From Bacteroidota bacterium (GTDB lineage: Bacteria; Bacteroidota; Bacteroidia; Chitinophagales; Chitinophagaceae): a stretch of 64,000 nucleotides of DNA. The position numbers were made by a program, and so were the translations under genes. The notes under the pieces are model-generated. The model saw nothing but the letters and a program-made list of their open reading frames with translations. It searched no databases and was not told where the DNA came from. The stretch covers positions 1 through 64,000 of the forward strand of contig JAGWUV010000018.1 of assembly GCA_028875875.1 (NCBI GenBank). Direction: 5' to 3'. Each line of letters begins with the position of its first letter. Within the stretch, counting starts at the first letter, position 1. This document shows, piece after piece, positions 1 through 64,000 of this stretch.

Positions 1-354
1 TATGCTCCAATAAAATCAGATCGAGATTTAATGGATTTATATACCAATGCCTTATTCCTAATTTACCCAAGCTTATATGAGGGTTTCGGATTCCCCATAA
101 TCGAAGCTTTTGGCTATGGATGCCCGGTGTTAACCGGTAACACTTCAAGCATGAAAGAAATTGGTGGAGATTTAGCAGATTATTTCAACCCTTACTCTAT
201 TGAAAGCATGACGACAGCAATACAACTTCAATTAAAAAATAATGATCAAATATTAAAAAACTATTCAGCAAGAATACAGTACAGTCAACAATTTACCTGG
301 GATAGAACAATTAAAAACACCCTGAATGTCTATAAAGAACTAGAAAAACATTGA
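1..354 (+). CDS. Glycosyltransferase family 4, C-terminal fragment (5' end outside window)
   Basis: The reading frame is open from base 1, so the gene is truncated by the window edge and only about 117 C-terminal residues are visible. They hold the typical end of a GT-B fold, GT4-type glycosyltransferase: YPSLYEGFGFPIIEA, where the EGFG...E part forms the nucleotide-sugar diphosphate-binding site, followed by GCPVLTG and a helix ending in FTWDRT. Such enzymes move a sugar from a nucleotide donor onto a lipid-linked or surface glycan at the cytoplasmic face of the membrane. With the methyltransferase and GT2 gene that follow, it suggests the end of a capsule or O-antigen region. The family call is firm. 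The donor and acceptor cannot be told. Confidence 0.85.
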   Translation, partial: YAPIKSDRDLMDLYTNALFLIYPSLYEGFGFPIIEAFGYGCPVLTGNTSSMKEIGGDLADYFNPYSIESMTTAIQLQLKNNDQILKNYSARIQYSQQFTWDRTIKNTLNVYKELEKH

Positions 355-578
355 ATCGCACATCCCAGGCTTAATCTAATCGTTTAAAACCTATCCCATT
401 GCAGTAATTTACTTAATGCATTTCTGAAATAATAAGAACAACAACAGTATTAGGAACAGCAAAATAATGCTATTAGAATTGTGATATCTTTAGCCCCCCG
501 AATATTATATTCTAATAACCTTAATAGTAACTATACAAACAGCTATTTCATTCAATTCAATTTTTTAAAAAATATACA

Positions 579-1328
579 ATGAAGTTTAAACCCCTAAAGG
601 CTATTAAAGTTTTATTTGGACAAGAATCTTCTACTCAACCTGCGTTGGGAAATGATTTTGAAGACATTCATAAAGAAATAATTGCAAAGGTTCGTCCATA
701 TACGATGACAAGTGCTGAAAGGTTATACGGATTGATAGAAGCCGTAAAATATGTTGTTAAATATAACATTCCGGGAGACTTTGTTGAATGTGGCGTGTGG
801 AAAGGTGGAAGCATGATGGCCATTGCCGAAACATTGGTAAAGCTAGGTGTTACAGACAGGCAGCTTTACTTGTATGATACTTTTGCCGGAATGACTGCTC
901 CGACTAAAGAAGATATTGATCAATTAAACAGAGACGCTGCAACGCAACTAAATCAGCAGAGTGCTCAAAAGGAAGAAAGTGTTGTTTGGGCTTATTCCAC
1001 ATTAGATGAAGTGAAGAAAAATATCAGTCTTATCAACTATCCTAAAAACAATATCCATTTTATTGAAGGAGATGTTTTACAAACTATCCCTAAAATTGTT
1101 CCCAGTCAAATAGCACTATTGCGATTGGATACAGATTGGTACGAATCCACCAAACATGAAATGGAACATTTATTCCCAATTCTCTGTACTAAAGGTGTAT
1201 TGATAATTGATGATTATGGATTTTGGAAAGGCTCGAGAAAAGCAGTTGATGAATATATTGAAAACAACCACGTTCAAATACTGCTAAACAGAATGGATGA
1301 AACGGGAAGAATTGCCATTAAACTATAA
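579..1328 (+). CDS. TylF/MycF-family class I methyltransferase
   Basis: A 249-residue protein of the TylF (macrocin O-methyltransferase) family, SAM-dependent enzymes that methylate hydroxyls on sugars or polyketide-linked sugars. Visible features are the family's SAM-binding start GDFVECGVWKGGSMM (about residues 68-82), YDTFAGM after the second strand, and LDTDWYEST followed by LIIDDYG, which carry the acidic metal and substrate ligands of TylF/MycF enzymes. Length is typical. It lies 224 bases behind a GT4 gene and converges with a GT2 gene with a 7-base gap, so a role in methylating a surface polysaccharide sugar is the natural inference. A weak promoter-like TATCTTTA lies at 485-492. The substrate is unknown. 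Confidence 0.85.
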   Translation: MKFKPLKAIKVLFGQESSTQPALGNDFEDIHKEIIAKVRPYTMTSAERLYGLIEAVKYVVKYNIPGDFVECGVWKGGSMMAIAETLVKLGVTDRQLYLYDTFAGMTAPTKEDIDQLNRDAATQLNQQSAQKEESVVWAYSTLDEVKKNISLINYPKNNIHFIEGDVLQTIPKIVPSQIALLRLDTDWYESTKHEMEHLFPILCTKGVLIIDDYGFWKGSRKAVDEYIENNHVQILLNRMDETGRIAIKL

Positions 1329-1335
1329 TCTCAAT

Positions 1336-2118
1336 TTATACATTTTCCATCTTCATTTGCTTCTTCACCCTAAACAACCATTTACCTAGTGAAGTTTGCA
1401 AAAGGAGATACAGCAATTTTAACCTGAGTTGCCATAACCGGCATAACAATGAAAATCCAAAATACGATTCATATACTTTGATATTCTCTTTCAATGATGC
1501 CAGATATTGCGTAGAGCTTACGCCTGTATCATCAAATGAGGCGAGTGTTTTATCAATGAAGGAATATGGCTCTTTATAAATACGGCACATGAGATCGTAA
1601 TCCATGGCTATTTTATACTCACTTTTAAACAAGCCGCACCTGTTATACACTTCCTTTTTCAAAAACCAGGTAGGGTGCGATACGCTACGCATACCTTTGT
1701 ATAATTGTTTGGCATCAAAAGATTTACCTATTTCAATCCAATGTCCTGCTCGTTTTAACCTTATCTTTCCGCTCACCCATTGAATTGAGGGCTGCTGTTC
1801 AAATGTATTTATTACGGTTTCAAGCACATCATCGGCTGCATACACATCACCTGCATTCAACAAATGAATAATTGTACCATTCGCTCTTTCAATACCTTTA
1901 TTAAAAGCATCTGAAATGCCTTTGTCCCTTTCATTCAGCCATTTCCTGTATGCCGGCTGTGCAGTTGATTCGAGCCATTGCGCTATCTCCGGCCGGGTAG
2001 ACCCATTAATGATCCAATGCTCTAGCGGTTGCACGGTTTGTGCATCTACAGATGCACAGGAGCGCTGCACATCCGGCAGGTTATTAAAACAAATCGTAAC
2101 AACGGTTAGTGTATTCAT
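1336..2118 (-). CDS. Glycosyltransferase family 2
   Basis: A 260-residue GT-A glycosyltransferase. The N-terminus LTVVTICFNN is the nucleotide-binding strand of GT2 enzymes. NERDKGISDAFNKGIERA and LLNAGDVY give the conserved region with the acidic metal-binding site (here AGD in place of the usual DxD), and the C-terminal half contains SHPTWFLKKEVY and AMDYDLMCRI, typical of the WcaA/colanic-acid type. It would add a sugar to a lipid-linked glycan at the inner membrane. The ATG at 2118 lies one base beyond the stop of mqnA, so the two are probably cotranscribed although they are functionally unrelated. The sugar specificity cannot be read from the sequence. Confidence 0.85.
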   Translation of the reverse strand: MNTLTVVTICFNNLPDVQRSCASVDAQTVQPLEHWIINGSTRPEIAQWLESTAQPAYRKWLNERDKGISDAFNKGIERANGTIIHLLNAGDVYAADDVLETVINTFEQQPSIQWVSGKIRLKRAGHWIEIGKSFDAKQLYKGMRSVSHPTWFLKKEVYNRCGLFKSEYKIAMDYDLMCRIYKEPYSFIDKTLASFDDTGVSSTQYLASLKENIKVYESYFGFSLLCRLWQLRLKLLYLLLQTSLGKWLFRVKKQMKMENV

Positions 2119-2119
2119 T

Positions 2120-2917
2120 TTACAACGTACCCAACAATTTTAAAAATTCCTGCAACCCCGCTCTTTTTTCATCAGTCAATTGATAGCTGATATTCTCCGT
2201 ATAATATTTTTTTAAATCATACACATCATACTCAATTTCTTTTACCACTTCATCAATATGGTTGATGCCGTAAGCATTGGCCCTGTTAAAGGCATCAATA
2301 AACCCTTCATCCAACTTTTTATTTGCTATCCAAGCCGCGAATACAAAAGGCTTACCTGTTAAAGCCTTCCAATAAGCAGCGAGGTCATACATATACGGAG
2401 ATATTTTTCTTTGCTCCAACGCCCTGTCGCCTATTACCACACCTGCTGTTTTCCCCTTAATGTGTTCCCGAAAATCTTCTCGGGCATCTTCTATTCGCAA
2501 TTCTTTTTTCCAATAATGCTTTAATAAAACTTTAGCAAGATTAACAGAAGTTCTGCTTTGATAATCGAGCAGCAAAGTATCCACTTCTTCCAAAGGCAAT
2601 TCGCTGAAAATGGCTACAGATACCACTTCACCCTCTGCACCAATACAGTAATCAGTAACAATATGATGTTCTTTTAATTTAGGAATAATAGCCACGGGCA
2701 CCAATCCCACATCTATCTCATCATTCAGTAATTGTGCAGCAATTTTTGAGGGGTAATCTTCCACCAGTTCCACATGCGCTAACAAGCCGCTGCTGCGGTG
2801 TACGCCATATAATAAAGGCTTGGTATTTAAATAACTTACAGCACCAATTCTTATTCTCTTGTCCAATTCAATTAATTTTGCTGCAAAGAAAGAAGTTTTT
2901 TGGTAACTAACAGGCAT
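2120..2917 (-). CDS. mqnA: Chorismate dehydratase, menaquinone biosynthesis (MqnA)
   Basis: Matches the MqnA/MqnD periplasmic-binding-like fold: IRIGAVSYLNTKPLLYG at the N-terminus, DYPSKIAAQLLNDEIDVGLVPVA, then LDYQSRTSVNLAKVLL. MqnA converts chorismate to 3-enolpyruvyl-benzoate, the first step of the futalosine route to menaquinone. SYLNTKPL and the length (about 265 residues) favour MqnA over MqnD. The annotated ATG at 2917 gives a 20-residue tail before the conserved start. A promoter-like TTTCTTTG lies inside that tail at about 2876-2883, so translation could instead begin at the TTG at 2866. It is followed one base later by a GT2 gene on the same strand and is divergent from purB across 172 bases. 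Confidence 0.9.
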   Translation of the reverse strand: MPVSYQKTSFFAAKLIELDKRIRIGAVSYLNTKPLLYGVHRSSGLLAHVELVEDYPSKIAAQLLNDEIDVGLVPVAIIPKLKEHHIVTDYCIGAEGEVVSVAIFSELPLEEVDTLLLDYQSRTSVNLAKVLLKHYWKKELRIEDAREDFREHIKGKTAGVVIGDRALEQRKISPYMYDLAAYWKALTGKPFVFAAWIANKKLDEGFIDAFNRANAYGINHIDEVVKEIEYDVYDLKKYYTENISYQLTDEKRAGLQEFLKLLGTL

Positions 2918-3089
2918 TTGTATTACATAGGATCGCCTTTTGTGTCACTCACTTCAACGTTCGGCACATTGCTGATCATTGAACAAAAAGTACAAGTGTG
3001 CGACGCAACAAAAGCCTCATAGTAATGCAACAGTTGGTACCAAAAACAAAAACTAACAACTAAAAACATTCATCACTCATTATTCTTTC

Positions 3090-4436
3090 ATGGAACTAAA
3101 CAATCTAACTGCTATCTCTCCTATCGATGGCCGCTATCGTAAACAGGTATCTCATTTAGACGAATATTTTTCCGAATACGCTTTGATCAAATACCGTGTG
3201 CTGGTTGAGATTGAGTATTTTTTGTTTTTGGCCGATAAAAAGTTTTTTAAGCTTACACCCAAACAAAAAGTACAGGTACAAAAAATTGCAGCAGATTTTA
3301 GTCTGGCCGATGCACAACAAATCAAACAAATTGAATCGATTACCAACCACGATGTAAAAGCGGTTGAATACTTTATAAAAGAACAGTTGGATAAACTGGA
3401 TATTAAAGAAGTGAAAGAGTGGATACACTTTGGATTAACTTCCCAGGACATTAACAACACTTCCATCCCACTTAGTTGGAAGCATTGTATGGAGCATGAA
3501 TACCTGCCCGCCATTGTAAACCTGCATAACCAAATACATACTTTGGCACAGCAATGGAAAGATATACCCATGTTGGCCAGAACCCACGGCCAGCCTGCTT
3601 CTCCTACTCGTTTGGGCAAAGAATGGATGGTGTTTGCAGAACGTATTAATAACCAGGTAAGTTTATTTACACATATCCCATACATGGCCAAATTTGGGGG
3701 TGCTACGGGCAACTTTAATGCACACCACATTGCATTTTCGGGCAAAGATTGGGTAAAACTCGGCAACGAGTTTGTAGATAATTATTTAGGCTTGCAACGT
3801 TTACAATTCACCACACAGATTGAACACTACGATAACATGGCCGCCCATTTTGATGCCATGAAACGCATCAATAATATTTTGATCGACCTGTGCCGTGATG
3901 TGTGGACTTACATCAGCATGGACTACTTCAAACAAAAAACCAAGAAAGGGGAAGTAGGTTCTTCTGCCATGCCGCATAAGGTTAACCCCATTGATTTTGA
4001 AAATGCAGAAGGGAACCTTGGCCTTGCAAATGCTTTGCTGGAGCACCTTTCAGGGAAATTACCAATTTCAAGGCTACAAAGAGATTTAACCGATTCAACG
4101 GTGTTGCGTAACATAGGTATACCTGTGGCACATACTTTAATTGCGATTAAATCTTTATTGAAAGGCTTAGAGAAACTGGTGTTGAACGAAGCTAAACTGA
4201 GAGAAGACCTGGAGCAAAACTGGGCGGTAGTAGCAGAAGCTATTCAAACTATTTTAAGAAGGGAAAACTATCCTAACCCATACGAGGCTTTGAAGGATTT
4301 AACAAGAGGTAACCATACCATCACTAAACAATCTATTCACGATTTTATTGGCAACTTAAAAGTAAGTGCCTCGATCAAAAAAGAACTGAAAGCCATTACA
4401 CCTTGGAATTATGTGGGTGTAAATCCTGAATATTAA
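3090..4436 (+). CDS. purB: Adenylosuccinate lyase
   Basis: A 448-residue member of the fumarase/aspartase superfamily. It opens with LTAISPIDGRYR, as E. coli-type PurB does, has TSQDINNT and ARTHGQPASPTRLGKE (general-base histidine region) and the superfamily signature GSSAMPHKVNPIDFENAEG at about residues 290-310 (the mobile catalytic serine loop). It acts twice in purine synthesis: it splits SAICAR to AICAR plus fumarate and adenylosuccinate to AMP plus fumarate. It is cytoplasmic and monocistronic here, closed by a strong hairpin at 4461-4488. ATG start with no Shine-Dalgarno-like purine stretch, as usual in this phylum. Confidence 0.97.
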   Translation: MELNNLTAISPIDGRYRKQVSHLDEYFSEYALIKYRVLVEIEYFLFLADKKFFKLTPKQKVQVQKIAADFSLADAQQIKQIESITNHDVKAVEYFIKEQLDKLDIKEVKEWIHFGLTSQDINNTSIPLSWKHCMEHEYLPAIVNLHNQIHTLAQQWKDIPMLARTHGQPASPTRLGKEWMVFAERINNQVSLFTHIPYMAKFGGATGNFNAHHIAFSGKDWVKLGNEFVDNYLGLQRLQFTTQIEHYDNMAAHFDAMKRINNILIDLCRDVWTYISMDYFKQKTKKGEVGSSAMPHKVNPIDFENAEGNLGLANALLEHLSGKLPISRLQRDLTDSTVLRNIGIPVAHTLIAIKSLLKGLEKLVLNEAKLREDLEQNWAVVAEAIQTILRRENYPNPYEALKDLTRGNHTITKQSIHDFIGNLKVSASIKKELKAITPWNYVGVNPEY

Positions 4437-4460
4437 TTGCAAGAAAAATAGCTGTAAAAT

Positions 4461-4488
4461 AAAAACGCCTCTTTGAAGAGGCGTTTTT
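4461..4488. terminator. Bidirectional intrinsic terminator between purB and tRNA-Arg
   Basis: Perfect inverted repeat: 13 bases AAAAACGCCTCTT (4461-4473), a two-base centre, then the complement (4476-4488). The T-run following the stem on the + strand ends purB, and the T-run on the - strand lies just past the 3' end of the tRNA, so one hairpin can serve both transcripts. Confidence 0.88.
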
Positions 4489-4490
4489 TG

Positions 4491-4564
4491 TGATCCGGAT
4501 TGGATTCAAACCAATGACCCACAGCTTAGAAGGCTGTTGCTCTATTCAGCTGAGCTACCGGACC
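4491..4564 (-). tRNA. tRNA-Arg (anticodon UCU)
   Basis: On the minus strand the 74-nt sequence folds as a cloverleaf. The acceptor stem is GGTCCGG with CCGGATC (one G-U pair), the D-arm starts TAGCTCAGCTGA, the anticodon stem is ACAGC/GCTGT with loop CTTCTAA giving anticodon TCT, and the T-arm carries GGTTTGAATCC. The discriminator is A and CCA is not encoded (the next bases are CAA), so it must be added by the nucleotidyltransferase. It decodes AGA/AGG. A perfect promoter lies 18 bases upstream and the purB-side hairpin terminates it. Confidence 0.97.
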
Positions 4565-4582
4565 ATTCTTTTTTAGAGGCAG

Positions 4583-4613
4583 CAAAAGTAAATTTTAATT
4601 AGTTTGCAACCAA
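4583..4613 (-). promoter_or_regulatory. Housekeeping-type Bacteroidota promoter for tRNA-Arg
   Basis: On the minus strand: -33 element TTG (4611-4613), 20-base spacer, and -7 element TACTTTTG (4583-4590), an exact match to TTG-N17-23-TAnnTTTG as described for Bacteroides and Flavobacterium. It ends 18 bases before the mature tRNA 5' end, leaving a short leader for RNase P. Confidence 0.85.
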
Positions 4614-4626
4614 ACACAATTCGTAA

Positions 4627-5298
4627 ATGGAAGTAAAAATTGAGCCGAGTTGGAAAGAAATTTTAAAAAATGAATTTTCTAAACCCTATTTTCTTCAGAT
4701 CGCAACACATTTAAAAACTGAAAGAGCTACAGGGGCTACCATTTACCCACCCGGCCAACTCATTTTCAATGCCTTTGAAAAAACACCTTTTGATAAAGTG
4801 AAAGTAGTGATACTGGGGCAAGATCCCTATCATGGTCCCAAACAAGCCATGGGGCTGAGTTTCAGTGTACCCGATGGAATTTCGGCACCGCCTTCGCTAA
4901 TCAATATATTTAAGGAATTGAATAAAGATATCGGTATGCCCATACCCGCTACCGGTAATCTTACCAAATGGGCAGATCAAGGCGTGTTGCTTTTAAATGC
5001 TGTTCTCACAGTAAGAGCCAATGAACCTGCCAGCCACTCTAAAATCGGATGGATGGATTTTACAGACGCAGTGATCAAAAAAATATCTGAAGAAAAAAGA
5101 GGTGTGGTGTTTTTATTATGGGGAAGATTTGCACAAGACAAACAAGTATTGATCGATGAAACCAAACATTTTGTTTTGAAAGCTGCCCACCCCTCGCCTT
5201 TTAGTGCCGATAAGGGTTTCTTTGGCTGCAAACATTTTAGCAGAACAAATGAGTTATTAATTAAACAAGGATTAGACCCAATAGACTGGTCGCTTTAA
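4627..5298 (+). CDS. ung: Uracil-DNA glycosylase, family 1
   Basis: A 223-residue family-1 UNG that removes uracil from DNA to start base-excision repair. The catalytic water-activating loop VVILGQDPYHGPKQAMG (about residues 60-76) contains the GQDPYH motif with its catalytic Asp. FSVPDGISAPPSLINIFKEL, LLNAVLTV and the DNA-intercalating loop HPSPFSADKGFFG (catalytic His and following Leu-loop region) are also present. Full length. It is followed 13 bases later by the acyltransferase gene, probably cotranscribed. A TTAGTTTG element at 4600-4607, one base off the -7 consensus, is its likely promoter and lies back to back with the tRNA promoter. Confidence 0.97.
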   Translation: MEVKIEPSWKEILKNEFSKPYFLQIATHLKTERATGATIYPPGQLIFNAFEKTPFDKVKVVILGQDPYHGPKQAMGLSFSVPDGISAPPSLINIFKELNKDIGMPIPATGNLTKWADQGVLLLNAVLTVRANEPASHSKIGWMDFTDAVIKKISEEKRGVVFLLWGRFAQDKQVLIDETKHFVLKAAHPSPFSADKGFFGCKHFSRTNELLIKQGLDPIDWSL

Positions 5299-5311
5299 CT
5301 AACTTCACCGT

Positions 5312-6046
5312 ATGAAATGGATTAAGGAAATATTTGCACGTATTTGGGCTTTATGGGGATTGATCAGTTTTTTGCTCACGTTTCTCATCATATTCCTTCC
5401 CTCTATGTTTTGTTACCTACTTCCATCTTATAAAGGGCAGGATATTTTTATTAAAATAGCAAGATTCTGGATGCATATTTGGCTTCCATTAATAGGTTGC
5501 CCGGTGAAGGTAAAGGGGAAAGAAAACTTCGCTAAGAATCAGGCCTATATCGTAACGTGTAACCACAATGCGTTGATGGACGTACCATTATCATCTCCAT
5601 TCATTCCCGGCCCCAATAAAACAATTGCTAAATCTTCTTTTGTAAAAATCCCTTTGTTTGGATGGTTTTACCGCAAAGGCTCTGTATTGGTGAACAGGAA
5701 AAGCGATGCCAGCAGGCGTGCCAGTTTTGAAGCTATGAAAAAAGTTTTAGCCGAAGGCATGCATATGTGTATTTATCCTGAAGGAACAAGGAACAGAGGT
5801 AAAGAACCTTTAAAATCTTTTTATGACGGTGCATTCAAACTGGCTACCGTAACCAATACACCGGTTGTACCAGCTTTGATCTTCAATACTAAAAAAGCAA
5901 TGCCGGTACATAAAACCTTCTATTTGCTTCCTAAAAAACTTGAAATTCATTTTCTTCCTCCTGTTTCTGTAGAAGATCTGTCAACGGAAGAATTAAAAAG
6001 AAAAGTTTTTCAAATCATGCATGATTACTACGTTATGCATCAGTAA
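5312..6046 (+). CDS. 1-acyl-sn-glycerol-3-phosphate acyltransferase-like protein (PlsC family)
   Basis: A 244-residue membrane protein with two N-terminal hydrophobic segments (about residues 12-40) followed by the PlsC/LPLAT domain. The acyltransferase block I reads CNHNALMD (the NHxxxxD catalytic motif), block II is around KGSVLVNRKS, and block III is YPEGTRNRG. It would transfer a fatty acyl chain onto lysophosphatidic acid, or a related lyso- or aminolipid, at the inner membrane. It lies 13 bases after ung. Its stop overlaps the convergent lptD end by 7 bases. Whether it is the main PlsC or a specialised lipid acyltransferase of Bacteroidota (which make aminolipids) cannot be decided. Confidence 0.88.
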   Translation: MKWIKEIFARIWALWGLISFLLTFLIIFLPSMFCYLLPSYKGQDIFIKIARFWMHIWLPLIGCPVKVKGKENFAKNQAYIVTCNHNALMDVPLSSPFIPGPNKTIAKSSFVKIPLFGWFYRKGSVLVNRKSDASRRASFEAMKKVLAEGMHMCIYPEGTRNRGKEPLKSFYDGAFKLATVTNTPVVPALIFNTKKAMPVHKTFYLLPKKLEIHFLPPVSVEDLSTEELKRKVFQIMHDYYVMHQ

Positions 6047-8742
6047 GGAGAATTGGAGAATGTTCTGGCACGGTTGATACGCAGATCCCTTAAAATACCG
6101 GATTTAGGATTGAATGTAATGTTGAAAGAACGGTACAAACCTATTGGCGTAACGTTGATAGACAACTGCCAACAGTGCATTTCGCGGGATATGAACATAC
6201 TGAATTGTTGCAGCGTTCTTGTTTTCAGATCAAGATAACCGTTACCGCCCATTTTCCATTTAGGTGTTAAACTGAAATCTCCATTGAAGTTTACACTGGA
6301 ATAAGTCATTGTTCCAAAAACATATTTTCCATCCGTATCTAACATCAATTGCTTGGTAAAACTTAGCGAATAAGAAAGGTTGATGCTCCATGGAATATCA
6401 AAATCTGTATACTCGGCCGGGTTAGCTCTTGCAAACTGCAATTGCCGTTGCTGCTCATCGGGAGTCATGAATGGATCAACAGGAATTTGAGTATCCTTAT
6501 CATCCTTACCCGATTTTGATTTGCTCTTGAATTGCGTAGAAAGTGCGATATTACCACTAGTTATCCTTCCCAAGGTAGGGTGCGGGCCGTTCCAGGCGTA
6601 CACATTTTTTCTGTAGCCCAAACTATCTGCCTGGTAAGGATCTAGTGTTGCACTGGCGGTGATATTTATTTTATCGAACAAAGTGCTTCGGGCATACAAG
6701 TTAAAAGGTGCCAAAGCAAAACTATCCGCCATCAGGTTGTAAGAAGAGTTGAAACCAAAGCCATCCAGCAGCTTGATTTTTTTGGTGGCAGTGGCAGAAG
6801 TATCCTTCTTATCCTTCACCTTCATCTCTAACAGGTTATCTATTCCAAAACTGATACCGCCAAAATTTCCTTCAGAAAAAGGCCCGGGCACGGCGCCATC
6901 AAATTGTGAGTAACGCATGTAATGGCCAAACGAGTCGATCTTCACATTGTAATAATACTGGCTTGATAAGTCTGGCTTATAAGTAAACGAAATACTCGGC
7001 CTCACTTCGTGGCGTATCTTGGCATGTTTTAATGCATAGGTTCCGAATATCCGGGTACTTACACTCATTCCAAAACTCATTTCTCTTCCTGTGTAAAAAC
7101 CTTTCTGTATGCTTGTATCCAGCCGTTCATTCACAGAATCCCATCTCCTGAATATTTTTTGGCCATACCATCTTTCCTGGTAAGAAACCGATGGGCTTAA
7201 AGTGAAAGGACCTAACTGCGGTAAGGTTAAAGAAATAGGAATTGAGTGTTGGGCCCCCCATTGCAAAGTGTCCAGTATCTTTTTAAACGTAACCGCCGAA
7301 TCGTAGAATGAAACCTGGTTTTGAATATTACCGCTATAGCCAATACCTATGTTCTCGTACCATTTGGGCGTTCCTACCTTGTCTTTCTTTTGGAAAGGAT
7401 AAAATGTAACCACACTCATAGTTACGTTGGGCAGGTTCATATTTACCAGCCTTGTATTATTATTCTGGTTATGATTGAAGCTAAGTGAAAGATTGGCCTT
7501 ACCCTTAAAATCTTTGGTATAACTGATAGAGGAGCTTAACTGGTTCTGGTAATTCTGGTAAGGATTATTGAGCAAATACTGATTAAATTTAGTGCTCCCA
7601 AAGTTCACGTTGGCACTGAAAGAAGTTCCCGGCCTTGCTTTGGAATCACGTGTGTGTGTCCAGTTTAGCATGAAAGAGCTCGATTTGGTAAACTCATCCG
7701 GTGAGTACGTATTCCTGTTTAACATTACGGTCTTCTGCAATGTTAAGTTGAAGGCACCCGTGTAATGATAGCGTTTCAGGTATTTGGGATTCACGCTTAA
7801 CATCCATCCACCATAGGAATACAAGTTGCTTCTTAATGTAACATCAGCATTATCACTAAGCACTTTATAATATCCCAATCCTTCCAAACCCATACCAAAA
7901 TCCTCACTCATTGTAAACTGTGGCGCCATGATACCGGAGTGCCTGCCACGATAAAGCGGGAAAATACCAAAGGGAATACCGATAGGGATAGGAATTCCTT
8001 CAACCTCAGCTGAAGTGGGACCACTCACCGCAAGCTTATCATTGATCATCTTCAGTTTGCGGGTTCTGAAAGCAAAATGCGGGGTATCCAAATTACATGT
8101 TGTAAATCTTCCCCTGTAACCGTAAAATATATCCTTATCCACTTTTTTCAGCACTTGGGCATTCACAAATAACTCACCTTCCTGGTAAAAGGTATTGGTG
8201 GTACGCCCTTTCATGGTCTTCATGTTAAAGCTGATCGTATCACTTACAGATTTCATTTCACCCTGCGTAAACTTGGGCTTATTCAACGGGCTGTTCGACG
8301 TATCTGTACCACCGTAAGCCCTGATCATCTGCGATTGCTGATCATACCTTATCGTTGCAGCTTCAAGCTCAAGATCTTTGTAGTGTGTATTGGCTTTGCC
8401 ATATAAAATAAATTCTTTGCTGGGTATGATAAGTACTCCGGAATCAGCAGCAGTATATTTAACAGGTGCATCTAAAGAGTCTTTGGAAACATTAATCGTA
8501 TCAACTGTTGTGAGTGTGGTATCTTTTTTCTTAAAAACAAGGGTGTCAGCATCAGTGATATTTACTGTATCTGTTAAAGTATCTTTCTTAGCAGGAACCG
8601 TATCGTTAAAACTTGTTAACGAATTGACAAAAAAAGCCGATGAATGCTTTAAAGCTTTTAATTGCAGGGAAAATATCAGCATACAGCACACAGCCATAAT
8701 ACCTGCATATCTTTTTACGTTAATTTTACCGTCGTTGGTCAT
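6040..8742 (-). CDS. lptD: LPS-assembly outer-membrane protein LptD
   Basis: A 900-residue protein of the Bacteroidota LptD type, which inserts lipopolysaccharide into the outer leaflet. It has a signal/anchor segment (AGIMAVCCMLIFSLQL), a Thr/Val/Asp-rich linker, an OstA-like beta-jellyroll domain (about residues 110-260), the conserved PIPIGIPFGIFPLYRGRHSG junction, then a long amphipathic beta-strand region to the C-terminus forming the barrel. A frame starting at TTG 8757 is open, but that TTG is the end of the -7 element at 8755-8762, so I start at ATG 8742. It is divergent from the amidase gene across 73 bases. The nearby OstA-like and MlaD genes support an envelope-lipid role. Confidence 0.88.
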   Translation of the reverse strand: MTNDGKINVKRYAGIMAVCCMLIFSLQLKALKHSSAFFVNSLTSFNDTVPAKKDTLTDTVNITDADTLVFKKKDTTLTTVDTINVSKDSLDAPVKYTAADSGVLIIPSKEFILYGKANTHYKDLELEAATIRYDQQSQMIRAYGGTDTSNSPLNKPKFTQGEMKSVSDTISFNMKTMKGRTTNTFYQEGELFVNAQVLKKVDKDIFYGYRGRFTTCNLDTPHFAFRTRKLKMINDKLAVSGPTSAEVEGIPIPIGIPFGIFPLYRGRHSGIMAPQFTMSEDFGMGLEGLGYYKVLSDNADVTLRSNLYSYGGWMLSVNPKYLKRYHYTGAFNLTLQKTVMLNRNTYSPDEFTKSSSFMLNWTHTRDSKARPGTSFSANVNFGSTKFNQYLLNNPYQNYQNQLSSSISYTKDFKGKANLSLSFNHNQNNNTRLVNMNLPNVTMSVVTFYPFQKKDKVGTPKWYENIGIGYSGNIQNQVSFYDSAVTFKKILDTLQWGAQHSIPISLTLPQLGPFTLSPSVSYQERWYGQKIFRRWDSVNERLDTSIQKGFYTGREMSFGMSVSTRIFGTYALKHAKIRHEVRPSISFTYKPDLSSQYYYNVKIDSFGHYMRYSQFDGAVPGPFSEGNFGGISFGIDNLLEMKVKDKKDTSATATKKIKLLDGFGFNSSYNLMADSFALAPFNLYARSTLFDKINITASATLDPYQADSLGYRKNVYAWNGPHPTLGRITSGNIALSTQFKSKSKSGKDDKDTQIPVDPFMTPDEQQRQLQFARANPAEYTDFDIPWSINLSYSLSFTKQLMLDTDGKYVFGTMTYSSVNFNGDFSLTPKWKMGGNGYLDLKTRTLQQFSMFISREMHCWQLSINVTPIGLYRSFNITFNPKSGILRDLRINRARTFSNSPY

Positions 8743-8754
8743 ATTAGCTGTGGG

Positions 8755-8762
8755 CAAAAGTA
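8755..8762 (-). promoter_or_regulatory. -7 element of lptD promoter
   Basis: TACTTTTG on the minus strand is an exact TAnnTTTG match ending 12 bases before the lptD ATG, predicting a leader of only about 5-8 nt. No clear -33 TTG is seen at the right distance. Its last three bases are the TTG that would otherwise look like a start codon. Confidence 0.7.
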
Positions 8763-8815
8763 AGTGCTTCGGGTTAATATAAAATGGTTATACAACATCC
8801 CTTTAACGAAATGAT

Positions 8816-9745
8816 ATGATGAAGAGAATTTTTGCTGCGTTGATTTTGTTAAGCTTTTCCGATAACAGGTTGTGGGCAGGACAAGGCCAACCTGATAAGA
8901 ACTATCAAAAACATTCTTTAAAACGAATTGTAATAGATGCCGGGCATGGTGGCAGTGATTATGGTGCATCAGGAAGTAAATCTCATGAAAAAGATATCAC
9001 CCTGGCCGTTGCCCTGGAATTACAAAAAGCCATTAATGATCAAATGCCGGATGTTGATGTTTACATGACGAGAACAACGGATGTATTTGACAGGGTTACA
9101 GTGAAAGCCAGTAAAGCCAATGCGGCCAAAGGCGATCTTTTTGTTTCTATCCACTGTAATGACGCTGGCCGTATCAGGCACACCGAAATAGAGGGTTATA
9201 AAACGGTTACCCGAAAAAGAAAGGGTAAAAAAGTAACCTCTAAAGTTCCTATTTACCACTCGTGGACAACCCCTAACCCCGCCAAGGGAACAGAAACTTA
9301 TATATGGGGAGTGAATAAAGATGATGATAAGGAAAAAGCAGTTAGAGAAGGGGATAATGAGGTACTGGATAGTTTATCCGCCAAAGAATTGAAGAATTTC
9401 GATCCGAATGATCCTGCTCAAATACTGGCTATTTCTTTACGTACCCAGCAATATGCGGAAAGAAGCCGTAACCTGGCCATTACGGTAGAAGATGAGTTTG
9501 CCAAATCTGGAAGGATAAGCCGTGGTGCAAGGCAGCGAAACGAAAAGGGCATTTGGGTATTACAGGCAACCAATATGCCCGCGATTTTAATTGAGGTAGG
9601 TTTCCTCTCAAATCCTGAAGAAGAAGATTATCTCATGAGTAAAGAAGGGCAGGAAGAAACAGCTAATACCATTGTTAGAGCGCTGAAACGATACAAATAT
9701 TCTCTCGACAATAAACTTCTCAGCAACAAACAACAGCAGAAATAA
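8816..9745 (+). CDS. N-acetylmuramoyl-L-alanine amidase (Amidase_3, AmiC type)
   Basis: A 309-residue cell-wall hydrolase that cleaves the amide bond between N-acetylmuramic acid and L-alanine of the stem peptide in the periplasm. A short hydrophobic N-terminus (about residues 3-20) is the likely signal. The catalytic zinc domain shows IVIDAGHGGSDYGA (first His ligand), KDITLAVALELQK (Glu ligand region), FVSIHCNDA (second His) and near the end AILIEVGFLSNPEE (catalytic Glu). An insertion of about 70 residues between the two halves (around 110-190) is common in Bacteroidota enzymes. Start is ATG 8816 or the adjacent ATG 8819. A divergent lptD and a downstream MCE gene place it in an envelope block. 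Confidence 0.93.
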   Translation: MMKRIFAALILLSFSDNRLWAGQGQPDKNYQKHSLKRIVIDAGHGGSDYGASGSKSHEKDITLAVALELQKAINDQMPDVDVYMTRTTDVFDRVTVKASKANAAKGDLFVSIHCNDAGRIRHTEIEGYKTVTRKRKGKKVTSKVPIYHSWTTPNPAKGTETYIWGVNKDDDKEKAVREGDNEVLDSLSAKELKNFDPNDPAQILAISLRTQQYAERSRNLAITVEDEFAKSGRISRGARQRNEKGIWVLQATNMPAILIEVGFLSNPEEEDYLMSKEGQEETANTIVRALKRYKYSLDNKLLSNKQQQK

Positions 9746-9793
9746 GTTTTTATTTTAACACAGGCATGTTTTTCACCTGAGGGCAATAAACCT

Positions 9794-9801
9794 TAGTTTT
9801 G
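9794..9801 (+). promoter_or_regulatory. -7 element of the mlaD-like gene promoter
   Basis: TAGTTTTG is an exact TAnnTTTG match whose last base is only five bases before the ATG at 9807. Transcription from it would start at or within a base or two of that ATG, that is a leaderless or nearly leaderless mRNA. Confidence 0.7.
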
Positions 9802-9806
9802 TGCCC

Positions 9807-10811
9807 ATGAAGATTTCTAACGAAACTAAAGTGGGGGCTTTAACAGCCATTGCTATCACAATGCTGATACTCGGTTTTAATTTCCTGAAAGGGAGAAGTT
9901 TATTTAAAACCGGTAATTTTTTATATGCCAAATATCCTGATGCAAAAGGACTGATGGTTTCAAATCCCGTTTATATCAATGGATTCCAGGTTGGAAATGT
10001 ATTTGATATTGAAAATGAAGATGATAACCTGAAGAATATTGTAGTAACCATCAAATTGAAAACTTATTACAATATCCCTTCTACCTCTGTTGCTACCATA
10101 AAGGATAATCCGTTGGGTTCTCCAAGTATTTCTATCAGCCTCGGATCTGATACAAAATTTTTACAAACAGGTGATACTTTAAAAACAATGGCTGATGATG
10201 GTTTATTGGGAAACCTTGCCAATAAAATTGCTCCGGTAAGTGATCAACTTAAATCTACCTTGCATTCTTTAGATAGTGTTCTAAAAAATGTAAATACCAT
10301 TTTCGATCCCAATACCAAACATAATTTGCAGGAAACCATCGCTAATATTAATAAAACAACAGCCAGCCTAACTGTTTCGGCCGCTGCCATACAAGCCATG
10401 CTGAATGAACAAAGCGGGTCCATAAATCAATCCATGCAAAACATTCAGAGCATAACAAAAAATCTTGCTAACAACAACGATAAGGTAACGCAAACATTAT
10501 CAAACATACAAACCACATCCGATCATCTATCCAAAGCCGATATCAATGGGGCCGTTGCTTCGCTGAAAGAGGCGGTTGATCAACTGAATACTACTCTCAC
10601 CAAAGTAAACTCTACCAATGGCTCATTGGGCTTATTAATGAATGATAAAGCACTGTATAATAATCTTAACAACACCGTTCGCAGCGCTAATATCTTAATG
10701 GATGATCTTCGGGCCCATCCTAAACGTTACGTAAGTATTTCTGTTTTTGGGAAGAAAGATAAGAGCGGACCTTTAATGGCTCCTTTGAATGATTCAACCA
10801 AACAGCATTAA
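9807..10811 (+). CDS. MlaD/MCE-domain lipid-transport protein
   Basis: A 334-residue protein with an N-terminal membrane anchor (about residues 7-27, VGALTAIAITMLILGFNF) followed by one MCE (mammalian cell entry, MlaD) domain at about 35-115, recognisable by the strand pattern around AKGLMVSNPVYINGFQVGNV and IPSTSVATIKDNPLGSPSI. A long helical, Asn/Ser/Thr-rich tail follows. MCE proteins form hexameric rings in the periplasm that shuttle phospholipid between membranes with an MlaE/MlaF ABC transporter, which is not in this window. The GTG at 9801 is also in frame but lies in the promoter element, so ATG 9807 is used. The OstA-like gene begins one base after the stop. Confidence 0.9.
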   Translation: MKISNETKVGALTAIAITMLILGFNFLKGRSLFKTGNFLYAKYPDAKGLMVSNPVYINGFQVGNVFDIENEDDNLKNIVVTIKLKTYYNIPSTSVATIKDNPLGSPSISISLGSDTKFLQTGDTLKTMADDGLLGNLANKIAPVSDQLKSTLHSLDSVLKNVNTIFDPNTKHNLQETIANINKTTASLTVSAAAIQAMLNEQSGSINQSMQNIQSITKNLANNNDKVTQTLSNIQTTSDHLSKADINGAVASLKEAVDQLNTTLTKVNSTNGSLGLLMNDKALYNNLNNTVRSANILMDDLRAHPKRYVSISVFGKKDKSGPLMAPLNDSTKQH

Positions 10812-10812
10812 C

Positions 10813-12438
10813 ATGCGGTTTATAAGATGGATAGTTGTTACATTAATACTGCTCTTCTTTGTTCAAAATAGCTTTGCACAAAGAAGAGGCGGAGACACGG
10901 TATTACCTGGGAAACTTATCGAATTCATTCAAAGTGACCGCTATATTTTCCAGGATAAGGATACGATTGGAAAATTTATTTCTCTTGCTGGTCATGCCCG
11001 TGTTCGACAGGAAAAAACATTGATTGATGCCGATAGCATGTCTCTCAACCAGAAAGACAATATTCTTGAAGCCTTTGGTAATGTTCACATCAATGATGCA
11101 GACAGCGTAAACACGTATTCTCAATACCTGAAATATTTAGGGAAAGAAAAAAAAGCTTTTCTAAACAAGAAAGTAAAGCTTACTGATGGCAAAGGTGTAC
11201 TTACAACTGATGATCTTGAGTATGATACACAATTGAAGATTGGAAAATATTTTAACGGCGGGAAACTGGTTAATGGCAAAACCGTTTTAACCAGCCAGGA
11301 AGGTTATTACTATGGCGATACGAGAGATGTTTATTTTAAACAAAAGGTTGTGTTGAAAGATCCTGAGTATAAAATTTATACAGACACATTACTCTATAAT
11401 CTCAATACAGATATCAGCACCTTTGTTAGTCCAACTACTATTTATAACGGCAAACGTATCATTAAAACAAAAGATGGGTATTACGATTTAAAGAAGAAGA
11501 AAGGCAATTTTGGGAAACGACCGTTCATTGATGATAGTACATACACTTTCACTGCTGATGCAATGGCATTTGATGATAGTACCGGCTTGGGAGAATTTGA
11601 GGGCAATGCTGTATACAAAAGCAAAGACTCTGTAGGCGGTTATGATATTATTGCAGGTAATATTAAAACTAATAGAAAGAAAGATGCTTTTTTAGCTACG
11701 CAAAAGCCCATTCTTTTTATCAAACAGAACGGAGATACTATTTATGTAAGCGCCGATACGCTATACTCAGCAAGAATAACCGACCTGAAGAAAACGAGAA
11801 ATGTTCCTTCGATACGAGACAGCATAGGCATTTCAAAAGACAGTTTACAAGCCAAACCAGATAGTACAAAGGATCGGTTCTTTGAAGCATATTATCATGT
11901 TAAAATTTATTCAGATTCACTACAGGCATTGGGAGATAGTTTGTTCTATTCTCTGGCAGATTCAACTTTTCGGTTGCTAAAAAATCCGGTAGCATGGACA
12001 CAGCAAAATCAAATAACAGGAGATACAATGTATTTGTATTTGCAGAATAAAAAACCAGAACGCATATACGTATTTGAAAATGCTTTAACAATAAGTAAGG
12101 AAGGTCAAGGCTATTACAACCAGGTAAAAGGGAACAGCATTAACGGATATTTTAAAGGCGGAAAAATTAACCTGCTGAAAACTAAAGGCACGCCTGCTGA
12201 AAATGTTTATTATGCCGTAGATGACAATAAAAAATTTATTGGAGTCAATAAATCAAGTTCCGATGCGATATATGTGTATTTTGATAATGGTAAGGCGCAG
12301 AAAGTAGTACTGCTTAATAATCTGGAAGGAACTATGTATCCTATGAGACAAGCCGACCATCAATCTCTCCGGGTACGAAATTTTAAATGGTTAGAAGATT
12401 TACGTCCCAAATCAAAGTTTGATATTCTACTAAATTAA
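10813..12438 (+). CDS. OstA/LptA-like periplasmic protein
   Basis: A 541-residue exported protein: signal peptide FIRWIVVTLILLFFVQNSFAQ, then repeated beta-rich OstA-like modules with sequences such as LIDADSMSLNQKDNILEAFG and KIYTDTLLYNLNTD, in which strands alternate with Asp-rich turns. This matches the OstA-like (OstA_2) proteins of Bacteroidota, relatives of LptA that may form the periplasmic bridge carrying LPS to LptD. It is several times longer than E. coli LptA. An upstream in-frame codon at 10789 would overlap mlaD; ATG 10813 directly precedes the signal peptide and is preferred. Probably cotranscribed with the MCE gene. The LptA role is inferred from family and context. Confidence 0.82.
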   Translation: MRFIRWIVVTLILLFFVQNSFAQRRGGDTVLPGKLIEFIQSDRYIFQDKDTIGKFISLAGHARVRQEKTLIDADSMSLNQKDNILEAFGNVHINDADSVNTYSQYLKYLGKEKKAFLNKKVKLTDGKGVLTTDDLEYDTQLKIGKYFNGGKLVNGKTVLTSQEGYYYGDTRDVYFKQKVVLKDPEYKIYTDTLLYNLNTDISTFVSPTTIYNGKRIIKTKDGYYDLKKKKGNFGKRPFIDDSTYTFTADAMAFDDSTGLGEFEGNAVYKSKDSVGGYDIIAGNIKTNRKKDAFLATQKPILFIKQNGDTIYVSADTLYSARITDLKKTRNVPSIRDSIGISKDSLQAKPDSTKDRFFEAYYHVKIYSDSLQALGDSLFYSLADSTFRLLKNPVAWTQQNQITGDTMYLYLQNKKPERIYVFENALTISKEGQGYYNQVKGNSINGYFKGGKINLLKTKGTPAENVYYAVDDNKKFIGVNKSSSDAIYVYFDNGKAQKVVLLNNLEGTMYPMRQADHQSLRVRNFKWLEDLRPKSKFDILLN

Positions 12439-12471
12439 GATAAGAAAGCAAGGATTCTGTAAATTGCCTAC

Positions 12472-13668
12472 ATGAGAAAGGCATTTAAGCAAGTATTTAT
12501 AAATCCGCTACTTGAATTCATCCACGATAGTAAAGCTATTGGCATTACACTACTTTTCTCAACGGCAATCTCTTTAATCCTTTCCAATATTGCAGGTTCC
12601 ATAGGTTCAGCATATCAACACCTGTGGAATTTTTCTTTTGATGGAAATGAGGCACATCACTGGCAACTGGGTTTTCTTTCATTACCCAACTCCCCTCTTC
12701 TGCTCATCAACGATTTTTTAATGGCTATTTTCTTTTTGATGGCCGGGATGGAGATAAAGAGAGAAATGCTTCAGGGAGAATTGTCATCAATTCAAAAATC
12801 AATCCTTCCTGTAGCAGCAGCTATTGGAGGAATGATTGCACCTGCCTTACTATTTGCACTTTTTAATAAAGGAACAGATGCTATAAGAGGATGGGCCATT
12901 CCTATGGCAACGGATATAGCTTTTACCTTGGGTGTTGCCTCTTTATTGGGAAAGAGAGTTCCTGTATCACTCAAAATTTTTTTAACAGCTTTAGCCATTA
13001 TTGATGATCTCGGCGCCATCATTGTTATTGCATTATTCTATGGTGGAAAAATACAATGGTCTTATCTCGTTGCAGCTGTGATCATTGTTCTTGTACTTTA
13101 TTTTCTTACCAAAAGAAAAAAAGCATTTGGCATTTTTCATTGGCTGCTCGGAATAGTGCTTTGGTATTGTATGTTTAACTCTGGTATTCATGCTACCATT
13201 GCCGGCGTAGTGTTCGCCTTTTTTATTCCTCTGGAAAAGTTGAAAACATTTGAACTAAAACTGCATGTTCCTGTATATTTTTTTATTATACCACTTTTTG
13301 CATTAGCCAATACTGCCATCATCCTACCTCCTCATTTCACAGAGGCGCTAACAGGCAGTATGTGTTGGGGAATTATCGTAGGCTTACTAGTGGGAAAACC
13401 ACTTGGTATTTGCGGCATCTCCTACCTTTTCACCCAAAAGAAATGGGCATCTTTACCCAATGGCGTTAGCTGGAAACAAATGATTGGAGCCGGGATTCTT
13501 GCCGGGATTGGCTTTACCATGAGCATATTTATTGCAACCTTGGCTTATGATACGATTGATAAGGAAAACACAGCCAAGATTTCTGTTTTGATAGCTTCCG
13601 CAGTTTCTATGTTCCTTGGTTCTGTTTGGATCAGATTTAACCCGTTAAAAGATCTTAGCAAAAACTGA
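12472..13668 (+). CDS. nhaA: Na+/H+ antiporter NhaA
   Basis: A 398-residue integral inner-membrane protein with the NhaA family's N-terminal FLMAGMEIKREMLQGELS, the PMATDIAFTLGV helix and ALAIIDDLGAIIVIALFY, whose paired Asp residues are the ion-binding site (D163/D164 in E. coli). About 12 hydrophobic segments are visible. It exports Na+ (or Li+) in exchange for protons, for pH and sodium homeostasis. It lies 33 bases after the OstA-like gene on the same strand and may be read from the same transcript. A shared hairpin terminator follows. Confidence 0.96.
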   Translation: MRKAFKQVFINPLLEFIHDSKAIGITLLFSTAISLILSNIAGSIGSAYQHLWNFSFDGNEAHHWQLGFLSLPNSPLLLINDFLMAIFFLMAGMEIKREMLQGELSSIQKSILPVAAAIGGMIAPALLFALFNKGTDAIRGWAIPMATDIAFTLGVASLLGKRVPVSLKIFLTALAIIDDLGAIIVIALFYGGKIQWSYLVAAVIIVLVLYFLTKRKKAFGIFHWLLGIVLWYCMFNSGIHATIAGVVFAFFIPLEKLKTFELKLHVPVYFFIIPLFALANTAIILPPHFTEALTGSMCWGIIVGLLVGKPLGICGISYLFTQKKWASLPNGVSWKQMIGAGILAGIGFTMSIFIATLAYDTIDKENTAKISVLIASAVSMFLGSVWIRFNPLKDLSKN

Positions 13669-13681
13669 ACTCAATAAAAAA

Positions 13682-13703
13682 GCAGGGCACTTTGGCTCCC
13701 TGC
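13682..13703. terminator. Probable bidirectional terminator between nhaA and lysC
   Basis: GCAGGG (13682-13687) and CCCTGC (13698-13703) pair around a ten-base loop, with an A-run before and a short T-run after, so it can act for the two converging genes. Confidence 0.65.
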
Positions 13704-13732
13704 CTTTCACTATCATTAAAAGGTGTAAGTTT

Positions 13733-15052
13733 TTATAACCCAAAAACGCCTTTATTCAGTAATTGTAATGTTTGCTTTTTGTAAGACGCAGGAATTAGGA
13801 TAGAAATATTATGCTTGCTTCCACCGTAACTTACCATACGCACAGGCACGGGGGCCAATGCATCAAATACTTTTTTGATTGCATCTGCAGTATGTGTTAA
13901 TTCATTTCCAACAATAGAAACAATGGTTTGATCCTTATCCAATTCCACTGTTCCGAATGGTTCAAGTTCTTTTATAATTTCAGCCAAATGAGCATCGCTA
14001 TCAATAGTAACAGATACGGCAACTTCTGATGTTGTGATCATATCGATAGGCGTTTTGTATTTCTCGAACACCTCGAATACTTTCCTTAAAAAGCCGTAAG
14101 CAAGTAACATACGACTGCTCTTAATATTAATAGCAATGATGCCATCTTTTGCAGCTACAGCTTTAGGTCCTTCCTCAGAAACATTTTCTTGTATGGTTGT
14201 TCCTTTAGCTTCAGGTTGCATAGTATTTAGCAATTTCACCGGAACATTGGTTTGCTGTGCAGGCCAGATACATGTGGGATGTAAAATTTTAGCACCGAAA
14301 TAGGCTAATTCTGCAGCTTCATCAAAACTCAATACATCAATAGGCACTGTTTTGTCAACCACACGTGGGTCATTGTTATGCATACCATCAATATCTGTCC
14401 ATATTTCACATACAGATGCATGAATCGCAGCTGCAACCAATGAAGCGGTATAATCACTTCCACCACGTTTCAAATTATCCACCTCACCCCTTGCATTTTT
14501 ACAGATATATCCTTGTGTAATGAATAATTTTTTAGCGGCATTCTGCTGCAACAATGCAGATAATTTTTGACTGATAGCGCTAAGATTAGGCTCTTCATTT
14601 GCATCTATGCTCATAAACTCAAGAGCAGGCAGCAACATATGATCTATCTCTTTTTCTTCCAAGTACACACTAAACATTTTAGTGCTCATTAACTCACCCT
14701 GTGCAAGGATATCTTTATTCAACGCCTCACTGAAAGAAATCTTTAAGATAATATTCAAAAACTCAAAATGTTCGGTTACAACGGCATTAGCTTTAGCCCG
14801 TGCAGCCTCTGTAACCACCAACTCTTTTACAAAATTTCTGTAATGTGCCTCCAGTTCATCGATTTTTTGTTTGGCATTTTCACGTTTACCCGTTGCCAAA
14901 GAATCGCTGATAGCTACCAATGTGTTGGTTGTTCCACTGAGTGCACTTAGTACAACAATTTTCGCCTCGTTATCTTTTGTGATCAGTTGAGCTACCTGGT
15001 GCATACGTTCCGGCTTCCCTACACTGGTACCGCCGAATTTCATTACTTTCAT
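13733..15052 (-). CDS. lysC: Aspartate kinase (monofunctional)
   Basis: A 439-residue aspartokinase that phosphorylates aspartate, the first step toward lysine, threonine, methionine and diaminopimelate. KVMKFGGTSVGKPERM is the nucleotide-binding start. RGGSDYTASLVAA and IWTDIDGMHNNDPRVV form the aspartate and ATP site. The C-terminal 130 residues are the paired ACT domains (MITTSEVAVSVTIDS, IVSIVGNEL) used for feedback inhibition by end products. There is no homoserine dehydrogenase fusion. Gene symbol follows the lysine-sensitive type, but which amino acid inhibits it is not known. A perfect -7 element lies 41 bases upstream, and an inverted repeat spans the leader. Confidence 0.94.
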   Translation of the reverse strand: MKVMKFGGTSVGKPERMHQVAQLITKDNEAKIVVLSALSGTTNTLVAISDSLATGKRENAKQKIDELEAHYRNFVKELVVTEAARAKANAVVTEHFEFLNIILKISFSEALNKDILAQGELMSTKMFSVYLEEKEIDHMLLPALEFMSIDANEEPNLSAISQKLSALLQQNAAKKLFITQGYICKNARGEVDNLKRGGSDYTASLVAAAIHASVCEIWTDIDGMHNNDPRVVDKTVPIDVLSFDEAAELAYFGAKILHPTCIWPAQQTNVPVKLLNTMQPEAKGTTIQENVSEEGPKAVAAKDGIIAINIKSSRMLLAYGFLRKVFEVFEKYKTPIDMITTSEVAVSVTIDSDAHLAEIIKELEPFGTVELDKDQTIVSIVGNELTHTADAIKKVFDALAPVPVRMVSYGGSKHNISILIPASYKKQTLQLLNKGVFGL

Positions 15053-15058
15053 GTGAGC

Positions 15059-15102
15059 GTACTTTTACAAGTGTTGATTAATTTTTCGAGGTGCAAAAGT
15101 AC
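15059..15102 (-). promoter_or_regulatory. lysC promoter and leader with flanking inverted repeat
   Basis: The minus strand has TACTTTTG (15094-15101), an exact -7 element, predicting a leader of about 35 nt. The element sits inside an inverted repeat: GTACTTTT (15059-15066 on +) and AAAAGTAC (15095-15102 on +), 28 bases apart. The promoter half is well supported. Any regulatory role of the repeat is inference. Confidence 0.55.
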
Positions 15103-15157
15103 AGTCAACCCACAAATAAGAAAGAAAGTTTTTTGCGAACAGTTGTTAGCATAAAAG

Positions 15158-15400
15158 TTAGATCTTATCTGCCTGTTTGCTCTCATCCATTTTAGTTCTT
15201 ACAAAAGAAAGCAACTCCATTAAAACAAAGAAAACAGGGATTAAGAAAACGGTTGCCAAAACGGTCTCAACAAAATTGGTAGGTGCATATTGCAGATCGA
15301 AACCCACTTCCAGCAAGTAGACCAAAATTAAAAGTGCCATTACAAGTAAGATGACCGCGAATAAAAGGCGTAATGTTTGAAGAAGGAAAAGCTTTTTCAT
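15158..15400 (-). CDS. Small two-helix membrane protein of unknown function
   Basis: An 80-residue protein with two clear hydrophobic helices (about residues 10-32 and 42-65), separated by a short loop and ending in a charged tail rich in Lys and Asp. ATG start, no signal peptidase site, so probably an inner-membrane protein. I do not recognise a family. It stands alone between lysC and holA on the same strand, with 105 and 124 bases on either side, so it probably has its own promoter. Coding potential is supported by the coherent helix-loop-helix pattern and clean borders. Function unknown. Confidence 0.65.
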   Translation of the reverse strand: MKKLFLLQTLRLLFAVILLVMALLILVYLLEVGFDLQYAPTNFVETVLATVFLIPVFFVLMELLSFVRTKMDESKQADKI

Positions 15401-15524
15401 GCGTGGTTAGTTTTGGTGTATAGAATACTTTTCATGTGCCAACCAACCGTTGCACTAATCTAAGAAAATTTTTCAAAAAATTAACATTGAAGAGAAAATA
15501 AAAAAGGAAGAAGAAAAATGAAGA

Positions 15525-16523
15525 TCAATTCATCATTTTCACAATCATCTCTTTCATCAAACCGGCATCTGAGGTTCCGGCATCGTGTACGCCAACGCTC
15601 CTTAAATTGTATTCATGCAGCAATAATAATATTCTTTCAACCCCCTGGTAGTTATAGGTTCTTGCAGCCTGCAAATAATCACGAATAAAATAAGGGTTAA
15701 TACCAAGCGCCGAAGCCAGGCCTTTTTCATCATTTGTACCGGCGCCAAACACCATAAAAACTTTACTGAAAAAATTATAAAGTGCCGGCAACAACATTTG
15801 AATTGGTGCTGCTTTAGGATTAGCATCGAAATACTGGATGATGCGAACCGCTTTGGATAAATCTTTTTTGGCGATTGCATCCTGCATCTCAAATACATTA
15901 AACTCTTTACTTACACCAATATAATTTTCGATATCATCCTCGGTAATATTCTTTCTCCCGGCCAGATTCACTACCAGTTTCTCTACTTCATTTTCTATAC
16001 GGCTAAGATCATTCCCTATATGATCTACCATTAAAAACAAAGCTTTCTGCGTAATCGTTAACCCGTGTTGTTGTACAATACTGTTCGTCCAATCGGGTAA
16101 TTGGTTATCGTATATTTTTTTTGTGGAAAGAAGCTCCCCCTTCTGTTTTAGCACCTTAGCCAGTTTGCTTCTGCCATCTACCTTCTTGTCTTTATAACTT
16201 ACAACGAAAACGGTAGAAGTAAGCGGATTTTCAATGTAAGCTTCAAGTTTATCTATATCACGCATATGCTGCGCTTCCTTAAGTAACACAACCTGCCTTT
16301 CAGCAAACATAGGATAACGCCGGCAGGCATTGATCACAGCGACCCAATCTGCATCGCGTCCATAAAAAACAGTGAGGTTAAATCCCTTTTCAGATTCGGG
16401 AAGAATTTTGTGTTCCGCATAAGCTACAACCTGATCTATGAAGTAGGCTTCCTCTCCTTCCAGCCAATAAACCGGTTTGAATATACCTTTCTTCCAATCA
16501 GACAGTATTTTTTCTGCGCTCAT
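15525..16523 (-). CDS. holA: DNA polymerase III, delta subunit
   Basis: A 332-residue protein matching HolA, the clamp-loader subunit that opens the beta sliding clamp. It begins SAEKILSDWKKG, then PVYWLEGEEAYFIDQVV (AAA+-like N-terminal domain without a working Walker motif, as usual for delta), RYPMFAERQVVLLKEAQ, and the C-terminal helical collar (IENEVEKLVVNLAGRK, FNVFEMQDAIAKKD). An in-frame TTG at 16532 is the end of a promoter-like GATATTTG (16530-16537), so ATG 16523, six bases beyond it, is chosen. It lies 53 bases downstream of the exonuclease gene on the same strand. Confidence 0.9.
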   Translation of the reverse strand: MSAEKILSDWKKGIFKPVYWLEGEEAYFIDQVVAYAEHKILPESEKGFNLTVFYGRDADWVAVINACRRYPMFAERQVVLLKEAQHMRDIDKLEAYIENPLTSTVFVVSYKDKKVDGRSKLAKVLKQKGELLSTKKIYDNQLPDWTNSIVQQHGLTITQKALFLMVDHIGNDLSRIENEVEKLVVNLAGRKNITEDDIENYIGVSKEFNVFEMQDAIAKKDLSKAVRIIQYFDANPKAAPIQMLLPALYNFFSKVFMVFGAGTNDEKGLASALGINPYFIRDYLQAARTYNYQGVERILLLLHEYNLRSVGVHDAGTSDAGLMKEMIVKMMN

Positions 16524-16576
16524 AGGCTGCAAATATCTAACAGGACAGCCTAAGAACGATGAAGGTTATTCAGATA

Positions 16577-17293
16577 TTATCCAGATATCACCTGCACGCA
16601 ACTATCCGGCAAAAGAGGAATATTGTGAAAACGGAGAATTACATTGGCGGTAACAACAACATCCCGCTGGCAATATTCTGCAATGCGTTCTATATCCCGC
16701 TCTTTATAATACACGTCTTTCACCATGCTGCCGTCCATATCTGTTTTAGAAGTTGGTATGCCCAGCACATTGGCCAGCAAATGCAGGGAAACATAATTTT
16801 TATTATCCCCAAATTTCCACCAGCTAAGCGTATCGAACATTTTTACTTCCCAAGGCCGTTTATCATGTAATTGCAAATAAGAGGGCAGCGGTAATTGATG
16901 AATAAGCAACCGCCGGCAGATATAAGGAATATCAAACTCCCTTATATTATGCCCTGCAAACTGAAAATTTTTATGATGCTGGTACATCTTATCGCATAAA
17001 GCAACAAATGACTGTAAAACCGATCTTTCATCATCTCCATAAATACTTTTCATCCGTAAGCACCATTGTTTATGCTCATCCTGATAAAAAAAGGCCGTAG
17101 AAATACATATTATTTTTCCAAATTCAGCCAGTATTCCTGCTTTTTGCTGATAGCTTTCCTCGGCTGATATATTTTCTGGCACGGTTTTAGAAATCTTATC
17201 CAACCAGAGACGTTGCCAACCTTCAGCTAGCATAGAAAACTGTTCAACCCCCGGTACCGTTTCAATATCAAGTATTAATAAATGTTCAAGCAT
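16577..17293 (-). CDS. DEDDy-type 3'-5' exonuclease (PolB-like exonuclease domain)
   Basis: A 238-residue stand-alone exonuclease of the DnaQ-like superfamily (DNA_pol_B_exo2 type). ExoI is LLILDIETVPG (Asp and Glu metal ligands), ExoII is AGHNIREFDIPYI (Asp), ExoIII is IAEYCQRDVVVT, whose Tyr-x3-Asp marks the DEDDy group. It probably trims 3' ends of DNA or RNA in repair or processing; the true substrate is unknown. ATG 17293 is used because the in-frame TTG at 17305 sits in a promoter-like stretch (TATAACTTG) and would add only four residues. It is next to holA on the same strand and divergent from the coiled-coil pair. Confidence 0.85.
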   Translation of the reverse strand: MLEHLLILDIETVPGVEQFSMLAEGWQRLWLDKISKTVPENISAEESYQQKAGILAEFGKIICISTAFFYQDEHKQWCLRMKSIYGDDERSVLQSFVALCDKMYQHHKNFQFAGHNIREFDIPYICRRLLIHQLPLPSYLQLHDKRPWEVKMFDTLSWWKFGDNKNYVSLHLLANVLGIPTSKTDMDGSMVKDVYYKERDIERIAEYCQRDVVVTANVILRFHNIPLLPDSCVQVISG

Positions 17294-17348
17294 AACTGAA
17301 AACAAGTTATATAAAAAAATATTATTTAACCAATAAAAATTAATCGTT

Positions 17349-18302
17349 ATGAGCTACAATCCAACTTCCAATGGCGATGTTCAGGCTTCTCCCAAAAAAG
17401 ATTACAGGGGCATTATTTACGCTGTGTTCACAGTAGCATTATTAGCCACATGGGGATATATGATTTTTGATAAGAGCAAAACAACCGAAACGGTTCAGCA
17501 ACTACAGGCACACATTGTTAATACAGACAGTTCTAAAACAGTTTTACAGCAGGCATTTGAGGAAACTTCAGCCAAGCTTGATTCTTTGACCGGAAGTGAT
17601 TACAAACTCAAAGGAAATCTTGAGCAGAAGAACAAGGAAGTGTATCGCCTGAAAAGTAATATTGCTTCTATCCTGAAAAAGAAGAATGCTTCAGACAGGG
17701 AATTAGCTGATGCTAAGAAAATGATAGATGAATTGAATTCTAAAGTTGAAGAATTATATGCTGAGATTGATAAACTAAAAGGAGAAAACCAGCAGTTAGC
17801 CGAAGCAAATCAAAAACTTACTGCATCTCAAACCGAACTCCAAAGTAATTTAGTAAAAACAGTTGCAGAAAGAGACCACGTTACAGATGTAGCTTCTACA
17901 CTTCATGCTTCTAACATTAATATTGAAGCCTTGAAGCTAAGGCATGGTAAAGAGAAAGAAACCACTACCGCTAAACGTGCCGACTTGTTGCGTATTTCAT
18001 TTGATCTTGATCAGAATAGAATTACGCCCAGTGGTGAAAAAGATTTGTATGTGTGCGTAGTTGGCCCTGATGGTACCCCCATTAGTAAAGGTGAAACTAT
18101 TGCAACCAGAGAGGAAGGCGATAAAAAAGTAACCAGTAAAGTAAGTGTTAACTATGAGCAAGGTAAAACTCAACCCGTAAGTGTTGACTGGAAAAATGCA
18201 GGTAAATATCAGCCCGGGGAATATAAAGTATCAATTTATCAGAACGGATTTAAGATTGGCGAAAGCACCATTAACTTAAAAAAAGGCGGCTTATTCAGCT
18301 AA
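17349..18302 (+). CDS. Membrane-anchored coiled-coil protein, tandem copy 1 (unknown function)
   Basis: A 317-residue protein that I cannot name. Residues 1-20 are polar and cytoplasmic, 22-40 a single hydrophobic helix (YAVFTVALLATWGYMIF), 45-190 a long heptad-like coiled coil rich in Lys, Glu, Gln and Leu (for example LKSNIASILKKKNAS, KIDELNSK-type repeats), and about 195-317 a compact beta-rich domain containing RADLLRISFDLDQNRITPSG and a Gly/Lys end KKGGLFS. This topology suggests anchoring in the inner membrane with the coiled coil and beta domain in the periplasm. It is paralogous throughout to the next gene (same order, same LASTLHASNIN-type linker). A hairpin terminator separates them. 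Confidence 0.8.
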   Translation: MSYNPTSNGDVQASPKKDYRGIIYAVFTVALLATWGYMIFDKSKTTETVQQLQAHIVNTDSSKTVLQQAFEETSAKLDSLTGSDYKLKGNLEQKNKEVYRLKSNIASILKKKNASDRELADAKKMIDELNSKVEELYAEIDKLKGENQQLAEANQKLTASQTELQSNLVKTVAERDHVTDVASTLHASNINIEALKLRHGKEKETTTAKRADLLRISFDLDQNRITPSGEKDLYVCVVGPDGTPISKGETIATREEGDKKVTSKVSVNYEQGKTQPVSVDWKNAGKYQPGEYKVSIYQNGFKIGESTINLKKGGLFS

Positions 18303-18340
18303 TGTAACCTTATTACATACGAACCACCCCCTTATCAATA

Positions 18341-18368
18341 GAATGATAGCTTGCAAGAGCTATCATTC
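18341..18368 (+). terminator. Intrinsic terminator after coiled-coil copy 1
   Basis: GAATGATAGCT (18341-18351) and its exact complement (18358-18368) around the loop TGCAAG, followed by TTATT. It closes the first paralog, so the second probably has its own promoter. Confidence 0.75.
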
Positions 18369-18445
18369 TTATTCTGAAAACGATAATTAAAATCATTTTA
18401 AAAATCTTAAACAAAAAGTATTTTAGCGAATAAATCTACTCTTTT

Positions 18446-19420
18446 ATGACATACACTCCTTCGGCCACACCACAGGCCCCTCAACCCAAAGACAACCGAA
18501 AAGCCATTTATGGTTTGTTAATAGCAGCCCTGGTATTAACCTGGGGCTATATTATTTACGATAAAAGCCAAACAAAAGAAACTATAGCACAAAAAGATAC
18601 CCAGATCACTACTGTTACTAATGCCAAAGACTCATTACAGGTATTATTTAATGATGCCTCAGCAAGAGCTGATTCTTTAACGGGAAGCAATGTTCAGCTA
18701 CAGGGTGCATTGGCTGAAAAGAATAGCGATATCCTGAAATTAAAATCGAATATTCGCAGCATTCTTAACAAAAAGAACGCAACAGATGCTGAGTTAAAAC
18801 AGGCGAAGGAAATGATCTCTGAACTGAACAGCAAAATAGATGGGCTTTTTGCTGAGATCAATCAATTAAAAGGCGAAAATCAACAGCTTACGGCAGCCAA
18901 CCAGCAACTGACTACAGAAAAAACACAGCTTACTGCTGAGAAAGGACAATTGCAAACAGACCTTTCTAAAACACAAACAGAAAAAGCTAAAGTTGAAGAC
19001 CTTGCTTCTACCCTTCATGCTTCTAACATTAATGTAACTGCGGTAATTGTAAAAAAGAACGGAAGCCAGAAAGAAACATCCAACTCTAAAAGAGCTGATA
19101 TGTTTGTTATCTCTTGCTCATTAGATGAAAACCGCGTTACGCCAAGCGGTAAGAAAACATTATATGTTTGCGTACTGAACCCAGACGGAACCCCATCCGG
19201 AACTGAAGGAACTTTTACAGCAAGAGATGGCAGTCAAAAGCCATATACCAATCGTGTTGAGGTTAATTATGAGCAAGGTAAAGCCATGCCCGTTAGTTTT
19301 AATTGGAAACCGGGCGATAAATTTCAAAGCGGCGATTATAAAATCGAGATCTACCATAACGGTTTTAAAATTGGCGAAGGCAATAAAAATATGAGAAAAG
19401 GCGGCTTTTTAGGTTTATAA
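18446..19420 (+). CDS. Membrane-anchored coiled-coil protein, tandem copy 2 (unknown function)
   Basis: A 324-residue paralog of the preceding gene with the same plan: short polar N-terminus, one hydrophobic helix (GLLIAALVLTWGYIIY), a coiled coil to about residue 195 with a Gln/Thr-rich QQLTAANQQLTTEKTQLT-like repeat that is longer than in copy 1, then the beta domain with RADMFVISCSLDENRVTPSG and NYEQGKAMPVSFNWKPGDK. Conservation is strongest in the C-terminal domain, which suggests that this is the functional part. A periplasmic Ig-like fold is my guess from the strand pattern. The 143-base gap and terminator between the copies argue for separate expression. Confidence 0.8.
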   Translation: MTYTPSATPQAPQPKDNRKAIYGLLIAALVLTWGYIIYDKSQTKETIAQKDTQITTVTNAKDSLQVLFNDASARADSLTGSNVQLQGALAEKNSDILKLKSNIRSILNKKNATDAELKQAKEMISELNSKIDGLFAEINQLKGENQQLTAANQQLTTEKTQLTAEKGQLQTDLSKTQTEKAKVEDLASTLHASNINVTAVIVKKNGSQKETSNSKRADMFVISCSLDENRVTPSGKKTLYVCVLNPDGTPSGTEGTFTARDGSQKPYTNRVEVNYEQGKAMPVSFNWKPGDKFQSGDYKIEIYHNGFKIGEGNKNMRKGGFLGL

Positions 19421-19447
19421 TACTATCAGCGCATCATTTTATTTTTC

Positions 19448-19473
19448 AAAAGGCAGTAGTAATACTGCCTTTT
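19448..19473 (+). terminator. Intrinsic terminator after coiled-coil copy 2
   Basis: AAAAGGCAGTA (19448-19458), loop GTAA, then the exact complement ending in TTTT (19463-19473) and more T-rich sequence. Confidence 0.82.
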
Positions 19474-19619
19474 GCTTTTGCAAACTGCAGCTACAGTGAA
19501 CTACACAAACCATATGGTACATTTATTTAGTAAATACTTTAAAAGCATACCAACTTATTTAATATCCTATATAAAGTAATCGGTCAGTTTCATTTTTAAA
19601 TAAATCTTACTTTAGGATT

Positions 19620-20774
19620 ATGATACAGCAATGGTTGAACTGGCGCACAGCTTTAGTAATAACAGCACTCTGCATTGTAAGCGGAACCGTTTTTTATTCG
19701 CATTACCTGTCGCAAAAACTTGCCATTGAAGAAAGAAAAAAAGTAGAACATTGGATAGAGGCCCAAAAAACTTTGCTGAATAATGCCGACACTTTGAATA
19801 TTACACTAGCCTCAAGAATTTCAACAGACAATACAGATATTCCAATCATAGAAACAGATGAGAAAGACCGTATAACAGGCAACTACATTAATCTTGATAG
19901 CACAAGGATTAAGTCCGATTCAAATTATCTTCAACACCTTGTAAGCCAGTTTAAAGGCCAGAACAAGCCTATCGAGTTTGTATTAAGCAAAAGCCCGTAT
20001 GTTGCAAATAAATATTATTATGGAGAAAGCAAGCTACAGCAGGAAATAAAATACTATCCTTATGTGCAATTATTGATCGTTGCTTTATTTATAATCATCC
20101 TGGTGAGTGCACAACGCAGTACACACCAAAATACACAGAACAGTTTATGGGCAGGCATGGCCAAAGAAACGGCGCATCAGTTGGGAACTCCTGTGAGCAG
20201 CCTCGAAGGATGGCTTGAAGTATTAAAAGAAATTCCGGGTAATGAAAATATCGTTAGTGAAATAGGAAAAGACATTAACAGACTACAATTGGTAACGGAC
20301 CGTTTCAGCAAAATTGGAAGTACTCCTAAACTGGAGGTTAAAAACATAGTTTACCAGGTACAATATATGATGGATTACATCAAAAAAAGAGCAGGCGGAC
20401 ATGTGAGTTTCTCTCTCAATACAAATGGTGAAAAAGAAATAACAACTTTAATTTCAGCCCCTCTTTTCGACTGGGTGATTGAAAATTTACTGAAGAATGC
20501 ATTAGATGCAATGGAAGGCAGAGGAAATATCGCTATCAATATCCAGCGAATCAACAAAGCCATTCAAATAGATGTTAGTGATACTGGTAAGGGTATTTCC
20601 AAAGCCAACTTGCATAAGGTTTTTAAACCAGGTTTTACTACAAAAAAGAGAGGTTGGGGGCTTGGGCTAACACTTACCCAGCGTATTATTGAGCAATATC
20701 ATAAAGGCAAAATATTTATTTTATTTAGCGAACCGGGTAAAGGAACCACCTTCAGAATATTTTTACCTGCATAA
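19620..20774 (+). CDS. Membrane sensor histidine kinase (orphan)
   Basis: A 384-residue two-component kinase. Two membrane helices (about residues 12-30 and 143-162) enclose a periplasmic sensor region of roughly 110 residues with no recognised domain. There is no HAMP. The H-box is KETAHQLGTPVSSLEGW with the phospho-accepting His. The ATPase part shows an N-box NLLKNALDAM, G1 DTGKGIS, F-box FKPGFTTK and G2 GWGLGLTL. It autophosphorylates and would pass phosphate to an unlinked response regulator, as none is nearby. A TACTTTAG element (19608-19615) ends four bases before the ATG, predicting an almost leaderless message. The stop faces the methyltransferase gene with an 8-base gap. Confidence 0.92.
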   Translation: MIQQWLNWRTALVITALCIVSGTVFYSHYLSQKLAIEERKKVEHWIEAQKTLLNNADTLNITLASRISTDNTDIPIIETDEKDRITGNYINLDSTRIKSDSNYLQHLVSQFKGQNKPIEFVLSKSPYVANKYYYGESKLQQEIKYYPYVQLLIVALFIIILVSAQRSTHQNTQNSLWAGMAKETAHQLGTPVSSLEGWLEVLKEIPGNENIVSEIGKDINRLQLVTDRFSKIGSTPKLEVKNIVYQVQYMMDYIKKRAGGHVSFSLNTNGEKEITTLISAPLFDWVIENLLKNALDAMEGRGNIAINIQRINKAIQIDVSDTGKGISKANLHKVFKPGFTTKKRGWGLGLTLTQRIIEQYHKGKIFILFSEPGKGTTFRIFLPA

Positions 20775-20782
20775 ATGATTGA

Positions 20783-21403
20783 TTAAGCCACTTCAACTTT
20801 TTTAAAACTGCAAAAAAGAAAGTTTTGAATTGTATGAAAAGGAGTTACATGATCTTCAGTGATACAACGTATCTTGGCAAATGCTTTTTCGAGCTCCTGC
20901 GTTAAAGCTTTTTCACTGTATTGTTTTACAGGTAAGCCACTGCATTTATCCGGGCCATTATCTGAGAATGTTCCAATGGTAAGATATCCTTTCACCGCTT
21001 TGCTTGCCACAGAAAGATATTGCTCTATTTCTTCAGACGTAGTAAGAAAGTGAAAGGCGGCCCTATCATGCCAGATATCAAAAGAATCTTCTGGTTTAAA
21101 CTCTTTCACATCAGATACGATCCAATGAACTTTATCAGCCTTCTCTCCTAAACGCTGTTTAGCCTTTTCCAGTGCAGTTGAAGAAATATCCAGCACAGTT
21201 AAATTTTCAAATCCTTCATCAATTAAATAATCCACTAACCGGCTATCTCCTCCACCAATATCAATAATCTTTGCCTGCTTATTCACATTAAAAGAATGAA
21301 TGAATTGAAGAGATGTAGCGGGTTTGTATTGTGTCCAACTAACTTGCTCCGCATTTTTTGTGGCATAAATGCTATCCCAATGTTGTTGAAATAGATTTTT
21401 CAT
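20783..21403 (-). CDS. Class I SAM-dependent methyltransferase
   Basis: A 206-residue Rossmann-fold methyltransferase. Motif I reads AKIIDIGGGDSRLVDYL (SAM-binding glycine loop), followed by LTVLDISSTALEKAKQRLG (acidic ribose-binding residue) and WIVSDVKEF with DIWHDRAAFHFL. This resembles the thiopurine/TehB-like small methyltransferases, but the substrate is unknown. The reading frame extends 16 codons further to a GTG at 21451, but ATG 21403 directly precedes KNLFQQHWDSIYATK, the usual N-terminus of such proteins, so it is preferred. It is convergent with the histidine kinase and follows glgB on the same strand (51 bases). Confidence 0.85.
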   Translation of the reverse strand: MKNLFQQHWDSIYATKNAEQVSWTQYKPATSLQFIHSFNVNKQAKIIDIGGGDSRLVDYLIDEGFENLTVLDISSTALEKAKQRLGEKADKVHWIVSDVKEFKPEDSFDIWHDRAAFHFLTTSEEIEQYLSVASKAVKGYLTIGTFSDNGPDKCSGLPVKQYSEKALTQELEKAFAKIRCITEDHVTPFHTIQNFLFCSFKKVEVA

Positions 21404-21454
21404 AGCGTAAAAATGAATCGGTTCGTATTTATTGCATGTGATAAATGTCACTCA

Positions 21455-23536
21455 TCAGCGCAACACAACTGCTCCCAAAGCCGGTAAATGAACTGTAAGT
21501 TTATACCAATGATCATTGGGGGCTACTCTCTCTGTTTTAATTGAAGGGTTAAACACATCCCCACTACCCCAAAACTCCTTACTATCGCTGTTAAACACCT
21601 CAATCCATTTATTTTTTCCATACACGAATATTTCCCAGTTATTCCGAACAACAGGTGTCATATTCAAAATCACCACTACGTCATCTTTTGGCTTATTTCC
21701 TTTTCGCTTGTATGAGATAACCGATTCAGTTCTCTTCGTAAGGTCTAACCATTCAAAACCTCCTGCTTCAAATTGTTTTTCATATAATGCAGGTTCATTT
21801 CTATATAATTCATTCAACTTCTGCACACAAAATTTCATTCCACCATGACTTACAAACTTCAAAAGATCCCATTGTAATTCACTTTTATAATTCCATTCAT
21901 TGGTAGCCCCAAATTCATTCCCCATGAATAAAAGCTTAGCTCCCGGATGCGTAAACATGTATGTGTACAGCAATCGCAGGTTAGCAAATTTCTGCCAGTC
22001 ATCTCCTGGCATCTTATATAGCATAGGACTTTTGCCATGTACAACTTCATCATGACTTAAGGGTAGCATAAAGTTTTCGTCATAGAAATACATCATGCTA
22101 AAAGAAAATTTATCCTGGTGAAACTGCCTGAAGATCGGATCCATTTTAAAATAGTCCAATGTATCGTGCATCCATCCCATCATCCATTTCATACCAAACC
22201 CTAAGCCACCATCAAAAGTTGGTTTACTGATCATGGGCCAATCAGTAGCTTCTTCTGCAATTGTTTGAATATCCGGGAAATCACGATACAACGTTTCATT
22301 CAGATCCTTTATAAATGCGATGGCTTCAAGGTTCCCATTCCCTCCGAATTCATTTGGCTCCCATTGGCCTGCATTTCTGCTATAATCTAAACGCAACATG
22401 GAAGAAACTGCATCTACACGAAGCCCATCAATATGAAACTGTTCGCACCAGAACCTTGCACTACTGATTAAGAAACTCTTTACTTCACCTCTTTTATAAT
22501 TAAAAATATAAGAGTTCCAGTCGGGATGATATCCTTTTCGCATATCAGCATACTCGTAGGTATGTGTGCCATCAAACATAAATAAACCATGGGCATCATA
22601 AGGAAAATGAGAAGGCACCCAATCTAATAGTACGCCAATACCAGCATTATGAAAAGTATCAACCAGTGCAGCAAATTCCTGTGGATTACCAAACCTTGAG
22701 GTGGGTGCAAAATAGCCTGTTCCCTGGTATCCCCAACTTCCATCAAAAGGGTGCTCCATCACAGGCATGAATTCTACGTGCGTGAACCCCATTTCCTTTA
22801 CATAAGGAACCAAACGCTCCGCAATTTGCTGGTATGAATTATAGGTTTCCTCATCGTTTTTATCAGGTCGCATCCAGCTTGCCAGATGCACTTCATACAC
22901 AGAAAAAGGAGCCGATAAAGCATTGTGTTTTTTTCTTTTTTTCATCCATTCCTTGTCATTCCACTGGTAATCGGTTTGCCACGTAATAGATGCGGTGTAA
23001 GGCCTTTTTTCGGAGAAATGAGCATAAGGATCAGCTTTATCCAGTTTCAATCCCTGGTATCCGTGAATATGATACTTATAAGCTTCTCCGGCATGCACGT
23101 TGGGTATAAAACCTTCCCATATACCTGAACGATCAAGGCGTACTTTTAAGGGATGCGACTCCTTGTTCCAGTTATTGAAATACCCTGTAACACTCACATA
23201 TGTTGCGTTAGGTGCCCAAACAGAAAAATAGGTACCCTTAACTCCCAGTACCTCTACTTGCTTATTACCAAAAAATTTATAGGCACTATACAATGTTCCA
23301 TTCTGAAAATTTTCTATATCAGCATCAGTAAACAAAGAATAATTCCATACAGGTTGCTCTGCATCAACAAAATGTACTTCTTCATATTTCTTACCACTTT
23401 TCTTACCGGTTGTTTTAGCTTTATCAATTGGTGAATTCATCTTTTTCTTGGATGCAGCAGTGCTTTTCTTTTCAGAATGAGCAGAAGCAACTTTATCTTT
23501 TGATTTTTTCGCAACTTTCTTTTTCTGATCAGCCAT
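21455..23536 (-). CDS. glgB: 1,4-alpha-glucan branching enzyme (GH13_9) with Lys-rich N-terminal tail
   Basis: A 693-residue glycogen branching enzyme that cuts alpha-1,4 chains and re-attaches them as alpha-1,6 branches. An N-terminal domain (FSVWAPNATYVSVTGYFNNW, CBM48-like) precedes the (beta/alpha)8 barrel with the four conserved regions: DWVPSHF, DGLRVDAVSSM (nucleophile Asp), AEEATDWP (acid/base Glu) and LPLSHDEVVHGK (transition-state Asp). A C-terminal beta domain follows. The first 50 residues are an unusual Lys/Ser/Ala-rich tail (KKVAKKSKDK, KKSTAASKKK) not needed for the fold. It lies on the same strand as glgA and glgC but is separated by other genes. A TTTG-containing promoter-like stretch is at about 23551-23559. 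Confidence 0.96.
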   Translation of the reverse strand: MADQKKKVAKKSKDKVASAHSEKKSTAASKKKMNSPIDKAKTTGKKSGKKYEEVHFVDAEQPVWNYSLFTDADIENFQNGTLYSAYKFFGNKQVEVLGVKGTYFSVWAPNATYVSVTGYFNNWNKESHPLKVRLDRSGIWEGFIPNVHAGEAYKYHIHGYQGLKLDKADPYAHFSEKRPYTASITWQTDYQWNDKEWMKKRKKHNALSAPFSVYEVHLASWMRPDKNDEETYNSYQQIAERLVPYVKEMGFTHVEFMPVMEHPFDGSWGYQGTGYFAPTSRFGNPQEFAALVDTFHNAGIGVLLDWVPSHFPYDAHGLFMFDGTHTYEYADMRKGYHPDWNSYIFNYKRGEVKSFLISSARFWCEQFHIDGLRVDAVSSMLRLDYSRNAGQWEPNEFGGNGNLEAIAFIKDLNETLYRDFPDIQTIAEEATDWPMISKPTFDGGLGFGMKWMMGWMHDTLDYFKMDPIFRQFHQDKFSFSMMYFYDENFMLPLSHDEVVHGKSPMLYKMPGDDWQKFANLRLLYTYMFTHPGAKLLFMGNEFGATNEWNYKSELQWDLLKFVSHGGMKFCVQKLNELYRNEPALYEKQFEAGGFEWLDLTKRTESVISYKRKGNKPKDDVVVILNMTPVVRNNWEIFVYGKNKWIEVFNSDSKEFWGSGDVFNPSIKTERVAPNDHWYKLTVHLPALGAVVLR

Positions 23537-23654
23537 ACGGCAATTTTTTTCAAATATTAAAATTATTTAACCTAATATTACAATCTATAATATGAGATTG
23601 TGATACAATTTATGGAATTTGTATCCAATTGCGTCAAATATATTCATACTGCTT

Positions 23655-26405
23655 ATGAATAAAACTATTACACTGCTGCTTTTATTACATTTCGTTGTAT
23701 TTGCTTACGGGCAGAAATTTTCGGTTACAGGTGTTGTAAAAGACACTGCCAGCCAAACACTTTTAACCAATGCGGTTATCAGCATATTATTACCTGATTC
23801 TGTTTTATATAGTTATTCCAGGTCTCAGCTAGGTGGCACATTCATTGTAAAAGATCTGCCTGCCGGTAAATACATTTTACTGATCTCCTATCCTAACTAT
23901 GCAGATTATGTAGATGATATTGAAATTAAAACCAAGGACCTGAACCTTGGTTCAATAGCGCTTATTACGAAAACACATTTACTTGAAGAAGTGATTGTAA
24001 AACAAAAAATAGCTGCTATAAGAATTAAGGGGGATACAACTGAATTTAAAGCCGATAGCTTTCATACAGACCCTAATGCGAATGTGCAGGATCTTTTGAA
24101 AAGATTGCCCGGTATACAAGTAAATTCAAAGGGAGAAATAACAGCACAGGGACAAAAAGTAGAAAAAGTGCTGGTGGATGGTGAAGAATTTTTTAGTGAT
24201 GACCCAGCGGTGGTTACACAAACTTTAAGAGCAGATGTTGTAGACAAAGTACAGGTTTACGACAAGAAAAGTGACCAGGCCGTTTTTAGCGGAATTGATG
24301 ACGGGCAAAAACAAAAAACCATTAATCTTCAACTAAAAGAAGATAAGAAAAAAGGCTATTTCGGAAAGTTAGAAGCTGGCAGTAATGCAGACCAGTACCG
24401 CTACGGAAAAGCGATGATCAATTCATTTAAAGCCAAAAGAAAACTGGCTGCTTTTGTAACTAACGATAATACAAAGTTTCAATCACTGAACTGGAGTGAA
24501 AGAAGTAATTACAGTAACGATCTTAATCGAAATACTACTGTACAGGATGATGGAAGCGTTTGGATCTCATCATCCGGCGACGACTTTAACTGGGGCCAAG
24601 GCTTACCTACTTCTACTACAGCGGGCTTGTTTTACAGCAACAAATGGGATAATGATAAACAAAACATTGGGAATACTTATCAATACAACAAATTGGATGT
24701 GCTGGGCACAACAAATACAATTACTCAAACAATTTTACCGGATACTACATTCATAACATCACAAAAACAAAATTCAAACAGCCAGAGAGAACGGCACAGA
24801 CTGAATTCAACATACGAATGGCAAATAGATTCAACCAGCTCTGTAAAAACTTCCGTAACAGGAGCTATGCTTTCAACTAAGGGAGTTAATAATTTTAACT
24901 CGCAATCAATAAACCAGGATAATGTGTTGCTGAACCAGGCTGATCGAACTACATCTGTAGATAATAATGAGAAGGATTTTTTCAGCACTATCTTTTGGAG
25001 GAAAAGATTTCAAAAGAAAGGTAGAACCATCTCTTTTACAGGAGAATGGAATACCACAGGTATGAATAATAACGGCTTCCTGCAAGCACACAACTCCTTT
25101 TATGATAATAATGGGAATATTGCATCAACCCAATTAATTGATCAATCAAAAAAAAGTACACAACAACTTTCCTCAGGAAGCGGCCGGTTAGTGTACACAG
25201 AACCCATCTGGAAAAACACGTTTGTTGAATTAAACTATCGCATAGGCTTAACGCATAATGATGCTGCGAATTATACTTACAATAACACCGGTAATAATAA
25301 CTACAATGAACTTGTAGATTCACTAAGCAACCATTTTATTTACAATGTTGTATCTCAGTCGGGTGGCTTTAATTTCAGGTGGAATGAGAAGAAATACAAT
25401 ATTTCACTAGGAAGTAACATAGGCACTTCTGTATTTCATTTAGACGACAGAATTAAAAATAATGCTAAAGAAATAAGTTTCACCAATTTTCTTCCATCAG
25501 CGAATATTGTGCTTTTGCCTAAAAAGCAAACAAGAATTAACCTGATGTATAACGGTACTACGCAGAACCCCACTATGCAACAGATACAACCTTTTATCGA
25601 TAATACTGATCCATTAAACATTGTTATTGGGAACCCAAATTTAAAACAAGAATTCAGGCACAACTTTACCTTAAACGCATCAGATTTCAAGATTATGAAA
25701 AATAAAAGGTTTTGGATGTCTTCAAACCTTACAATCATCAACAATGCAATTACTACTTCATCTACGGTTGATAACGTAGGAAGAAGAGTAAACCAGGCGA
25801 TTAACGTTAATGGGAATTATAATGGTAATATGTGGGCATCTTATGGCTTTGATATCAAATCACCACTTAGCTTAAACATCGGGTTGAGTCCAAGCATAAG
25901 CAGATATATCAACTTTGTGAACGGAGCTGAAAATGTGAATAATAATATTGGCCTCGGTAGTAGCATTGGCGTAAGCAAATGGAATGAGAAGCCTGTTAAT
26001 TTTTATGTTTATTTCGAACCAACATATAACCGTTCTGTGTCTTCTATAAGGTCTGATGTAATTACTCATTACTGGTCTTTTCAAAGCCAGGGAAGCCTTA
26101 TGGCTAAATTACCCGGGAAGTTTTACGTTGAAGTAAATGATAATATCACCATATTCGAAAAAACAAGTGTATTCACTGCTAACAGTGATATTTACTTGAT
26201 TAACGCATCTGTAAAGAAAACTTTTTCAAAGAATGAAAACTGGGAAATTAAGCTTTCTGTAAACGACCTTTTAAATCAAAATCAGGGTATCACAAGGAAT
26301 GTAACCAGCAACTTCATTTCGCAAACACAGCAACAAACTATTCAACGATACTTTATGTTTTCAGTTACTTACAATTTCAGTAAGAACGGAAAACCATCTA
26401 ATTAA
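23655..26405 (+). CDS. Outer-membrane beta-barrel receptor-like protein (CarboxypepD_reg and plug domains)
   Basis: A 916-residue TonB-dependent-receptor-like protein. Signal peptide NKTITLLLLLHFVVFAYGQ, then a carboxypeptidase-regulatory-like domain (about 22-105: VTGVVKDTASQTLLTNAVIS), a plug-like domain (LLKRLPGIQVNSKGEITAQG, then VLVDGEEFFSDDP), and a barrel of about 650 residues of alternating polar and aromatic strands ending MFSVTYNFS. It fits the OMP_b-brl_3 family, which may import or bind substrates or have structural roles. An in-frame TTG at 23619 is in a leader without signal character, so ATG 23655 is used. The GLPGLI gene follows 7 bases later, a common Bacteroidota pairing. 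Substrate unknown. Confidence 0.87.
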   Translation: MNKTITLLLLLHFVVFAYGQKFSVTGVVKDTASQTLLTNAVISILLPDSVLYSYSRSQLGGTFIVKDLPAGKYILLISYPNYADYVDDIEIKTKDLNLGSIALITKTHLLEEVIVKQKIAAIRIKGDTTEFKADSFHTDPNANVQDLLKRLPGIQVNSKGEITAQGQKVEKVLVDGEEFFSDDPAVVTQTLRADVVDKVQVYDKKSDQAVFSGIDDGQKQKTINLQLKEDKKKGYFGKLEAGSNADQYRYGKAMINSFKAKRKLAAFVTNDNTKFQSLNWSERSNYSNDLNRNTTVQDDGSVWISSSGDDFNWGQGLPTSTTAGLFYSNKWDNDKQNIGNTYQYNKLDVLGTTNTITQTILPDTTFITSQKQNSNSQRERHRLNSTYEWQIDSTSSVKTSVTGAMLSTKGVNNFNSQSINQDNVLLNQADRTTSVDNNEKDFFSTIFWRKRFQKKGRTISFTGEWNTTGMNNNGFLQAHNSFYDNNGNIASTQLIDQSKKSTQQLSSGSGRLVYTEPIWKNTFVELNYRIGLTHNDAANYTYNNTGNNNYNELVDSLSNHFIYNVVSQSGGFNFRWNEKKYNISLGSNIGTSVFHLDDRIKNNAKEISFTNFLPSANIVLLPKKQTRINLMYNGTTQNPTMQQIQPFIDNTDPLNIVIGNPNLKQEFRHNFTLNASDFKIMKNKRFWMSSNLTIINNAITTSSTVDNVGRRVNQAINVNGNYNGNMWASYGFDIKSPLSLNIGLSPSISRYINFVNGAENVNNNIGLGSSIGVSKWNEKPVNFYVYFEPTYNRSVSSIRSDVITHYWSFQSQGSLMAKLPGKFYVEVNDNITIFEKTSVFTANSDIYLINASVKKTFSKNENWEIKLSVNDLLNQNQGITRNVTSNFISQTQQQTIQRYFMFSVTYNFSKNGKPSN

Positions 26406-26412
26406 GTAGCTT

Positions 26413-27156
26413 ATGATAAAATTAATTTGCTTTTTGTACTGTATTGTTTTCTGCGTTACTGTAACTGCACAGAATATTGCATTTATCACAAATGGCAGAG
26501 TAGAATATGAAAGAAGATTAAACCAGCATAAACAATTGGATGATGAAGAAGATAATGATTGGACCCGAACCATGCGAAAGAATTTTCCTAAAATAGTTTC
26601 TGACATTTATGAATTGCGTTTTACCAGTAACAGATCTGTTTATAAACTGGCGCAAGAAAATACGGATAACAAATATTTATGGGGATCGAAACCCAGTGAT
26701 GCTGATGTATTGGTACAAAATCTGAATGAACATACTATTTCTATGCAACGAGATGTATTTGAACAAACCTACCTTCTTCAGGATACCAGTAGAAAATTAG
26801 ATTGGCACATTACAAATGAAACAAGAACCATTGCAGGATTTGAATGCAGAAAAGCAGTGACGAAAATATGCGATTCGGTTTATGTTGTTGCCTTTTATAC
26901 TGATCAGATTGCCGTAAGCAGCGGCCCAGAAAGCTTTTCAGGATTACCGGGCTTAATTTTAGGGTTGGCCGTACCACGTCTATACACAACATGGTTTGCA
27001 ACTAAAGTAGAACTTATAGAACCCACCACCGTACAATTAAATCCAAAACAAAAAGGTAAAAAAACCACATGGGAAAAACTGCATACTGATTTGAATAAAG
27101 CATTAAGCGACTGGGGAAAATTTGGAACAAAATTTTTATGGATGTTCCTCTTATAA
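26413..27156 (+). CDS. GLPGLI family protein
   Basis: A 247-residue exported protein: signal peptide IKLICFLYCIVFCVTVTAQ, a beta-rich middle with KLDWHITNETRTIAGFECRKA, and the family hallmark SGPESFSGLPGLILGL at about residues 175-190, for which this family is named. GLPGLI proteins are widespread in Bacteroidota, follow receptor-like barrels in the genome, and have no established function. Here it lies 7 bases after the barrel gene and is almost surely cotranscribed. A hairpin terminator follows. It may assist or accompany the barrel in the periplasm, which is inference from pairing. Confidence 0.9.
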   Translation: MIKLICFLYCIVFCVTVTAQNIAFITNGRVEYERRLNQHKQLDDEEDNDWTRTMRKNFPKIVSDIYELRFTSNRSVYKLAQENTDNKYLWGSKPSDADVLVQNLNEHTISMQRDVFEQTYLLQDTSRKLDWHITNETRTIAGFECRKAVTKICDSVYVVAFYTDQIAVSSGPESFSGLPGLILGLAVPRLYTTWFATKVELIEPTTVQLNPKQKGKKTTWEKLHTDLNKALSDWGKFGTKFLWMFLL

Positions 27157-27157
27157 A

Positions 27158-27191
27158 AAGTTAGGCAGCACTTTATGGTACTGCCTAACTT
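27158..27191. terminator. Bidirectional terminator between GLPGLI gene and GH13 amylase
   Basis: AAGTTAGGCAG (27158-27168) and its exact complement (27181-27191) around a 12-base loop, with A-run before and T-rich sequence on both sides for the converging genes. Confidence 0.75.
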
Positions 27192-27207
27192 CATTGCATT
27201 ACAACAA

Positions 27208-29055
27208 TTATTTTTTCAATTCCAGTACCCACATTGTCTTAGCAGGGATTGAGAAACTACTTCCCAACATATTGCCGGTTACTACATTTTTAGCCATTGA
27301 GAAACCGCCAGTTCTCTCAGTATAATTACCAAAATCTATTTTCTTCTCGGCACTTGCAGTATTCATCACGCACATTACTGTTTGTTTTTGATCGTAGCGG
27401 AAATAAACATACAAGCCATCTTCTGGTACGTATTGCATCATCTTTCCGGTAGTAATAGCAGAAGAGTGCTTTCTGTAATTACCCAAGGCCTTTACATAAT
27501 CCTGTATATTTTTTTCTTCCGCAGTCAGTCCCTTCTGTGTAAATGCATTTTTCTTATCAGCATCCCAGCCGCCGGGAAAATCTAATCTTACCCAACCATC
27601 ATTAGGATTTTTCTCCCCTTTCATCATTACTTCTGTTCCGTAATACATTTCAGGAATACCCCTGCTTGTTAGCAACCAACCGATACCCGCTTTGAGTTTA
27701 GCAGTATCTCCTTTCACTTCAGAGGTAATTCTGTTCAGATCATGATTATCCAAAAAGATCACATTATTCATCGGGTTCTTATACAAAAAATCGTTGCTTA
27801 ATGTGCTATACAATTTATTTACACCGTCTGTCCAACCGAAATTTTCATTCAGTGCTGGAAGAATGCCATAGAATAAAGTTTGAAAGTCAGTTACACCAAT
27901 TAAGTTACTCTTAAATGAGGTATTGATATTATTCTGTGCAAAGAAGGCTTGTGCAGCAGTACCATGTACCCATGTTTCACCGAACATGGTGATCTTCGGG
28001 TATTCTTCCAGTAATGCACTGTTGCACCTATTCATAAATGCCAAATCGTTATAAATATAAGTATCAATCCTCCATCCATCTACGCCAAACTCTTCTACAC
28101 TCCATATTGCATGCTGGATCAGGAAATTAGCTACGTAAGGATTAGACTGGTTCAAATCGGGCATTTGAGGCGTAAACCATCCATCACTCATTACTTTTTT
28201 ATCGTGTGCTGAAGCATGTGGATCAAAGAGAGGTTGGTCTTTATAACTTGTTCCGGTATATACAGGCCACTGATGGAACCAATCTTTCACCGGAGGATCT
28301 AAAAAGAATATATTTTTACTTCCTACATGGTTATATACCGCGTCTTGTATCAGCTTCATGCCTCTTTTATGCAACGCATCACTTAGTTGCTTGTACATTT
28401 TTTCTCCGCCGTACCTTGGATCTATCTTATAATGATCAGTGAAAGAATATCCATGTTCTGTTCGGTTGGGTTGATCATTTTCTATAACAGGCGTCATCCA
28501 TAAAGTGGTAACTCCTAAACTTTGTAAATAATCAAGGTGATTGATAATGCCCTGGAAATCGCCGCCGTGCCTGTGATATACGGAGTCTCTGTTCAACGAC
28601 TGATCTCTCATACCCGGAATCCTGTCGTTCGATGGATCTCCGTTACTGAATCTATCCGGCATTGCGAGGTAAATAAAATCATTGGAACGAACACCCTGCG
28701 CAAAAGCAGTACCGTTACCTTTTCTTCTTTCCTTTAACCACCATTGAACAGATTGTTTATTGCTTCCGGATACAAACTGTAACGTAACTGCACCAGGTTT
28801 TGCAGCAGCACTGATCACAATATCAACAGCCATGTATTTCCCGTTCTCAAGTGGCGTTACTTTCTTCACCGAAACACCGGGATAATTAATATACAATTGA
28901 CTTTTATTAAACAGTACATCATTACCCCTTATTAATAACTGAATAGCGTTGTGCTTCATCCCTATCCACCAGTTGGTTGGATAAACCGAAACCTGTGCAG
29001 TACTAAAAACACTAAACAATGTAACTAAGCATACAGAAGCAATAAACCTTTTCAT
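27208..29055 (-). CDS. Secreted GH13 alpha-amylase family enzyme (SusA/neopullulanase-like)
   Basis: A 615-residue glycoside hydrolase with a signal peptide (KRFIASVCLVTLFSVFSTAQ) and an N-terminal beta domain (about 22-110, Cyc-maltodextrinase N type) before the catalytic barrel. The four GH13 regions are DAVYNHVG, GWRIDTYIY (nucleophile Asp), FGETW (acid/base Glu) and FLDNHDLNR (third acid). HGYSFTDHYKIDPRYGG and the N-domain resemble neopullulanases and Bacteroides SusA, which hydrolyse starch or maltodextrins. The exported form should act in the periplasm or at the surface, feeding sugar to the transporter two genes upstream in its series. Last gene of the glgA-glgC series, 13 bases after the barrel-protein gene. 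Confidence 0.92.
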   Translation of the reverse strand: MKRFIASVCLVTLFSVFSTAQVSVYPTNWWIGMKHNAIQLLIRGNDVLFNKSQLYINYPGVSVKKVTPLENGKYMAVDIVISAAAKPGAVTLQFVSGSNKQSVQWWLKERRKGNGTAFAQGVRSNDFIYLAMPDRFSNGDPSNDRIPGMRDQSLNRDSVYHRHGGDFQGIINHLDYLQSLGVTTLWMTPVIENDQPNRTEHGYSFTDHYKIDPRYGGEKMYKQLSDALHKRGMKLIQDAVYNHVGSKNIFFLDPPVKDWFHQWPVYTGTSYKDQPLFDPHASAHDKKVMSDGWFTPQMPDLNQSNPYVANFLIQHAIWSVEEFGVDGWRIDTYIYNDLAFMNRCNSALLEEYPKITMFGETWVHGTAAQAFFAQNNINTSFKSNLIGVTDFQTLFYGILPALNENFGWTDGVNKLYSTLSNDFLYKNPMNNVIFLDNHDLNRITSEVKGDTAKLKAGIGWLLTSRGIPEMYYGTEVMMKGEKNPNDGWVRLDFPGGWDADKKNAFTQKGLTAEEKNIQDYVKALGNYRKHSSAITTGKMMQYVPEDGLYVYFRYDQKQTVMCVMNTASAEKKIDFGNYTERTGGFSMAKNVVTGNMLGSSFSIPAKTMWVLELKK

Positions 29056-29068
29056 TCTATGTATTTTT

Positions 29069-30118
29069 TTATCTGAAAGCCAGAGCTATACCTAATCCAG
29101 CTCCGCTATATTTTGCAAACGTATAATCGGCGTATACTTTTAAGATCGTAAGATTTAAACGCATACCCCATGTATTCGTAAAACCGTTACCGGTAAAACT
29201 TAATGAAATAGGATCTGTGGTTGTAGCAGTTTGTGTTCCAAAAGTGGTATTGTATTTTACAGTGTAATCTCCTTTAAAATCAATATTCGATTTACCGCCC
29301 ACATAACCAACAGAAGTATATAATTCAAGTAATGAAAATTTTACGGAAGCAATACCCTGAACAGTAAAGGATGAAATACCGTATTGAATATTTGCATTAT
29401 TGCTGGAAACTGAACCGCCAGATGCCAGATCGGGCCTGTAAGTAGCATCAATCTTATTGTATGCAGCAAGAGCAGACAAGTGCAGGAAAGGCACTTTCTT
29501 AATAAACGGAAGATAATTGGAGAATTCATGTTGCAAGCCAACACCAAAAACACCAATGTCTACATTACTAAAACTTGTTTTAGGAAAGTATCGCACTTTC
29601 AGGTCTGTATGTTTAAACAATCCAACTCCAATCTGTGCTACAGGCATGGGAACAGAAACAGGAAGAAAAGAGATATTTTTTTTAAAATCATCTCCTATCC
29701 CGGGAGGAGCCGTAAAACTAGTTGAGGCATTTTGTCCATTAACGGTGGTACTCACATCTATCTGAGTATTAGAAGTACCACTACCCATAAAAGTGGGTAC
29801 AGCAGCCGAGGTTCCGGAGTGTAATTTAAAAGTAGAGTAATCCGAGTTATTAAAGATGAAGCTTTGTTTGTCTGTAGGCACCACTGCGGTTTGCATGTTC
29901 ACTGAAATATCAAAACCTAATAATTTGTGTGCCCTTGCCGTACTGAACCATCCACGGGAAAGATTATATATCTGCCCCTCGCCAAACGGTTGCATATAAT
30001 TGTTGAAATACTTATTGGCATCAGCCTTTGAGCCTGCAATGATTTGTCCTATGTCTTGTGCTTTAGAACATAATGTTCCCCCTGCCAGAAAAGCAGCGAT
30101 AAAGATTTTCTTTTTCAT
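29069..30118 (-). CDS. Predicted outer-membrane barrel protein (DUF6588-like)
   Basis: A 349-residue exported protein with signal peptide KKKIFIAAFLAGGTLCSKAQ, a helix with ADANKYFNNYMQPFGEG, and then a run of amphipathic beta strands (for example IGVGLFKHTDLKVRYFP, LTILKVYADYTFAKYSG) ending in an aromatic residue, LGIALAFR, as in outer-membrane barrels. It resembles DUF6588 proteins of Bacteroidota, which I recall only as a family of unknown function. It sits between the sugar transporter and the amylase in what looks like one operon (13 bases to the amylase), so a pore or glucan-related role is plausible but unproven. Confidence 0.72.
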   Translation of the reverse strand: MKKKIFIAAFLAGGTLCSKAQDIGQIIAGSKADANKYFNNYMQPFGEGQIYNLSRGWFSTARAHKLLGFDISVNMQTAVVPTDKQSFIFNNSDYSTFKLHSGTSAAVPTFMGSGTSNTQIDVSTTVNGQNASTSFTAPPGIGDDFKKNISFLPVSVPMPVAQIGVGLFKHTDLKVRYFPKTSFSNVDIGVFGVGLQHEFSNYLPFIKKVPFLHLSALAAYNKIDATYRPDLASGGSVSSNNANIQYGISSFTVQGIASVKFSLLELYTSVGYVGGKSNIDFKGDYTVKYNTTFGTQTATTTDPISLSFTGNGFTNTWGMRLNLTILKVYADYTFAKYSGAGLGIALAFR

Positions 30119-30207
30119 GTGAAATAATTTAGAAGTGAATGGTTGGTTGTTTAAAAATAATCAAATCAATTGGGGGTAATAGTTGGCTGCTAAGATAACC
30201 AACTTCT

Positions 30208-31560
30208 TTATTTTTTTGATTTGATCACTAACCTTGCCATCACTCCTGCAATAACCATTGATACGCCAGCTAACCCAATTACATTGATCGGCTTCTCTCC
30301 TAACGCAGTTAATGCCACGCCACCTAACAAACCTGCTGCAATTTGAGGTATAGTAATGGTTGCATTGAAAATACCCATATATACTCCGGTTTGTTTTGCA
30401 GGTAAGGAGGCAGAAAGAATAGCATAAGGAAGCGCAAGAATCGCTGCCCATGATATGCCAACGCCTATCATTGGAATGAACAGTAAATTTTTATCTGTGA
30501 TGAACATCATAGAGATCAGCCCGATACCACCTACAATCAAAGAAAGCATATAAGTATTTCTTCTTCCGAATTTATCTGCCAATGGTGTTAATACCAATGA
30601 ATATAAAGCGGCAAACACACTGTATGCGGCAAATATTACACCTGTCCAGTTACCTGCATCATTAAAATCCTTTGATTTAGGATCTGTGGTATGCCAGATA
30701 TTTTGAGCAATGCCTTGTGTTGTATATACCCACATCAAAAACAAGGAGAACCATGAAAAAAACTGCGTAACCGCCAATTGCAACATGGTAGAAGGCGTGT
30801 TCCTGAGCAGTTGAATAAAGCTTGTTTTTTCTTTCGCTTCATTGTGATCGATGTTGTGATACCTGGCGTATTCTTCCGGAGGATATTCTTTTGTTCTGAA
30901 GGATGTCCATAATACACTTAACAACAAAGCACCTCCTCCAAAATAAAAGGACCAAATTACTGTGGGAGCAACCTTAGCACCAGGAGCGGGCTCATTGGCT
31001 ACACCGATAGATGTTAAAATAAAAGGAAGCAGCGACCCTGCAACAGCACCTGCATTAATTAAAAAACTTTGTATGGCGTATCCTTTGTTACGTTGGCTTT
31101 CATCCACCATATCACTTACAAGGGCACGAAAGGGTTGCATGGTTACATTGAAAGAAGTGTCCATCAATAACAACATGGTTGCACCAAATGCAAGTGGAGG
31201 CAACAACTCAGCAAAGTGTTCTGAGTTGGGCATAAAGAACATAGCAAATGCAGAAACAAATGCCCCTCCCAAAATGAAAGGTATTCTTCGGCCTAATCTC
31301 GTCCATGTTTTATCGCTCGACATTCCAACGATTGGCTGAACAAAAAAACCTGCCAATGGCGCAGCCAGCCAAAACAAACTCAGGTGATGAGGATCTGCAC
31401 CAATTGCTGATAAAATTCGGCTTGTATTAGCATTTTGCAATGAATAACCTATCTGAACACCCAAAAATCCAAAACTGATATTCCATATCTGCCAGAAACT
31501 AAGTTTGGGTTTAGCAAATGCTCCAGGTGATTTTGATGCAGGGGAATTAGATACGGCCAT
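30208..31560 (-). CDS. MFS sugar transporter (SLC45/maltose-type)
   Basis: A 450-residue major facilitator transporter with about 12 membrane helices. Near the N-terminus it has FGFLGVQIGYSLQNANTSRI and the loop SDKTWTRLGRRIPFILGG, the GRRRP-like signature of SLC45/sucrose-maltose carriers; a second such loop is DKFGRRNTYML. It probably imports maltose, sucrose or related sugar by proton symport. A longer frame begins at 31629, inside the glgC terminator hairpin, so ATG 31560 is chosen; a TACTTTTA -7 element (31600-31607) lies just upstream of it. Its position between glgC and a secreted amylase supports alpha-glucoside import. Confidence 0.88.
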   Translation of the reverse strand: MAVSNSPASKSPGAFAKPKLSFWQIWNISFGFLGVQIGYSLQNANTSRILSAIGADPHHLSLFWLAAPLAGFFVQPIVGMSSDKTWTRLGRRIPFILGGAFVSAFAMFFMPNSEHFAELLPPLAFGATMLLLMDTSFNVTMQPFRALVSDMVDESQRNKGYAIQSFLINAGAVAGSLLPFILTSIGVANEPAPGAKVAPTVIWSFYFGGGALLLSVLWTSFRTKEYPPEEYARYHNIDHNEAKEKTSFIQLLRNTPSTMLQLAVTQFFSWFSLFLMWVYTTQGIAQNIWHTTDPKSKDFNDAGNWTGVIFAAYSVFAALYSLVLTPLADKFGRRNTYMLSLIVGGIGLISMMFITDKNLLFIPMIGVGISWAAILALPYAILSASLPAKQTGVYMGIFNATITIPQIAAGLLGGVALTALGEKPINVIGLAGVSMVIAGVMARLVIKSKK

Positions 31561-31599
31561 GGCAATCGTTTGGTTTAATATGTATTTTTTACACGGTGA

Positions 31600-31607
31600 T
31601 AAAAGTA
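31600..31607 (-). promoter_or_regulatory. -7 element for the SLC45-like transporter
   Basis: TACTTTTA on the minus strand matches TAnnTTTG at seven of eight bases. It sits directly beyond the T-run of the glgC terminator, so transcription can restart for the transporter, barrel and amylase genes independently of glgA/glgC. Predicted leader is about 30-35 nt. Confidence 0.5.
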
Positions 31608-31611
31608 CAAT

Positions 31612-31641
31612 AAAAAACATCTTACGCATAAGATGTTTTTT
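31612..31641 (-). terminator. glgC terminator
   Basis: Perfect 13-bp inverted repeat, AAAAAACATCTTA (31612-31624) and its complement (31629-31641), loop CGCA. Read on the minus strand the stem ends in six Ts, 16 bases after the glgC stop. Confidence 0.85.
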
Positions 31642-31656
31642 ATCAGCAAGAATTGG

Positions 31657-32931
31657 TTAAATCACAAAACCATTGGGCAAAATGGCTCCTTTCTTCACCA
31701 CCACAATCCCATCTTTCACAGAGTATAATGCATGGTCTGTATTCTCTAGATGTTTGCCTCCGTTGATACGTACATCATTCCCTATCCTGCAATTTTTATC
31801 AATTATGGCGTCTTTTATATAACATCTTTCTCCAATCCCGATCTTAGGAACTCCTCTCCGCACATTATCTTCCATTACTTCCAGCGTTTCATAAAAATCG
31901 TTACCCATTATATAACTGTTCACAACAGTAGTTCCGTGGCCTATTCTGGCCCTAATACCCACAACGCAGGTATCTAAACGACTTGCATGTATAATTGAAC
32001 CTTCTGCAATAATTGTTTTTTCTAGTGTGGTACCGCTGATCTTTGCAGGTGGCAACATTCTGGCTCTAGTATAAATCGCTTTTTCGTTATCAAATAAATT
32101 GAAAAGCGGTATTTCCTGGGTTAATGCAAGATTCGCTTCATAAAACGAATAAATATTTCCTATATCAGTCCAATAACCATCATACTGATAACTAATCACC
32201 TTATGGTTATTGATAGCATTAGGAATGATTTCTTTACCAAAATCCGTTGCATTAGGATGATGATCTTTCAATAAATTATACAGCACCTGCTTACTGAATA
32301 CATAAATACCCATTGATGCAAGATATACACGGCCTTGCTTTTGCATTTCGGCACCTGTATCACTAACCCAATCTGTAAGCAATTCGGGCTTGGGTTTTTC
32401 AATGAATGAAGTGATGAAACTTTCTTCATCGGTCTTCATAATTCCAAATTCAGAAGCTTCTCTTGCAGGAACAGGAATGGTAGCGATAGAGATATCCGCA
32501 CCCTTACTAGCATGTTCGGAGATCATCTCTGCAAAATCCATCTGGTATAACTGATCACCGCTGAGAATAAGTATATAATCGAAATCTAGATTAGAAATAT
32601 GGCGCAATGATTGCCTTACTGCGTCTGCTGTTCCCTGGAACCAACTGGGATTGTCCGGCGTTTGTTCCGCTGCAAGAATATCCACAAACCCTGTACTAAA
32701 TGCACTGAAGTGATAGGTATTCTTTATGTGTTTGTTTAAAGAAGCAGAGTTAAATTGCGTAAGTACGAACATGCGGTTGATATTGCTATTCATACAATTA
32801 CTGATGGGAATATCAACAAGCCTGTATTTACCTGCAATAGGAACGGCAGGCTTTGAACGGGAAGCTGTTAACGGGTATAATCTTGTTCCTGCGCCACCGC
32901 CAAGAATTACGGCTACGACTGACTTACTCAT
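31657..32931 (-). CDS. glgC: Glucose-1-phosphate adenylyltransferase
   Basis: A 424-residue ADP-glucose pyrophosphorylase that makes ADP-glucose from glucose-1-phosphate and ATP, the committed step of glycogen synthesis. VAVILGGGAGTRLYPLT is the nucleotide-binding loop, SKPAVPIAGKYRLVD contains the Arg/Lys activator and substrate region, WFQGTADAVRQS is the catalytic loop, FIEKPKP the glucose-phosphate contact, and the C-terminal third is a left-handed beta-helix (SIIHASRLDTCVVGIRARIG). A second ATG at 32940 would add three residues; 32931 matches the usual start. It lies 110 bases behind glgA on the same strand and ends in a strong hairpin. Confidence 0.96.
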   Translation of the reverse strand: MSKSVVAVILGGGAGTRLYPLTASRSKPAVPIAGKYRLVDIPISNCMNSNINRMFVLTQFNSASLNKHIKNTYHFSAFSTGFVDILAAEQTPDNPSWFQGTADAVRQSLRHISNLDFDYILILSGDQLYQMDFAEMISEHASKGADISIATIPVPAREASEFGIMKTDEESFITSFIEKPKPELLTDWVSDTGAEMQKQGRVYLASMGIYVFSKQVLYNLLKDHHPNATDFGKEIIPNAINNHKVISYQYDGYWTDIGNIYSFYEANLALTQEIPLFNLFDNEKAIYTRARMLPPAKISGTTLEKTIIAEGSIIHASRLDTCVVGIRARIGHGTTVVNSYIMGNDFYETLEVMEDNVRRGVPKIGIGERCYIKDAIIDKNCRIGNDVRINGGKHLENTDHALYSVKDGIVVVKKGAILPNGFVI

Positions 32932-33041
32932 GGATAGCATACACTAATGTTGATTTAGGTTTCGGTATATAAAAATTGGGCTGCTTTATTTAACTTGTTC
33001 AATATAGCAAATAAATAATCAACGACTATATTATTCGCATT

Positions 33042-34457
33042 TTATTTTAACGAGTTGTATACGTTAATATATTCTTCTACGGTTTTATCCCAGCTATGGT
33101 CTATGTTCATCATATACTGCCTCATCCATTTCATTTGCTCTTTATCTGCATACACACTAACTGCCCTGCTAACAGAATAATGAATATCGCTAACACTGGC
33201 ATGATTAAAGCGAATACCAAAGCCCTGCCATTCACCCATATCAACCACCGTATCCTGTAAACCACCTGTACTTCTTACCATTGGAACCGTACCGTAACGC
33301 ATAGAGTACATTTGGTTTAAACCGCAAGGCTCAACCCTGCTGGGCATCAAAAGAAAATCGCCTCCGGCATACATCTGATGCGATAATCCTTCATGATATC
33401 CAACAACCGCATGATAATACCCCGGGAACTGATTATTCAAATGGCTTAGCTGCCACTCTATGTGTGGCTCGCCTGTTCCAACTATCAGAAAGCTTACCTG
33501 CTCTTTCATGGAGTATAATACAGACATGATCGAGTCGGGCAAAATATCAGCCGCTTTCTCTCCTACCAATCTGCCTATAAATACAATCAATGGAACGTTT
33601 TCGTTTAAGCCAAACTGTTCACAAAGCAGTTTCTTATTCTTTTTCTTTCCGGTAGTAACCGATGATGCTTTGAAATGATGCGGAATGAAGGAATCTGTAG
33701 AGGGATTCCAAACGTCATTATCAATTCCGTTTAATATACCTACACATTTACCCCTCTCATACTCAAACAAAGCTTCCAACCCGTTACTGTTATGCCTCAG
33801 TTCTTCCAAATAACTATGGCTCACCGTTGTTACTTTCCAGGCACATTTTATTCCGCTGGCCAAAGGGTTAATGGTGTTTGCCCAATCTAGTTCTCCCCAT
33901 TTCCAGCTATCCCATTCAGGTATCATTACACTTTTATCCCACCCCATCCATCCCTGGTATTGGGCGTTATGAATGGTTATTACGGATGGAATATTTTTGA
34001 GTTTTTGAAAAGCAAAACAATTCTTCATCATGAAAGGGATCAGCCCTGCGTGGTAATCGTGGCAATGCACTACATCGGGCTGATGATACCAGTTAGTCAA
34101 CCATTGTAATACAGCAATCTGAAAGGCAATGAAGCGCTGCGTATCATCGTTATAACCATAGATTTTTTCTCTGTCTAACAATCCATGTATATCTACTAAA
34201 TACAGATCAAATCCCAGTTTATTGTGCTTTTCTTTGATAATGGTAAAATCAAATAGCCAATCGCCCAGGTAAGCGCTTCCTTTATGATCAACCACCCATT
34301 CATTTTCCATTAAAAACTTAGTACGATACATGGGCATTACTACTTTACTGCTATGCCCGGCCTTACATTGATATTTGGGTAAAGCTCCCACCACATCACC
34401 TAATCCACCGGCTTTTGCTACCGGGTAACATTCTGCACTTACATGTAAAATTTCCAT
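33042..34457 (-). CDS. glgA: Glycogen synthase (ADP-glucose, GT5)
   Basis: A 471-residue GT-B glycosyltransferase that elongates alpha-1,4-glucan from ADP-glucose. It begins EILHVSAECYPVAKAGGLGD, whose KAGGLGD loop binds the ADP-glucose diphosphate. HCHDYHAGLIP, ITIHNAQYQGWM and the C-terminal PSRVEPCGLNQMYSMRYG (the E and Gly/Ser loop of the donor site) are typical of GT5. The in-frame TTG at 34472 is the end of the -7 element TAATTTTG (34470-34477), so the first ATG after it, 34457, is used. It is first in a minus-strand series with glgC, a transporter and an amylase. Confidence 0.96.
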   Translation of the reverse strand: MEILHVSAECYPVAKAGGLGDVVGALPKYQCKAGHSSKVVMPMYRTKFLMENEWVVDHKGSAYLGDWLFDFTIIKEKHNKLGFDLYLVDIHGLLDREKIYGYNDDTQRFIAFQIAVLQWLTNWYHQPDVVHCHDYHAGLIPFMMKNCFAFQKLKNIPSVITIHNAQYQGWMGWDKSVMIPEWDSWKWGELDWANTINPLASGIKCAWKVTTVSHSYLEELRHNSNGLEALFEYERGKCVGILNGIDNDVWNPSTDSFIPHHFKASSVTTGKKKNKKLLCEQFGLNENVPLIVFIGRLVGEKAADILPDSIMSVLYSMKEQVSFLIVGTGEPHIEWQLSHLNNQFPGYYHAVVGYHEGLSHQMYAGGDFLLMPSRVEPCGLNQMYSMRYGTVPMVRSTGGLQDTVVDMGEWQGFGIRFNHASVSDIHYSVSRAVSVYADKEQMKWMRQYMMNIDHSWDKTVEEYINVYNSLK

Positions 34458-34469
34458 TTTATTTTTTTT

Positions 34470-34503
34470 CAAAATTACATTTACAATTTAGGAAGCTTTT
34501 CAA
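34470..34503 (-). promoter_or_regulatory. glgA promoter
   Basis: On the minus strand, TTG (34501-34503), a 23-base spacer and TAATTTTG (34470-34477), an exact match to TAnnTTTG with spacing at the upper end of the described range. It ends 12 bases before the glgA ATG. Confidence 0.72.
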
Positions 34504-34617
34504 TAGAATACTACTTTATCGATAACATTTTTAACTGTTTTAAGATGATACTAATAAATTCTTACTAATGATGCTAAATTATCTCTAAATTGCCGCCGCA
34601 TTAAATTATGCTTGCTC

Positions 34618-36219
34618 ATGAATCAATCTAAACAACCAACCAACACCGGTGCGTTGGCTACACTGGTTATTGTGTTTTTCTTTTGGGGATTTATTGCTGC
34701 ATCCAACAGCATCTTTATTCCTTTTTGTAAAACACATTTTGCTCTAAGCCAATTTCAGTCACAATTGATTGGATCTGCATTTTATGGAGCTTACTTTATC
34801 GGCTCTCTTTTATTATACCTGTTTTCAAGTATAGCAGGTTATGATATCCTGAATAAGATCGGATACAAAAAAGGAATTATTTACGGTTTATTGATCTCTG
34901 TTGTAGGTGCTTTGGCGATCATTCCCTCTGCCAATGCCAATTCCTTCCCTTTGATCCTTGTGTCTTTCTTTATTGTTGCATTAGGGTTTTCCTTACAACA
35001 AACATCTGCGCAACCTTTTGCTATAGCTTTGGGAGATCCATCAACAGGGTCTCACCGCTTAAATCTTGCCGGGGGGGTAAACTCACTTGGAACAACATTA
35101 GGACCTATTATCGTTAGTTTTTTCTTGTTCGGTACGCCTTCCAGTTCTAATGCTTCCGTAACTGTTACCAACGTTAATAACCTGTACCTGATCGTTGCAG
35201 CGGTATTTGCGGCCGTTGCTATATTCTTTGCCATTTCGAAGCTTCCTGCTGGAACGAATGATGAAAAATTCGAGGCATCAAAGAAAGCATCTACAAGTTT
35301 ATTAACGATGACAGGATTGATCATTCTTGTAATTATCATAGGCCAGTTAACGGAAATAGGTAAACTTCCTTTGTTGATATTAACATTCATTATTGTAATA
35401 GGCATTCTTTTCTATTCCAATAAAAAAGCTGTTGGTAATCCTGAAGGATGGGGTGCTATGAAATACCCTCAACTGATCTATGGTATGCTTGGCATCTTCT
35501 TATATGTGGGTGTTGAGGTAACGATAGATAACAACTTTGGCGCCTTGTTAAAAACCCACGGTTATCTTACCGATTTAGGATTGGATGAAAGTAAAATATC
35601 CAAATACGTTACCTTATACTGGGGTAGTTTAATGATTGGAAGATGGACAGGCGCAATCGGTGTTTTTAATCTTTCTTCAGTAGGTAAAAAAATCGCTACC
35701 ATTTTGGTTCCTTTTCTTGCATTTTCTGTGATACTTTTTGTAAACCATTTATATGGAAACGATATCGTAGACCTACTACCTTACTCAATTTGTATCATCA
35801 TTGCTATTGCTGCGTTTTTCTTTGGTCAGCAAAAGCCCGTTAAAACCTTGCTCACATTAGCTTCGTTGGCAGCGATCGCAATGCTTGTTGGTGTTGCAAC
35901 CAAAGGAATCGTTTCTGTTTATGCCATTATTGCCGGTGGCTTATGCTGCTCAATCATGTGGCCATGTATCTTTTCTTTAGGTGTAGGCGGATTGGGAAAA
36001 TATACCAGCCAGGGATCTGCATTTTTAATTATGATGATCTTAGGCGGTGCAGTAATTCCCCCATTCCAGGGTGCTTTGGGCGATACAATTGGCATGCATG
36101 CATCATACCTTGTTGCAGCAGCATGTTTTGCACTGTTGGCTGTTCTTGCGCTTCAATTGAAAAAAGTATTGAAGGCGCAGGGATTGGATTTCGACGAACA
36201 AATTGAAAGCAGTCATTAA
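34618..36219 (+). CDS. FHS-type sugar permease (FucP/GlcP-like), enlarged
   Basis: A 533-residue MFS protein. The first helices carry FFFWGFIAASNSIFIPFCK and SAFYGAYFIGSLLLYL, characteristic of the fucose/glucose FHS family, and a later QQTSAQPFAIALGDP segment. It is about 100 residues longer than FucP (about 438) because of extra hydrophobic stretches (around 210-265 and 395-430), giving perhaps 14 helices. It would import a hexose by proton symport. An upstream in-frame TTG (34612) overlaps the -7-like TATGCTTG (34607-34614), so ATG 34618 is chosen; the leader would be nearly absent. The ROK kinase follows 18 bases later, which fits uptake plus phosphorylation of a free sugar. Confidence 0.87.
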   Translation: MNQSKQPTNTGALATLVIVFFFWGFIAASNSIFIPFCKTHFALSQFQSQLIGSAFYGAYFIGSLLLYLFSSIAGYDILNKIGYKKGIIYGLLISVVGALAIIPSANANSFPLILVSFFIVALGFSLQQTSAQPFAIALGDPSTGSHRLNLAGGVNSLGTTLGPIIVSFFLFGTPSSSNASVTVTNVNNLYLIVAAVFAAVAIFFAISKLPAGTNDEKFEASKKASTSLLTMTGLIILVIIIGQLTEIGKLPLLILTFIIVIGILFYSNKKAVGNPEGWGAMKYPQLIYGMLGIFLYVGVEVTIDNNFGALLKTHGYLTDLGLDESKISKYVTLYWGSLMIGRWTGAIGVFNLSSVGKKIATILVPFLAFSVILFVNHLYGNDIVDLLPYSICIIIAIAAFFFGQQKPVKTLLTLASLAAIAMLVGVATKGIVSVYAIIAGGLCCSIMWPCIFSLGVGGLGKYTSQGSAFLIMMILGGAVIPPFQGALGDTIGMHASYLVAAACFALLAVLALQLKKVLKAQGLDFDEQIESSH

Positions 36220-36237
36220 TTTTAAAATACACAAATT

Positions 36238-37224
36238 ATGTCAGGCATTTTAGCATCGCAGCAGTTGGCAATAGGAATTGATATTGGAGGAACCAATACA
36301 GTTTTTGGATTGGTTGATATTCGTGGTGAGATCAAATATCGTGGTGCCATCTCTTCCAGAAAACATGACGCTGTGGAAGATTATATTGATGAATTATACG
36401 AAGCAGTTATGCCTGCCATTGAACAGGTAGGCGGCAAAGATTATATACGAGGTATTGGGATAGGTGCCCCTAATGGCAACTATTATTCTGGCAATATTGA
36501 ATATGCTCCTAACCTTAAGTGGAAAGGCGTTGTTCCTATGAGTGATATGATCAACAAAAAATTCGGATTACCTACAGCACTTACCAACGATGCGAATGCC
36601 GCTGCCGTTGGAGAAATGATGTATGGAGCTGCAAAAGGGATGAAAGATTTTATCATGATCACTTTAGGAACCGGTGTTGGCAGTGGTATTGTAGCTAATG
36701 GTCAACTTATCCTCGGACATGATGGTTTTGCAGGAGAATTGGGGCACACCATCATTATCCCAAATGGAAGGTTACATCCCGGCACTGGCGCTAAAGGTAG
36801 TCTCGAAGTATATTGCTCTGCAACGGGTGTACGTTATACGGCATTGGAAATGCTTGAAAAGTACTCAGGCGAAGCTTCATTGTTACACAACTATTCTAAA
36901 GATGAGATAGATAGCAAAGTAGTATATGATTGCGCAATACAGGGTGATAAAATTGCCAATGAAGTATACCAGTTCACAGGCGAAATTTTAGGAAGGTCAT
37001 TAGCTAACTTTATTATGTTCTCCTCACCTGAAGCCATAATCTTATTTGGTGGTCTATGTAAAGCCGGAGATCTGTTAGTCAATCCTACCAAAGAACATAT
37101 GGAAGCTAACCTATTGCCTATTTTCAGGAATAAAGTAAAATTGGTCTATAGTGAATTGAAAGAAGCTGATGCCGCTATTTTAGGTGCTTCGGCATTGGTA
37201 TGGGAGATCAAACAACCATCTTAA
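36238..37224 (+). CDS. ROK-family sugar kinase (probable glucokinase), zinc-cysteine motif lost
   Basis: A 328-residue ROK protein. GIDIGGTNTVFGLVD is the phosphate-binding loop, ALTNDANAAAVGEMM has the catalytic Asp and Asn, and TLGTGVGSGIV is the second phosphate loop; GELGHTIIIPNG holds the sugar-binding EXGH motif. The usual zinc-binding CxCGxxGCxE is replaced by HPGTGAKGSLEVY: all three cysteines are absent. No DNA-binding domain is present, so it is a kinase rather than a repressor. It probably phosphorylates glucose or a related hexose imported by the preceding permease, 18 bases upstream. The missing zinc site makes the exact sugar harder to predict. Confidence 0.88.
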   Translation: MSGILASQQLAIGIDIGGTNTVFGLVDIRGEIKYRGAISSRKHDAVEDYIDELYEAVMPAIEQVGGKDYIRGIGIGAPNGNYYSGNIEYAPNLKWKGVVPMSDMINKKFGLPTALTNDANAAAVGEMMYGAAKGMKDFIMITLGTGVGSGIVANGQLILGHDGFAGELGHTIIIPNGRLHPGTGAKGSLEVYCSATGVRYTALEMLEKYSGEASLLHNYSKDEIDSKVVYDCAIQGDKIANEVYQFTGEILGRSLANFIMFSSPEAIILFGGLCKAGDLLVNPTKEHMEANLLPIFRNKVKLVYSELKEADAAILGASALVWEIKQPS

Positions 37225-37267
37225 TAGGATGTAACAGGAATAGATTGTAAGTCGTTCTTGTATATAA

Positions 37268-37300
37268 AAAGAGAGTCGCTTATTTACAGTGACTCTCTTT
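37268..37300. terminator. Bidirectional terminator between ROK kinase and lipA
   Basis: AAAGAGAGTC (37268-37277) and GACTCTCTTT (37291-37300) pair perfectly; two more pairs extend the stem. A-rich before and T-rich after, so it suits both converging genes. Confidence 0.72.
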
Positions 37301-37315
37301 CATTTTCAGATAAAC

Positions 37316-38239
37316 TTATTTGTTTTGTTGCAGCCATTGTTGCCTGCCATAGCCTTGAATTACATGCTTATCGCTATGATAAGAAGAACGAACCAAGGGG
37401 CCACTTTCAACATAGTCAAAACCAAGCTCATATCCAATCTCTCTTAACTCAGCAAACTCATCGGGATGCACGAAACGCAATACAGGTAAATGTTTAACAG
37501 TGGGTTGGAGATATTGCCCAAGAGTTAGCACATCTAACCCAACGGTACGTAAATCTTTCATAGTAGCAATTACTTCTTCCTTGGTTTCACCGATGCCCAG
37601 CATGATGCCTGTTTTTGTTCTCATCCCTCCTTCTTTCAGCATTCGCAATACATCAAGGCTTCTGTGGTATTTTGCCTGAATACGAACCTGACGGGTTAAG
37701 CGTTCTACGGTTTCCATATTATGGCTTACCACATTGGGTGCAGCATCAATAACACGTTGAACCTGGTCGGCATTACCTTTAAAATCAGGGATCAATGTTT
37801 CTAGTGTGGTTTGCGGGTTTAATTCTTTAACTGCTTTAATGGTATTGTACCATATAATTGAGCCTCCGTCTTTCAGTTCATCTCTATCAACACTGGTTAT
37901 TACAGCATGCTTAACTTTCATTAAGTAGATCGCTTCTGCTACACGCTGCGGTTCATCCCAATCAACAGGTTCAGGGCGCCCGGTAGCAACAGCGCAAAAG
38001 CCGCAGCTACGAGTACATACATTCCCCAAGATCATAAAAGTAGCGGTTCCTTCGCCCCAGCATTCACCCATATTTGGACAATTACCACTTTCGCAGATGG
38101 TATGTAGTTTATGTGTATCAACCAGGCCACGTACATGTTTATAGCTTTCTCCAATAGGAAGTTTAACACGCAGCCAGTCGGGCTTTTTTATTTTGGGAGA
38201 TTTGTTTTCAGTAGCAGATACAACAGGTAACTCTTGCAC
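37316..38239 (-). CDS. lipA: Lipoyl synthase (radical SAM)
   Basis: A 307-residue radical-SAM enzyme that inserts two sulfurs into protein-bound octanoate to make lipoate for 2-oxoacid dehydrogenases and the glycine cleavage system. The auxiliary cluster comes from [12 protein letters not shown], the radical-SAM cluster from [12 protein letters not shown] (CxxxCxxC), and the C-terminal RSSY serine ligand appears in [13 protein letters not shown]. The only reasonable start is GTG 38239, followed by [13 protein letters not shown]; no ATG precedes the conserved region. Monocistronic here and closed by the shared hairpin at 37268-37300. Confidence 0.96.
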
Positions 38240-38360
38240 TTTGACTTATGAATTTATTTTATGAAATGCCCGGAACTGTTCCGAATGTTGCAGTGAGTGA
38301 CACAACAGCAGCCGGGTAGCGTATCTATTGCTCATCACCCCATTAAGCAACAAAAATAAC

Positions 38361-39170
38361 TCACTTTCGTTTACCGAATACGATAGCTATATACGCGTTG
38401 AGGAAAAACTTTTTGGGATCGGAGTTTACCATAATGGGCATATCCTTGGTGTAATATTCAGCATTTAGCCCTACTTCAAGAGCTGAAAGAATTTCGTTGT
38501 AACGGCCGTAATCGAAGCGCAGCGCTGTTTTAGCATGAAAGCCCGGTATGAACTGAATTTCGTTGAAACCTTTACCGAAACTGGAGGCCCCGAGAATTAC
38601 GTTAGGATCTAAAAAAACACTGTCGTTATTGTTGTATTTAATGTCTTGCGTTGTACTGCTATTGGCTGGTTGTACTTGTATGTAATAAGGTTTCAACATA
38701 CCCAAGCTGAATCCACCACCATAGATTGCTGAAACAGCCACTCCATTTTTATTGCCTTTGCCTCCAATGAGTATTTGCTGGCTTAAACCTAGCTTGAAAT
38801 AATAAAAGTTATTTTCCTTACCAAATACATAAGGATTTCCAAGAATAATAAGGCTACCTAATTGAGTGGGATAAGGGGATGTTTTTTCTTCTTTGCGGTC
38901 TTTACGTTCTCCCAACTCCATCCACCAACTATTGGTTTTGGTGATGGATTTATAACGTCCGTGCTCATAATAAATTCCGTAACCATCTGTGTTGAGCTTA
39001 ATACCAAATGCCCCCTGTTTTTGAAAAATCAGTGCACCTTCCTCTTCCTGCTTAATTAATTTGTTGATTCTTTCTTTCCGTGCTTCTTGTTTCTGCTGAC
39101 GCTTTGTGGATTCCTGCGCCATCAGGCATAGAGGTGTTAAGGCCAATAAGGTGATGAGGATCTTCTTCAC
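38361..39170 (-). CDS. Predicted outer-membrane barrel protein of unknown function
   Basis: A 269-residue exported protein. Signal peptide KKILITLLALTPLCLMAQ, then a charged helical stretch (KRQQKQEARKERINKLIKQ), then amphipathic beta strands such as GAFGIKLNTDGYGIYYEHG and FYYFKLGLSQQILIGG to an end AYIAIVFGKRK. The pattern suggests a small outer-membrane or membrane-associated beta barrel. I do not recognise a named family. It is divergent from the OsmC gene across 40 bases, and follows no obvious partner. Confidence 0.68.
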   Translation of the reverse strand: MKKILITLLALTPLCLMAQESTKRQQKQEARKERINKLIKQEEEGALIFQKQGAFGIKLNTDGYGIYYEHGRYKSITKTNSWWMELGERKDRKEEKTSPYPTQLGSLIILGNPYVFGKENNFYYFKLGLSQQILIGGKGNKNGVAVSAIYGGGFSLGMLKPYYIQVQPANSSTTQDIKYNNNDSVFLDPNVILGASSFGKGFNEIQFIPGFHAKTALRFDYGRYNEILSALEVGLNAEYYTKDMPIMVNSDPKKFFLNAYIAIVFGKRK

Positions 39171-39210
39171 ACAAATGATTTTAATGCTAATTTAGAGAAA
39201 TTTTTGACCC

Positions 39211-39618
39211 ATGACTTCAACAGTTGTTTACAAAGGAGATTTAAGGACAGAATTAACACATTTGCAAAGTAGAACTATTATTGAGAATGATGCACCAACA
39301 GACAACCATGGCAAAGGAGAACGATTTTCTCCCACAGATATGCTGGCCACCTCATTGGGAAGTTGCATGATCACCACCATGGCCATTCAAACCGCAGGCA
39401 CTAATTTAAATCTTAACGGAACCAAAGCAGAAGTAACCAAGATAATGAGTACTGATGCACCGAGAAGAGTTGCAGGCATACAGGTAGATCTTTACTTCAC
39501 GCCGGAATTGGGCGCCACCGATCAGCAAAGAGAACAACTGATACGTATTGCACGTGCATGCCCTGTTGAAAAAAGCCTTCACCCTGACATTAAATTAGAA
39601 GTAGGTTTTCACTGGTAA
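39211..39618 (+). CDS. OsmC-family protein
   Basis: A 135-residue protein of the OsmC/Ohr fold. KGERFSPTDMLATSLGSCMITTMAI contains the first reactive cysteine, and RIARACPVEKSLHPDIKLE the second Cys (resolving). Homodimers reduce organic hydroperoxides using dithiols, though the short YhfA/OsmC-like subgroup is less well characterised. A promoter-like AATTTTTG at 39199-39206 (one mismatch to TAnnTTTG) ends four bases before the ATG, so the transcript should be nearly leaderless. It converges with the DUF2851 gene across 4 bases. Confidence 0.92.
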   Translation: MTSTVVYKGDLRTELTHLQSRTIIENDAPTDNHGKGERFSPTDMLATSLGSCMITTMAIQTAGTNLNLNGTKAEVTKIMSTDAPRRVAGIQVDLYFTPELGATDQQREQLIRIARACPVEKSLHPDIKLEVGFHW

Positions 39619-39622
39619 TTAT

Positions 39623-40900
39623 TCAGGATTCTTTTGCAGCCAGTAGCTTATTCCCTACTGCACACTGAAGGCATTTTTTGTATAAACAATATTGATGTTG
39701 TAAATGCAATAATGCCTGCGATTCCATTGCATTGCTATTGCTCACCTGAAAAGACATCCAGCGTTGTGTTACATTATTTTTTTCTGCCTGCAATGCCGAT
39801 AACCATTGCAGGCTTTTATCTTTCGCAGTTTGGCTATCGTTGTAAACACCATATGCAAATACCACAGGAACAATGGTGTTAATACAGAGTGTATTTATAA
39901 ATTGCTTGCCTACAGTTTTTAACTGTAATGGAGTTTCTTCATGAAAAGTAAAATGGGTGTTCCAGTAATCATTGGCAGTTACCAATAGTAATTCTTCTAC
40001 TTGTTGTATTGTAAGCAATTCTCTTATGTGCGAGAATAAATGAGAGGAACGATGAATAAGCATAGCAAGTTGAGCCAGACGAATGGTTGGAAAATTAGCA
40101 GGCCGCATACGAAGAAAAAAAGCACTACCATTCACTTTTCTTAACCCGTACTTCTTTTGAAGGAAGTGATATTCCCGCTGTAAAAGGAGTGGATATTTTT
40201 CAGTGAACGCATTATCCAAAAGATTAGCCTGCCCTAATAATAAAGCTTCTACCTGGTGTATCTGGTTCTTGTGTTTAGCCAGAACGTTAATAGGTATTGA
40301 TCGTGCTACCTGCTCAAAAAAAGCAGCATTTACTTTAATGCCAAAGCTGTAAGCAAGCATTTGCCAAAAGGTTTCCTCCCAGTGATTATTGTTTTGTTTA
40401 AGTAACTGTAAAACCTTACTTGCTTTTTCTTCCAGTCGTTCTACGGCCAGCCTTTCTTTCCATGCTATCCAGCTTACCTGAGATAAAACAGGCAGATGCC
40501 TGGCGCAGGCAATGGGCTCATGTATCTCCATTAGTTGCCTGTACTTTTCCAATAATACATTGGGTACAAGATTTTGTAATTCTATAACAGGCAGTACCAC
40601 ACCATGAACATCCTTTATATCCATATCATGCTTCCAAACAACATGCAGAATAATGTTGCCATAATTGGTGTCGGTGGAATGACGGTGCTTATCCCAGTCT
40701 GATGAAAGTAAATGTAGTTCTATACTTCCAACAATAATTATATTGTTCATTACAATAGAGGCATTGATAAAATCCGGCCCCTGGTGCTGGTTGAGCGTAC
40801 CTGGTTTGAGGATGCGTACGTTTTCTCCATTGGTAGTTTGCAATCCAACTGTATTATAATACTGAAACCTCCAAATGAAATGCAATAGCTTTTCCGTCAT
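39623..40900 (-). CDS. DUF2851 family protein
   Basis: A 425-residue protein matching DUF2851, a Bacteroidota-wide family with no known function. Hallmarks are the opening EKLLHFIWRFQYYN, LKPGTLNQHQGPDFINA, SIELHLLSSDWDKHRHSTD, and NIILHVVWKHD. The repeated His and Asp residues (HxxxxxW, HRH, WKHD) look like possible catalytic or metal sites, as a nuclease might have, but this is inference only. No signal peptide, so cytoplasmic. Convergent with OsmC and upstream of nothing on its own strand; Maf lies 57 bases before it on the same strand. Confidence 0.9.
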   Translation of the reverse strand: MTEKLLHFIWRFQYYNTVGLQTTNGENVRILKPGTLNQHQGPDFINASIVMNNIIIVGSIELHLLSSDWDKHRHSTDTNYGNIILHVVWKHDMDIKDVHGVVLPVIELQNLVPNVLLEKYRQLMEIHEPIACARHLPVLSQVSWIAWKERLAVERLEEKASKVLQLLKQNNNHWEETFWQMLAYSFGIKVNAAFFEQVARSIPINVLAKHKNQIHQVEALLLGQANLLDNAFTEKYPLLLQREYHFLQKKYGLRKVNGSAFFLRMRPANFPTIRLAQLAMLIHRSSHLFSHIRELLTIQQVEELLLVTANDYWNTHFTFHEETPLQLKTVGKQFINTLCINTIVPVVFAYGVYNDSQTAKDKSLQWLSALQAEKNNVTQRWMSFQVSNSNAMESQALLHLQHQYCLYKKCLQCAVGNKLLAAKES

Positions 40901-40957
40901 AGCTTTTTGTTTAAACTATTACGGAGGTGATACATGCGATATTTCGAATATACTAAA

Positions 40958-41545
40958 TTATTTTGCCAGTTGTTGTAAGGTTTGGTAAACTCGGCTTACC
41001 GGAAGACCCATCACGTTGTAAAAATCCCCATTGATACTTTCAATACCCACAACCCCAATCCATTCCTGTATGGCATAAGCACCGGCCTTATCGTAAGGCT
41101 GATATTGATCAACATAATAGCTTAGTTGCTCCTTTGTAAGTGAGTGAAAAGAGACTTCGGTTATATCAGCAAATACAATATCGGCTTCATTATGCAGGAT
41201 TACCACACCTGTAATCACTTTGTGTTTCCTCCCTGAAAGTTGTTGTAAAATGGCCATGGCCTCTTCCCTATCTTGCGGCTTACCTATAATTTTTTCATCG
41301 ATTACTACAATTGTATCTGCAGCTAATATGGGCTTACCCAAATGCTGGTGATGAAAATTTTGCCTGATTTTTTCTCTTACAGCCAACGCCTTTTCTTTAG
41401 CTATGAAAACAGCTACTTCCTCTGCTGTTAAACCAGCAGGGTAACTTTCATCCGTTCCGGCTGTAATTACTTCAAAAGGCACCTCAGCCCACTCCAGTAA
41501 TTGTTTTCTGCGTGGCGATTGTGAAGCAAGAATAATATGTTGCAT
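40958..41545 (-). CDS. Maf-like nucleotide pyrophosphatase
   Basis: A 195-residue Maf/HAM1-like pyrophosphatase that hydrolyses noncanonical or modified nucleoside triphosphates (dTTP/UTP or CTP types) to monophosphates. The start HIILASQSPRRKQLLEWA is the signature phosphate loop; AADTIVVIDEKIIGKP contains the catalytic Asp region, LSGRKHKVITGV and VDQYQPYDKAGAYAIQ follow, which is the YhdE-type pattern. An open frame runs up to TTG 41587 and overlaps the UbiA gene; ATG 41545 is the family's normal start. Just downstream of the UbiA gene on the same strand. Confidence 0.92.
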   Translation of the reverse strand: MQHIILASQSPRRKQLLEWAEVPFEVITAGTDESYPAGLTAEEVAVFIAKEKALAVREKIRQNFHHQHLGKPILAADTIVVIDEKIIGKPQDREEAMAILQQLSGRKHKVITGVVILHNEADIVFADITEVSFHSLTKEQLSYYVDQYQPYDKAGAYAIQEWIGVVGIESINGDFYNVMGLPVSRVYQTLQQLAK

Positions 41546-41583
41546 GAAAAAGGTTTGGTAGTTCTTCAAAAAGACGAAGCTAA

Positions 41584-42528
41584 TCAAATAGAGAATTTAA
41601 ACAATAGCATAGAAAGAATACCCGCCATCATAATCATTTTTACTGCTGAACTCAACTGATGAAAATCTTTAGTATTTATGGCGGAGAAAAGTTTTTTGAA
41701 AACCCATATTAAGGGAATGATAATAAATAACACATAATAAACCATGCTCGTCCACCACCTGAAGTGTAGTACATAAAACTGTAAAACGATCAATGCTCCT
41801 ATGAGCACTACCAACCAAACCGCAACGAAGATCTTTGTAGCATTCAGCCCCCAAACAATGGGCATTGTTTTACATCCGTATCTCCTGTCTCCGTCAATGT
41901 CTTCCATATCCTTGATCACTTCCCTGATTACTGATATGATAAATGCAAAACCTGAGTATAAAAATGTTAGTCGTAAGAGTTTTTCTCCATCAAGATATGA
42001 ATGGTTCACTGAAGATGTAAGCAAGTGATTATTCTCGCACCATAGCAATACAGTAATAGACCAGGCCGTAATAAAAGAGACCAACAGGTTACCTATCAAA
42101 AACTTTTTTTTGAGTGAAACGGAATAAAAGAAAAGTAATATCACGCAAAAAAGGTTGATAACTCCAACAAAATAGGCATTCGTACTAAAATCTATATAAA
42201 AGCCAATGATAACGGCAACAGCACTTAAAAGTAAATGCCAGATAATAACCCATCTTCTGCTGATGATTGCTCCAACAACAAGTTTATCAGGTTTATTAAT
42301 TTGATCTATATTCAAATCAAAATAATCATTAATAATGTACCCTCCCGCAGCGATCAAAACGTAAGAAAATGCCAGCAACAAAAAGTAAATACCATGAATA
42401 TTATTCTGCACTCCTGCCTGCTGAAAGATCGGCTGAATAATGCAATATTCAAACATAACCTGTGTTAATACAATAAACACAAGGTTAGGCCAGCGTATTA
42501 ACCTTAAAAAAGCGGTTACTAGATTCAA
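41584..42528 (-). CDS. UbiA-family prenyltransferase
   Basis: A 314-residue membrane protein with about eight or nine helices. The two Asp-rich, prenyl-diphosphate/Mg-binding motifs are NDYFDLNIDQINKPDK (about residues 66-81) and DMEDIDGDRRYGCKTMP (about 195-211). The Bacteroidota copies beside maf are usually annotated as geranylgeranylglycerol-phosphate geranylgeranyltransferase-like, but MenA-type or heme O functions are not excluded. No ATG exists before AFLRLIRWPNLVF, so TTG 42528 is given as start with some doubt. It may itself overlap a promoter-like TTTTTTTG. Confidence 0.85.
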   Translation of the reverse strand: MNLVTAFLRLIRWPNLVFIVLTQVMFEYCIIQPIFQQAGVQNNIHGIYFLLLAFSYVLIAAGGYIINDYFDLNIDQINKPDKLVVGAIISRRWVIIWHLLLSAVAVIIGFYIDFSTNAYFVGVINLFCVILLFFYSVSLKKKFLIGNLLVSFITAWSITVLLWCENNHLLTSSVNHSYLDGEKLLRLTFLYSGFAFIISVIREVIKDMEDIDGDRRYGCKTMPIVWGLNATKIFVAVWLVVLIGALIVLQFYVLHFRWWTSMVYYVLFIIIPLIWVFKKLFSAINTKDFHQLSSAVKMIMMAGILSMLLFKFSI

Positions 42529-42579
42529 AAAAAGAGTTTTACTTGCAAGTTAAATGCACCGATGCACAAGTACGTATAA

Positions 42580-42819
42580 CTATTTTTGGTTATCCCGCCA
42601 TTCGTACACCCAGCTGCTTTGTATCATTTCAAGGTGCCCCTCGTTACTCTCTTCACGTTTTCCTTCAAAATTGGGAATTTCTAAAACCCATTCAAGTAGA
42701 TCGGTGAAACGAATTCTGTAAATTTTAGATTCGCTAAATTCATCACCAAAACGCTCATATAATTTTAGTGCTATATCCTCGTAATCATTCCAATGGATAG
42801 GTGGTTCAAAAATTGCCAT
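42580..42819 (-). CDS. iscX: IscX-like Fe-S cluster assembly protein
   Basis: A 79-residue acidic protein fitting IscX (YfhJ), a small winged-helix protein that binds IscS and frataxin-like partners and tunes iron-sulfur assembly. Visible family features are IHWNDYEDIALKLYERFG, the conserved IRFTDLLEWVLEIPNFEG and the SNEGHLEMIQSSWVYEW end. The rest of the isc or suf system is not nearby, but a 2Fe-2S ferredoxin gene lies 122 bases upstream on the same strand, as in E. coli where fdx precedes iscX. Confidence 0.88.
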   Translation of the reverse strand: MAIFEPPIHWNDYEDIALKLYERFGDEFSESKIYRIRFTDLLEWVLEIPNFEGKREESNEGHLEMIQSSWVYEWRDNQK

Positions 42820-42941
42820 AATACTATATTTTTTCCGGGCTTAAGATTTAATATTTTACACATTACTAGCCTGACCGTTTGGTCAGAGAGGCGTCAAATT
42901 ATCCGCTGGTACAGCATAACAATTTGCAGTTTTACAGTTCT

Positions 42942-43277
42942 TTACTCCCCAAGAAACTGGGTTTGATCAGGCAAAGTAACCTCAATCACTCCGCTACCAT
43001 CTTGTAAAACACACTGGCAACCCAATCTCGAATTGATGCGTGGATCTATTGCTCTGTCTATAAAATCTTCTTCCTTGTCGCTTAACTCCTCAAGATATTC
43101 CATGCCTTTATCAACATAAAGATGGCAGGTGCTACAGGCACAAACGGCACCGCAGTTATGGTGTAATTCTATGTTATTATATAACATAATCTCCAGCAAA
43201 CTATCTCCTGCCTGAATATTTTCAAGGGTAACCGGTTCTTGCCCTTTTTGTTCAAACTTAACTTGAATTGTATACAT
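42942..43277 (-). CDS. fdx: 2Fe-2S ferredoxin (adrenodoxin type)
   Basis: A 111-residue electron carrier of the ISC/adrenodoxin type. Cluster ligands are seen in NCGAVCACSTCHLYVD (C-x5-C-x2-C) and the fourth in LGCQCVLQDG. It probably gives electrons for Fe-S assembly or to oxygenases. A frame open to TTG 43316 crosses the promoter, so ATG 43277 (YTIQVKFEQKG) is the start. The -7 element TACTTTTG lies 20 bases before it. Downstream is iscX, which fits an Fe-S role. Confidence 0.92.
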   Translation of the reverse strand: MYTIQVKFEQKGQEPVTLENIQAGDSLLEIMLYNNIELHHNCGAVCACSTCHLYVDKGMEYLEELSDKEEDFIDRAIDPRINSRLGCQCVLQDGSGVIEVTLPDQTQFLGE

Positions 43278-43297
43278 AACGGTAGTCTTTCCGCCTG

Positions 43298-43305
43298 CAA
43301 AAGTA
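43298..43305 (-). promoter_or_regulatory. -7 element of fdx promoter
   Basis: TACTTTTG on the minus strand, exact TAnnTTTG. It lies 20 bases before the fdx ATG and inside the reading frame extended to TTG 43316, which shows that the longer start is wrong. Confidence 0.65.
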
Positions 43306-43365
43306 TTTGAAAACAAACGATGAAAGATAAGAAAGCAGTATTTTCTCCATCGAATTCAGGAAAAC

Positions 43366-44166
43366 TTACCCCTGCTCCTCTTTTTTGGGTAAAGAAGCAT
43401 GCTGCGGTAATGGCATTTGCATGATACTGTTGGTAAGCCTTAAATAAATTCTTTTTAAATAAGGATGCAGCTCCAGCAGGCTGATATGTTTTGTGATCGT
43501 ATCAAGATCATTTCGCTGTGCCGGCCCTGTTTGTACATCGGCCGGTGCATACAACTCCAGTCTTTCTGCAGTTTCTTTGATCAGTGGTACCAATAGTTTA
43601 AAATCAATTCCTTCCTTCTTGCAAAAATCATCTGCAAGTGCATAAATATGATTGGCAAAATTCGCTGCAATAACAGATGCTATATGCATTTTCAGCCGCA
43701 TTGTATTATCTGCGATGGTTACCTGATCCGATAAAGTTGAGGCAAATACATTAACGGCCTGTACCACTTCTTGTGTGCTACCATCAACCGCAAAAGGAAT
43801 TATGGGAACATAGCTTGTTTCTTTCCTTAAACTTTGCATCGGCCATAAAACACCATATTGATCAGACAAGCCTTGCAAGGCCTCTTTTTCAACAGATCCG
43901 GCCGTATGCACTACTATTTTACCCGTTAAATTAAAATGAGAAGCCACATGCTTTATAAACCTGTCTCCTATAGCTACCACATAAATATCAGCATCCCTGT
44001 TAATAGTTCCTGAGTAATCAATGGCAGAAGCACCGAATTCTTTTGCAAGTATTTGCGCCTTTGAAATTGTATGATTAACAATCTGCAAAACTTTATGTCC
44101 TTTCATTTGAAAAAGACGACCCAGCACTGTTGCTGTATTACCTGCACCAATAATAACAACCTGCAT
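43366..44166 (-). CDS. Rossmann-like and DUF2520 domain protein
   Basis: A 266-residue NAD(P)-binding protein. VVIIGAGNTATVLGRLF is the dinucleotide-binding loop, DIYVVAIGDRFI and VVHTAGSVEKEALQG follow as in F420/NADP oxidoreductases (6-phosphogluconate dehydrogenase-like), and the C-terminal half is the helical DUF2520 domain with MHIASVIAANFANHIYALAD. Proteins of this pattern are sometimes annotated as 2-dehydropantoate or pyrroline-carboxylate reductase-like, but the substrate is not known. Divergent from the hydrolase gene, with the two starts only 16 bases apart. Confidence 0.87.
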   Translation of the reverse strand: MQVVIIGAGNTATVLGRLFQMKGHKVLQIVNHTISKAQILAKEFGASAIDYSGTINRDADIYVVAIGDRFIKHVASHFNLTGKIVVHTAGSVEKEALQGLSDQYGVLWPMQSLRKETSYVPIIPFAVDGSTQEVVQAVNVFASTLSDQVTIADNTMRLKMHIASVIAANFANHIYALADDFCKKEGIDFKLLVPLIKETAERLELYAPADVQTGPAQRNDLDTITKHISLLELHPYLKRIYLRLTNSIMQMPLPQHASLPKKEEQG

Positions 44167-44173
44167 ATATTTG
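44166..44173 (+). promoter_or_regulatory. -7 element for the alpha/beta-hydrolase gene
   Basis: TATATTTG, an exact TAnnTTTG, nine bases before the GTG at 44183. It overlaps the first base of the divergent DUF2520 gene. No good -33 TTG at the expected distance. Confidence 0.5.
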
Positions 44174-44182
44174 ACATCAATT

Positions 44183-45037
44183 GTGAAGTTGAAATTAGTA
44201 CAAAATATAATAACGAGATATTATTCATTGAAGATTTGGCTATTAGCACAATTCTCACCGCGTTCTGCTGCGTCCTGCTCCTTTCAGTTGTTCTGTACTC
44301 CGTTTGCAGGAAGGAACTTACCTAAATCTATTCCAACTCATTTTTCAAAAGCGAAGCCCGTAGAGATTACTGTAGCAGCCTTACGCTTACATGGATGGCA
44401 TTGGGAACAGAAGAATAATTTTTCCAAAAAAATCTTGATCGTTCATGGTTTTAATAGTTATGCATTCAAGTTTGAGCCGTATGCAAAAGATCTTTACGAA
44501 AAGGGGTATGAAGTTTTAGCCTTCGATGCACCGGCACATGGCAGTAGCGAAGGGAAAACCATTACAGCATTGCTTTATAGGGATATGATTCTCACAATCA
44601 ATAACCAGTTTGGTAATCTATATGGAATTATGGCTCATTCGTTGGGCGGACTGGCTGCAACATTAGCAGCAATTCAATTACCACAACTTCAAAAACTAGT
44701 ATTGATTGCTCCTGTAACACAAACTACCACTGCATTAGAATCTTTTTCCAAGCTTCTACAAATACCAGGAAAAGTAGTGAACGAAATGGTAGCAATGATG
44801 GAAACCCTTGCCAATTCATCTTTGAAAGATTTTTCTGTATCTAATCATATTCATTTTGTGGCTTGCAAAACCTTATGGATACATGATGAGGATGATGCCA
44901 TTTGTCCTATTGCAGATGTAACTCCTATTATGAAAGCGCAACCTTCGCACATTCAATTTACTATTTCAAAAGGTTTAGGTCATAACCAGATTTATCGGGA
45001 TAAAAATATACAACAGCAAATCGTGAACTTCTTATAA
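44183..45037 (+). CDS. Alpha/beta-hydrolase (lysophospholipase-like)
   Basis: A 284-residue hydrolase. The fold starts at ILIVHGFNSYAFKFEPYAK (HG oxyanion region), the nucleophile elbow is IMAHSLGGLAATLAA (G/A-x-S-x-G with catalytic Ser), a late Asp is in LWIHDEDDAICPI and the His in GLGHNQIYRDKN. It resembles esterases/lysophospholipases; the substrate is unknown. No ATG exists near the start. The frame opens at TTG 44171, but that is inside a -7 element (44166-44173), so I take GTG 44183. A hairpin terminator follows. The N-terminal LAQFSPRSAASCS segment matches the usual start of this protein type, so it is not truncated. Confidence 0.85.
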   Translation: MKLKLVQNIITRYYSLKIWLLAQFSPRSAASCSFQLFCTPFAGRNLPKSIPTHFSKAKPVEITVAALRLHGWHWEQKNNFSKKILIVHGFNSYAFKFEPYAKDLYEKGYEVLAFDAPAHGSSEGKTITALLYRDMILTINNQFGNLYGIMAHSLGGLAATLAAIQLPQLQKLVLIAPVTQTTTALESFSKLLQIPGKVVNEMVAMMETLANSSLKDFSVSNHIHFVACKTLWIHDEDDAICPIADVTPIMKAQPSHIQFTISKGLGHNQIYRDKNIQQQIVNFL

Positions 45038-45042
45038 AAACA

Positions 45043-45063
45043 AAGGTGCTTTATCAGCACCTT
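45043..45063. terminator. Terminator after the hydrolase gene
   Basis: AAGGTGCT (45043-45050), loop TTATC, then AGCACCTT (45056-45063). Probably shared with the converging small secreted protein gene, whose stop is 38 bases away. Confidence 0.68.
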
Positions 45064-45100
45064 CATCAATTCAAATATATCCTTGGTTTTTCATTACTGC

Positions 45101-45493
45101 TTAAAAGAAAGCGTCTATGTTCACATTAACCCTTGGCCTTGGTTTTACATGATAATACCTCATATGCTCCCTGTTTTCCCTCCACACATCATATCCATCA
45201 TAATAAACAGGATAAAACCTACGATTCGTGATCATCAACGCCGGAGGTAAAATGTCTACATCTACCCACACTCCATTCCGCGGATACCAATACCGATGCG
45301 TATCAGGACAGAAATAAACATTTTCTGAAGGATAGTAATAAAATTTTCTTCTACGATCATCTCTATCGCCATGCTCTCTCCACTCTTTATTTCTCTTTCC
45401 ATAAGCGGGTGCCCACGGTGGTTGTGCCGAACTATTTTTTGTTGCAACAGAAGCAATCAAAAGCAGTAATATTAACTTCGCTAACTGTTTCAT
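45101..45493 (-). CDS. Small exported Tyr/Trp-rich protein (unknown function)
   Basis: A 130-residue secreted protein: signal peptide QLAKLILLLLIASVATKNSSAQ, a charged stretch KEWREHGDRDDRRRKF, then YYYPSENVYFCPDTHRYWYP, an aromatic repeat-like motif seen in hypothetical exported Bacteroidota proteins, and a basic, Val-rich tail. A frame open to TTG 45556 lacks signal features before the real ATG at 45493. No partner is evident. Its strand converges with the hydrolase and it is divergent from topA across 197 bases. Confidence 0.7.
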   Translation of the reverse strand: MKQLAKLILLLLIASVATKNSSAQPPWAPAYGKRNKEWREHGDRDDRRRKFYYYPSENVYFCPDTHRYWYPRNGVWVDVDILPPALMITNRRFYPVYYDGYDVWRENREHMRYYHVKPRPRVNVNIDAFF

Positions 45494-45690
45494 ACTTTTC
45501 TTTTTTAGTTCTGTAAATAATTTGCCAAGAGCGTGCCAAACTTTCTTAAAATTCAATAGGCAATCAGTAACATTTTTTATTTTTTCATTGATTGAATTAA
45601 TATTGCACTGCTCGAACGATTATTGCAGTGCATGAAAATGCAGAAAAAAAGATGTTCAAGCAGTTATCAATCAATCTCATATAAATAAGC

Positions 45691-48030
45691 ATGGCAAAGA
45701 ACTTATTGATAGTAGAGTCCCCTGCAAAAGCTAAAACGATCGAAAAAATTCTCGGAAGTGAATTTGAAGTGAAGAGCTGTTATGGGCATATCAGGGATCT
45801 GGAGAAAGATGATATGGGTATTGACGTAAACAATCAATACACGCCTCGTTATACGGTACCGGATGACAAACAAAAAGTTGTAAAAGAGTTAAAACAATTA
45901 GCAAAAAAATCTGATGAAGTTTGGTTAGCATCGGATGAGGACCGTGAAGGAGAAAGCATTTCGTGGCACTTAGCAGAAGTATTAGGACTTGATCCCAAAA
46001 ATACCAAAAGGATTGTTTTTCATGAGATAACAGCACCCGCCATAAAAAAAGCAGTAGCATCGCCCCGCCGCATTGATATGAATTTAGTAGATGCACAACA
46101 GGCCAGACGTGTACTTGACAGATTGGTGGGTTTTGAACTTAGTCCCGTATTGTGGAGAAAAATAGGCATGCAAAGAAGCCTGAGTGCCGGACGTGTTCAA
46201 AGTGTTGCTGTTAGATTGATTGTAGAAAGAGAAAGAGAGATCAATAATTTTATTGCCGAAAGCAGTTATAAAGTTGAAGCGTTTTTTACATCCAAAGACA
46301 TTAATAATAAAAATGTAACTTTTAAAGCCGAAGGACCTTCTAAAATAGCTGTTCAACAAGATGCCCAGGCTTTTTTAGAAAGTTGCAAAGGCGCATCTTA
46401 CACTGTAGCCGATATCCAGGTAAAACCTGCCAAACGAACGCCAGCAGCGCCTTTCACCACTTCAACCCTTCAACAGGAAGCTTCCAGGAAACTAGGGTAC
46501 GGTGTTAGTAAAACAATGCTGCTTGCTCAAAAATTATACGAAAGTGGTTACATCACTTATATGCGTACCGACAGTATCAATTTAAGTGATACGGCGCTTG
46601 AAGATATTCGTAACGAAATCAGCAATTCATACGGTAAGCAATATTATCAGCCAAGGAAATACAAGAACAAAAATGAAAGTGCACAGGAAGCACACGAAGC
46701 CATCCGCCCCACTTACATGAGTAACAAAACGGTAGATGATGCTGATACCAAAAAGCTTTATGAACTTATTTGGAGAAGGACCATTGCCTGCCAAATGAGT
46801 GATGCTGAATTTGAGAAAACGATTGCCAAGATCAATATCTCAACCAACAAAGAACAATTGACTGCCACTGGAGAAGTATTGAAATTTGATGGCTTTTTAA
46901 AAGTGTACCTGGAAGGGAAAGATGAGGATGAAGAGGAAGAAAATGAAGGTATGTTGCCACCTTTAAATGTTGGCCAGGCCGTATCATTAAAAGAAATGAC
47001 AGCCACTGAAAAATTTACTAGGCCAGCTTCAAGATACACAGAAGCTTCGCTGGTAAAGAAACTGGAAGAACTGGGCATTGGCCGTCCTTCCACCTATGCT
47101 CCTACTATTTCCACTATTATAAAAAGGAATTATGTAGAAAAACGAGATAAGGAAGGTGTAAAACGAAACGTAAACCTGTTAACATTAAAATCTGATCACT
47201 CAATCGAGAAAAGTATTTTCTCAGAGAATACCGGCGCTGAAAAAGCCAAACTGTTTCCTACAGACCTTGGAATGGTAGTTACTGATTTTCTGAAGCTACA
47301 CTTTCAGAAAGTGATGGATTTTAGTTTTACAGCCCAAATAGAACAGGAATTTGATGAAATAGCCGGAGGTAAACTCAGGTGGAACCACATGATTGATGGG
47401 TTCTATAAGCCTTTTCATAATAACATTGAGCACACTTTAGAAACTGCTGAAAGAGCCAAAGGAGAAAGAGAACTTGGCATTGATGCAGCAAGTGGAAAAA
47501 GAGTGATTGCGAGAATGGGAAGATATGGCCCGATGGTACAGATTGGCGAAGCTACGGATGAAGACAAACCGCGTTTTGCCAAACTGAAAGCAAACCAAAG
47601 TATTGAAACCATTACTATGGAAGAGGCTATGGATCTTTTTAAACTTCCTCGAAACCTGGGAGTGTTTGAAGGAGAAGAGGTAACTGTGAACATTGGAAGA
47701 TTTGGGCCATATGCCGCACATGCGAAAAAGTTTTATTCGCTCAATAAAGATATGGATCCTTATACGGTAGAATTAGAAGAGGTTGCCCCTATGATCGAAG
47801 AGAAACGTAAGGCAAAAGATGAACGCACGATCAAATTTTTTGAAAAAGAAAAAATACAACTATTGAAAGGCCCTTATGGCCCTTATATTAAACAGGGGTT
47901 ACGCAATTATAAGCTTACCAAGGAACAGCAGGAAAAAGCAGCAGATTTAACCATTGAAGAAGTAAAAGCGATCATGGAGGAAATAAAAGCAAATCCTCCT
48001 AAGAAAACAGCAAGAAAAAAAGCCAAATAG
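45691..48030 (+). CDS. topA: DNA topoisomerase I (type IA)
   Basis: A 779-residue enzyme that relaxes negative supercoils by cutting one strand. The TOPRIM domain begins LLIVESPAKAKTIEKIL with Glu and DxD in SDEDREGESISWHL; the catalytic Tyr lies in SGYITYMRTDSINLS; the later domain has LVKKLEELGIGRPSTYAP. There are no C-terminal zinc fingers; instead lysine-rich repeats KGPYGPYIKQGLRNYKL close the protein (Topo_C type), as in many Bacteroidota. Monocistronic, closed by a strong palindromic terminator. Confidence 0.97.
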   Translation: MAKNLLIVESPAKAKTIEKILGSEFEVKSCYGHIRDLEKDDMGIDVNNQYTPRYTVPDDKQKVVKELKQLAKKSDEVWLASDEDREGESISWHLAEVLGLDPKNTKRIVFHEITAPAIKKAVASPRRIDMNLVDAQQARRVLDRLVGFELSPVLWRKIGMQRSLSAGRVQSVAVRLIVEREREINNFIAESSYKVEAFFTSKDINNKNVTFKAEGPSKIAVQQDAQAFLESCKGASYTVADIQVKPAKRTPAAPFTTSTLQQEASRKLGYGVSKTMLLAQKLYESGYITYMRTDSINLSDTALEDIRNEISNSYGKQYYQPRKYKNKNESAQEAHEAIRPTYMSNKTVDDADTKKLYELIWRRTIACQMSDAEFEKTIAKINISTNKEQLTATGEVLKFDGFLKVYLEGKDEDEEEENEGMLPPLNVGQAVSLKEMTATEKFTRPASRYTEASLVKKLEELGIGRPSTYAPTISTIIKRNYVEKRDKEGVKRNVNLLTLKSDHSIEKSIFSENTGAEKAKLFPTDLGMVVTDFLKLHFQKVMDFSFTAQIEQEFDEIAGGKLRWNHMIDGFYKPFHNNIEHTLETAERAKGERELGIDAASGKRVIARMGRYGPMVQIGEATDEDKPRFAKLKANQSIETITMEEAMDLFKLPRNLGVFEGEEVTVNIGRFGPYAAHAKKFYSLNKDMDPYTVELEEVAPMIEEKRKAKDERTIKFFEKEKIQLLKGPYGPYIKQGLRNYKLTKEQQEKAADLTIEEVKAIMEEIKANPPKKTARKKAK

Positions 48031-48065
48031 AACGTTTTGGGTTGACCTGTTCGGGTTACCTCTAT

Positions 48066-48101
48066 AAATAAAAAAGCTTCCCTTGGGAAGCTTTTTTATT
48101 T
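48066..48101. terminator. Bidirectional terminator between topA and desaturase
   Basis: Perfect 17-bp palindrome: arms 48066-48082 and 48085-48101 with core AAGCTTCCC/GGGAAGCTT and a two-base centre, flanked by A and T runs. It serves both converging genes. Confidence 0.88.
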
Positions 48102-48118
48102 ATATTTTTTCAAGTAGA

Positions 48119-49210
48119 TTAATCATTTTTACCCATTTGCTTCAAAAACCGAACATGGGCCGCAATTGCTCTTCGCACCGTTGGATATTCAATGTATTGC
48201 AATTGATACTCCTTACAAACATTCCTTACAATATCACTGATGGCAGGATAATGTACATGCGAAATTTTAGGAAATAAGTGATGTTCAATCTGGAAATTCA
48301 ACCCTCCAACTAACCAGCTGACCAATTTATTCTTTGTAGCAAAATTGGCTGTGGTTTTGATCTGGTGTGCGGCAAACTCATCGGGCAATTTATTACTGTC
48401 CGCATCTGCTATAGGAAATTCCGTATCCTCAACAGTATGTGCTAACTGGAAAACGATACTCAGTATAAATCCTGCCACCAGGCTAAATGTTAAGAATCCG
48501 ATCAGCCAGGATACCCAACCAACCAATATAATGGGCAGCGCAATGAATACAGCACCATGATACAATTTAATTCCCCAGAATGCAATGTGATCCTTCGCCG
48601 TCATTTTCTTCAAAGGCATTTCTCCAATCCTTTGAGCAAAATATTTTTGGTAATCAGAAAAGAAAATCCAGAAAACATACAACATCATATACAATACCCA
48701 AAAATACAAATGCTGGAAACGGTGAAGTTTATAGCGCTTTTGCGTGGGCGCCATTCTCATCAAAAAACCAATCTCAATATCATCATCCACTCCCTCTACA
48801 TTCGTAAAGCTGTGGTGAATCATGTTGTGCTTAATATTCCACATAAAATGGTTGGCGCCAACAATATTAGCAGAATATGCAGCCAGCTTATTCGTCCATT
48901 TGTATTTGCTAAAGCTTCCATGGCTTCCATCGTGCATAACATTAAAGCCAATTCCTGCGATCAAACCACCCAGCACTACACATTCTGCAATTGCAAAATA
49001 CCATACCGGCGTAAACAATAGGAGATGAACATAAATGGCAATGAATAATCCAACAAAGATTATTGCCTTGGTAAATAAGTTCACGTTGCCGGTAACGGAA
49101 ATATTGTTTTCCTCAAAATACTGTTGAACTCTTTTTCTTAACTCGGCATGCAGGGAATCTTTAACTGCAGGGAACTTGGGGACGATAGAAGTTGTAGAAG
49201 ACATGGACAT
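48119..49210 (-). CDS. Acyl-lipid/acyl-CoA fatty acid desaturase
   Basis: A 363-residue membrane desaturase with three His boxes: HDGSHGSF, HNMIHH (with the following SFTN) and the third QIEHHLFPKISH. A Gln in place of His in the third box is typical of front-end (delta-5/6-like) desaturases. Several hydrophobic helices (about 45-95 and 210-260) surround them. It introduces a double bond into fatty acids of membrane lipids, using O2 and electrons from a ferredoxin or cytochrome, which may matter at low temperature. No fused cytochrome b5 domain is seen, unlike eukaryotic front-end enzymes. Position and acyl carrier are inference. Confidence 0.92.
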   Translation of the reverse strand: MSMSSTTSIVPKFPAVKDSLHAELRKRVQQYFEENNISVTGNVNLFTKAIIFVGLFIAIYVHLLLFTPVWYFAIAECVVLGGLIAGIGFNVMHDGSHGSFSKYKWTNKLAAYSANIVGANHFMWNIKHNMIHHSFTNVEGVDDDIEIGFLMRMAPTQKRYKLHRFQHLYFWVLYMMLYVFWIFFSDYQKYFAQRIGEMPLKKMTAKDHIAFWGIKLYHGAVFIALPIILVGWVSWLIGFLTFSLVAGFILSIVFQLAHTVEDTEFPIADADSNKLPDEFAAHQIKTTANFATKNKLVSWLVGGLNFQIEHHLFPKISHVHYPAISDIVRNVCKEYQLQYIEYPTVRRAIAAHVRFLKQMGKND

Positions 49211-49378
49211 AAATCAATTAAACGCTGCAAGATACATTTTAAACCCTAAGTATTGTTGTTAATTTTAAGTGTTGTACTATTTTCTATGAAATGTGAAACA
49301 AAAAGTGCGAACGTAATCTGTTGTTATTTATTGTATAAAAGAGATTGCATATTTCCACAACAGTAGAATAACTTAAGG

Positions 49379-49409
49379 TTGCAACATTCAAAAAAATGAA
49401 GTTAGTTTG
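49379..49409 (+). promoter_or_regulatory. Candidate promoter of the SirB1-like gene
   Basis: TTG (49379-49381), 20-base spacer, TTAGTTTG (49402-49409), one base off TAnnTTTG. It predicts a leader of about 60 nt to the ATG at 49474. Confidence 0.5.
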
Positions 49410-49473
49410 ACGTTGAAATGATATTGATGACTCCCCGTACGGAAATCTCTATCATCATTCAAAACCCAGAACC

Positions 49474-50343
49474 ATGCAGCAAACCAAAGAAATAAACGCC
49501 TTGTTCACTTTGATAGATGATCCTGACGAGGAAGTTTATTCCACCGTATCATCCAGGATCATCGGCTTTGGTAAGGGCATCATCCCCAACCTCGAAAACC
49601 TTTGGGAAAATACCATTAGCGAGGATGTGCAGGAAAGGATCGAGATGCTTATTCACCGCTTGCATTACACAGACCTTGTCAGCGACTTGAAAGAATGGAA
49701 AGACAGTGCTTATCATGATCTTTTATTCGGAGCTTTACTGGTTGCCAAGTTTCAATATCCCGATCTGCACACCACTCCTGTTCTTCAGGACATTGAAAAA
49801 ATCAGGAGAAATGTTTGGTTGGAACTAAATAACTACCTCACCCCGCTGGAACAGGCCAATGTTCTCAGCAGCATTATTTACAACTACTACCAATTAAAAG
49901 GTGTTGAAGTTGCCTATAATAATCCAGATGAATTTTTCATTCATAAAGTATTGGAAACAAAAAAAGGCAATACAATAAGTAATGGTATTATTTACCAGAT
50001 CATGTGCGATTTGCTGGATATTAATGCCAAGATCATCAACATTCCCCAGCAGATGATCATTGCGTTTTATCAATCGGATCATGATCCTTCCAACTATATA
50101 GGCCATCCGCAAGACAAGATATTATTTTATGTAGATGCAGTAAATGGCCAGGCCTATTCACACAATGATATTCAAGCATATTTCAAACGCATCAGCGTTC
50201 CGCCCGTTCCTTCCTATTACAAACCTTTAACACACAAACGCATCATACAGTGCCTGATTGAAGAAGTAGCCAAATGCTTTACGCTTCCTTCTAACCAATA
50301 TAAGCACGATGAGTTGCTTGAGTTAGCAGCCATTCTCGGTTAA
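49474..50343 (+). CDS. SirB1-like protein (Transglut_core2) without transglutaminase catalytic residues
   Basis: A 289-residue protein. Residues 1-60 form a helical HEAT-like region (INALFTLIDDPDEEVYSTV), then a transglutaminase-like core: NNYLTPLEQANVLSSIIYN, FFIHKVLETKKGNTISNGII, and a later region IINIPQQMIIAFYQ. In SirB1-like proteins the second block is KVLxxRRGxPISL and the third PGHF. Here the Cys-His-Asp triad of true transglutaminases is not present, so it is probably a structural or binding protein. In Proteobacteria SirB1 is linked to tRNA/release-factor genes, but here there is no such context. Single gene with its own promoter. Confidence 0.8.
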   Translation: MQQTKEINALFTLIDDPDEEVYSTVSSRIIGFGKGIIPNLENLWENTISEDVQERIEMLIHRLHYTDLVSDLKEWKDSAYHDLLFGALLVAKFQYPDLHTTPVLQDIEKIRRNVWLELNNYLTPLEQANVLSSIIYNYYQLKGVEVAYNNPDEFFIHKVLETKKGNTISNGIIYQIMCDLLDINAKIINIPQQMIIAFYQSDHDPSNYIGHPQDKILFYVDAVNGQAYSHNDIQAYFKRISVPPVPSYYKPLTHKRIIQCLIEEVAKCFTLPSNQYKHDELLELAAILG

Positions 50344-50511
50344 ACATACTATTTATAGTTACAGTAACCTATGCACCCCTTCTACAAGTCTGTTGTACCA
50401 ACCATTTGCACAAAAATTAACCTTTCATAAGTAGCTGCAACAAAGCCCCACTCCTTCTATCTATTAGATTTCATCGTAACTTTATAAGAATAGAAATAAA
50501 ATATTTTTCTT

Positions 50512-50982
50512 ATGAAAGCAGATATTGGTATTTCAGAAAAAAACATGCAGGCGGTTGCCAAAAAGTTAAATCAGGTTCTTGCAGATGAATATGTTTTAGC
50601 AGCAAAGATTCGCAATTATCACTGGAATGTTGAATGTGCAAATTTTATGGAAATGCACAAATTTTACGAAGACATGTACAATGCAATCGATGAAGTTATC
50701 GATGCTATTGCAGAACGTGTACGAATGCTCGGCCACTATGCCGAAGGCAGGCTAAAAGATTTTTTAGCACTTACCAGCTTAACGGAAAACGAATCAACCA
50801 ACAATCCGAAAAAACAATTACAAAATTTGTTAAGTGATCATGAAACGATCATTAAAAGTTTAAGAAAAGACATTACCGATTTTACTGATAAATATAAAGA
50901 CCACGGTAATGCAGACTTTGTAACAGGTTTAATGGAACAGCATGAAAAATGGGCCTGGTTCATCCGGGCTTATTTAAAATAA
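50512..50982 (+). CDS. dps: Dps-family DNA-protecting ferritin
   Basis: A 156-residue Dps-like protein forming dodecameric shells that bind DNA and oxidise Fe(II) with H2O2. The ferroxidase ligands at subunit interfaces are seen in KIRNYHWNVECANFMEMHKF (two His) and AIDEVIDAIAERVRMLG (Asp and Glu). The C-terminal WAWFIRAYLK end is typical. A -7-like TAACTTTA lies at 50477-50484, 28 bases before the ATG. A GC-rich hairpin follows. It is expected to be induced by oxidative stress or in stationary phase, from family knowledge. Confidence 0.95.
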   Translation: MKADIGISEKNMQAVAKKLNQVLADEYVLAAKIRNYHWNVECANFMEMHKFYEDMYNAIDEVIDAIAERVRMLGHYAEGRLKDFLALTSLTENESTNNPKKQLQNLLSDHETIIKSLRKDITDFTDKYKDHGNADFVTGLMEQHEKWAWFIRAYLK

Positions 50983-50995
50983 TGGCAACTTCTTC

Positions 50996-51019
50996 AGCCC
51001 CGGATAATTTTCCGGGGCT
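50996..51019 (+). terminator. dps terminator
   Basis: AGCCCCGGA (50996-51004) and TCCGGGGCT (51011-51019) form a 9-bp GC-rich stem followed by five Ts. Confidence 0.88.
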
Positions 51020-51103
51020 TTTTGTGCCCTTTTCTAATATGTTTTTTAATCAATAGCATCTGTATGAAATGATTATCTTGAACGCAAGAAAATTAATCTT
51101 TGA

Positions 51104-51433
51104 ATGATCACCTGGAATGATTTTGAAAAATTGGAAATAAGAACCGGCACCATTATCGAAGCGAAAGACTTTCCCAATGCAAAGAAACCCGCTTACCAGT
51201 TATCTATCGATTTTGGCCCGCTTGGAATTAAAAGATCATCAGCACAAATAACCCATCACTATACAAAAGAGGCATTAACCGGAAAACAAGTTGTAGCTGT
51301 TGTAAATTTTCCACCCAAACAAATTGCTAACTTTTTCAGCGAATGCTTAGTTTTAGGAGTGTATGATGAAAATAATCAGGTAATTTTATTACAGCCTGAT
51401 AAACAGGTACTTAACGGACAAAGAATAGGCTGA
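51104..51433 (+). CDS. csaA: CsaA-like tRNA-binding protein
   Basis: A 109-residue OB-fold tRNA-binding domain, equivalent to the C-terminal domain of MetRS (Trbp111/CsaA). It begins ITWNDFEKLEIRTGTIIEAK, and has KPAYQLSIDFG and VVAVVNFPPKQIANFFSECLVLG. CsaA proteins bind tRNA and in Bacillus are reported to have chaperone or secretion-related activity; the role here is unproven. It overlaps the following gene by one base (TGATG), so they are translationally coupled. Confidence 0.9.
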   Translation: MITWNDFEKLEIRTGTIIEAKDFPNAKKPAYQLSIDFGPLGIKRSSAQITHHYTKEALTGKQVVAVVNFPPKQIANFFSECLVLGVYDENNQVILLQPDKQVLNGQRIG

Positions 51434-51930
51434 TGAACGAACTCTATTACACTTATTATGAAAGCCCGATCGGCCTGCTGAAAATCGGAGGTACAGATAA
51501 TTATATTTCTGAGCTGAGTTTTGTAGATAATCAGGAGCAGATCATACACGGAGAACCCGGCGTAAGCGACGTAATACACCAATGCACAGAAGAGTTGATA
51601 GAATTTTTCCAGGGAAGAAGAAAAGAGTTTACTATACCTGTTCACCAGGAAGGCACTGAATTTCAGCAACGAGTATGGGGTGAATTGCTCGAGATTCCTT
51701 TTGGAAGAACAATTAGTTATTTAGACCTTGCAAAACGCCTCGGCGATGCGAAAGCTATAAGGGCTGCGGCTTCTACCAATGGAAAAAATAAAATTGCTAT
51801 TATTGTTCCCTGCCATCGTGTTATAGGCAGCGATAAAACCCTGGTAGGCTATTCGGGCGGGCTCTGGCGAAAAAAATGGTTATTACAACATGAGTTCAGG
51901 CTTACTAATGGCATTCAAACGCTTTTTTAA
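51433..51930 (+). CDS. ogt: Methylated-DNA-[protein]-cysteine S-methyltransferase
   Basis: A 165-residue suicide DNA repair protein that transfers methyl groups from O6-methylguanine to its active cysteine in IIVPCHRVIG (PCHRV). FQQRVWGELLEIPFGRTISYLDLAKRL is the helix-turn-helix DNA-binding part with the Arg finger, and GYSGGLWRKKWLLQHE closes the family signature. The ATG is shared with the csaA stop codon. Its end overlaps the convergent PorP/SprF gene by 4 bases. Stand-alone Ogt-type, without the Ada regulatory domain. Confidence 0.95.
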   Translation: MNELYYTYYESPIGLLKIGGTDNYISELSFVDNQEQIIHGEPGVSDVIHQCTEELIEFFQGRRKEFTIPVHQEGTEFQQRVWGELLEIPFGRTISYLDLAKRLGDAKAIRAAASTNGKNKIAIIVPCHRVIGSDKTLVGYSGGLWRKKWLLQHEFRLTNGIQTLF

Positions 51931-52970
51931 AACCTTACAGCTTTGGGGCATTTCAACGCCTTTGTTTCTCCACCACTTCCTCCATAAATACCACTTTTAA
52001 CTATGGAAATTTCGTAGGCTCCCTGTGTTCCGTTATAGCCGCCTAATGAAGATGTTGTTGCATCGTAATTGAAAGTGAATTTCAAATCGTTGATCTGGTA
52101 ACCAATCACCGGAATAAATGAATCACCTAAACGATAATACATGCCAAGTATCAACTGGCTGCTTCCATCGTCACTTAGTTTCCTGTTGGCATTCATTCCC
52201 AAAACAGTTTCCGAGGCCGTTCCCATTAAACTGTAATAAATATTGGGATTCAATATCCACATATCCTGTATCTTGATCCTGCTGTTCAGGAAAATGTTAT
52301 ACCTCGGGTCCAATTGGTTATTTACATTGCTATTAGGATCAAAAAAAGTTTCTTTAGGCCTGTTAATATGCATTACGCTTAAACCGGCGTTGAAATAAAT
52401 ATTGTCAGTTGCAAAATAGGCGTAGTTAATACCAGCCTGCAGATCAAAATAATAAACGGAATTATAATAAAAAGGCTCGTTTGGATTAATGGTAATATCG
52501 AAAAACTTCCCGTTCCATTGATCATCGAATGTAAGTTTAGAAACATCTACCCTTTTATTAACCATCCCGGCACCAAACCCTACACTTAGTAACCCATCAT
52601 AACCTAATACCTGGTGATACGCTACAGAAGTATAAGCTTTCAATGAAGTAAGTGTTCCGCCACCAGCTTCATCCTTTAGCAAAGCACCTCCAATCCCTAC
52701 CCATCCGTTATCAAAACGTTTATTAAACAATTGAGCATCTCCCCAAATACTCATGGTTTTGTAGGGATTTCCGAGGTTAGCCCATTGATTGCGATAGTTT
52801 CCGCCGATTCTGTAATCATGCTCCGGGTCAAAACCTGTGTTGGCCGGGTTCACCAAGAGCGGTGCATTAAAGTATTGCGAGAAATGCAGGTCCTGTGCTT
52901 GCAGCTTATAGATAGCAATACATTGCAGCAAAGCAAGCCAAAAAAGAATATGGTAACCCTTTTGCTTCAT
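51927..52970 (-). CDS. PorP/SprF-family T9SS outer-membrane protein
   Basis: A 347-residue outer-membrane protein: signal peptide LALLQCIAIYKLQAQ, then the family's DLHFSQYFNAPLLVNPANTG and GGNYRNQWANLG, followed by about a dozen amphipathic beta strands. PorP/SprF proteins tie type IX cargo to the cell surface and are found next to the large type-B sorted adhesins they serve, as with SprF and SprB in Flavobacterium. It lies 4 bases after the gene for such a cargo, so they are cotranscribed. Its partner specificity is inference from this. Confidence 0.93.
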   Translation of the reverse strand: MKQKGYHILFWLALLQCIAIYKLQAQDLHFSQYFNAPLLVNPANTGFDPEHDYRIGGNYRNQWANLGNPYKTMSIWGDAQLFNKRFDNGWVGIGGALLKDEAGGGTLTSLKAYTSVAYHQVLGYDGLLSVGFGAGMVNKRVDVSKLTFDDQWNGKFFDITINPNEPFYYNSVYYFDLQAGINYAYFATDNIYFNAGLSVMHINRPKETFFDPNSNVNNQLDPRYNIFLNSRIKIQDMWILNPNIYYSLMGTASETVLGMNANRKLSDDGSSQLILGMYYRLGDSFIPVIGYQINDLKFTFNYDATTSSLGGYNGTQGAYEISIVKSGIYGGSGGETKALKCPKAVRF

Positions 52971-52974
52971 AAAC

Positions 52975-55900
52975 TCATCTTAATAAAGTAATATCGCCTT
53001 TCCTTGTGTATTTTGTGTTATCCGACATTTGCACTTCCAATATATAATGATACACATCCTGGGGTTGCAATGTTCCGTTATAAGTTCCGTTCCATCCGTT
53101 ATTCAAACTAGTGGAAACAAAGACCAATGTTCCCCAACGATTATAAATCATCCATTTCATTTTGGCTATGCCAAACCCTTTTACCGAGATCACATCATTA
53201 ACGCCATCTCCATTCGGTGTAAATGCATTGGGCACATCTACCAGAGGAGAGATCAATGCCTGTACCGGCTTACAGAGCGTATCGGTACAGCCGAAAGAAT
53301 TAAACGAGATTAAACAGGCATTATAGGTTTGCGATGCATTGTATGAATGCTGCACCTGTATAGAAGATGTGGTTATCAATGAATCACCATCTCCGAATAG
53401 CCATTTATATTTATTGGCGCCGGAAGAATTATTTGTAAAATCTATAAATGTATTTACCTGCGGTGGTTGCGGAGAAGCTGTAAAGTCGGATGTAGGTTTA
53501 TCATTAACAGAGATAGAAAAAGTGGTACTGTCAGCTTTGTTACAGGTTGAAGTATCGATAGCTATTAGTTTCACTACATAAGTACCTGTTGTAGGATACA
53601 AGTGAGAGGGATTTACCTCTGTGGAGGTTTGCCCATCACCAAAAGTCCAAATAAAATCTGTTCCACCAGAACTTGTATTCTCGAATAAAGCTGTATAAGG
53701 AGCACAACCAGAAGCGGGGGTAGAAAACTGTGCTTTTACATTTGTGGCTATACGCAGCACTTTAATTACACTATCTGCCTGATTGCAATAATTGGTATCC
53801 ATTAAAACCAACCGTACATTATAAGTGCCTGGTGCAGCATAAGTGTGCTGAACCGGCTGGGTTCCGGTAACTGCAAAATTTCCGTCACCAAAATCCAGCT
53901 TGAAAGACTGGGAAGAAAATGGTTTACCCGCCGGAGGAACTGAGTTGTTGTTAAATTGAAATGTTAAAGAGGTACAATCACCAATTTTTGAATAGGAAAG
54001 CCCCAAAATGGCAGCATCATCCCTTACTCTCAAATGCACATAAGAGGTATCAGAGATATTACAACTGCTCGAATCAACTGCCACGAGCATTACTTTATAA
54101 AATCCAATGGTATTGTATTGATGCGAAGTACTGGGAGCAGTTGTAGTAATAGGTGCCGAACCATCATTGAAATCCCATATGTATTGCTTTGCATTAGCAA
54201 TAGTATCTTTAAAATCTACCATTAAAGGAACACATCCCGAAGTGTCCCTTGGAATTCCTTTGGCAGCTGCCTGAATACCCGAGGCGAGCCCGGCCAGGTT
54301 GAATGCTATTTTTAATGCCACCAGATTACATCCCATCACTTGGCCAAAAGAATTTATGGTTCCATTTTGCGGCGACCATACACCGGGTGTGGTAGGAAAT
54401 GTAGTACCACCCTCACAGTTTCCGCATATTGCCTGGTAAATAATACCATTGCGATCGAAACGACTTGTTCCACCATCCACATGATCAGGGTAGTTACCTT
54501 TATACTGGCCGAAATAGCTTGCGAACAACAGTGAATCGGCATTGCTCTTTAGAACGATAAAATAAAAATCCTCGTTATCGGTGGTTTTTTGAATCGCATT
54601 CGATGTTATTGGTAGCCCAATGGTTCCTCCGCTTGAATAAAATTGAATAGTATTCCCACTTCCTCCCCAACCGGAAACGTAAACGTTCTCACACCTGTCA
54701 ACCAAAAAAGCCGTAGGCGAAATATTTGGATAGGATGAGGGTGAATTAACTGTTCCAAAAACTGTGGAATAAACGTAAGCAGATAAATCCGGCTTTAACT
54801 TGGAAATGAATTGCCTTCCATGTGCATTTGAATAACCCACATTTACAACAGGCCATTCTCCGGTAGTGGTACCCATAATATATGGAAATGAGAAACGGTC
54901 GAATTGAATTCCATAAATCAAGTCTACACCAGTAGTGCCAAAATAGCTGGTTTTCAGTAAGGTAGAAGCATCACTTGCAATTATGGATACAAACCCGTCA
55001 CTTTCGCCGCCATTATTTGCCGTACCAATTACGCCTGTTTTATCTCCCGGGAAATCTGTACTTGCCGTTGCGCCGGAAATGTAAATGCTTCCATTAGAAG
55101 GGTTGATGGCCAGTACAAAAGCTGCATCATCTCCATTTCCTCCCAAAAAAGAAGAAGTAATGATTGAAGATAAATCCGGAGAAGCTTTAATAAACACAGC
55201 ATCCTGAACACGACCACTAGAGTTTACAGCGCCAATAGTTTGCTGGAAAGCATTAGCTGTAACAGGGAAATCCGGGGATTGCGTACAGGAAGCCAGGTAA
55301 ATATTACCGCTTCCGTCAACAATTACCTCACTTCTGGCATCATCCCCGTAATTCCGGCGTATAGATATATCACATGGACTACACCTGGTTTCTTTATCCA
55401 TAATATTAACACCATCATCCCCGCCTCCCCCGATCATTCTTGATCCTACCAACTGAGAACCATTGGCATCCAGCTTGGTGAGAAAAATATCCCATCCTCC
55501 TGTTGGACCGTAATTAGGTTGATTGACAGGGAAATCCGGAGAATTGGTTCTGCCTGCAATTATCAAATTACCTGCAGCATCAACTACAAGGCTATGCGGC
55601 TGCTCGTCCGATGTACCGCCCAGGTAGGTAGCATATACCCGGTTTGTGCCGGTAGGATTAAACTTCATAATACCCACATCAAAAAGAGTGCTCCTTCCCC
55701 TAAAACTGGTTTGAAAGGCACCATTACTCACCGGGAAGCCTGCCCCGAAAACGATTCCCCCGGAATAAAAATTACCAGAATTATCATAAGTAGCAGTGTA
55801 CCCCCAGTTATCAGACTTACTGCCTGTAAAACTTGAAAAAATTAACTGAGGATCAATTATTAATGTAGAGTTACCTGAATAATAATCAGATTTAAAAGCA

Positions 55901-56661
55901 ACGATATTCCCTTTAATATCGTAGCTACAATTGACAGATTTTTTGTTGTTGATCGTCAGTGCATAAGCTTCAGGAACATTTTCAACAACATCTGTTACCG
56001 AAGTTTTGACCATCAAATTACCATCCCTTAGTTTAAGACCATCTACTCCATCAAAATACATTGCAACCCTCTGTAGATTCCCGCCGGGATTCACAATAAT
56101 ATCATACTTCAGCTTTCCATTGCTGGTATAATACCTTACGTCTACAAATGGATATATATTCTTAAAGGTTACAGCCTGGTAAACCTTACAGCCGGAAGCC
56201 CATTTGCGTTTATCGTTTCCAATAAAATAATTGTTGTAAGATGGTAAAGGCTTATCAGGTATTATCTGCAAATGCGTATCGGCATTCAGAAATTTCACTT
56301 CATACGAATGCCCTCTTAAAGTAAATTTATCGTCTGATAGTGAACTATTTATACCATTTAAAGGATATTTAATACCAGATTCGTCTTTCCTGGAAGAAAA
56401 TTGTCCTGACCCCGCTTTTTGAGGATGTGGCGATAATGCCTCAAGATCATTTTCATTGTAGAGGATCATTCTGTACCCTCCATCCTTTTTTAGTACAAAA
56501 GCCCCATTAGAAAGCGTTCCCTTAAACGCAACAGTACTATCCCATTGCCCCTTGTTCTCAACAAATTCCAGGTTAGACTGAGACCGCACAACATTCGAAA
56601 TGCTTGTTGCTAACAAACAAATGATTACTAAATACCAGCCTCTGATCCTTCTTCCTTCCAT
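52975..56661 (-). CDS. Large T9SS type B-sorted surface protein with PKD repeats
   Basis: A 1228-residue exported protein: signal peptide (IRGWYLVIICLLATSIS), an N-terminal beta domain with FVENKGQWDSTVAF (DUF7948-like), then about 450 residues of SBBP/propeller-like repeats with blocks such as IYLASCTQSPDFPVT and VSGWGGSGNT. Four PKD domains follow (each with WDFNDG, KLDFGDG, WTFGDG or WLFGDG) and a C-terminal gliding-type sorting domain: NAFTPNGDGVNDV, then YNRWGTLVF and WNGTYNG. This is a type IX-secreted, cell-surface adhesin-like protein. TTG 56670 lies in the promoter-like AATTTTTG (56668-56675), so ATG 56661 is used. The PorP/SprF gene follows 4 bases after the stop. Confidence 0.93.
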   Translation of the reverse strand: MEGRRIRGWYLVIICLLATSISNVVRSQSNLEFVENKGQWDSTVAFKGTLSNGAFVLKKDGGYRMILYNENDLEALSPHPQKAGSGQFSSRKDESGIKYPLNGINSSLSDDKFTLRGHSYEVKFLNADTHLQIIPDKPLPSYNNYFIGNDKRKWASGCKVYQAVTFKNIYPFVDVRYYTSNGKLKYDIIVNPGGNLQRVAMYFDGVDGLKLRDGNLMVKTSVTDVVENVPEAYALTINNKKSVNCSYDIKGNIVAFKSDYYSGNSTLIIDPQLIFSSFTGSKSDNWGYTATYDNSGNFYSGGIVFGAGFPVSNGAFQTSFRGRSTLFDVGIMKFNPTGTNRVYATYLGGTSDEQPHSLVVDAAGNLIIAGRTNSPDFPVNQPNYGPTGGWDIFLTKLDANGSQLVGSRMIGGGGDDGVNIMDKETRCSPCDISIRRNYGDDARSEVIVDGSGNIYLASCTQSPDFPVTANAFQQTIGAVNSSGRVQDAVFIKASPDLSSIITSSFLGGNGDDAAFVLAINPSNGSIYISGATASTDFPGDKTGVIGTANNGGESDGFVSIIASDASTLLKTSYFGTTGVDLIYGIQFDRFSFPYIMGTTTGEWPVVNVGYSNAHGRQFISKLKPDLSAYVYSTVFGTVNSPSSYPNISPTAFLVDRCENVYVSGWGGSGNTIQFYSSGGTIGLPITSNAIQKTTDNEDFYFIVLKSNADSLLFASYFGQYKGNYPDHVDGGTSRFDRNGIIYQAICGNCEGGTTFPTTPGVWSPQNGTINSFGQVMGCNLVALKIAFNLAGLASGIQAAAKGIPRDTSGCVPLMVDFKDTIANAKQYIWDFNDGSAPITTTAPSTSHQYNTIGFYKVMLVAVDSSSCNISDTSYVHLRVRDDAAILGLSYSKIGDCTSLTFQFNNNSVPPAGKPFSSQSFKLDFGDGNFAVTGTQPVQHTYAAPGTYNVRLVLMDTNYCNQADSVIKVLRIATNVKAQFSTPASGCAPYTALFENTSSGGTDFIWTFGDGQTSTEVNPSHLYPTTGTYVVKLIAIDTSTCNKADSTTFSISVNDKPTSDFTASPQPPQVNTFIDFTNNSSGANKYKWLFGDGDSLITTSSIQVQHSYNASQTYNACLISFNSFGCTDTLCKPVQALISPLVDVPNAFTPNGDGVNDVISVKGFGIAKMKWMIYNRWGTLVFVSTSLNNGWNGTYNGTLQPQDVYHYILEVQMSDNTKYTRKGDITLLR

Positions 56662-56847
56662 TATTGACAAAAATTCTTAAATGACTAAAAACAACTTCTT
56701 GTAAGTGCAGATTTCCGGAATGGAAATAAAAGTTACGAATTAATACCCTAAAAAGTTCGGCAGCCATCTCCTGATTGATATCAGTCACCCATATCTTAAC
56801 ATCCTGTTATGTATTACACATTCAACAGATAGCCGGGTAACAGGAAA

Positions 56848-58938
56848 TTAAGATATCATTCCCCAGGCGGTCTTGCTCTTTTGCAACTGTAAAAAGCTTT
56901 TCAACGGCAAATTCTTTGCCATAGCTAAATCAATATCTTCATCAAGAAGCCTGCTCGCTTCTTCCCTGGCTATTTCCAAAACCCTTTTATCACTCACTAT
57001 ACTTGCCAGTTTAAAATTCAAAGCACCGCTTTGGCGAGTACCATCAATATCGCCGGGCCCCCGAAGTTCCAGATCTTTTTCCGCTATTTTAAATCCATCA
57101 TTGGTTGCACACATTATCTTGATCCGTTCCCGGGCTTCATTGCTTATTTTACTACCTGTTAAAAGGATGCAAAAACTTTTTTCGCTACCCCGTCCTACCC
57201 TTCCACGCAATTGATGCAATTGAGAAAGTCCAAACTTTTCAGTGCTTTCAATTACCATAACTGAGGCATTGGGTACATTAACACCTACCTCAATCACGGT
57301 AGTGCTTACCATTATTTGTGTATCACCCGTTACAAACCTTTGCATATTTACATCTTTCTGTTCAGCGGGCTGGCGGCCGTGTACCATGCTGATGTAATAG
57401 CGTGGTTCCGGGAAAAAACTTTTTACTTGTTCATAGCCTTGCATCAAATCTTCATAACTCAGTTTTTCACTCTCCTCTATCAGGGGATAAATAAAATAAG
57501 CTTGTCTGCCCTTGGCAATTTCTTCCCTTACAAAATCCATTACACTGGCCCTTGCCGTTTCATAACGATGTACAGTTGTGATTGGTTGCCGACCGGGAGG
57601 CAGTTCATCCATCACACTATAGTCCAGGTCACCATAAGCAGTCATAGCCAATGTCCTGGGAATGGGAGTAGCCGTCATTACTAATACATGCGGGGGAATA
57701 CTAGCTTTTTTCCAAAGCGCCGCCCTTTGCGCTACGCCAAAACGATGCTGTTCATCTACAATAGCCAATCCTAGGTTTTTAAACTGTACCACTTCTTCAA
57801 TAATGGCATGGGTGCCAACTACCATGTGGATGGTATCTTCCAATAACCCTTTTAATATTCTTTTTCTTTCCGCCGTTTTTGTACTTCCGGTAAGTATTGC
57901 AATTTCAACCGGCATATCCCTTAGCAAACTACTGAGCCCGGTAAAATGTTGTTGCGCCAAAATCTCAGTAGGCGCCATCAAGCAGCTTTGAAAACCATTA
58001 TCTGCTGCCAGCAACATACTTAATAAGGCAACAATGGTTTTTCCACTGCCCACATCGCCCTGTAATAAACGGTTCATCTGGTGGCCCCGGGCCGTATCGG
58101 TTCTGATCTCTTTCAAAACCCTTTTTTGGGCACCTGTTAATTCGAAAGGAAGGTATTTATTGTAGAAGGTATTGAAATAATCGCCTACTTTTTCAAAAAC
58201 AACGCCCCGGCTGGCCTTTTGCCTTTGGAGCCGAATAAGGTTCAACCGAACCTGTGCGATAAATAATTCTTCAAACTTTAACCGCCGCAAAGCCAACTCA
58301 TAGTCTTGTTGAGAAGCAGGAAAATGAACTTTCTGATACGCCTCGTGACGTGGCATCAATTTGAGACGCTTGCATATATCATCAGGAATATTTTCAGGAA
58401 TATCCGATTCCTTCAACTGAGTGAGCAATAACTGGGTGAGCTTTCCCAACTGCCTTCCATTCAATCCTCTTACTTTTAATTTTTCTGTGGTCGGATAAAC
58501 GGGTTCCAGGTAATTCTTTCCACCAGCCATCGTTGGTACATATAATTCTATTTCCGGGTGAACGATCTGGGGTTTGCCGTTAAAAAAACCAGTTCTTCCA
58601 AAAATGAGGTAGGTACTTCCTACCTGCAAATTTTTTTGTACCCATTGTATGCCCTGGAACCAGGTTAGCTCTAATATACCGGATTGATCTTTCACTACAC
58701 CTATCAATCTCCTGGCTCTTTTCTCCCCGATCACTTCTAATTGTACCAGTGTAGCTGCCACCTGTATAAATTCTGTTTGAGGTGTTATCTCAGCAATTCG
58801 ACTCACTTTGGTTTTATCAATATGACGATTGGGAAAGTGTTCCAGAAGATCCTGGAAAGTAAAAATGCCCAGCTCTTTCTTCAGCATATCGGCACGCAAA
58901 GGCCCTACTCCTTTGAGGTATTCTATGGGAGAAGCCAA
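56848..58938 (-). CDS. recG: ATP-dependent DNA helicase RecG
   Basis: A 696-residue branch-migration helicase for stalled forks and Holliday junctions. A wedge/OB domain (PIEYLKGVGPLRADMLKKEL) precedes the SF2 core: Walker A LLQGDVGSGKTIVALLS, DEQHRFGV (DEAH-like box), VLVMTATPIPRTLAM, and in domain 2 STTVIEVGVNVPNASVMVIE and QLRGRVGRG. The C-terminal TRQSGALNFKLA follows. No ATG or GTG is found before the wedge domain, so the start is given as TTG 58938 with only moderate certainty. Single gene, next to tmRNA. Confidence 0.94.
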   Translation of the reverse strand: MASPIEYLKGVGPLRADMLKKELGIFTFQDLLEHFPNRHIDKTKVSRIAEITPQTEFIQVAATLVQLEVIGEKRARRLIGVVKDQSGILELTWFQGIQWVQKNLQVGSTYLIFGRTGFFNGKPQIVHPEIELYVPTMAGGKNYLEPVYPTTEKLKVRGLNGRQLGKLTQLLLTQLKESDIPENIPDDICKRLKLMPRHEAYQKVHFPASQQDYELALRRLKFEELFIAQVRLNLIRLQRQKASRGVVFEKVGDYFNTFYNKYLPFELTGAQKRVLKEIRTDTARGHQMNRLLQGDVGSGKTIVALLSMLLAADNGFQSCLMAPTEILAQQHFTGLSSLLRDMPVEIAILTGSTKTAERKRILKGLLEDTIHMVVGTHAIIEEVVQFKNLGLAIVDEQHRFGVAQRAALWKKASIPPHVLVMTATPIPRTLAMTAYGDLDYSVMDELPPGRQPITTVHRYETARASVMDFVREEIAKGRQAYFIYPLIEESEKLSYEDLMQGYEQVKSFFPEPRYYISMVHGRQPAEQKDVNMQRFVTGDTQIMVSTTVIEVGVNVPNASVMVIESTEKFGLSQLHQLRGRVGRGSEKSFCILLTGSKISNEARERIKIMCATNDGFKIAEKDLELRGPGDIDGTRQSGALNFKLASIVSDKRVLEIAREEASRLLDEDIDLAMAKNLPLKSFLQLQKSKTAWGMIS

Positions 58939-59043
58939 TATGGAAGTCGATGCTGCGATAAAAAAACAATTTGAATAAAAAAACTTATATACAAATATCT
59001 GTAACGCAAGATAATGGAAGAGATGATTGTTACTACAACAAAA

Positions 59044-59070
59044 AAAAGGAATGCTTAAGGCATTCCTTTT
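59044..59070 (-). terminator. tmRNA terminator
   Basis: AAAAGGAATGC (59044-59054), loop TTAAG, then GCATTCCTTTT (59060-59070). On the minus strand the stem follows the mature tmRNA 3' end by about 12 bases and ends in a run of Ts. Confidence 0.85.
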
Positions 59071-59082
59071 AAATTATGGGTG

Positions 59083-59452
59083 TGGACCTGAGGAGAGTCG
59101 AACTCCTGTCCAAACATCATTACCATAAGCTTTCTACATGCTTATTTCATTATTAATTGTCGGCCTTGTACAGGAAATGAACAAACCAATACAAAGCTTA
59201 GCTGGATGGTCTTTTGCAACAGTCACAGCCTTCTGTTACAGCATCCTGTGTTTGTTTTGAGTCGGCGGCGGAACCTGGTAACAGGCTAACCTGTTCGGCG
59301 GCCCGAATGACTGGTTAATCGCTGATTAAGCAGCCATGGCATACTGTGTATTGCCATTTAATGTTTGAATATTCAGATTAAAGTGCTAATTATCCAACGC
59401 ACTGCATGCTTACACCTACCGTAACCTATGCTGTCAAAACCAGTACAGGCCC
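59083..59452 (-). ncRNA. ssrA: tmRNA (transfer-messenger RNA)
   Basis: About 370 nt on the minus strand. The 5' end GGGCCTGTACTGGTTTTGAC carries the tmRNA-specific GGTTTTGACAG and its first seven bases pair with CAGGTCC at the 3' end (one G-U pair), making the acceptor stem; the T-arm is GGAGTTCGACTCTCC. CCA is not encoded. The internal tag frame ends TAT GCC ATG GCT GCT TAA, giving the likely tag GNTQYAMAA at 59329-59355 with the stop at 59326-59328. tmRNA with SmpB rescues stalled ribosomes and tags the product for proteolysis. Terminated by the hairpin at 59044-59070. Confidence 0.95.
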
Positions 59453-59579
59453 AATTATGTAAGATCTTATGTTCGAAAGATCAAAGAACTATTTGTGTTA
59501 CCAGCTGCAAAGCTACGATTCTACTTCCGTTGCGTCGCACACTGCATCGTTAAAATCCATTATTCAGCAATGGTTGCTT

Positions 59580-60932
59580 TTATTTTAACAACCGTAAAAA
59601 ATCCAGTCCTAATGCATAAGCCATCACCCCAAGCAGCAAAATCATACCAAAGGTTTGGGCATACTCCATGAACTTATCACTAGGTTTCTTTCCCGTAATC
59701 ATTTCAATAAGCGTAAATAATGCATGTCCACCGTCCAGGGCCGGAATAGGCAAAATATTCATGAAAGCCAGGATGATAGAAAAAATAGCGGTTAATGTCC
59801 AGAAACTTTGCCAATCCCATACATCCGGGAAAATACTGCCGATGCTTATTACACTACCCAAAGAATCATTCACTTTTACCTCTTTTGAAGTAAATAAAAG
59901 CTTCAGGTTGCTTATGTAATTAGAAAGCGTGGAAAAACATTTCTTAAATCCAGCCGGGATGGACGCTATAAAGCTATATTCTACATGCCGGGTTCCCAAA
60001 ATCTCATCTTGTGTTTTGAAAGCGATGTAAGAGTTCCCTTTTTTATCAATCAAAACATTCGCCTTTGCTGTGTCTTTTTGGTTGCGCAGAACAGTTAAAG
60101 AAACAGCGCTGCCGAGCAAAGGTTTCAACGCATGGATCACATCCATATTATAAGGAGTGGCTATTCCATTCACAGCAATCACCTGATCTCCTTTTTGTAA
60201 ATTTCCATTGTTAATGGTTGCTTTGGGCGAAACAGAATCTACGATCATTGGCGTTCTCACGTAAGTAAAACCGCCCAATTTATTCTTATTTAGCTGTTTG
60301 ATGAAGCCTTCCGGTAATGATATCTCCATTTTTTTTCCATCCCGTTCAATGGTGATCGATTTAGCCTCGTTCAAAATAATTTCAGATCCAACGGTTCCCA
60401 CTTTTTCGATCTTTTTACCGGCAACGGCCACAATTTTATCGCCATCCTTTATTCCAACCTCACGAGCTAAACTATCGGCATATACACCATATTTCAGGTT
60501 TTCAATAGGAATATATTTTTCACCCCACACCCACATTATGCCGATAAAAATCACAATAGCCAAAATCACATTCACCACAACCCCGCCGATCATAATGATC
60601 AAACGCTGCCAGGCCTTTTTCGCCCTGAATTCATAAGGCTGCGGCGGTAGCTTTAACTGCTCTTTGTCCATACTCTCATCTATCATTCCTGCAATTTTCA
60701 CATAACCACCAAAAGGTATCCAGCCAATTCCATATTCGGTTTCCCCTTTTTTCTTTTTCCATAAACTAAACCATGGATTAAAGAAAAGGTAGAATTTTTC
60801 TACCCTGCACTTAAACCAACGTGCCGGCAGAAAATGTCCCAGCTCATGCAAAACCACCAGGATGGAAAAAGATAAAATAAATTGTCCGGCTTTAATTCCA
60901 ACAACGCTCCAGTCAATCGCTAATAATGTCAT
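59580..60932 (-). CDS. rseP: RseP-type site-2 metalloprotease (M50)
   Basis: A 450-residue intramembrane protease. The first helix contains the zinc motif VLHELGHFLPARWF (H29-E30-x2-H33). The loop EYGIGWIPFGGYVKIAGM is typical, PDZ domain sequences lie around residues 150-300 (YADSLAREVGIKDGDKIVAV and NGNLQKGDQVIAVNGI, so two PDZ-like copies), and the last zinc ligand region is LPIPALDGGHALF. It cleaves anti-sigma factors and leftover signal peptides in the inner membrane. It lies 106 bases behind dxr on the same strand, a conserved neighbour order in many bacteria. Confidence 0.94.
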   Translation of the reverse strand: MTLLAIDWSVVGIKAGQFILSFSILVVLHELGHFLPARWFKCRVEKFYLFFNPWFSLWKKKKGETEYGIGWIPFGGYVKIAGMIDESMDKEQLKLPPQPYEFRAKKAWQRLIIMIGGVVVNVILAIVIFIGIMWVWGEKYIPIENLKYGVYADSLAREVGIKDGDKIVAVAGKKIEKVGTVGSEIILNEAKSITIERDGKKMEISLPEGFIKQLNKNKLGGFTYVRTPMIVDSVSPKATINNGNLQKGDQVIAVNGIATPYNMDVIHALKPLLGSAVSLTVLRNQKDTAKANVLIDKKGNSYIAFKTQDEILGTRHVEYSFIASIPAGFKKCFSTLSNYISNLKLLFTSKEVKVNDSLGSVISIGSIFPDVWDWQSFWTLTAIFSIILAFMNILPIPALDGGHALFTLIEMITGKKPSDKFMEYAQTFGMILLLGVMAYALGLDFLRLLK

Positions 60933-61038
60933 TTAGTTTTTATTTAGTCATCATAGAATGCTTATTCAACCGCTGATGTCAGCCCTTTCGGTAACGGGCA
61001 GCGCTATCTCAACAGTTCATCTGCAATTCATCAATATT

Positions 61039-62196
61039 TTACATTTGAATTAATGAGGCTGCAAAATTACGAGCCTCTGCATCGCTCTCAAAGTATTCCT
61101 CCAAAGTTGGCTTTTCTATAAAACTCACCTTGTTCATAGTTTGTTCAACCATTTCTGTAATATCCAGAAAACCAATGCGGTTTCGTAAGAAGGCGTAAAC
61201 GGCAATTTCATTTGCTGCATTCATAATACAGGGCATATTTCCTCCTTTATGTAAGGCTTCAATGGCCAAGGCAAGGTTTCTGAAGGTTTTTAAATCCGGT
61301 TCTTCAAAAGTGAGCGTATTGGGTTTTCTGAAATCATACCTGGGAAAATCATTGGCAATCCGCTGGGGAAAAGCCATAGCATACTGAATAGGCAGTTTCA
61401 TATCGGGTAAACCCATCTGGGCCTTGATGCTTCCATCCTCAAACTGCACCATGCTGTGAATGATACTTTGTGGATGAACAACCACCTGGATTTGATCTGG
61501 TTGCAGGTTAAATAACCATTTCGCTTCAATCATCTCCAACCCTTTATTCATTAAGGTAGCAGAGTCGATGGTGATTTTTGCCCCCATGCTCCAGTTAGGG
61601 TGCTGCAAAGCATGATCTCGTTTTACATTCACCAGAAAATTGGGTTTCTTACCTAAGAAAGGCCCGCCGCTTGCCGTTAGGATAATCTTTTCTATTTTAT
61701 TTCTTCCTTCCCCTACCAGGCATTGAAAAATGGCAGAGTGTTCACTATCCACCGGAATAACAGGAATTCTTTTCTCTAAAGCTTTTTGCATCACAATATC
61801 ACCGGCCACTACAAGGGTTTCTTTATTGGCCAACGCTATAGGTTTGGAATTACTAAGCGCCTGTAATGTAGGTTTCAGCCCGGCGTAGCCTACAATAGCG
61901 GCAAGCATCATGTCATAGCAATCCATGGCTGCTACCTCCTCTAAAGCCTGCTCACCGGCAAATACTTTTACATCGGTGGAAGCTAAAGCCTGCTTAACGG
62001 ATTGATATTTTCTTTCATCACCAATAACCACGCAATTGGGATTGAACTGCAAGGCCTGCTTTACCAATAACTCATCATTGGTTTGTGCTGTTAATATCTC
62101 GGCAGTGAATTTATCAGGGTTAGAAGCTATAACATCAAGGGCCTGCGTTCCTATAGAACCTGTAGATCCGAAAATGGCGATACGCTTTTGTGTCAT
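61039..62196 (-). CDS. dxr: 1-deoxy-D-xylulose 5-phosphate reductoisomerase
   Basis: A 385-residue enzyme of the non-mevalonate isoprenoid pathway (DXP to MEP, NADPH-dependent). The start KRIAIFGSTGSIGTQALDVI is the NADPH-binding loop, ALANKETLVVAG precedes the metal site VDSEHSAIFQCL, ASGGPF is the flexible substrate loop, and MNKGLEMIEAKWLF plus IIHSMVQFEDGSIKAQMG complete the core. It sits between the GH3-like gene (84 bases upstream) and rseP (106 bases downstream), all on the same strand. The UbiA-type enzyme in this window also consumes prenyl precursors. Confidence 0.96.
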   Translation of the reverse strand: MTQKRIAIFGSTGSIGTQALDVIASNPDKFTAEILTAQTNDELLVKQALQFNPNCVVIGDERKYQSVKQALASTDVKVFAGEQALEEVAAMDCYDMMLAAIVGYAGLKPTLQALSNSKPIALANKETLVVAGDIVMQKALEKRIPVIPVDSEHSAIFQCLVGEGRNKIEKIILTASGGPFLGKKPNFLVNVKRDHALQHPNWSMGAKITIDSATLMNKGLEMIEAKWLFNLQPDQIQVVVHPQSIIHSMVQFEDGSIKAQMGLPDMKLPIQYAMAFPQRIANDFPRYDFRKPNTLTFEEPDLKTFRNLALAIEALHKGGNMPCIMNAANEIAVYAFLRNRIGFLDITEMVEQTMNKVSFIEKPTLEEYFESDAEARNFAASLIQM

Positions 62197-62280
62197 GAAT
62201 TAACTCTTCATTTATCAATCTGAAAGAATACAAATTAAACTGAAATACTTAAAAAAGAAAAGTAATTGTGTTATACATAG

Positions 62281-63777
62281 TTAAGCCAAAACAAAACTCA
62301 TCAGTTCATCTGCAATTTTCCGGTCGTTGCTTAACCTCGGAACCTTGTTTTGACCGCCCAGCTTACCAATCGATTTCATGTATTCTATAAACCCATTTTT
62401 CCTTACCCGCCTAATAACAAGTTTTTGCAGAATGTTACCTGCAATAAGATCATCATAATATACATTCTTCTTGCGCAGGTTATCATCTACTTTCCTGATG
62501 AAGGCTTCCATATCCTCCGGTTCATTTTCAAATTCAATAAACCATTCATGAAAACTTTTTCCATCTGCTTTTGCAATATTAGGCGCTACGGTAAACTCAA
62601 CGATCTTCACAGCATTTTCAGCGGCTGCTTTAAGCAGGGCATATTCAACCTCTTCGCCAATAACATGCTCGCCAAAAGCGGAGATGAAATGTTTGATTCT
62701 TCCGCTAACCACCAGGCGATAAGGTTCGGTACTTACAAACTTAACCGTATCGCCAATATTATAACCCCACAGGCCTGCATTGCTGTTTATAATTAAGGCA
62801 TAGTTCTCTCCCACTTTTACATCCTTCAATGATAAGCGTGTGGGATGCTCATTAAAAATTTCACCGGCGGGTACAAATTCAAAAAAGATGCCACTGTTTG
62901 TATTTAACAAAAGCCCTTCCGCATGTTGCGAATCCTGAAATGCAAAGAATCCTTCACTTGCAGGGAATAACTCAATATAATCTATCTTCTTTCCGATCGT
63001 ATCAAAAAGTTTGGCTTTATAGGGTTCGAAGTTGACACCGCCTTGCACCATGACACTGAAATGAGGAAAAATATCGGCTATTTTTTTTCCTGTTTTTTCT
63101 ACAAGCCTGTCAAAATACATCTGCATCCACGGCGGAATACCGCTGATGAGTGTCATATCCTTATTAATGGTTTCTTCCACAATCTGATCCAGTTTCGTTT
63201 CCCAGTCGTCAATACAATTCGTTTCATAACTTGGCAACTGGTTGGTTCGCAGGTATCTTGGAATGTGATGGTTCACAATGCCGCTGAGCCTTCCTGTAGG
63301 TATATCGGCAATTCTTTCCAACTCCGGTGATCCACTTAAGAAAATCATCTTTCCCTTGGCAAAATCGTAATTGCCTGTTTCGGCCATGTAACAAAGCAAA
63401 GCGTTACGGGCAGAATTGATATGATTGGGAATTGAATCCTTTGTGATCGGAATATATTTTACACCGGATGTAGTGCCGCTCGTTTTAGCAAGATAAATGG
63501 GTTTCCCTTTCCATAGTATATTGTGCTTTCCCTCTTTTATTTTCTGAATATATGGCTTGAATTGTTCATAATCACGCAATGGTACCCGTTTCTTGAAATC
63601 TTCATAGGTATGAATATCCTGGAACTGGTGATCTTTACCGAACTCAGTATCCCTGGCAGTTTTTATAAGCCCCTTGAAAATTTCCTCCTGATCGTGGAGG
63701 GCAGTCTCCATGCCTTTTTTAATACGGCTATAAATAAGTTGGGCAAACGGTCTCGCTAAAAGTGATTTCAGGTTCAT
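62281..63777 (-). CDS. GH3 auxin-responsive-promoter-like acyl-adenylate enzyme
   Basis: A 498-residue member of the GH3 family, ATP-dependent acyl-adenylating enzymes that conjugate acids to amino acids. ATP/AMP motifs visible are YLAKTSGTTSGVKYIPIT (motif 1), YIELFPASEGFFAFQ (motif 2), and NSNAGLWGYNIGDTVKF with VVSGRIKHFISAFGEHV. Bacterial members are of unknown substrate and have no auxin link here. The frame reaches TTG 63810, but that is inside the -7 element TATTTTTG (63808-63815), so ATG 63777 is used. First of a series with dxr and rseP. Confidence 0.88.
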   Translation of the reverse strand: MNLKSLLARPFAQLIYSRIKKGMETALHDQEEIFKGLIKTARDTEFGKDHQFQDIHTYEDFKKRVPLRDYEQFKPYIQKIKEGKHNILWKGKPIYLAKTSGTTSGVKYIPITKDSIPNHINSARNALLCYMAETGNYDFAKGKMIFLSGSPELERIADIPTGRLSGIVNHHIPRYLRTNQLPSYETNCIDDWETKLDQIVEETINKDMTLISGIPPWMQMYFDRLVEKTGKKIADIFPHFSVMVQGGVNFEPYKAKLFDTIGKKIDYIELFPASEGFFAFQDSQHAEGLLLNTNSGIFFEFVPAGEIFNEHPTRLSLKDVKVGENYALIINSNAGLWGYNIGDTVKFVSTEPYRLVVSGRIKHFISAFGEHVIGEEVEYALLKAAAENAVKIVEFTVAPNIAKADGKSFHEWFIEFENEPEDMEAFIRKVDDNLRKKNVYYDDLIAGNILQKLVIRRVRKNGFIEYMKSIGKLGGQNKVPRLSNDRKIADELMSFVLA

Positions 63778-63807
63778 ACTAACCGGAGATTCAAATGATA
63801 AAGTGGG

Positions 63808-63841
63808 CAAAAATAGGCTTGCTAAGGTAGCAACGCATCAA
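63808..63841 (-). promoter_or_regulatory. Promoter of the GH3-like / dxr / rseP series
   Basis: On the minus strand TTG (63839-63841), 23-base spacer, TATTTTTG (63808-63815), an exact -7 match. Predicted leader about 25 nt to the ATG at 63777. Confidence 0.7.
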
Positions 63842-63897
63842 AAGGCTGTTATTTTTGAACTAATTAAGGTTTGTGAAAAGAATTATTTGGAAAAACT

Positions 63898-63929
63898 TTG
63901 CAATTTTTCAGTTCATAGCCTTACCTTTG
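63898..63929 (+). promoter_or_regulatory. rplU promoter
   Basis: TTG (63898-63900), 21-base spacer, TACCTTTG (63922-63929): exact consensus match. The start codon follows 21 bases later. Confidence 0.8.
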
Positions 63930-63950
63930 CCGTCCTAATTTTGGATAGTT

Positions 63951-64000
63951 ATGTTAGCAGTTGTAAAAATCGCAGGTCAGCAATTCAAAGTGCAAGCAGG
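63951..64000 (+). CDS. rplU: 50S ribosomal protein L21, N-terminal fragment (runs off window)
   Basis: The first 16 codons read MLAVVKIAGQQFKVQA, the highly conserved beginning of L21 (typically YAVVxxGGKQYKV in other phyla; the A-G-Q-Q-F form is common in Bacteroidota). The rest lies beyond the window. A perfect promoter precedes it. L21 binds 23S rRNA in the large subunit, and in most genomes rpmA (L27) follows. Confidence 0.9.
   Translation, partial: MLAVVKIAGQQFKVQA

Follow-up and report, generated by a model that had tools for sequence, protein, structure and literature searches.

A predicted membrane-anchored coiled-coil family with an Ig/FN3-like head, near-universal in the sampled genomes of its class and encoded in tandem in a Chitinophagaceae genome

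GldM/PorM proteins cross the membrane with a single helix and have beta domains in the periplasm, and the PRK09039-type peptidoglycan-binding proteins combine a membrane helix, a coiled coil and an OmpA domain. In Escherichia coli, periplasmic widening by 3 and 4 nm is described for Lpp variants lengthened by 14 and 21 residues (PMC5736177), so heptad insertions of such lengths can matter. Deletion of chu_0125 is reported to give sixfold more vesicles (PMC5891637), and the OmpA-like domain of PorE, another multi-domain protein of this kind, is reported to have been solved together with a fragment of peptidoglycan (PMC7192894). Hypothetical proteins specific to Bacteroidetes were listed by locus tag in 2007 (PMC1887533), and our literature search returned no paper that could be linked to the family described below.

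The window analysed here is a stretch of 64,000 nucleotides from a 3.5-Mb genome, the closest named relatives of which are Hydrotalea (Chitinophagaceae). NCBI taxonomy puts this family in class Chitinophagia; the class referred to below is that of the genome taxonomy of our search tool, which we take to be Bacteroidia. The window carries two adjacent paralogs, A and B, which we tentatively read as an inner-membrane strut, tether or scaffold extending toward the peptidoglycan and the outer membrane.

Architecture and setting of genes A and B

Genes A (17349..18302, + strand, 317 aa, from the ORF, homology and alignment) and B (18446..19420, + strand, 324 aa, from the ORF and a full-length AlphaFold model) lie where the initial annotation had placed them. 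They are 51.5% identical by blastp (53% in the genome search) and are the only copies of the family found in their own genome by that search. In A, a membrane helix is predicted from alignment and hydrophobicity at about residues 22-40 (17412..17468, +), followed by a coiled-coil rod at about residues 43-182 (17475..17894, +; heptad profile and rod-length measurement) and a C-terminal beta domain (CTD; 17895..18299, +), which was placed with alignments A2 and A6, the structure model being that of B. In B, the predicted membrane helix (about residues 20-38; 18503..18559, +; alignment, model and hydrophobicity) is followed by a conserved DK, a rod at about residues 41-187 (18566..19006, +; model and heptad profile) and the CTD (19007..19417, +; AlphaFold and fold matches). 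The blocks KRAD..IS..LD.NR.TPSG, NYEQGK and KIGE, singled out in the initial annotation, occur in the CTDs of both proteins.

The AlphaFold models are monomers made on B. The CTD, modelled with a 69-row alignment, was predicted to be an all-beta sandwich (mean pLDDT 92.8), and the full-length model (pLDDT 84.6, pTM 0.49) had helices at residues 18-79, 88-107 and 114-187, followed by the CTD, with predicted helix breaks near residues 80-87 and 108-113. The hydrophobicity profile of the family agrees with a single hydrophobic helix followed by heptads and then a beta domain, so the plan common to the two genes, as first proposed, is backed by both the model of B and the family profile.

The initial annotation also gave each gene its own terminator and considered the two to be expressed separately. 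A perfect, terminator-like 12-bp hairpin does lie 3' of each gene (inverted repeat and folding), at 18340..18369 (+) after A and at 19447..19474 (+) after B, with folding energies of -17.7 and -17.4 kcal/mol, respectively (z -4.71 each, with none of 200 shuffles doing as well). However, a generic terminator scan of the window listed neither hairpin, and the T-run behind that of A is weak; termination at this site is no more than likely. Separate expression was itself deduced from these hairpins, but the 143-nt gap between A and B contains no + strand site among the nine promoter-like sites listed (shuffle mean 12.1).

Upstream of A, and divergent from it, are a holA-like and an exonuclease-like gene (15525-17305 of the window, named by eye). 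They have matches in 60/80 and 59/80 near loci, respectively, and neither recurs in the distant loci, where no neighbour was common to more than 4 of 20. Gene order therefore names no function. Behind B is a gene for a membrane histidine kinase (HATPase_c; 19620-20774), with a match in 27 of the 80 near loci. The presence of this kinase would suit an envelope sensor, the head of which would sense the state of the wall or outer membrane and relay it via the conserved membrane helix to a partner in the inner membrane. The membrane helix and its end (T-W-G-Y, D-K) would suit it too, since many of the positions that vary little or not at all within the near family lie there. Sensing of the cell wall, as suggested in the initial annotation, is thus possible, but we consider a sensor rather unlikely, because the cytoplasmic part has only about 20 residues, with no signalling domain listed, and because, among the 20 distant loci, the kinase was matched only by the large frames L099 and L100, over 18% of the length.

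Family identity and distribution

The databases searched give the A/B family neither a name nor a known function, and the initial annotation was correct in assigning the proteins to no named family. With full-length A and B, all Pfam and NCBIfam matches listed fell below the cut-off and lay mostly in the coiled coil (25 best matches for each protein, from a total of 51 Pfam matches for A and 39 for B), and the CTD taken alone, from 26 members and from 65, had weak and scattered matches to Pfam and NCBIfam. ZapB (PF06005) scored 24.9 bits with A and 29.6 bits with B, versus a gathering score of 31.5, and the SMC models (TIGR02168/02169) scored 23 to 30 bits, versus equivalog cut-offs of 567 and 729, in both cases with the coiled-coil part only. 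OmpA (PF00691) was absent from the best 25 of 51 matches for A, the best 25 of 39 for B and the CTD matches listed. A search of solved structures by sequence yielded no convincing chain (best E value 0.039 with B, 1.2 with profile A2 and 0.072 with profile A6).

By structure comparison, the modelled CTD of B resembles Ig/FN3-like domains of solved structures, most of which are accessory domains of glycosidases and one of which is in AlkC. The best matches were AlkC (Z 9.9; 3.1 A over 107 residues) and a GH2 mannanase (Z 9.7; 3.8 A over 109 residues), but fold matches less than 1 Z apart are tied, and unrelated proteins often reach a best Z of 7-8. The model thus indicates an Ig/FN3-like fold, and this is a pointer to the fold rather than to a family or a function.

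With B as the query, a match was found in 143 of the 147 genomes of its own family; about 99 of these 143 genomes had one match and the remainder two or three. A CTD profile (38 members) matched 378 of the 396 genomes of the class (about 95%). In the family of G249, 103/110 genomes had a match. Homologs therefore extend far beyond the genome of origin, and members are present in nearly all sampled genomes of the class. Outside the class, a narrow CTD profile matched 0/287 genomes (392 searched, 105 of them in the class) and a wide one matched 1/223 (296 searched, 73 in the class), the two outside samples overlapping. The sole outside match, in G262, covers the profile only in part within a long multi-domain frame and was not counted as a member. 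A further search of 28 genomes without a match, at E values of up to 1, gave nothing better than 0.046, so the absences look real. The genomes without the family include all eight sampled genomes of one taxonomic family, group f4 (G157, G237, G350, G404, G415, G419, G444 and G461), as well as both from genus g32 and, among others, several genomes of small size. Those of f4 and g32 are complete and of ordinary size, and the family is therefore dispensable in places.

We also considered whether the proteins belong to the machinery of type IX secretion or gliding, given that both are features of Bacteroidota and that GldM combines a membrane helix with beta domains. A part in type IX secretion was rejected on the basis of a double dissociation from GldM (TIGR03517) in the 40 genomes tested, and the machinery reading as a whole is most improbable: GldM was above the cut-off in 17/17 tested genomes lacking the family, whereas GldM is missing from G378 and G370, both of which carry the family. 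The only GldM match in the A/B genome is on contig C24, and not on the contig of A and B (C31).

Side of the membrane, rod geometry and tandem pairs

Statistics were computed for 166 members, 80 distant and 86 near, leaving out L165, which is truncated at the end of its contig, and L051, which is partial. Rows for the distant members were drawn from best-first listings, so weak members are under-represented. Net charge was higher on the N-terminal side of the membrane helix in 59/80 distant and 70/86 near members, equal on the two sides in 10 and 16, and lower on the N-terminal side in 11 and 0, respectively. No lipobox was found near the membrane helix in any of the 166 members. Two CTD columns both hold cysteine in 32 members, with only one of them doing so in 1 member and neither in 133; the 32 members with the pair are all distant, and A and B lack it. 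On a quick tree of these 80 distant members, each column requires a minimum of 12 changes. Four independent contrasts, too few for significance, fell on well-supported branches; on average 3.6 of them agreed in direction, with none reversed (median p 0.125). The coupled pair would fit a disulfide in an oxidising compartment.

The CTD is also found in other protein contexts. In 13/17 genomes of one flavobacterial genus it occurs in long frames of 921-1030 residues, and G883, from another genus, has such a frame of 1032 residues. One of the long frames, P0001 (934 residues), in which Pfam domains were scanned, contains PD40, CarboxypepD_reg and OmpA domains, with the CTD at the C-terminus and, by eye, a signal-like N-terminus; the ends of seven more long CTD frames begin alike. 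P0001 scores 311.5 bits (cut-off 620) with its nearest NCBIfam model, that of the CHU_0125 outer membrane integrity family. A CHU_0125-type profile had matches in 11/14 control genomes; it gave nothing but weak matches in 5/6 genomes of f4 and strong ones in other genomes lacking the family. Loci with CTD-ended long frames in the flavobacterial genus are L182:4197-6998 (-), L192-L197 and L199, and at L182 the long gene adjoins an OmpH/Skp-like gene (by eye). Directly downstream of a long CTD-bearing gene, L192:4967-5533 and L193:4886-5422 encode small proteins consisting of a signal-like start and almost nothing but the CTD.

The charges, the coupled cysteines of relatives and these exported-looking forms support a periplasmic CTD. 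The arrangement envisaged in the initial annotation, with an inner-membrane anchor and a periplasmic coiled coil carrying a folded head, is likewise supported. All these features argue against a membrane-attached coiled-coil protein of the cytoplasm acting on the chromosome or the division ring. Such a protein would account for the SMC and ZapB matches, but these are below the cut-off and confined to the coiled coil, and we find this reading very improbable.

The distance from the end of the membrane helix to the CTD was 120-154 residues over the 166 members (mean 130.9, sd 7.0 in distant members; 126-142 in near members). In the second arm of the rod (117 to 190), the family profile has hydrophobic positions at heptad spacing; the heptads are strong to about position 162 and weaker at about 166-180 in distant members. 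A core asparagine is present at position 145 in 149/166 members and at position 152 in 114/166. Asparagine at a with leucine at d is a signature of parallel two-stranded coils; the family largely shows it, and the heptads fit a parallel dimer, the probable form of the rod. An intramolecular hairpin, a candidate prompted by the similar lengths of the two arms, is disfavoured, as these lengths are nearly uncorrelated (r 0.16). Steps of 7 residues in arm length are common, and steps of 3-4 residues also occur. From residue 41 to residue 190, B has 150 residues and A has 143, which would span about 22 and 21 nm, respectively, if fully helical and straight (with a textbook rise per residue). However, the predicted helix breaks could make the rod bent or folded and leave it short of the outer membrane.

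The narrow range of rod lengths also bears on whether the proteins could be scaffolds or chaperones of an envelope machine, such as the divisome, wall synthesis or outer-membrane biogenesis, the coiled coil being a protein-binding surface rather than a spacer. The occurrence of the family in most of the class would suit such a role, and Ig-like heads, like coiled coils, often serve as interaction modules. However, there is no class-wide link to any gene cluster, and rod length stays within narrow limits; we regard this reading as possible but doubtful.

The A+B pair occurs in the window, at L005, L007, L008, L009 and L010 (5/80 related loci, some of which are cut by contig ends) and at L187 (G057); L191 appears to be the same as L010 and was not counted as a separate pair. 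Further tandem pairs were found at L144 (from another family), L184, L185, L186 and L188. The second paralog of L184 and L185 is of a distinct type. Such a divergent second paralog lies near the main gene at L184:4046-5044, L185:3404-4330, L189:3759-4694 and L190:3970-4917, with a membrane-helix end like TW-Y-HLYDK, and this type is present in several genomes of the family to which the A/B genome belongs. The duplication reported in the initial annotation is thus conserved in some relatives, but not in the majority of own-family genomes, which have a single match. A simple recent duplication is not supported: A members formed one clade in the trees and B members branched elsewhere, and a topology holding A with the lineage of B was rejected with 21 rows (AU p 0.002). 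With 23 rows, after the addition of the long-branch L030 and L041, this topology was not rejected (p 0.073). The split between A and B is probably old, with losses, or A may derive from a neighbouring lineage.

The second rod arm has 67 residues in A and 74 in B in the window and at L005 and L007-L010, a difference of exactly one heptad; in B of the window, the heptad absent from A corresponds by alignment to residues 155-161 (18908..18928, +). At L187 (3486-5591), however, the arm has 74 residues in the A-type and 70 in the B-type protein, so the loss of a heptad is not common to all A members. Total rod lengths were unequal in 12/12 tandem pairs measured, by 3 to 31 residues, and this argues weakly for homodimers; full-length in-register A/B hetero-oligomers, an option raised in the initial annotation, are weakly disfavoured. 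The persistence of the A+B pair in several species might suggest that a heterodimer is the functional unit. However, the rod of A falls short of that of B by one heptad in six A+B pairs and exceeds it by four residues at L187, such that an in-register coil would need looped-out residues, and most genomes of the family have a single match. We therefore consider the heterodimer improbable.

A possible envelope role and comparison with known systems

We return to the reading of A and B as a strut, tether or scaffold of the inner membrane, which is plausible but tentative as to role, reach and partner. A single membrane helix with a short tail in the cytoplasm would anchor a long coiled coil, probably a parallel dimer, which for a straight rod would place the Ig/FN3-like head some 20 nm away. 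This head would most likely dock on peptidoglycan or on an OmpA/Pal-type partner of the outer membrane, and the protein would thereby link the inner membrane to the cell wall or the outer membrane. The fusion in P0001, which joins such a head to an OmpA-type protein, and the narrow range of rod lengths speak for this reading. In their own genome, A and B may form two homodimeric rods differing by one heptad (about 1 nm). Several points count against this reading: long fused frames were seen in a single genus plus one other genome, 11/80 distant members break the charge rule, A and B lack the coupled cysteines, the heptads weaken at about 166-180 in distant members, arm lengths also change in steps of 3-4 residues, gene order points to no function and the family is dispensable in places.

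A more specific version is a transenvelope ruler peculiar to the class, in which the rod of about 120-154 residues maintains or measures the distance to both peptidoglycan and outer membrane, OmpA-type proteins can carry the same head, and paralogs provide two rod lengths; we put this forward as speculation and think it unlikely in full. An envelope protein without a Pfam or NCBIfam model in about 95% of the genomes sampled from a class represents a gap in our knowledge of how these envelopes are built. With rods of such narrowly limited length, naturally occurring length variants and an OmpA fusion, it becomes directly testable how the inner and outer layers are kept together or monitored across the periplasm.

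Of the systems introduced above, the OmpA/Pal-type proteins (the CHU_0125 family and PorE) are, like A and B, envelope proteins of Bacteroidota, and one OmpA-domain protein carries a CTD of the A/B type; A and B differ from them in having an inner-membrane anchor, no propeller and no listed OmpA match. GldM/PorM shares the single membrane helix and periplasmic beta domains, but has a different profile and a distribution that dissociates from that of the A/B family in both directions. B matches the first part of the PRK09039-type model (NCBIfam NF006542) with an E value of 1.4e-5, although at 24.3 bits versus a cut-off of 388, and the head of A and B is Ig-like. Lpp of E. coli is comparable only in the way it works, as a coiled-coil protein in which the number of heptads sets a distance; it is a lipoprotein anchored in the outer membrane, whereas the A/B family has a membrane helix in place of a lipobox, together with a beta head.
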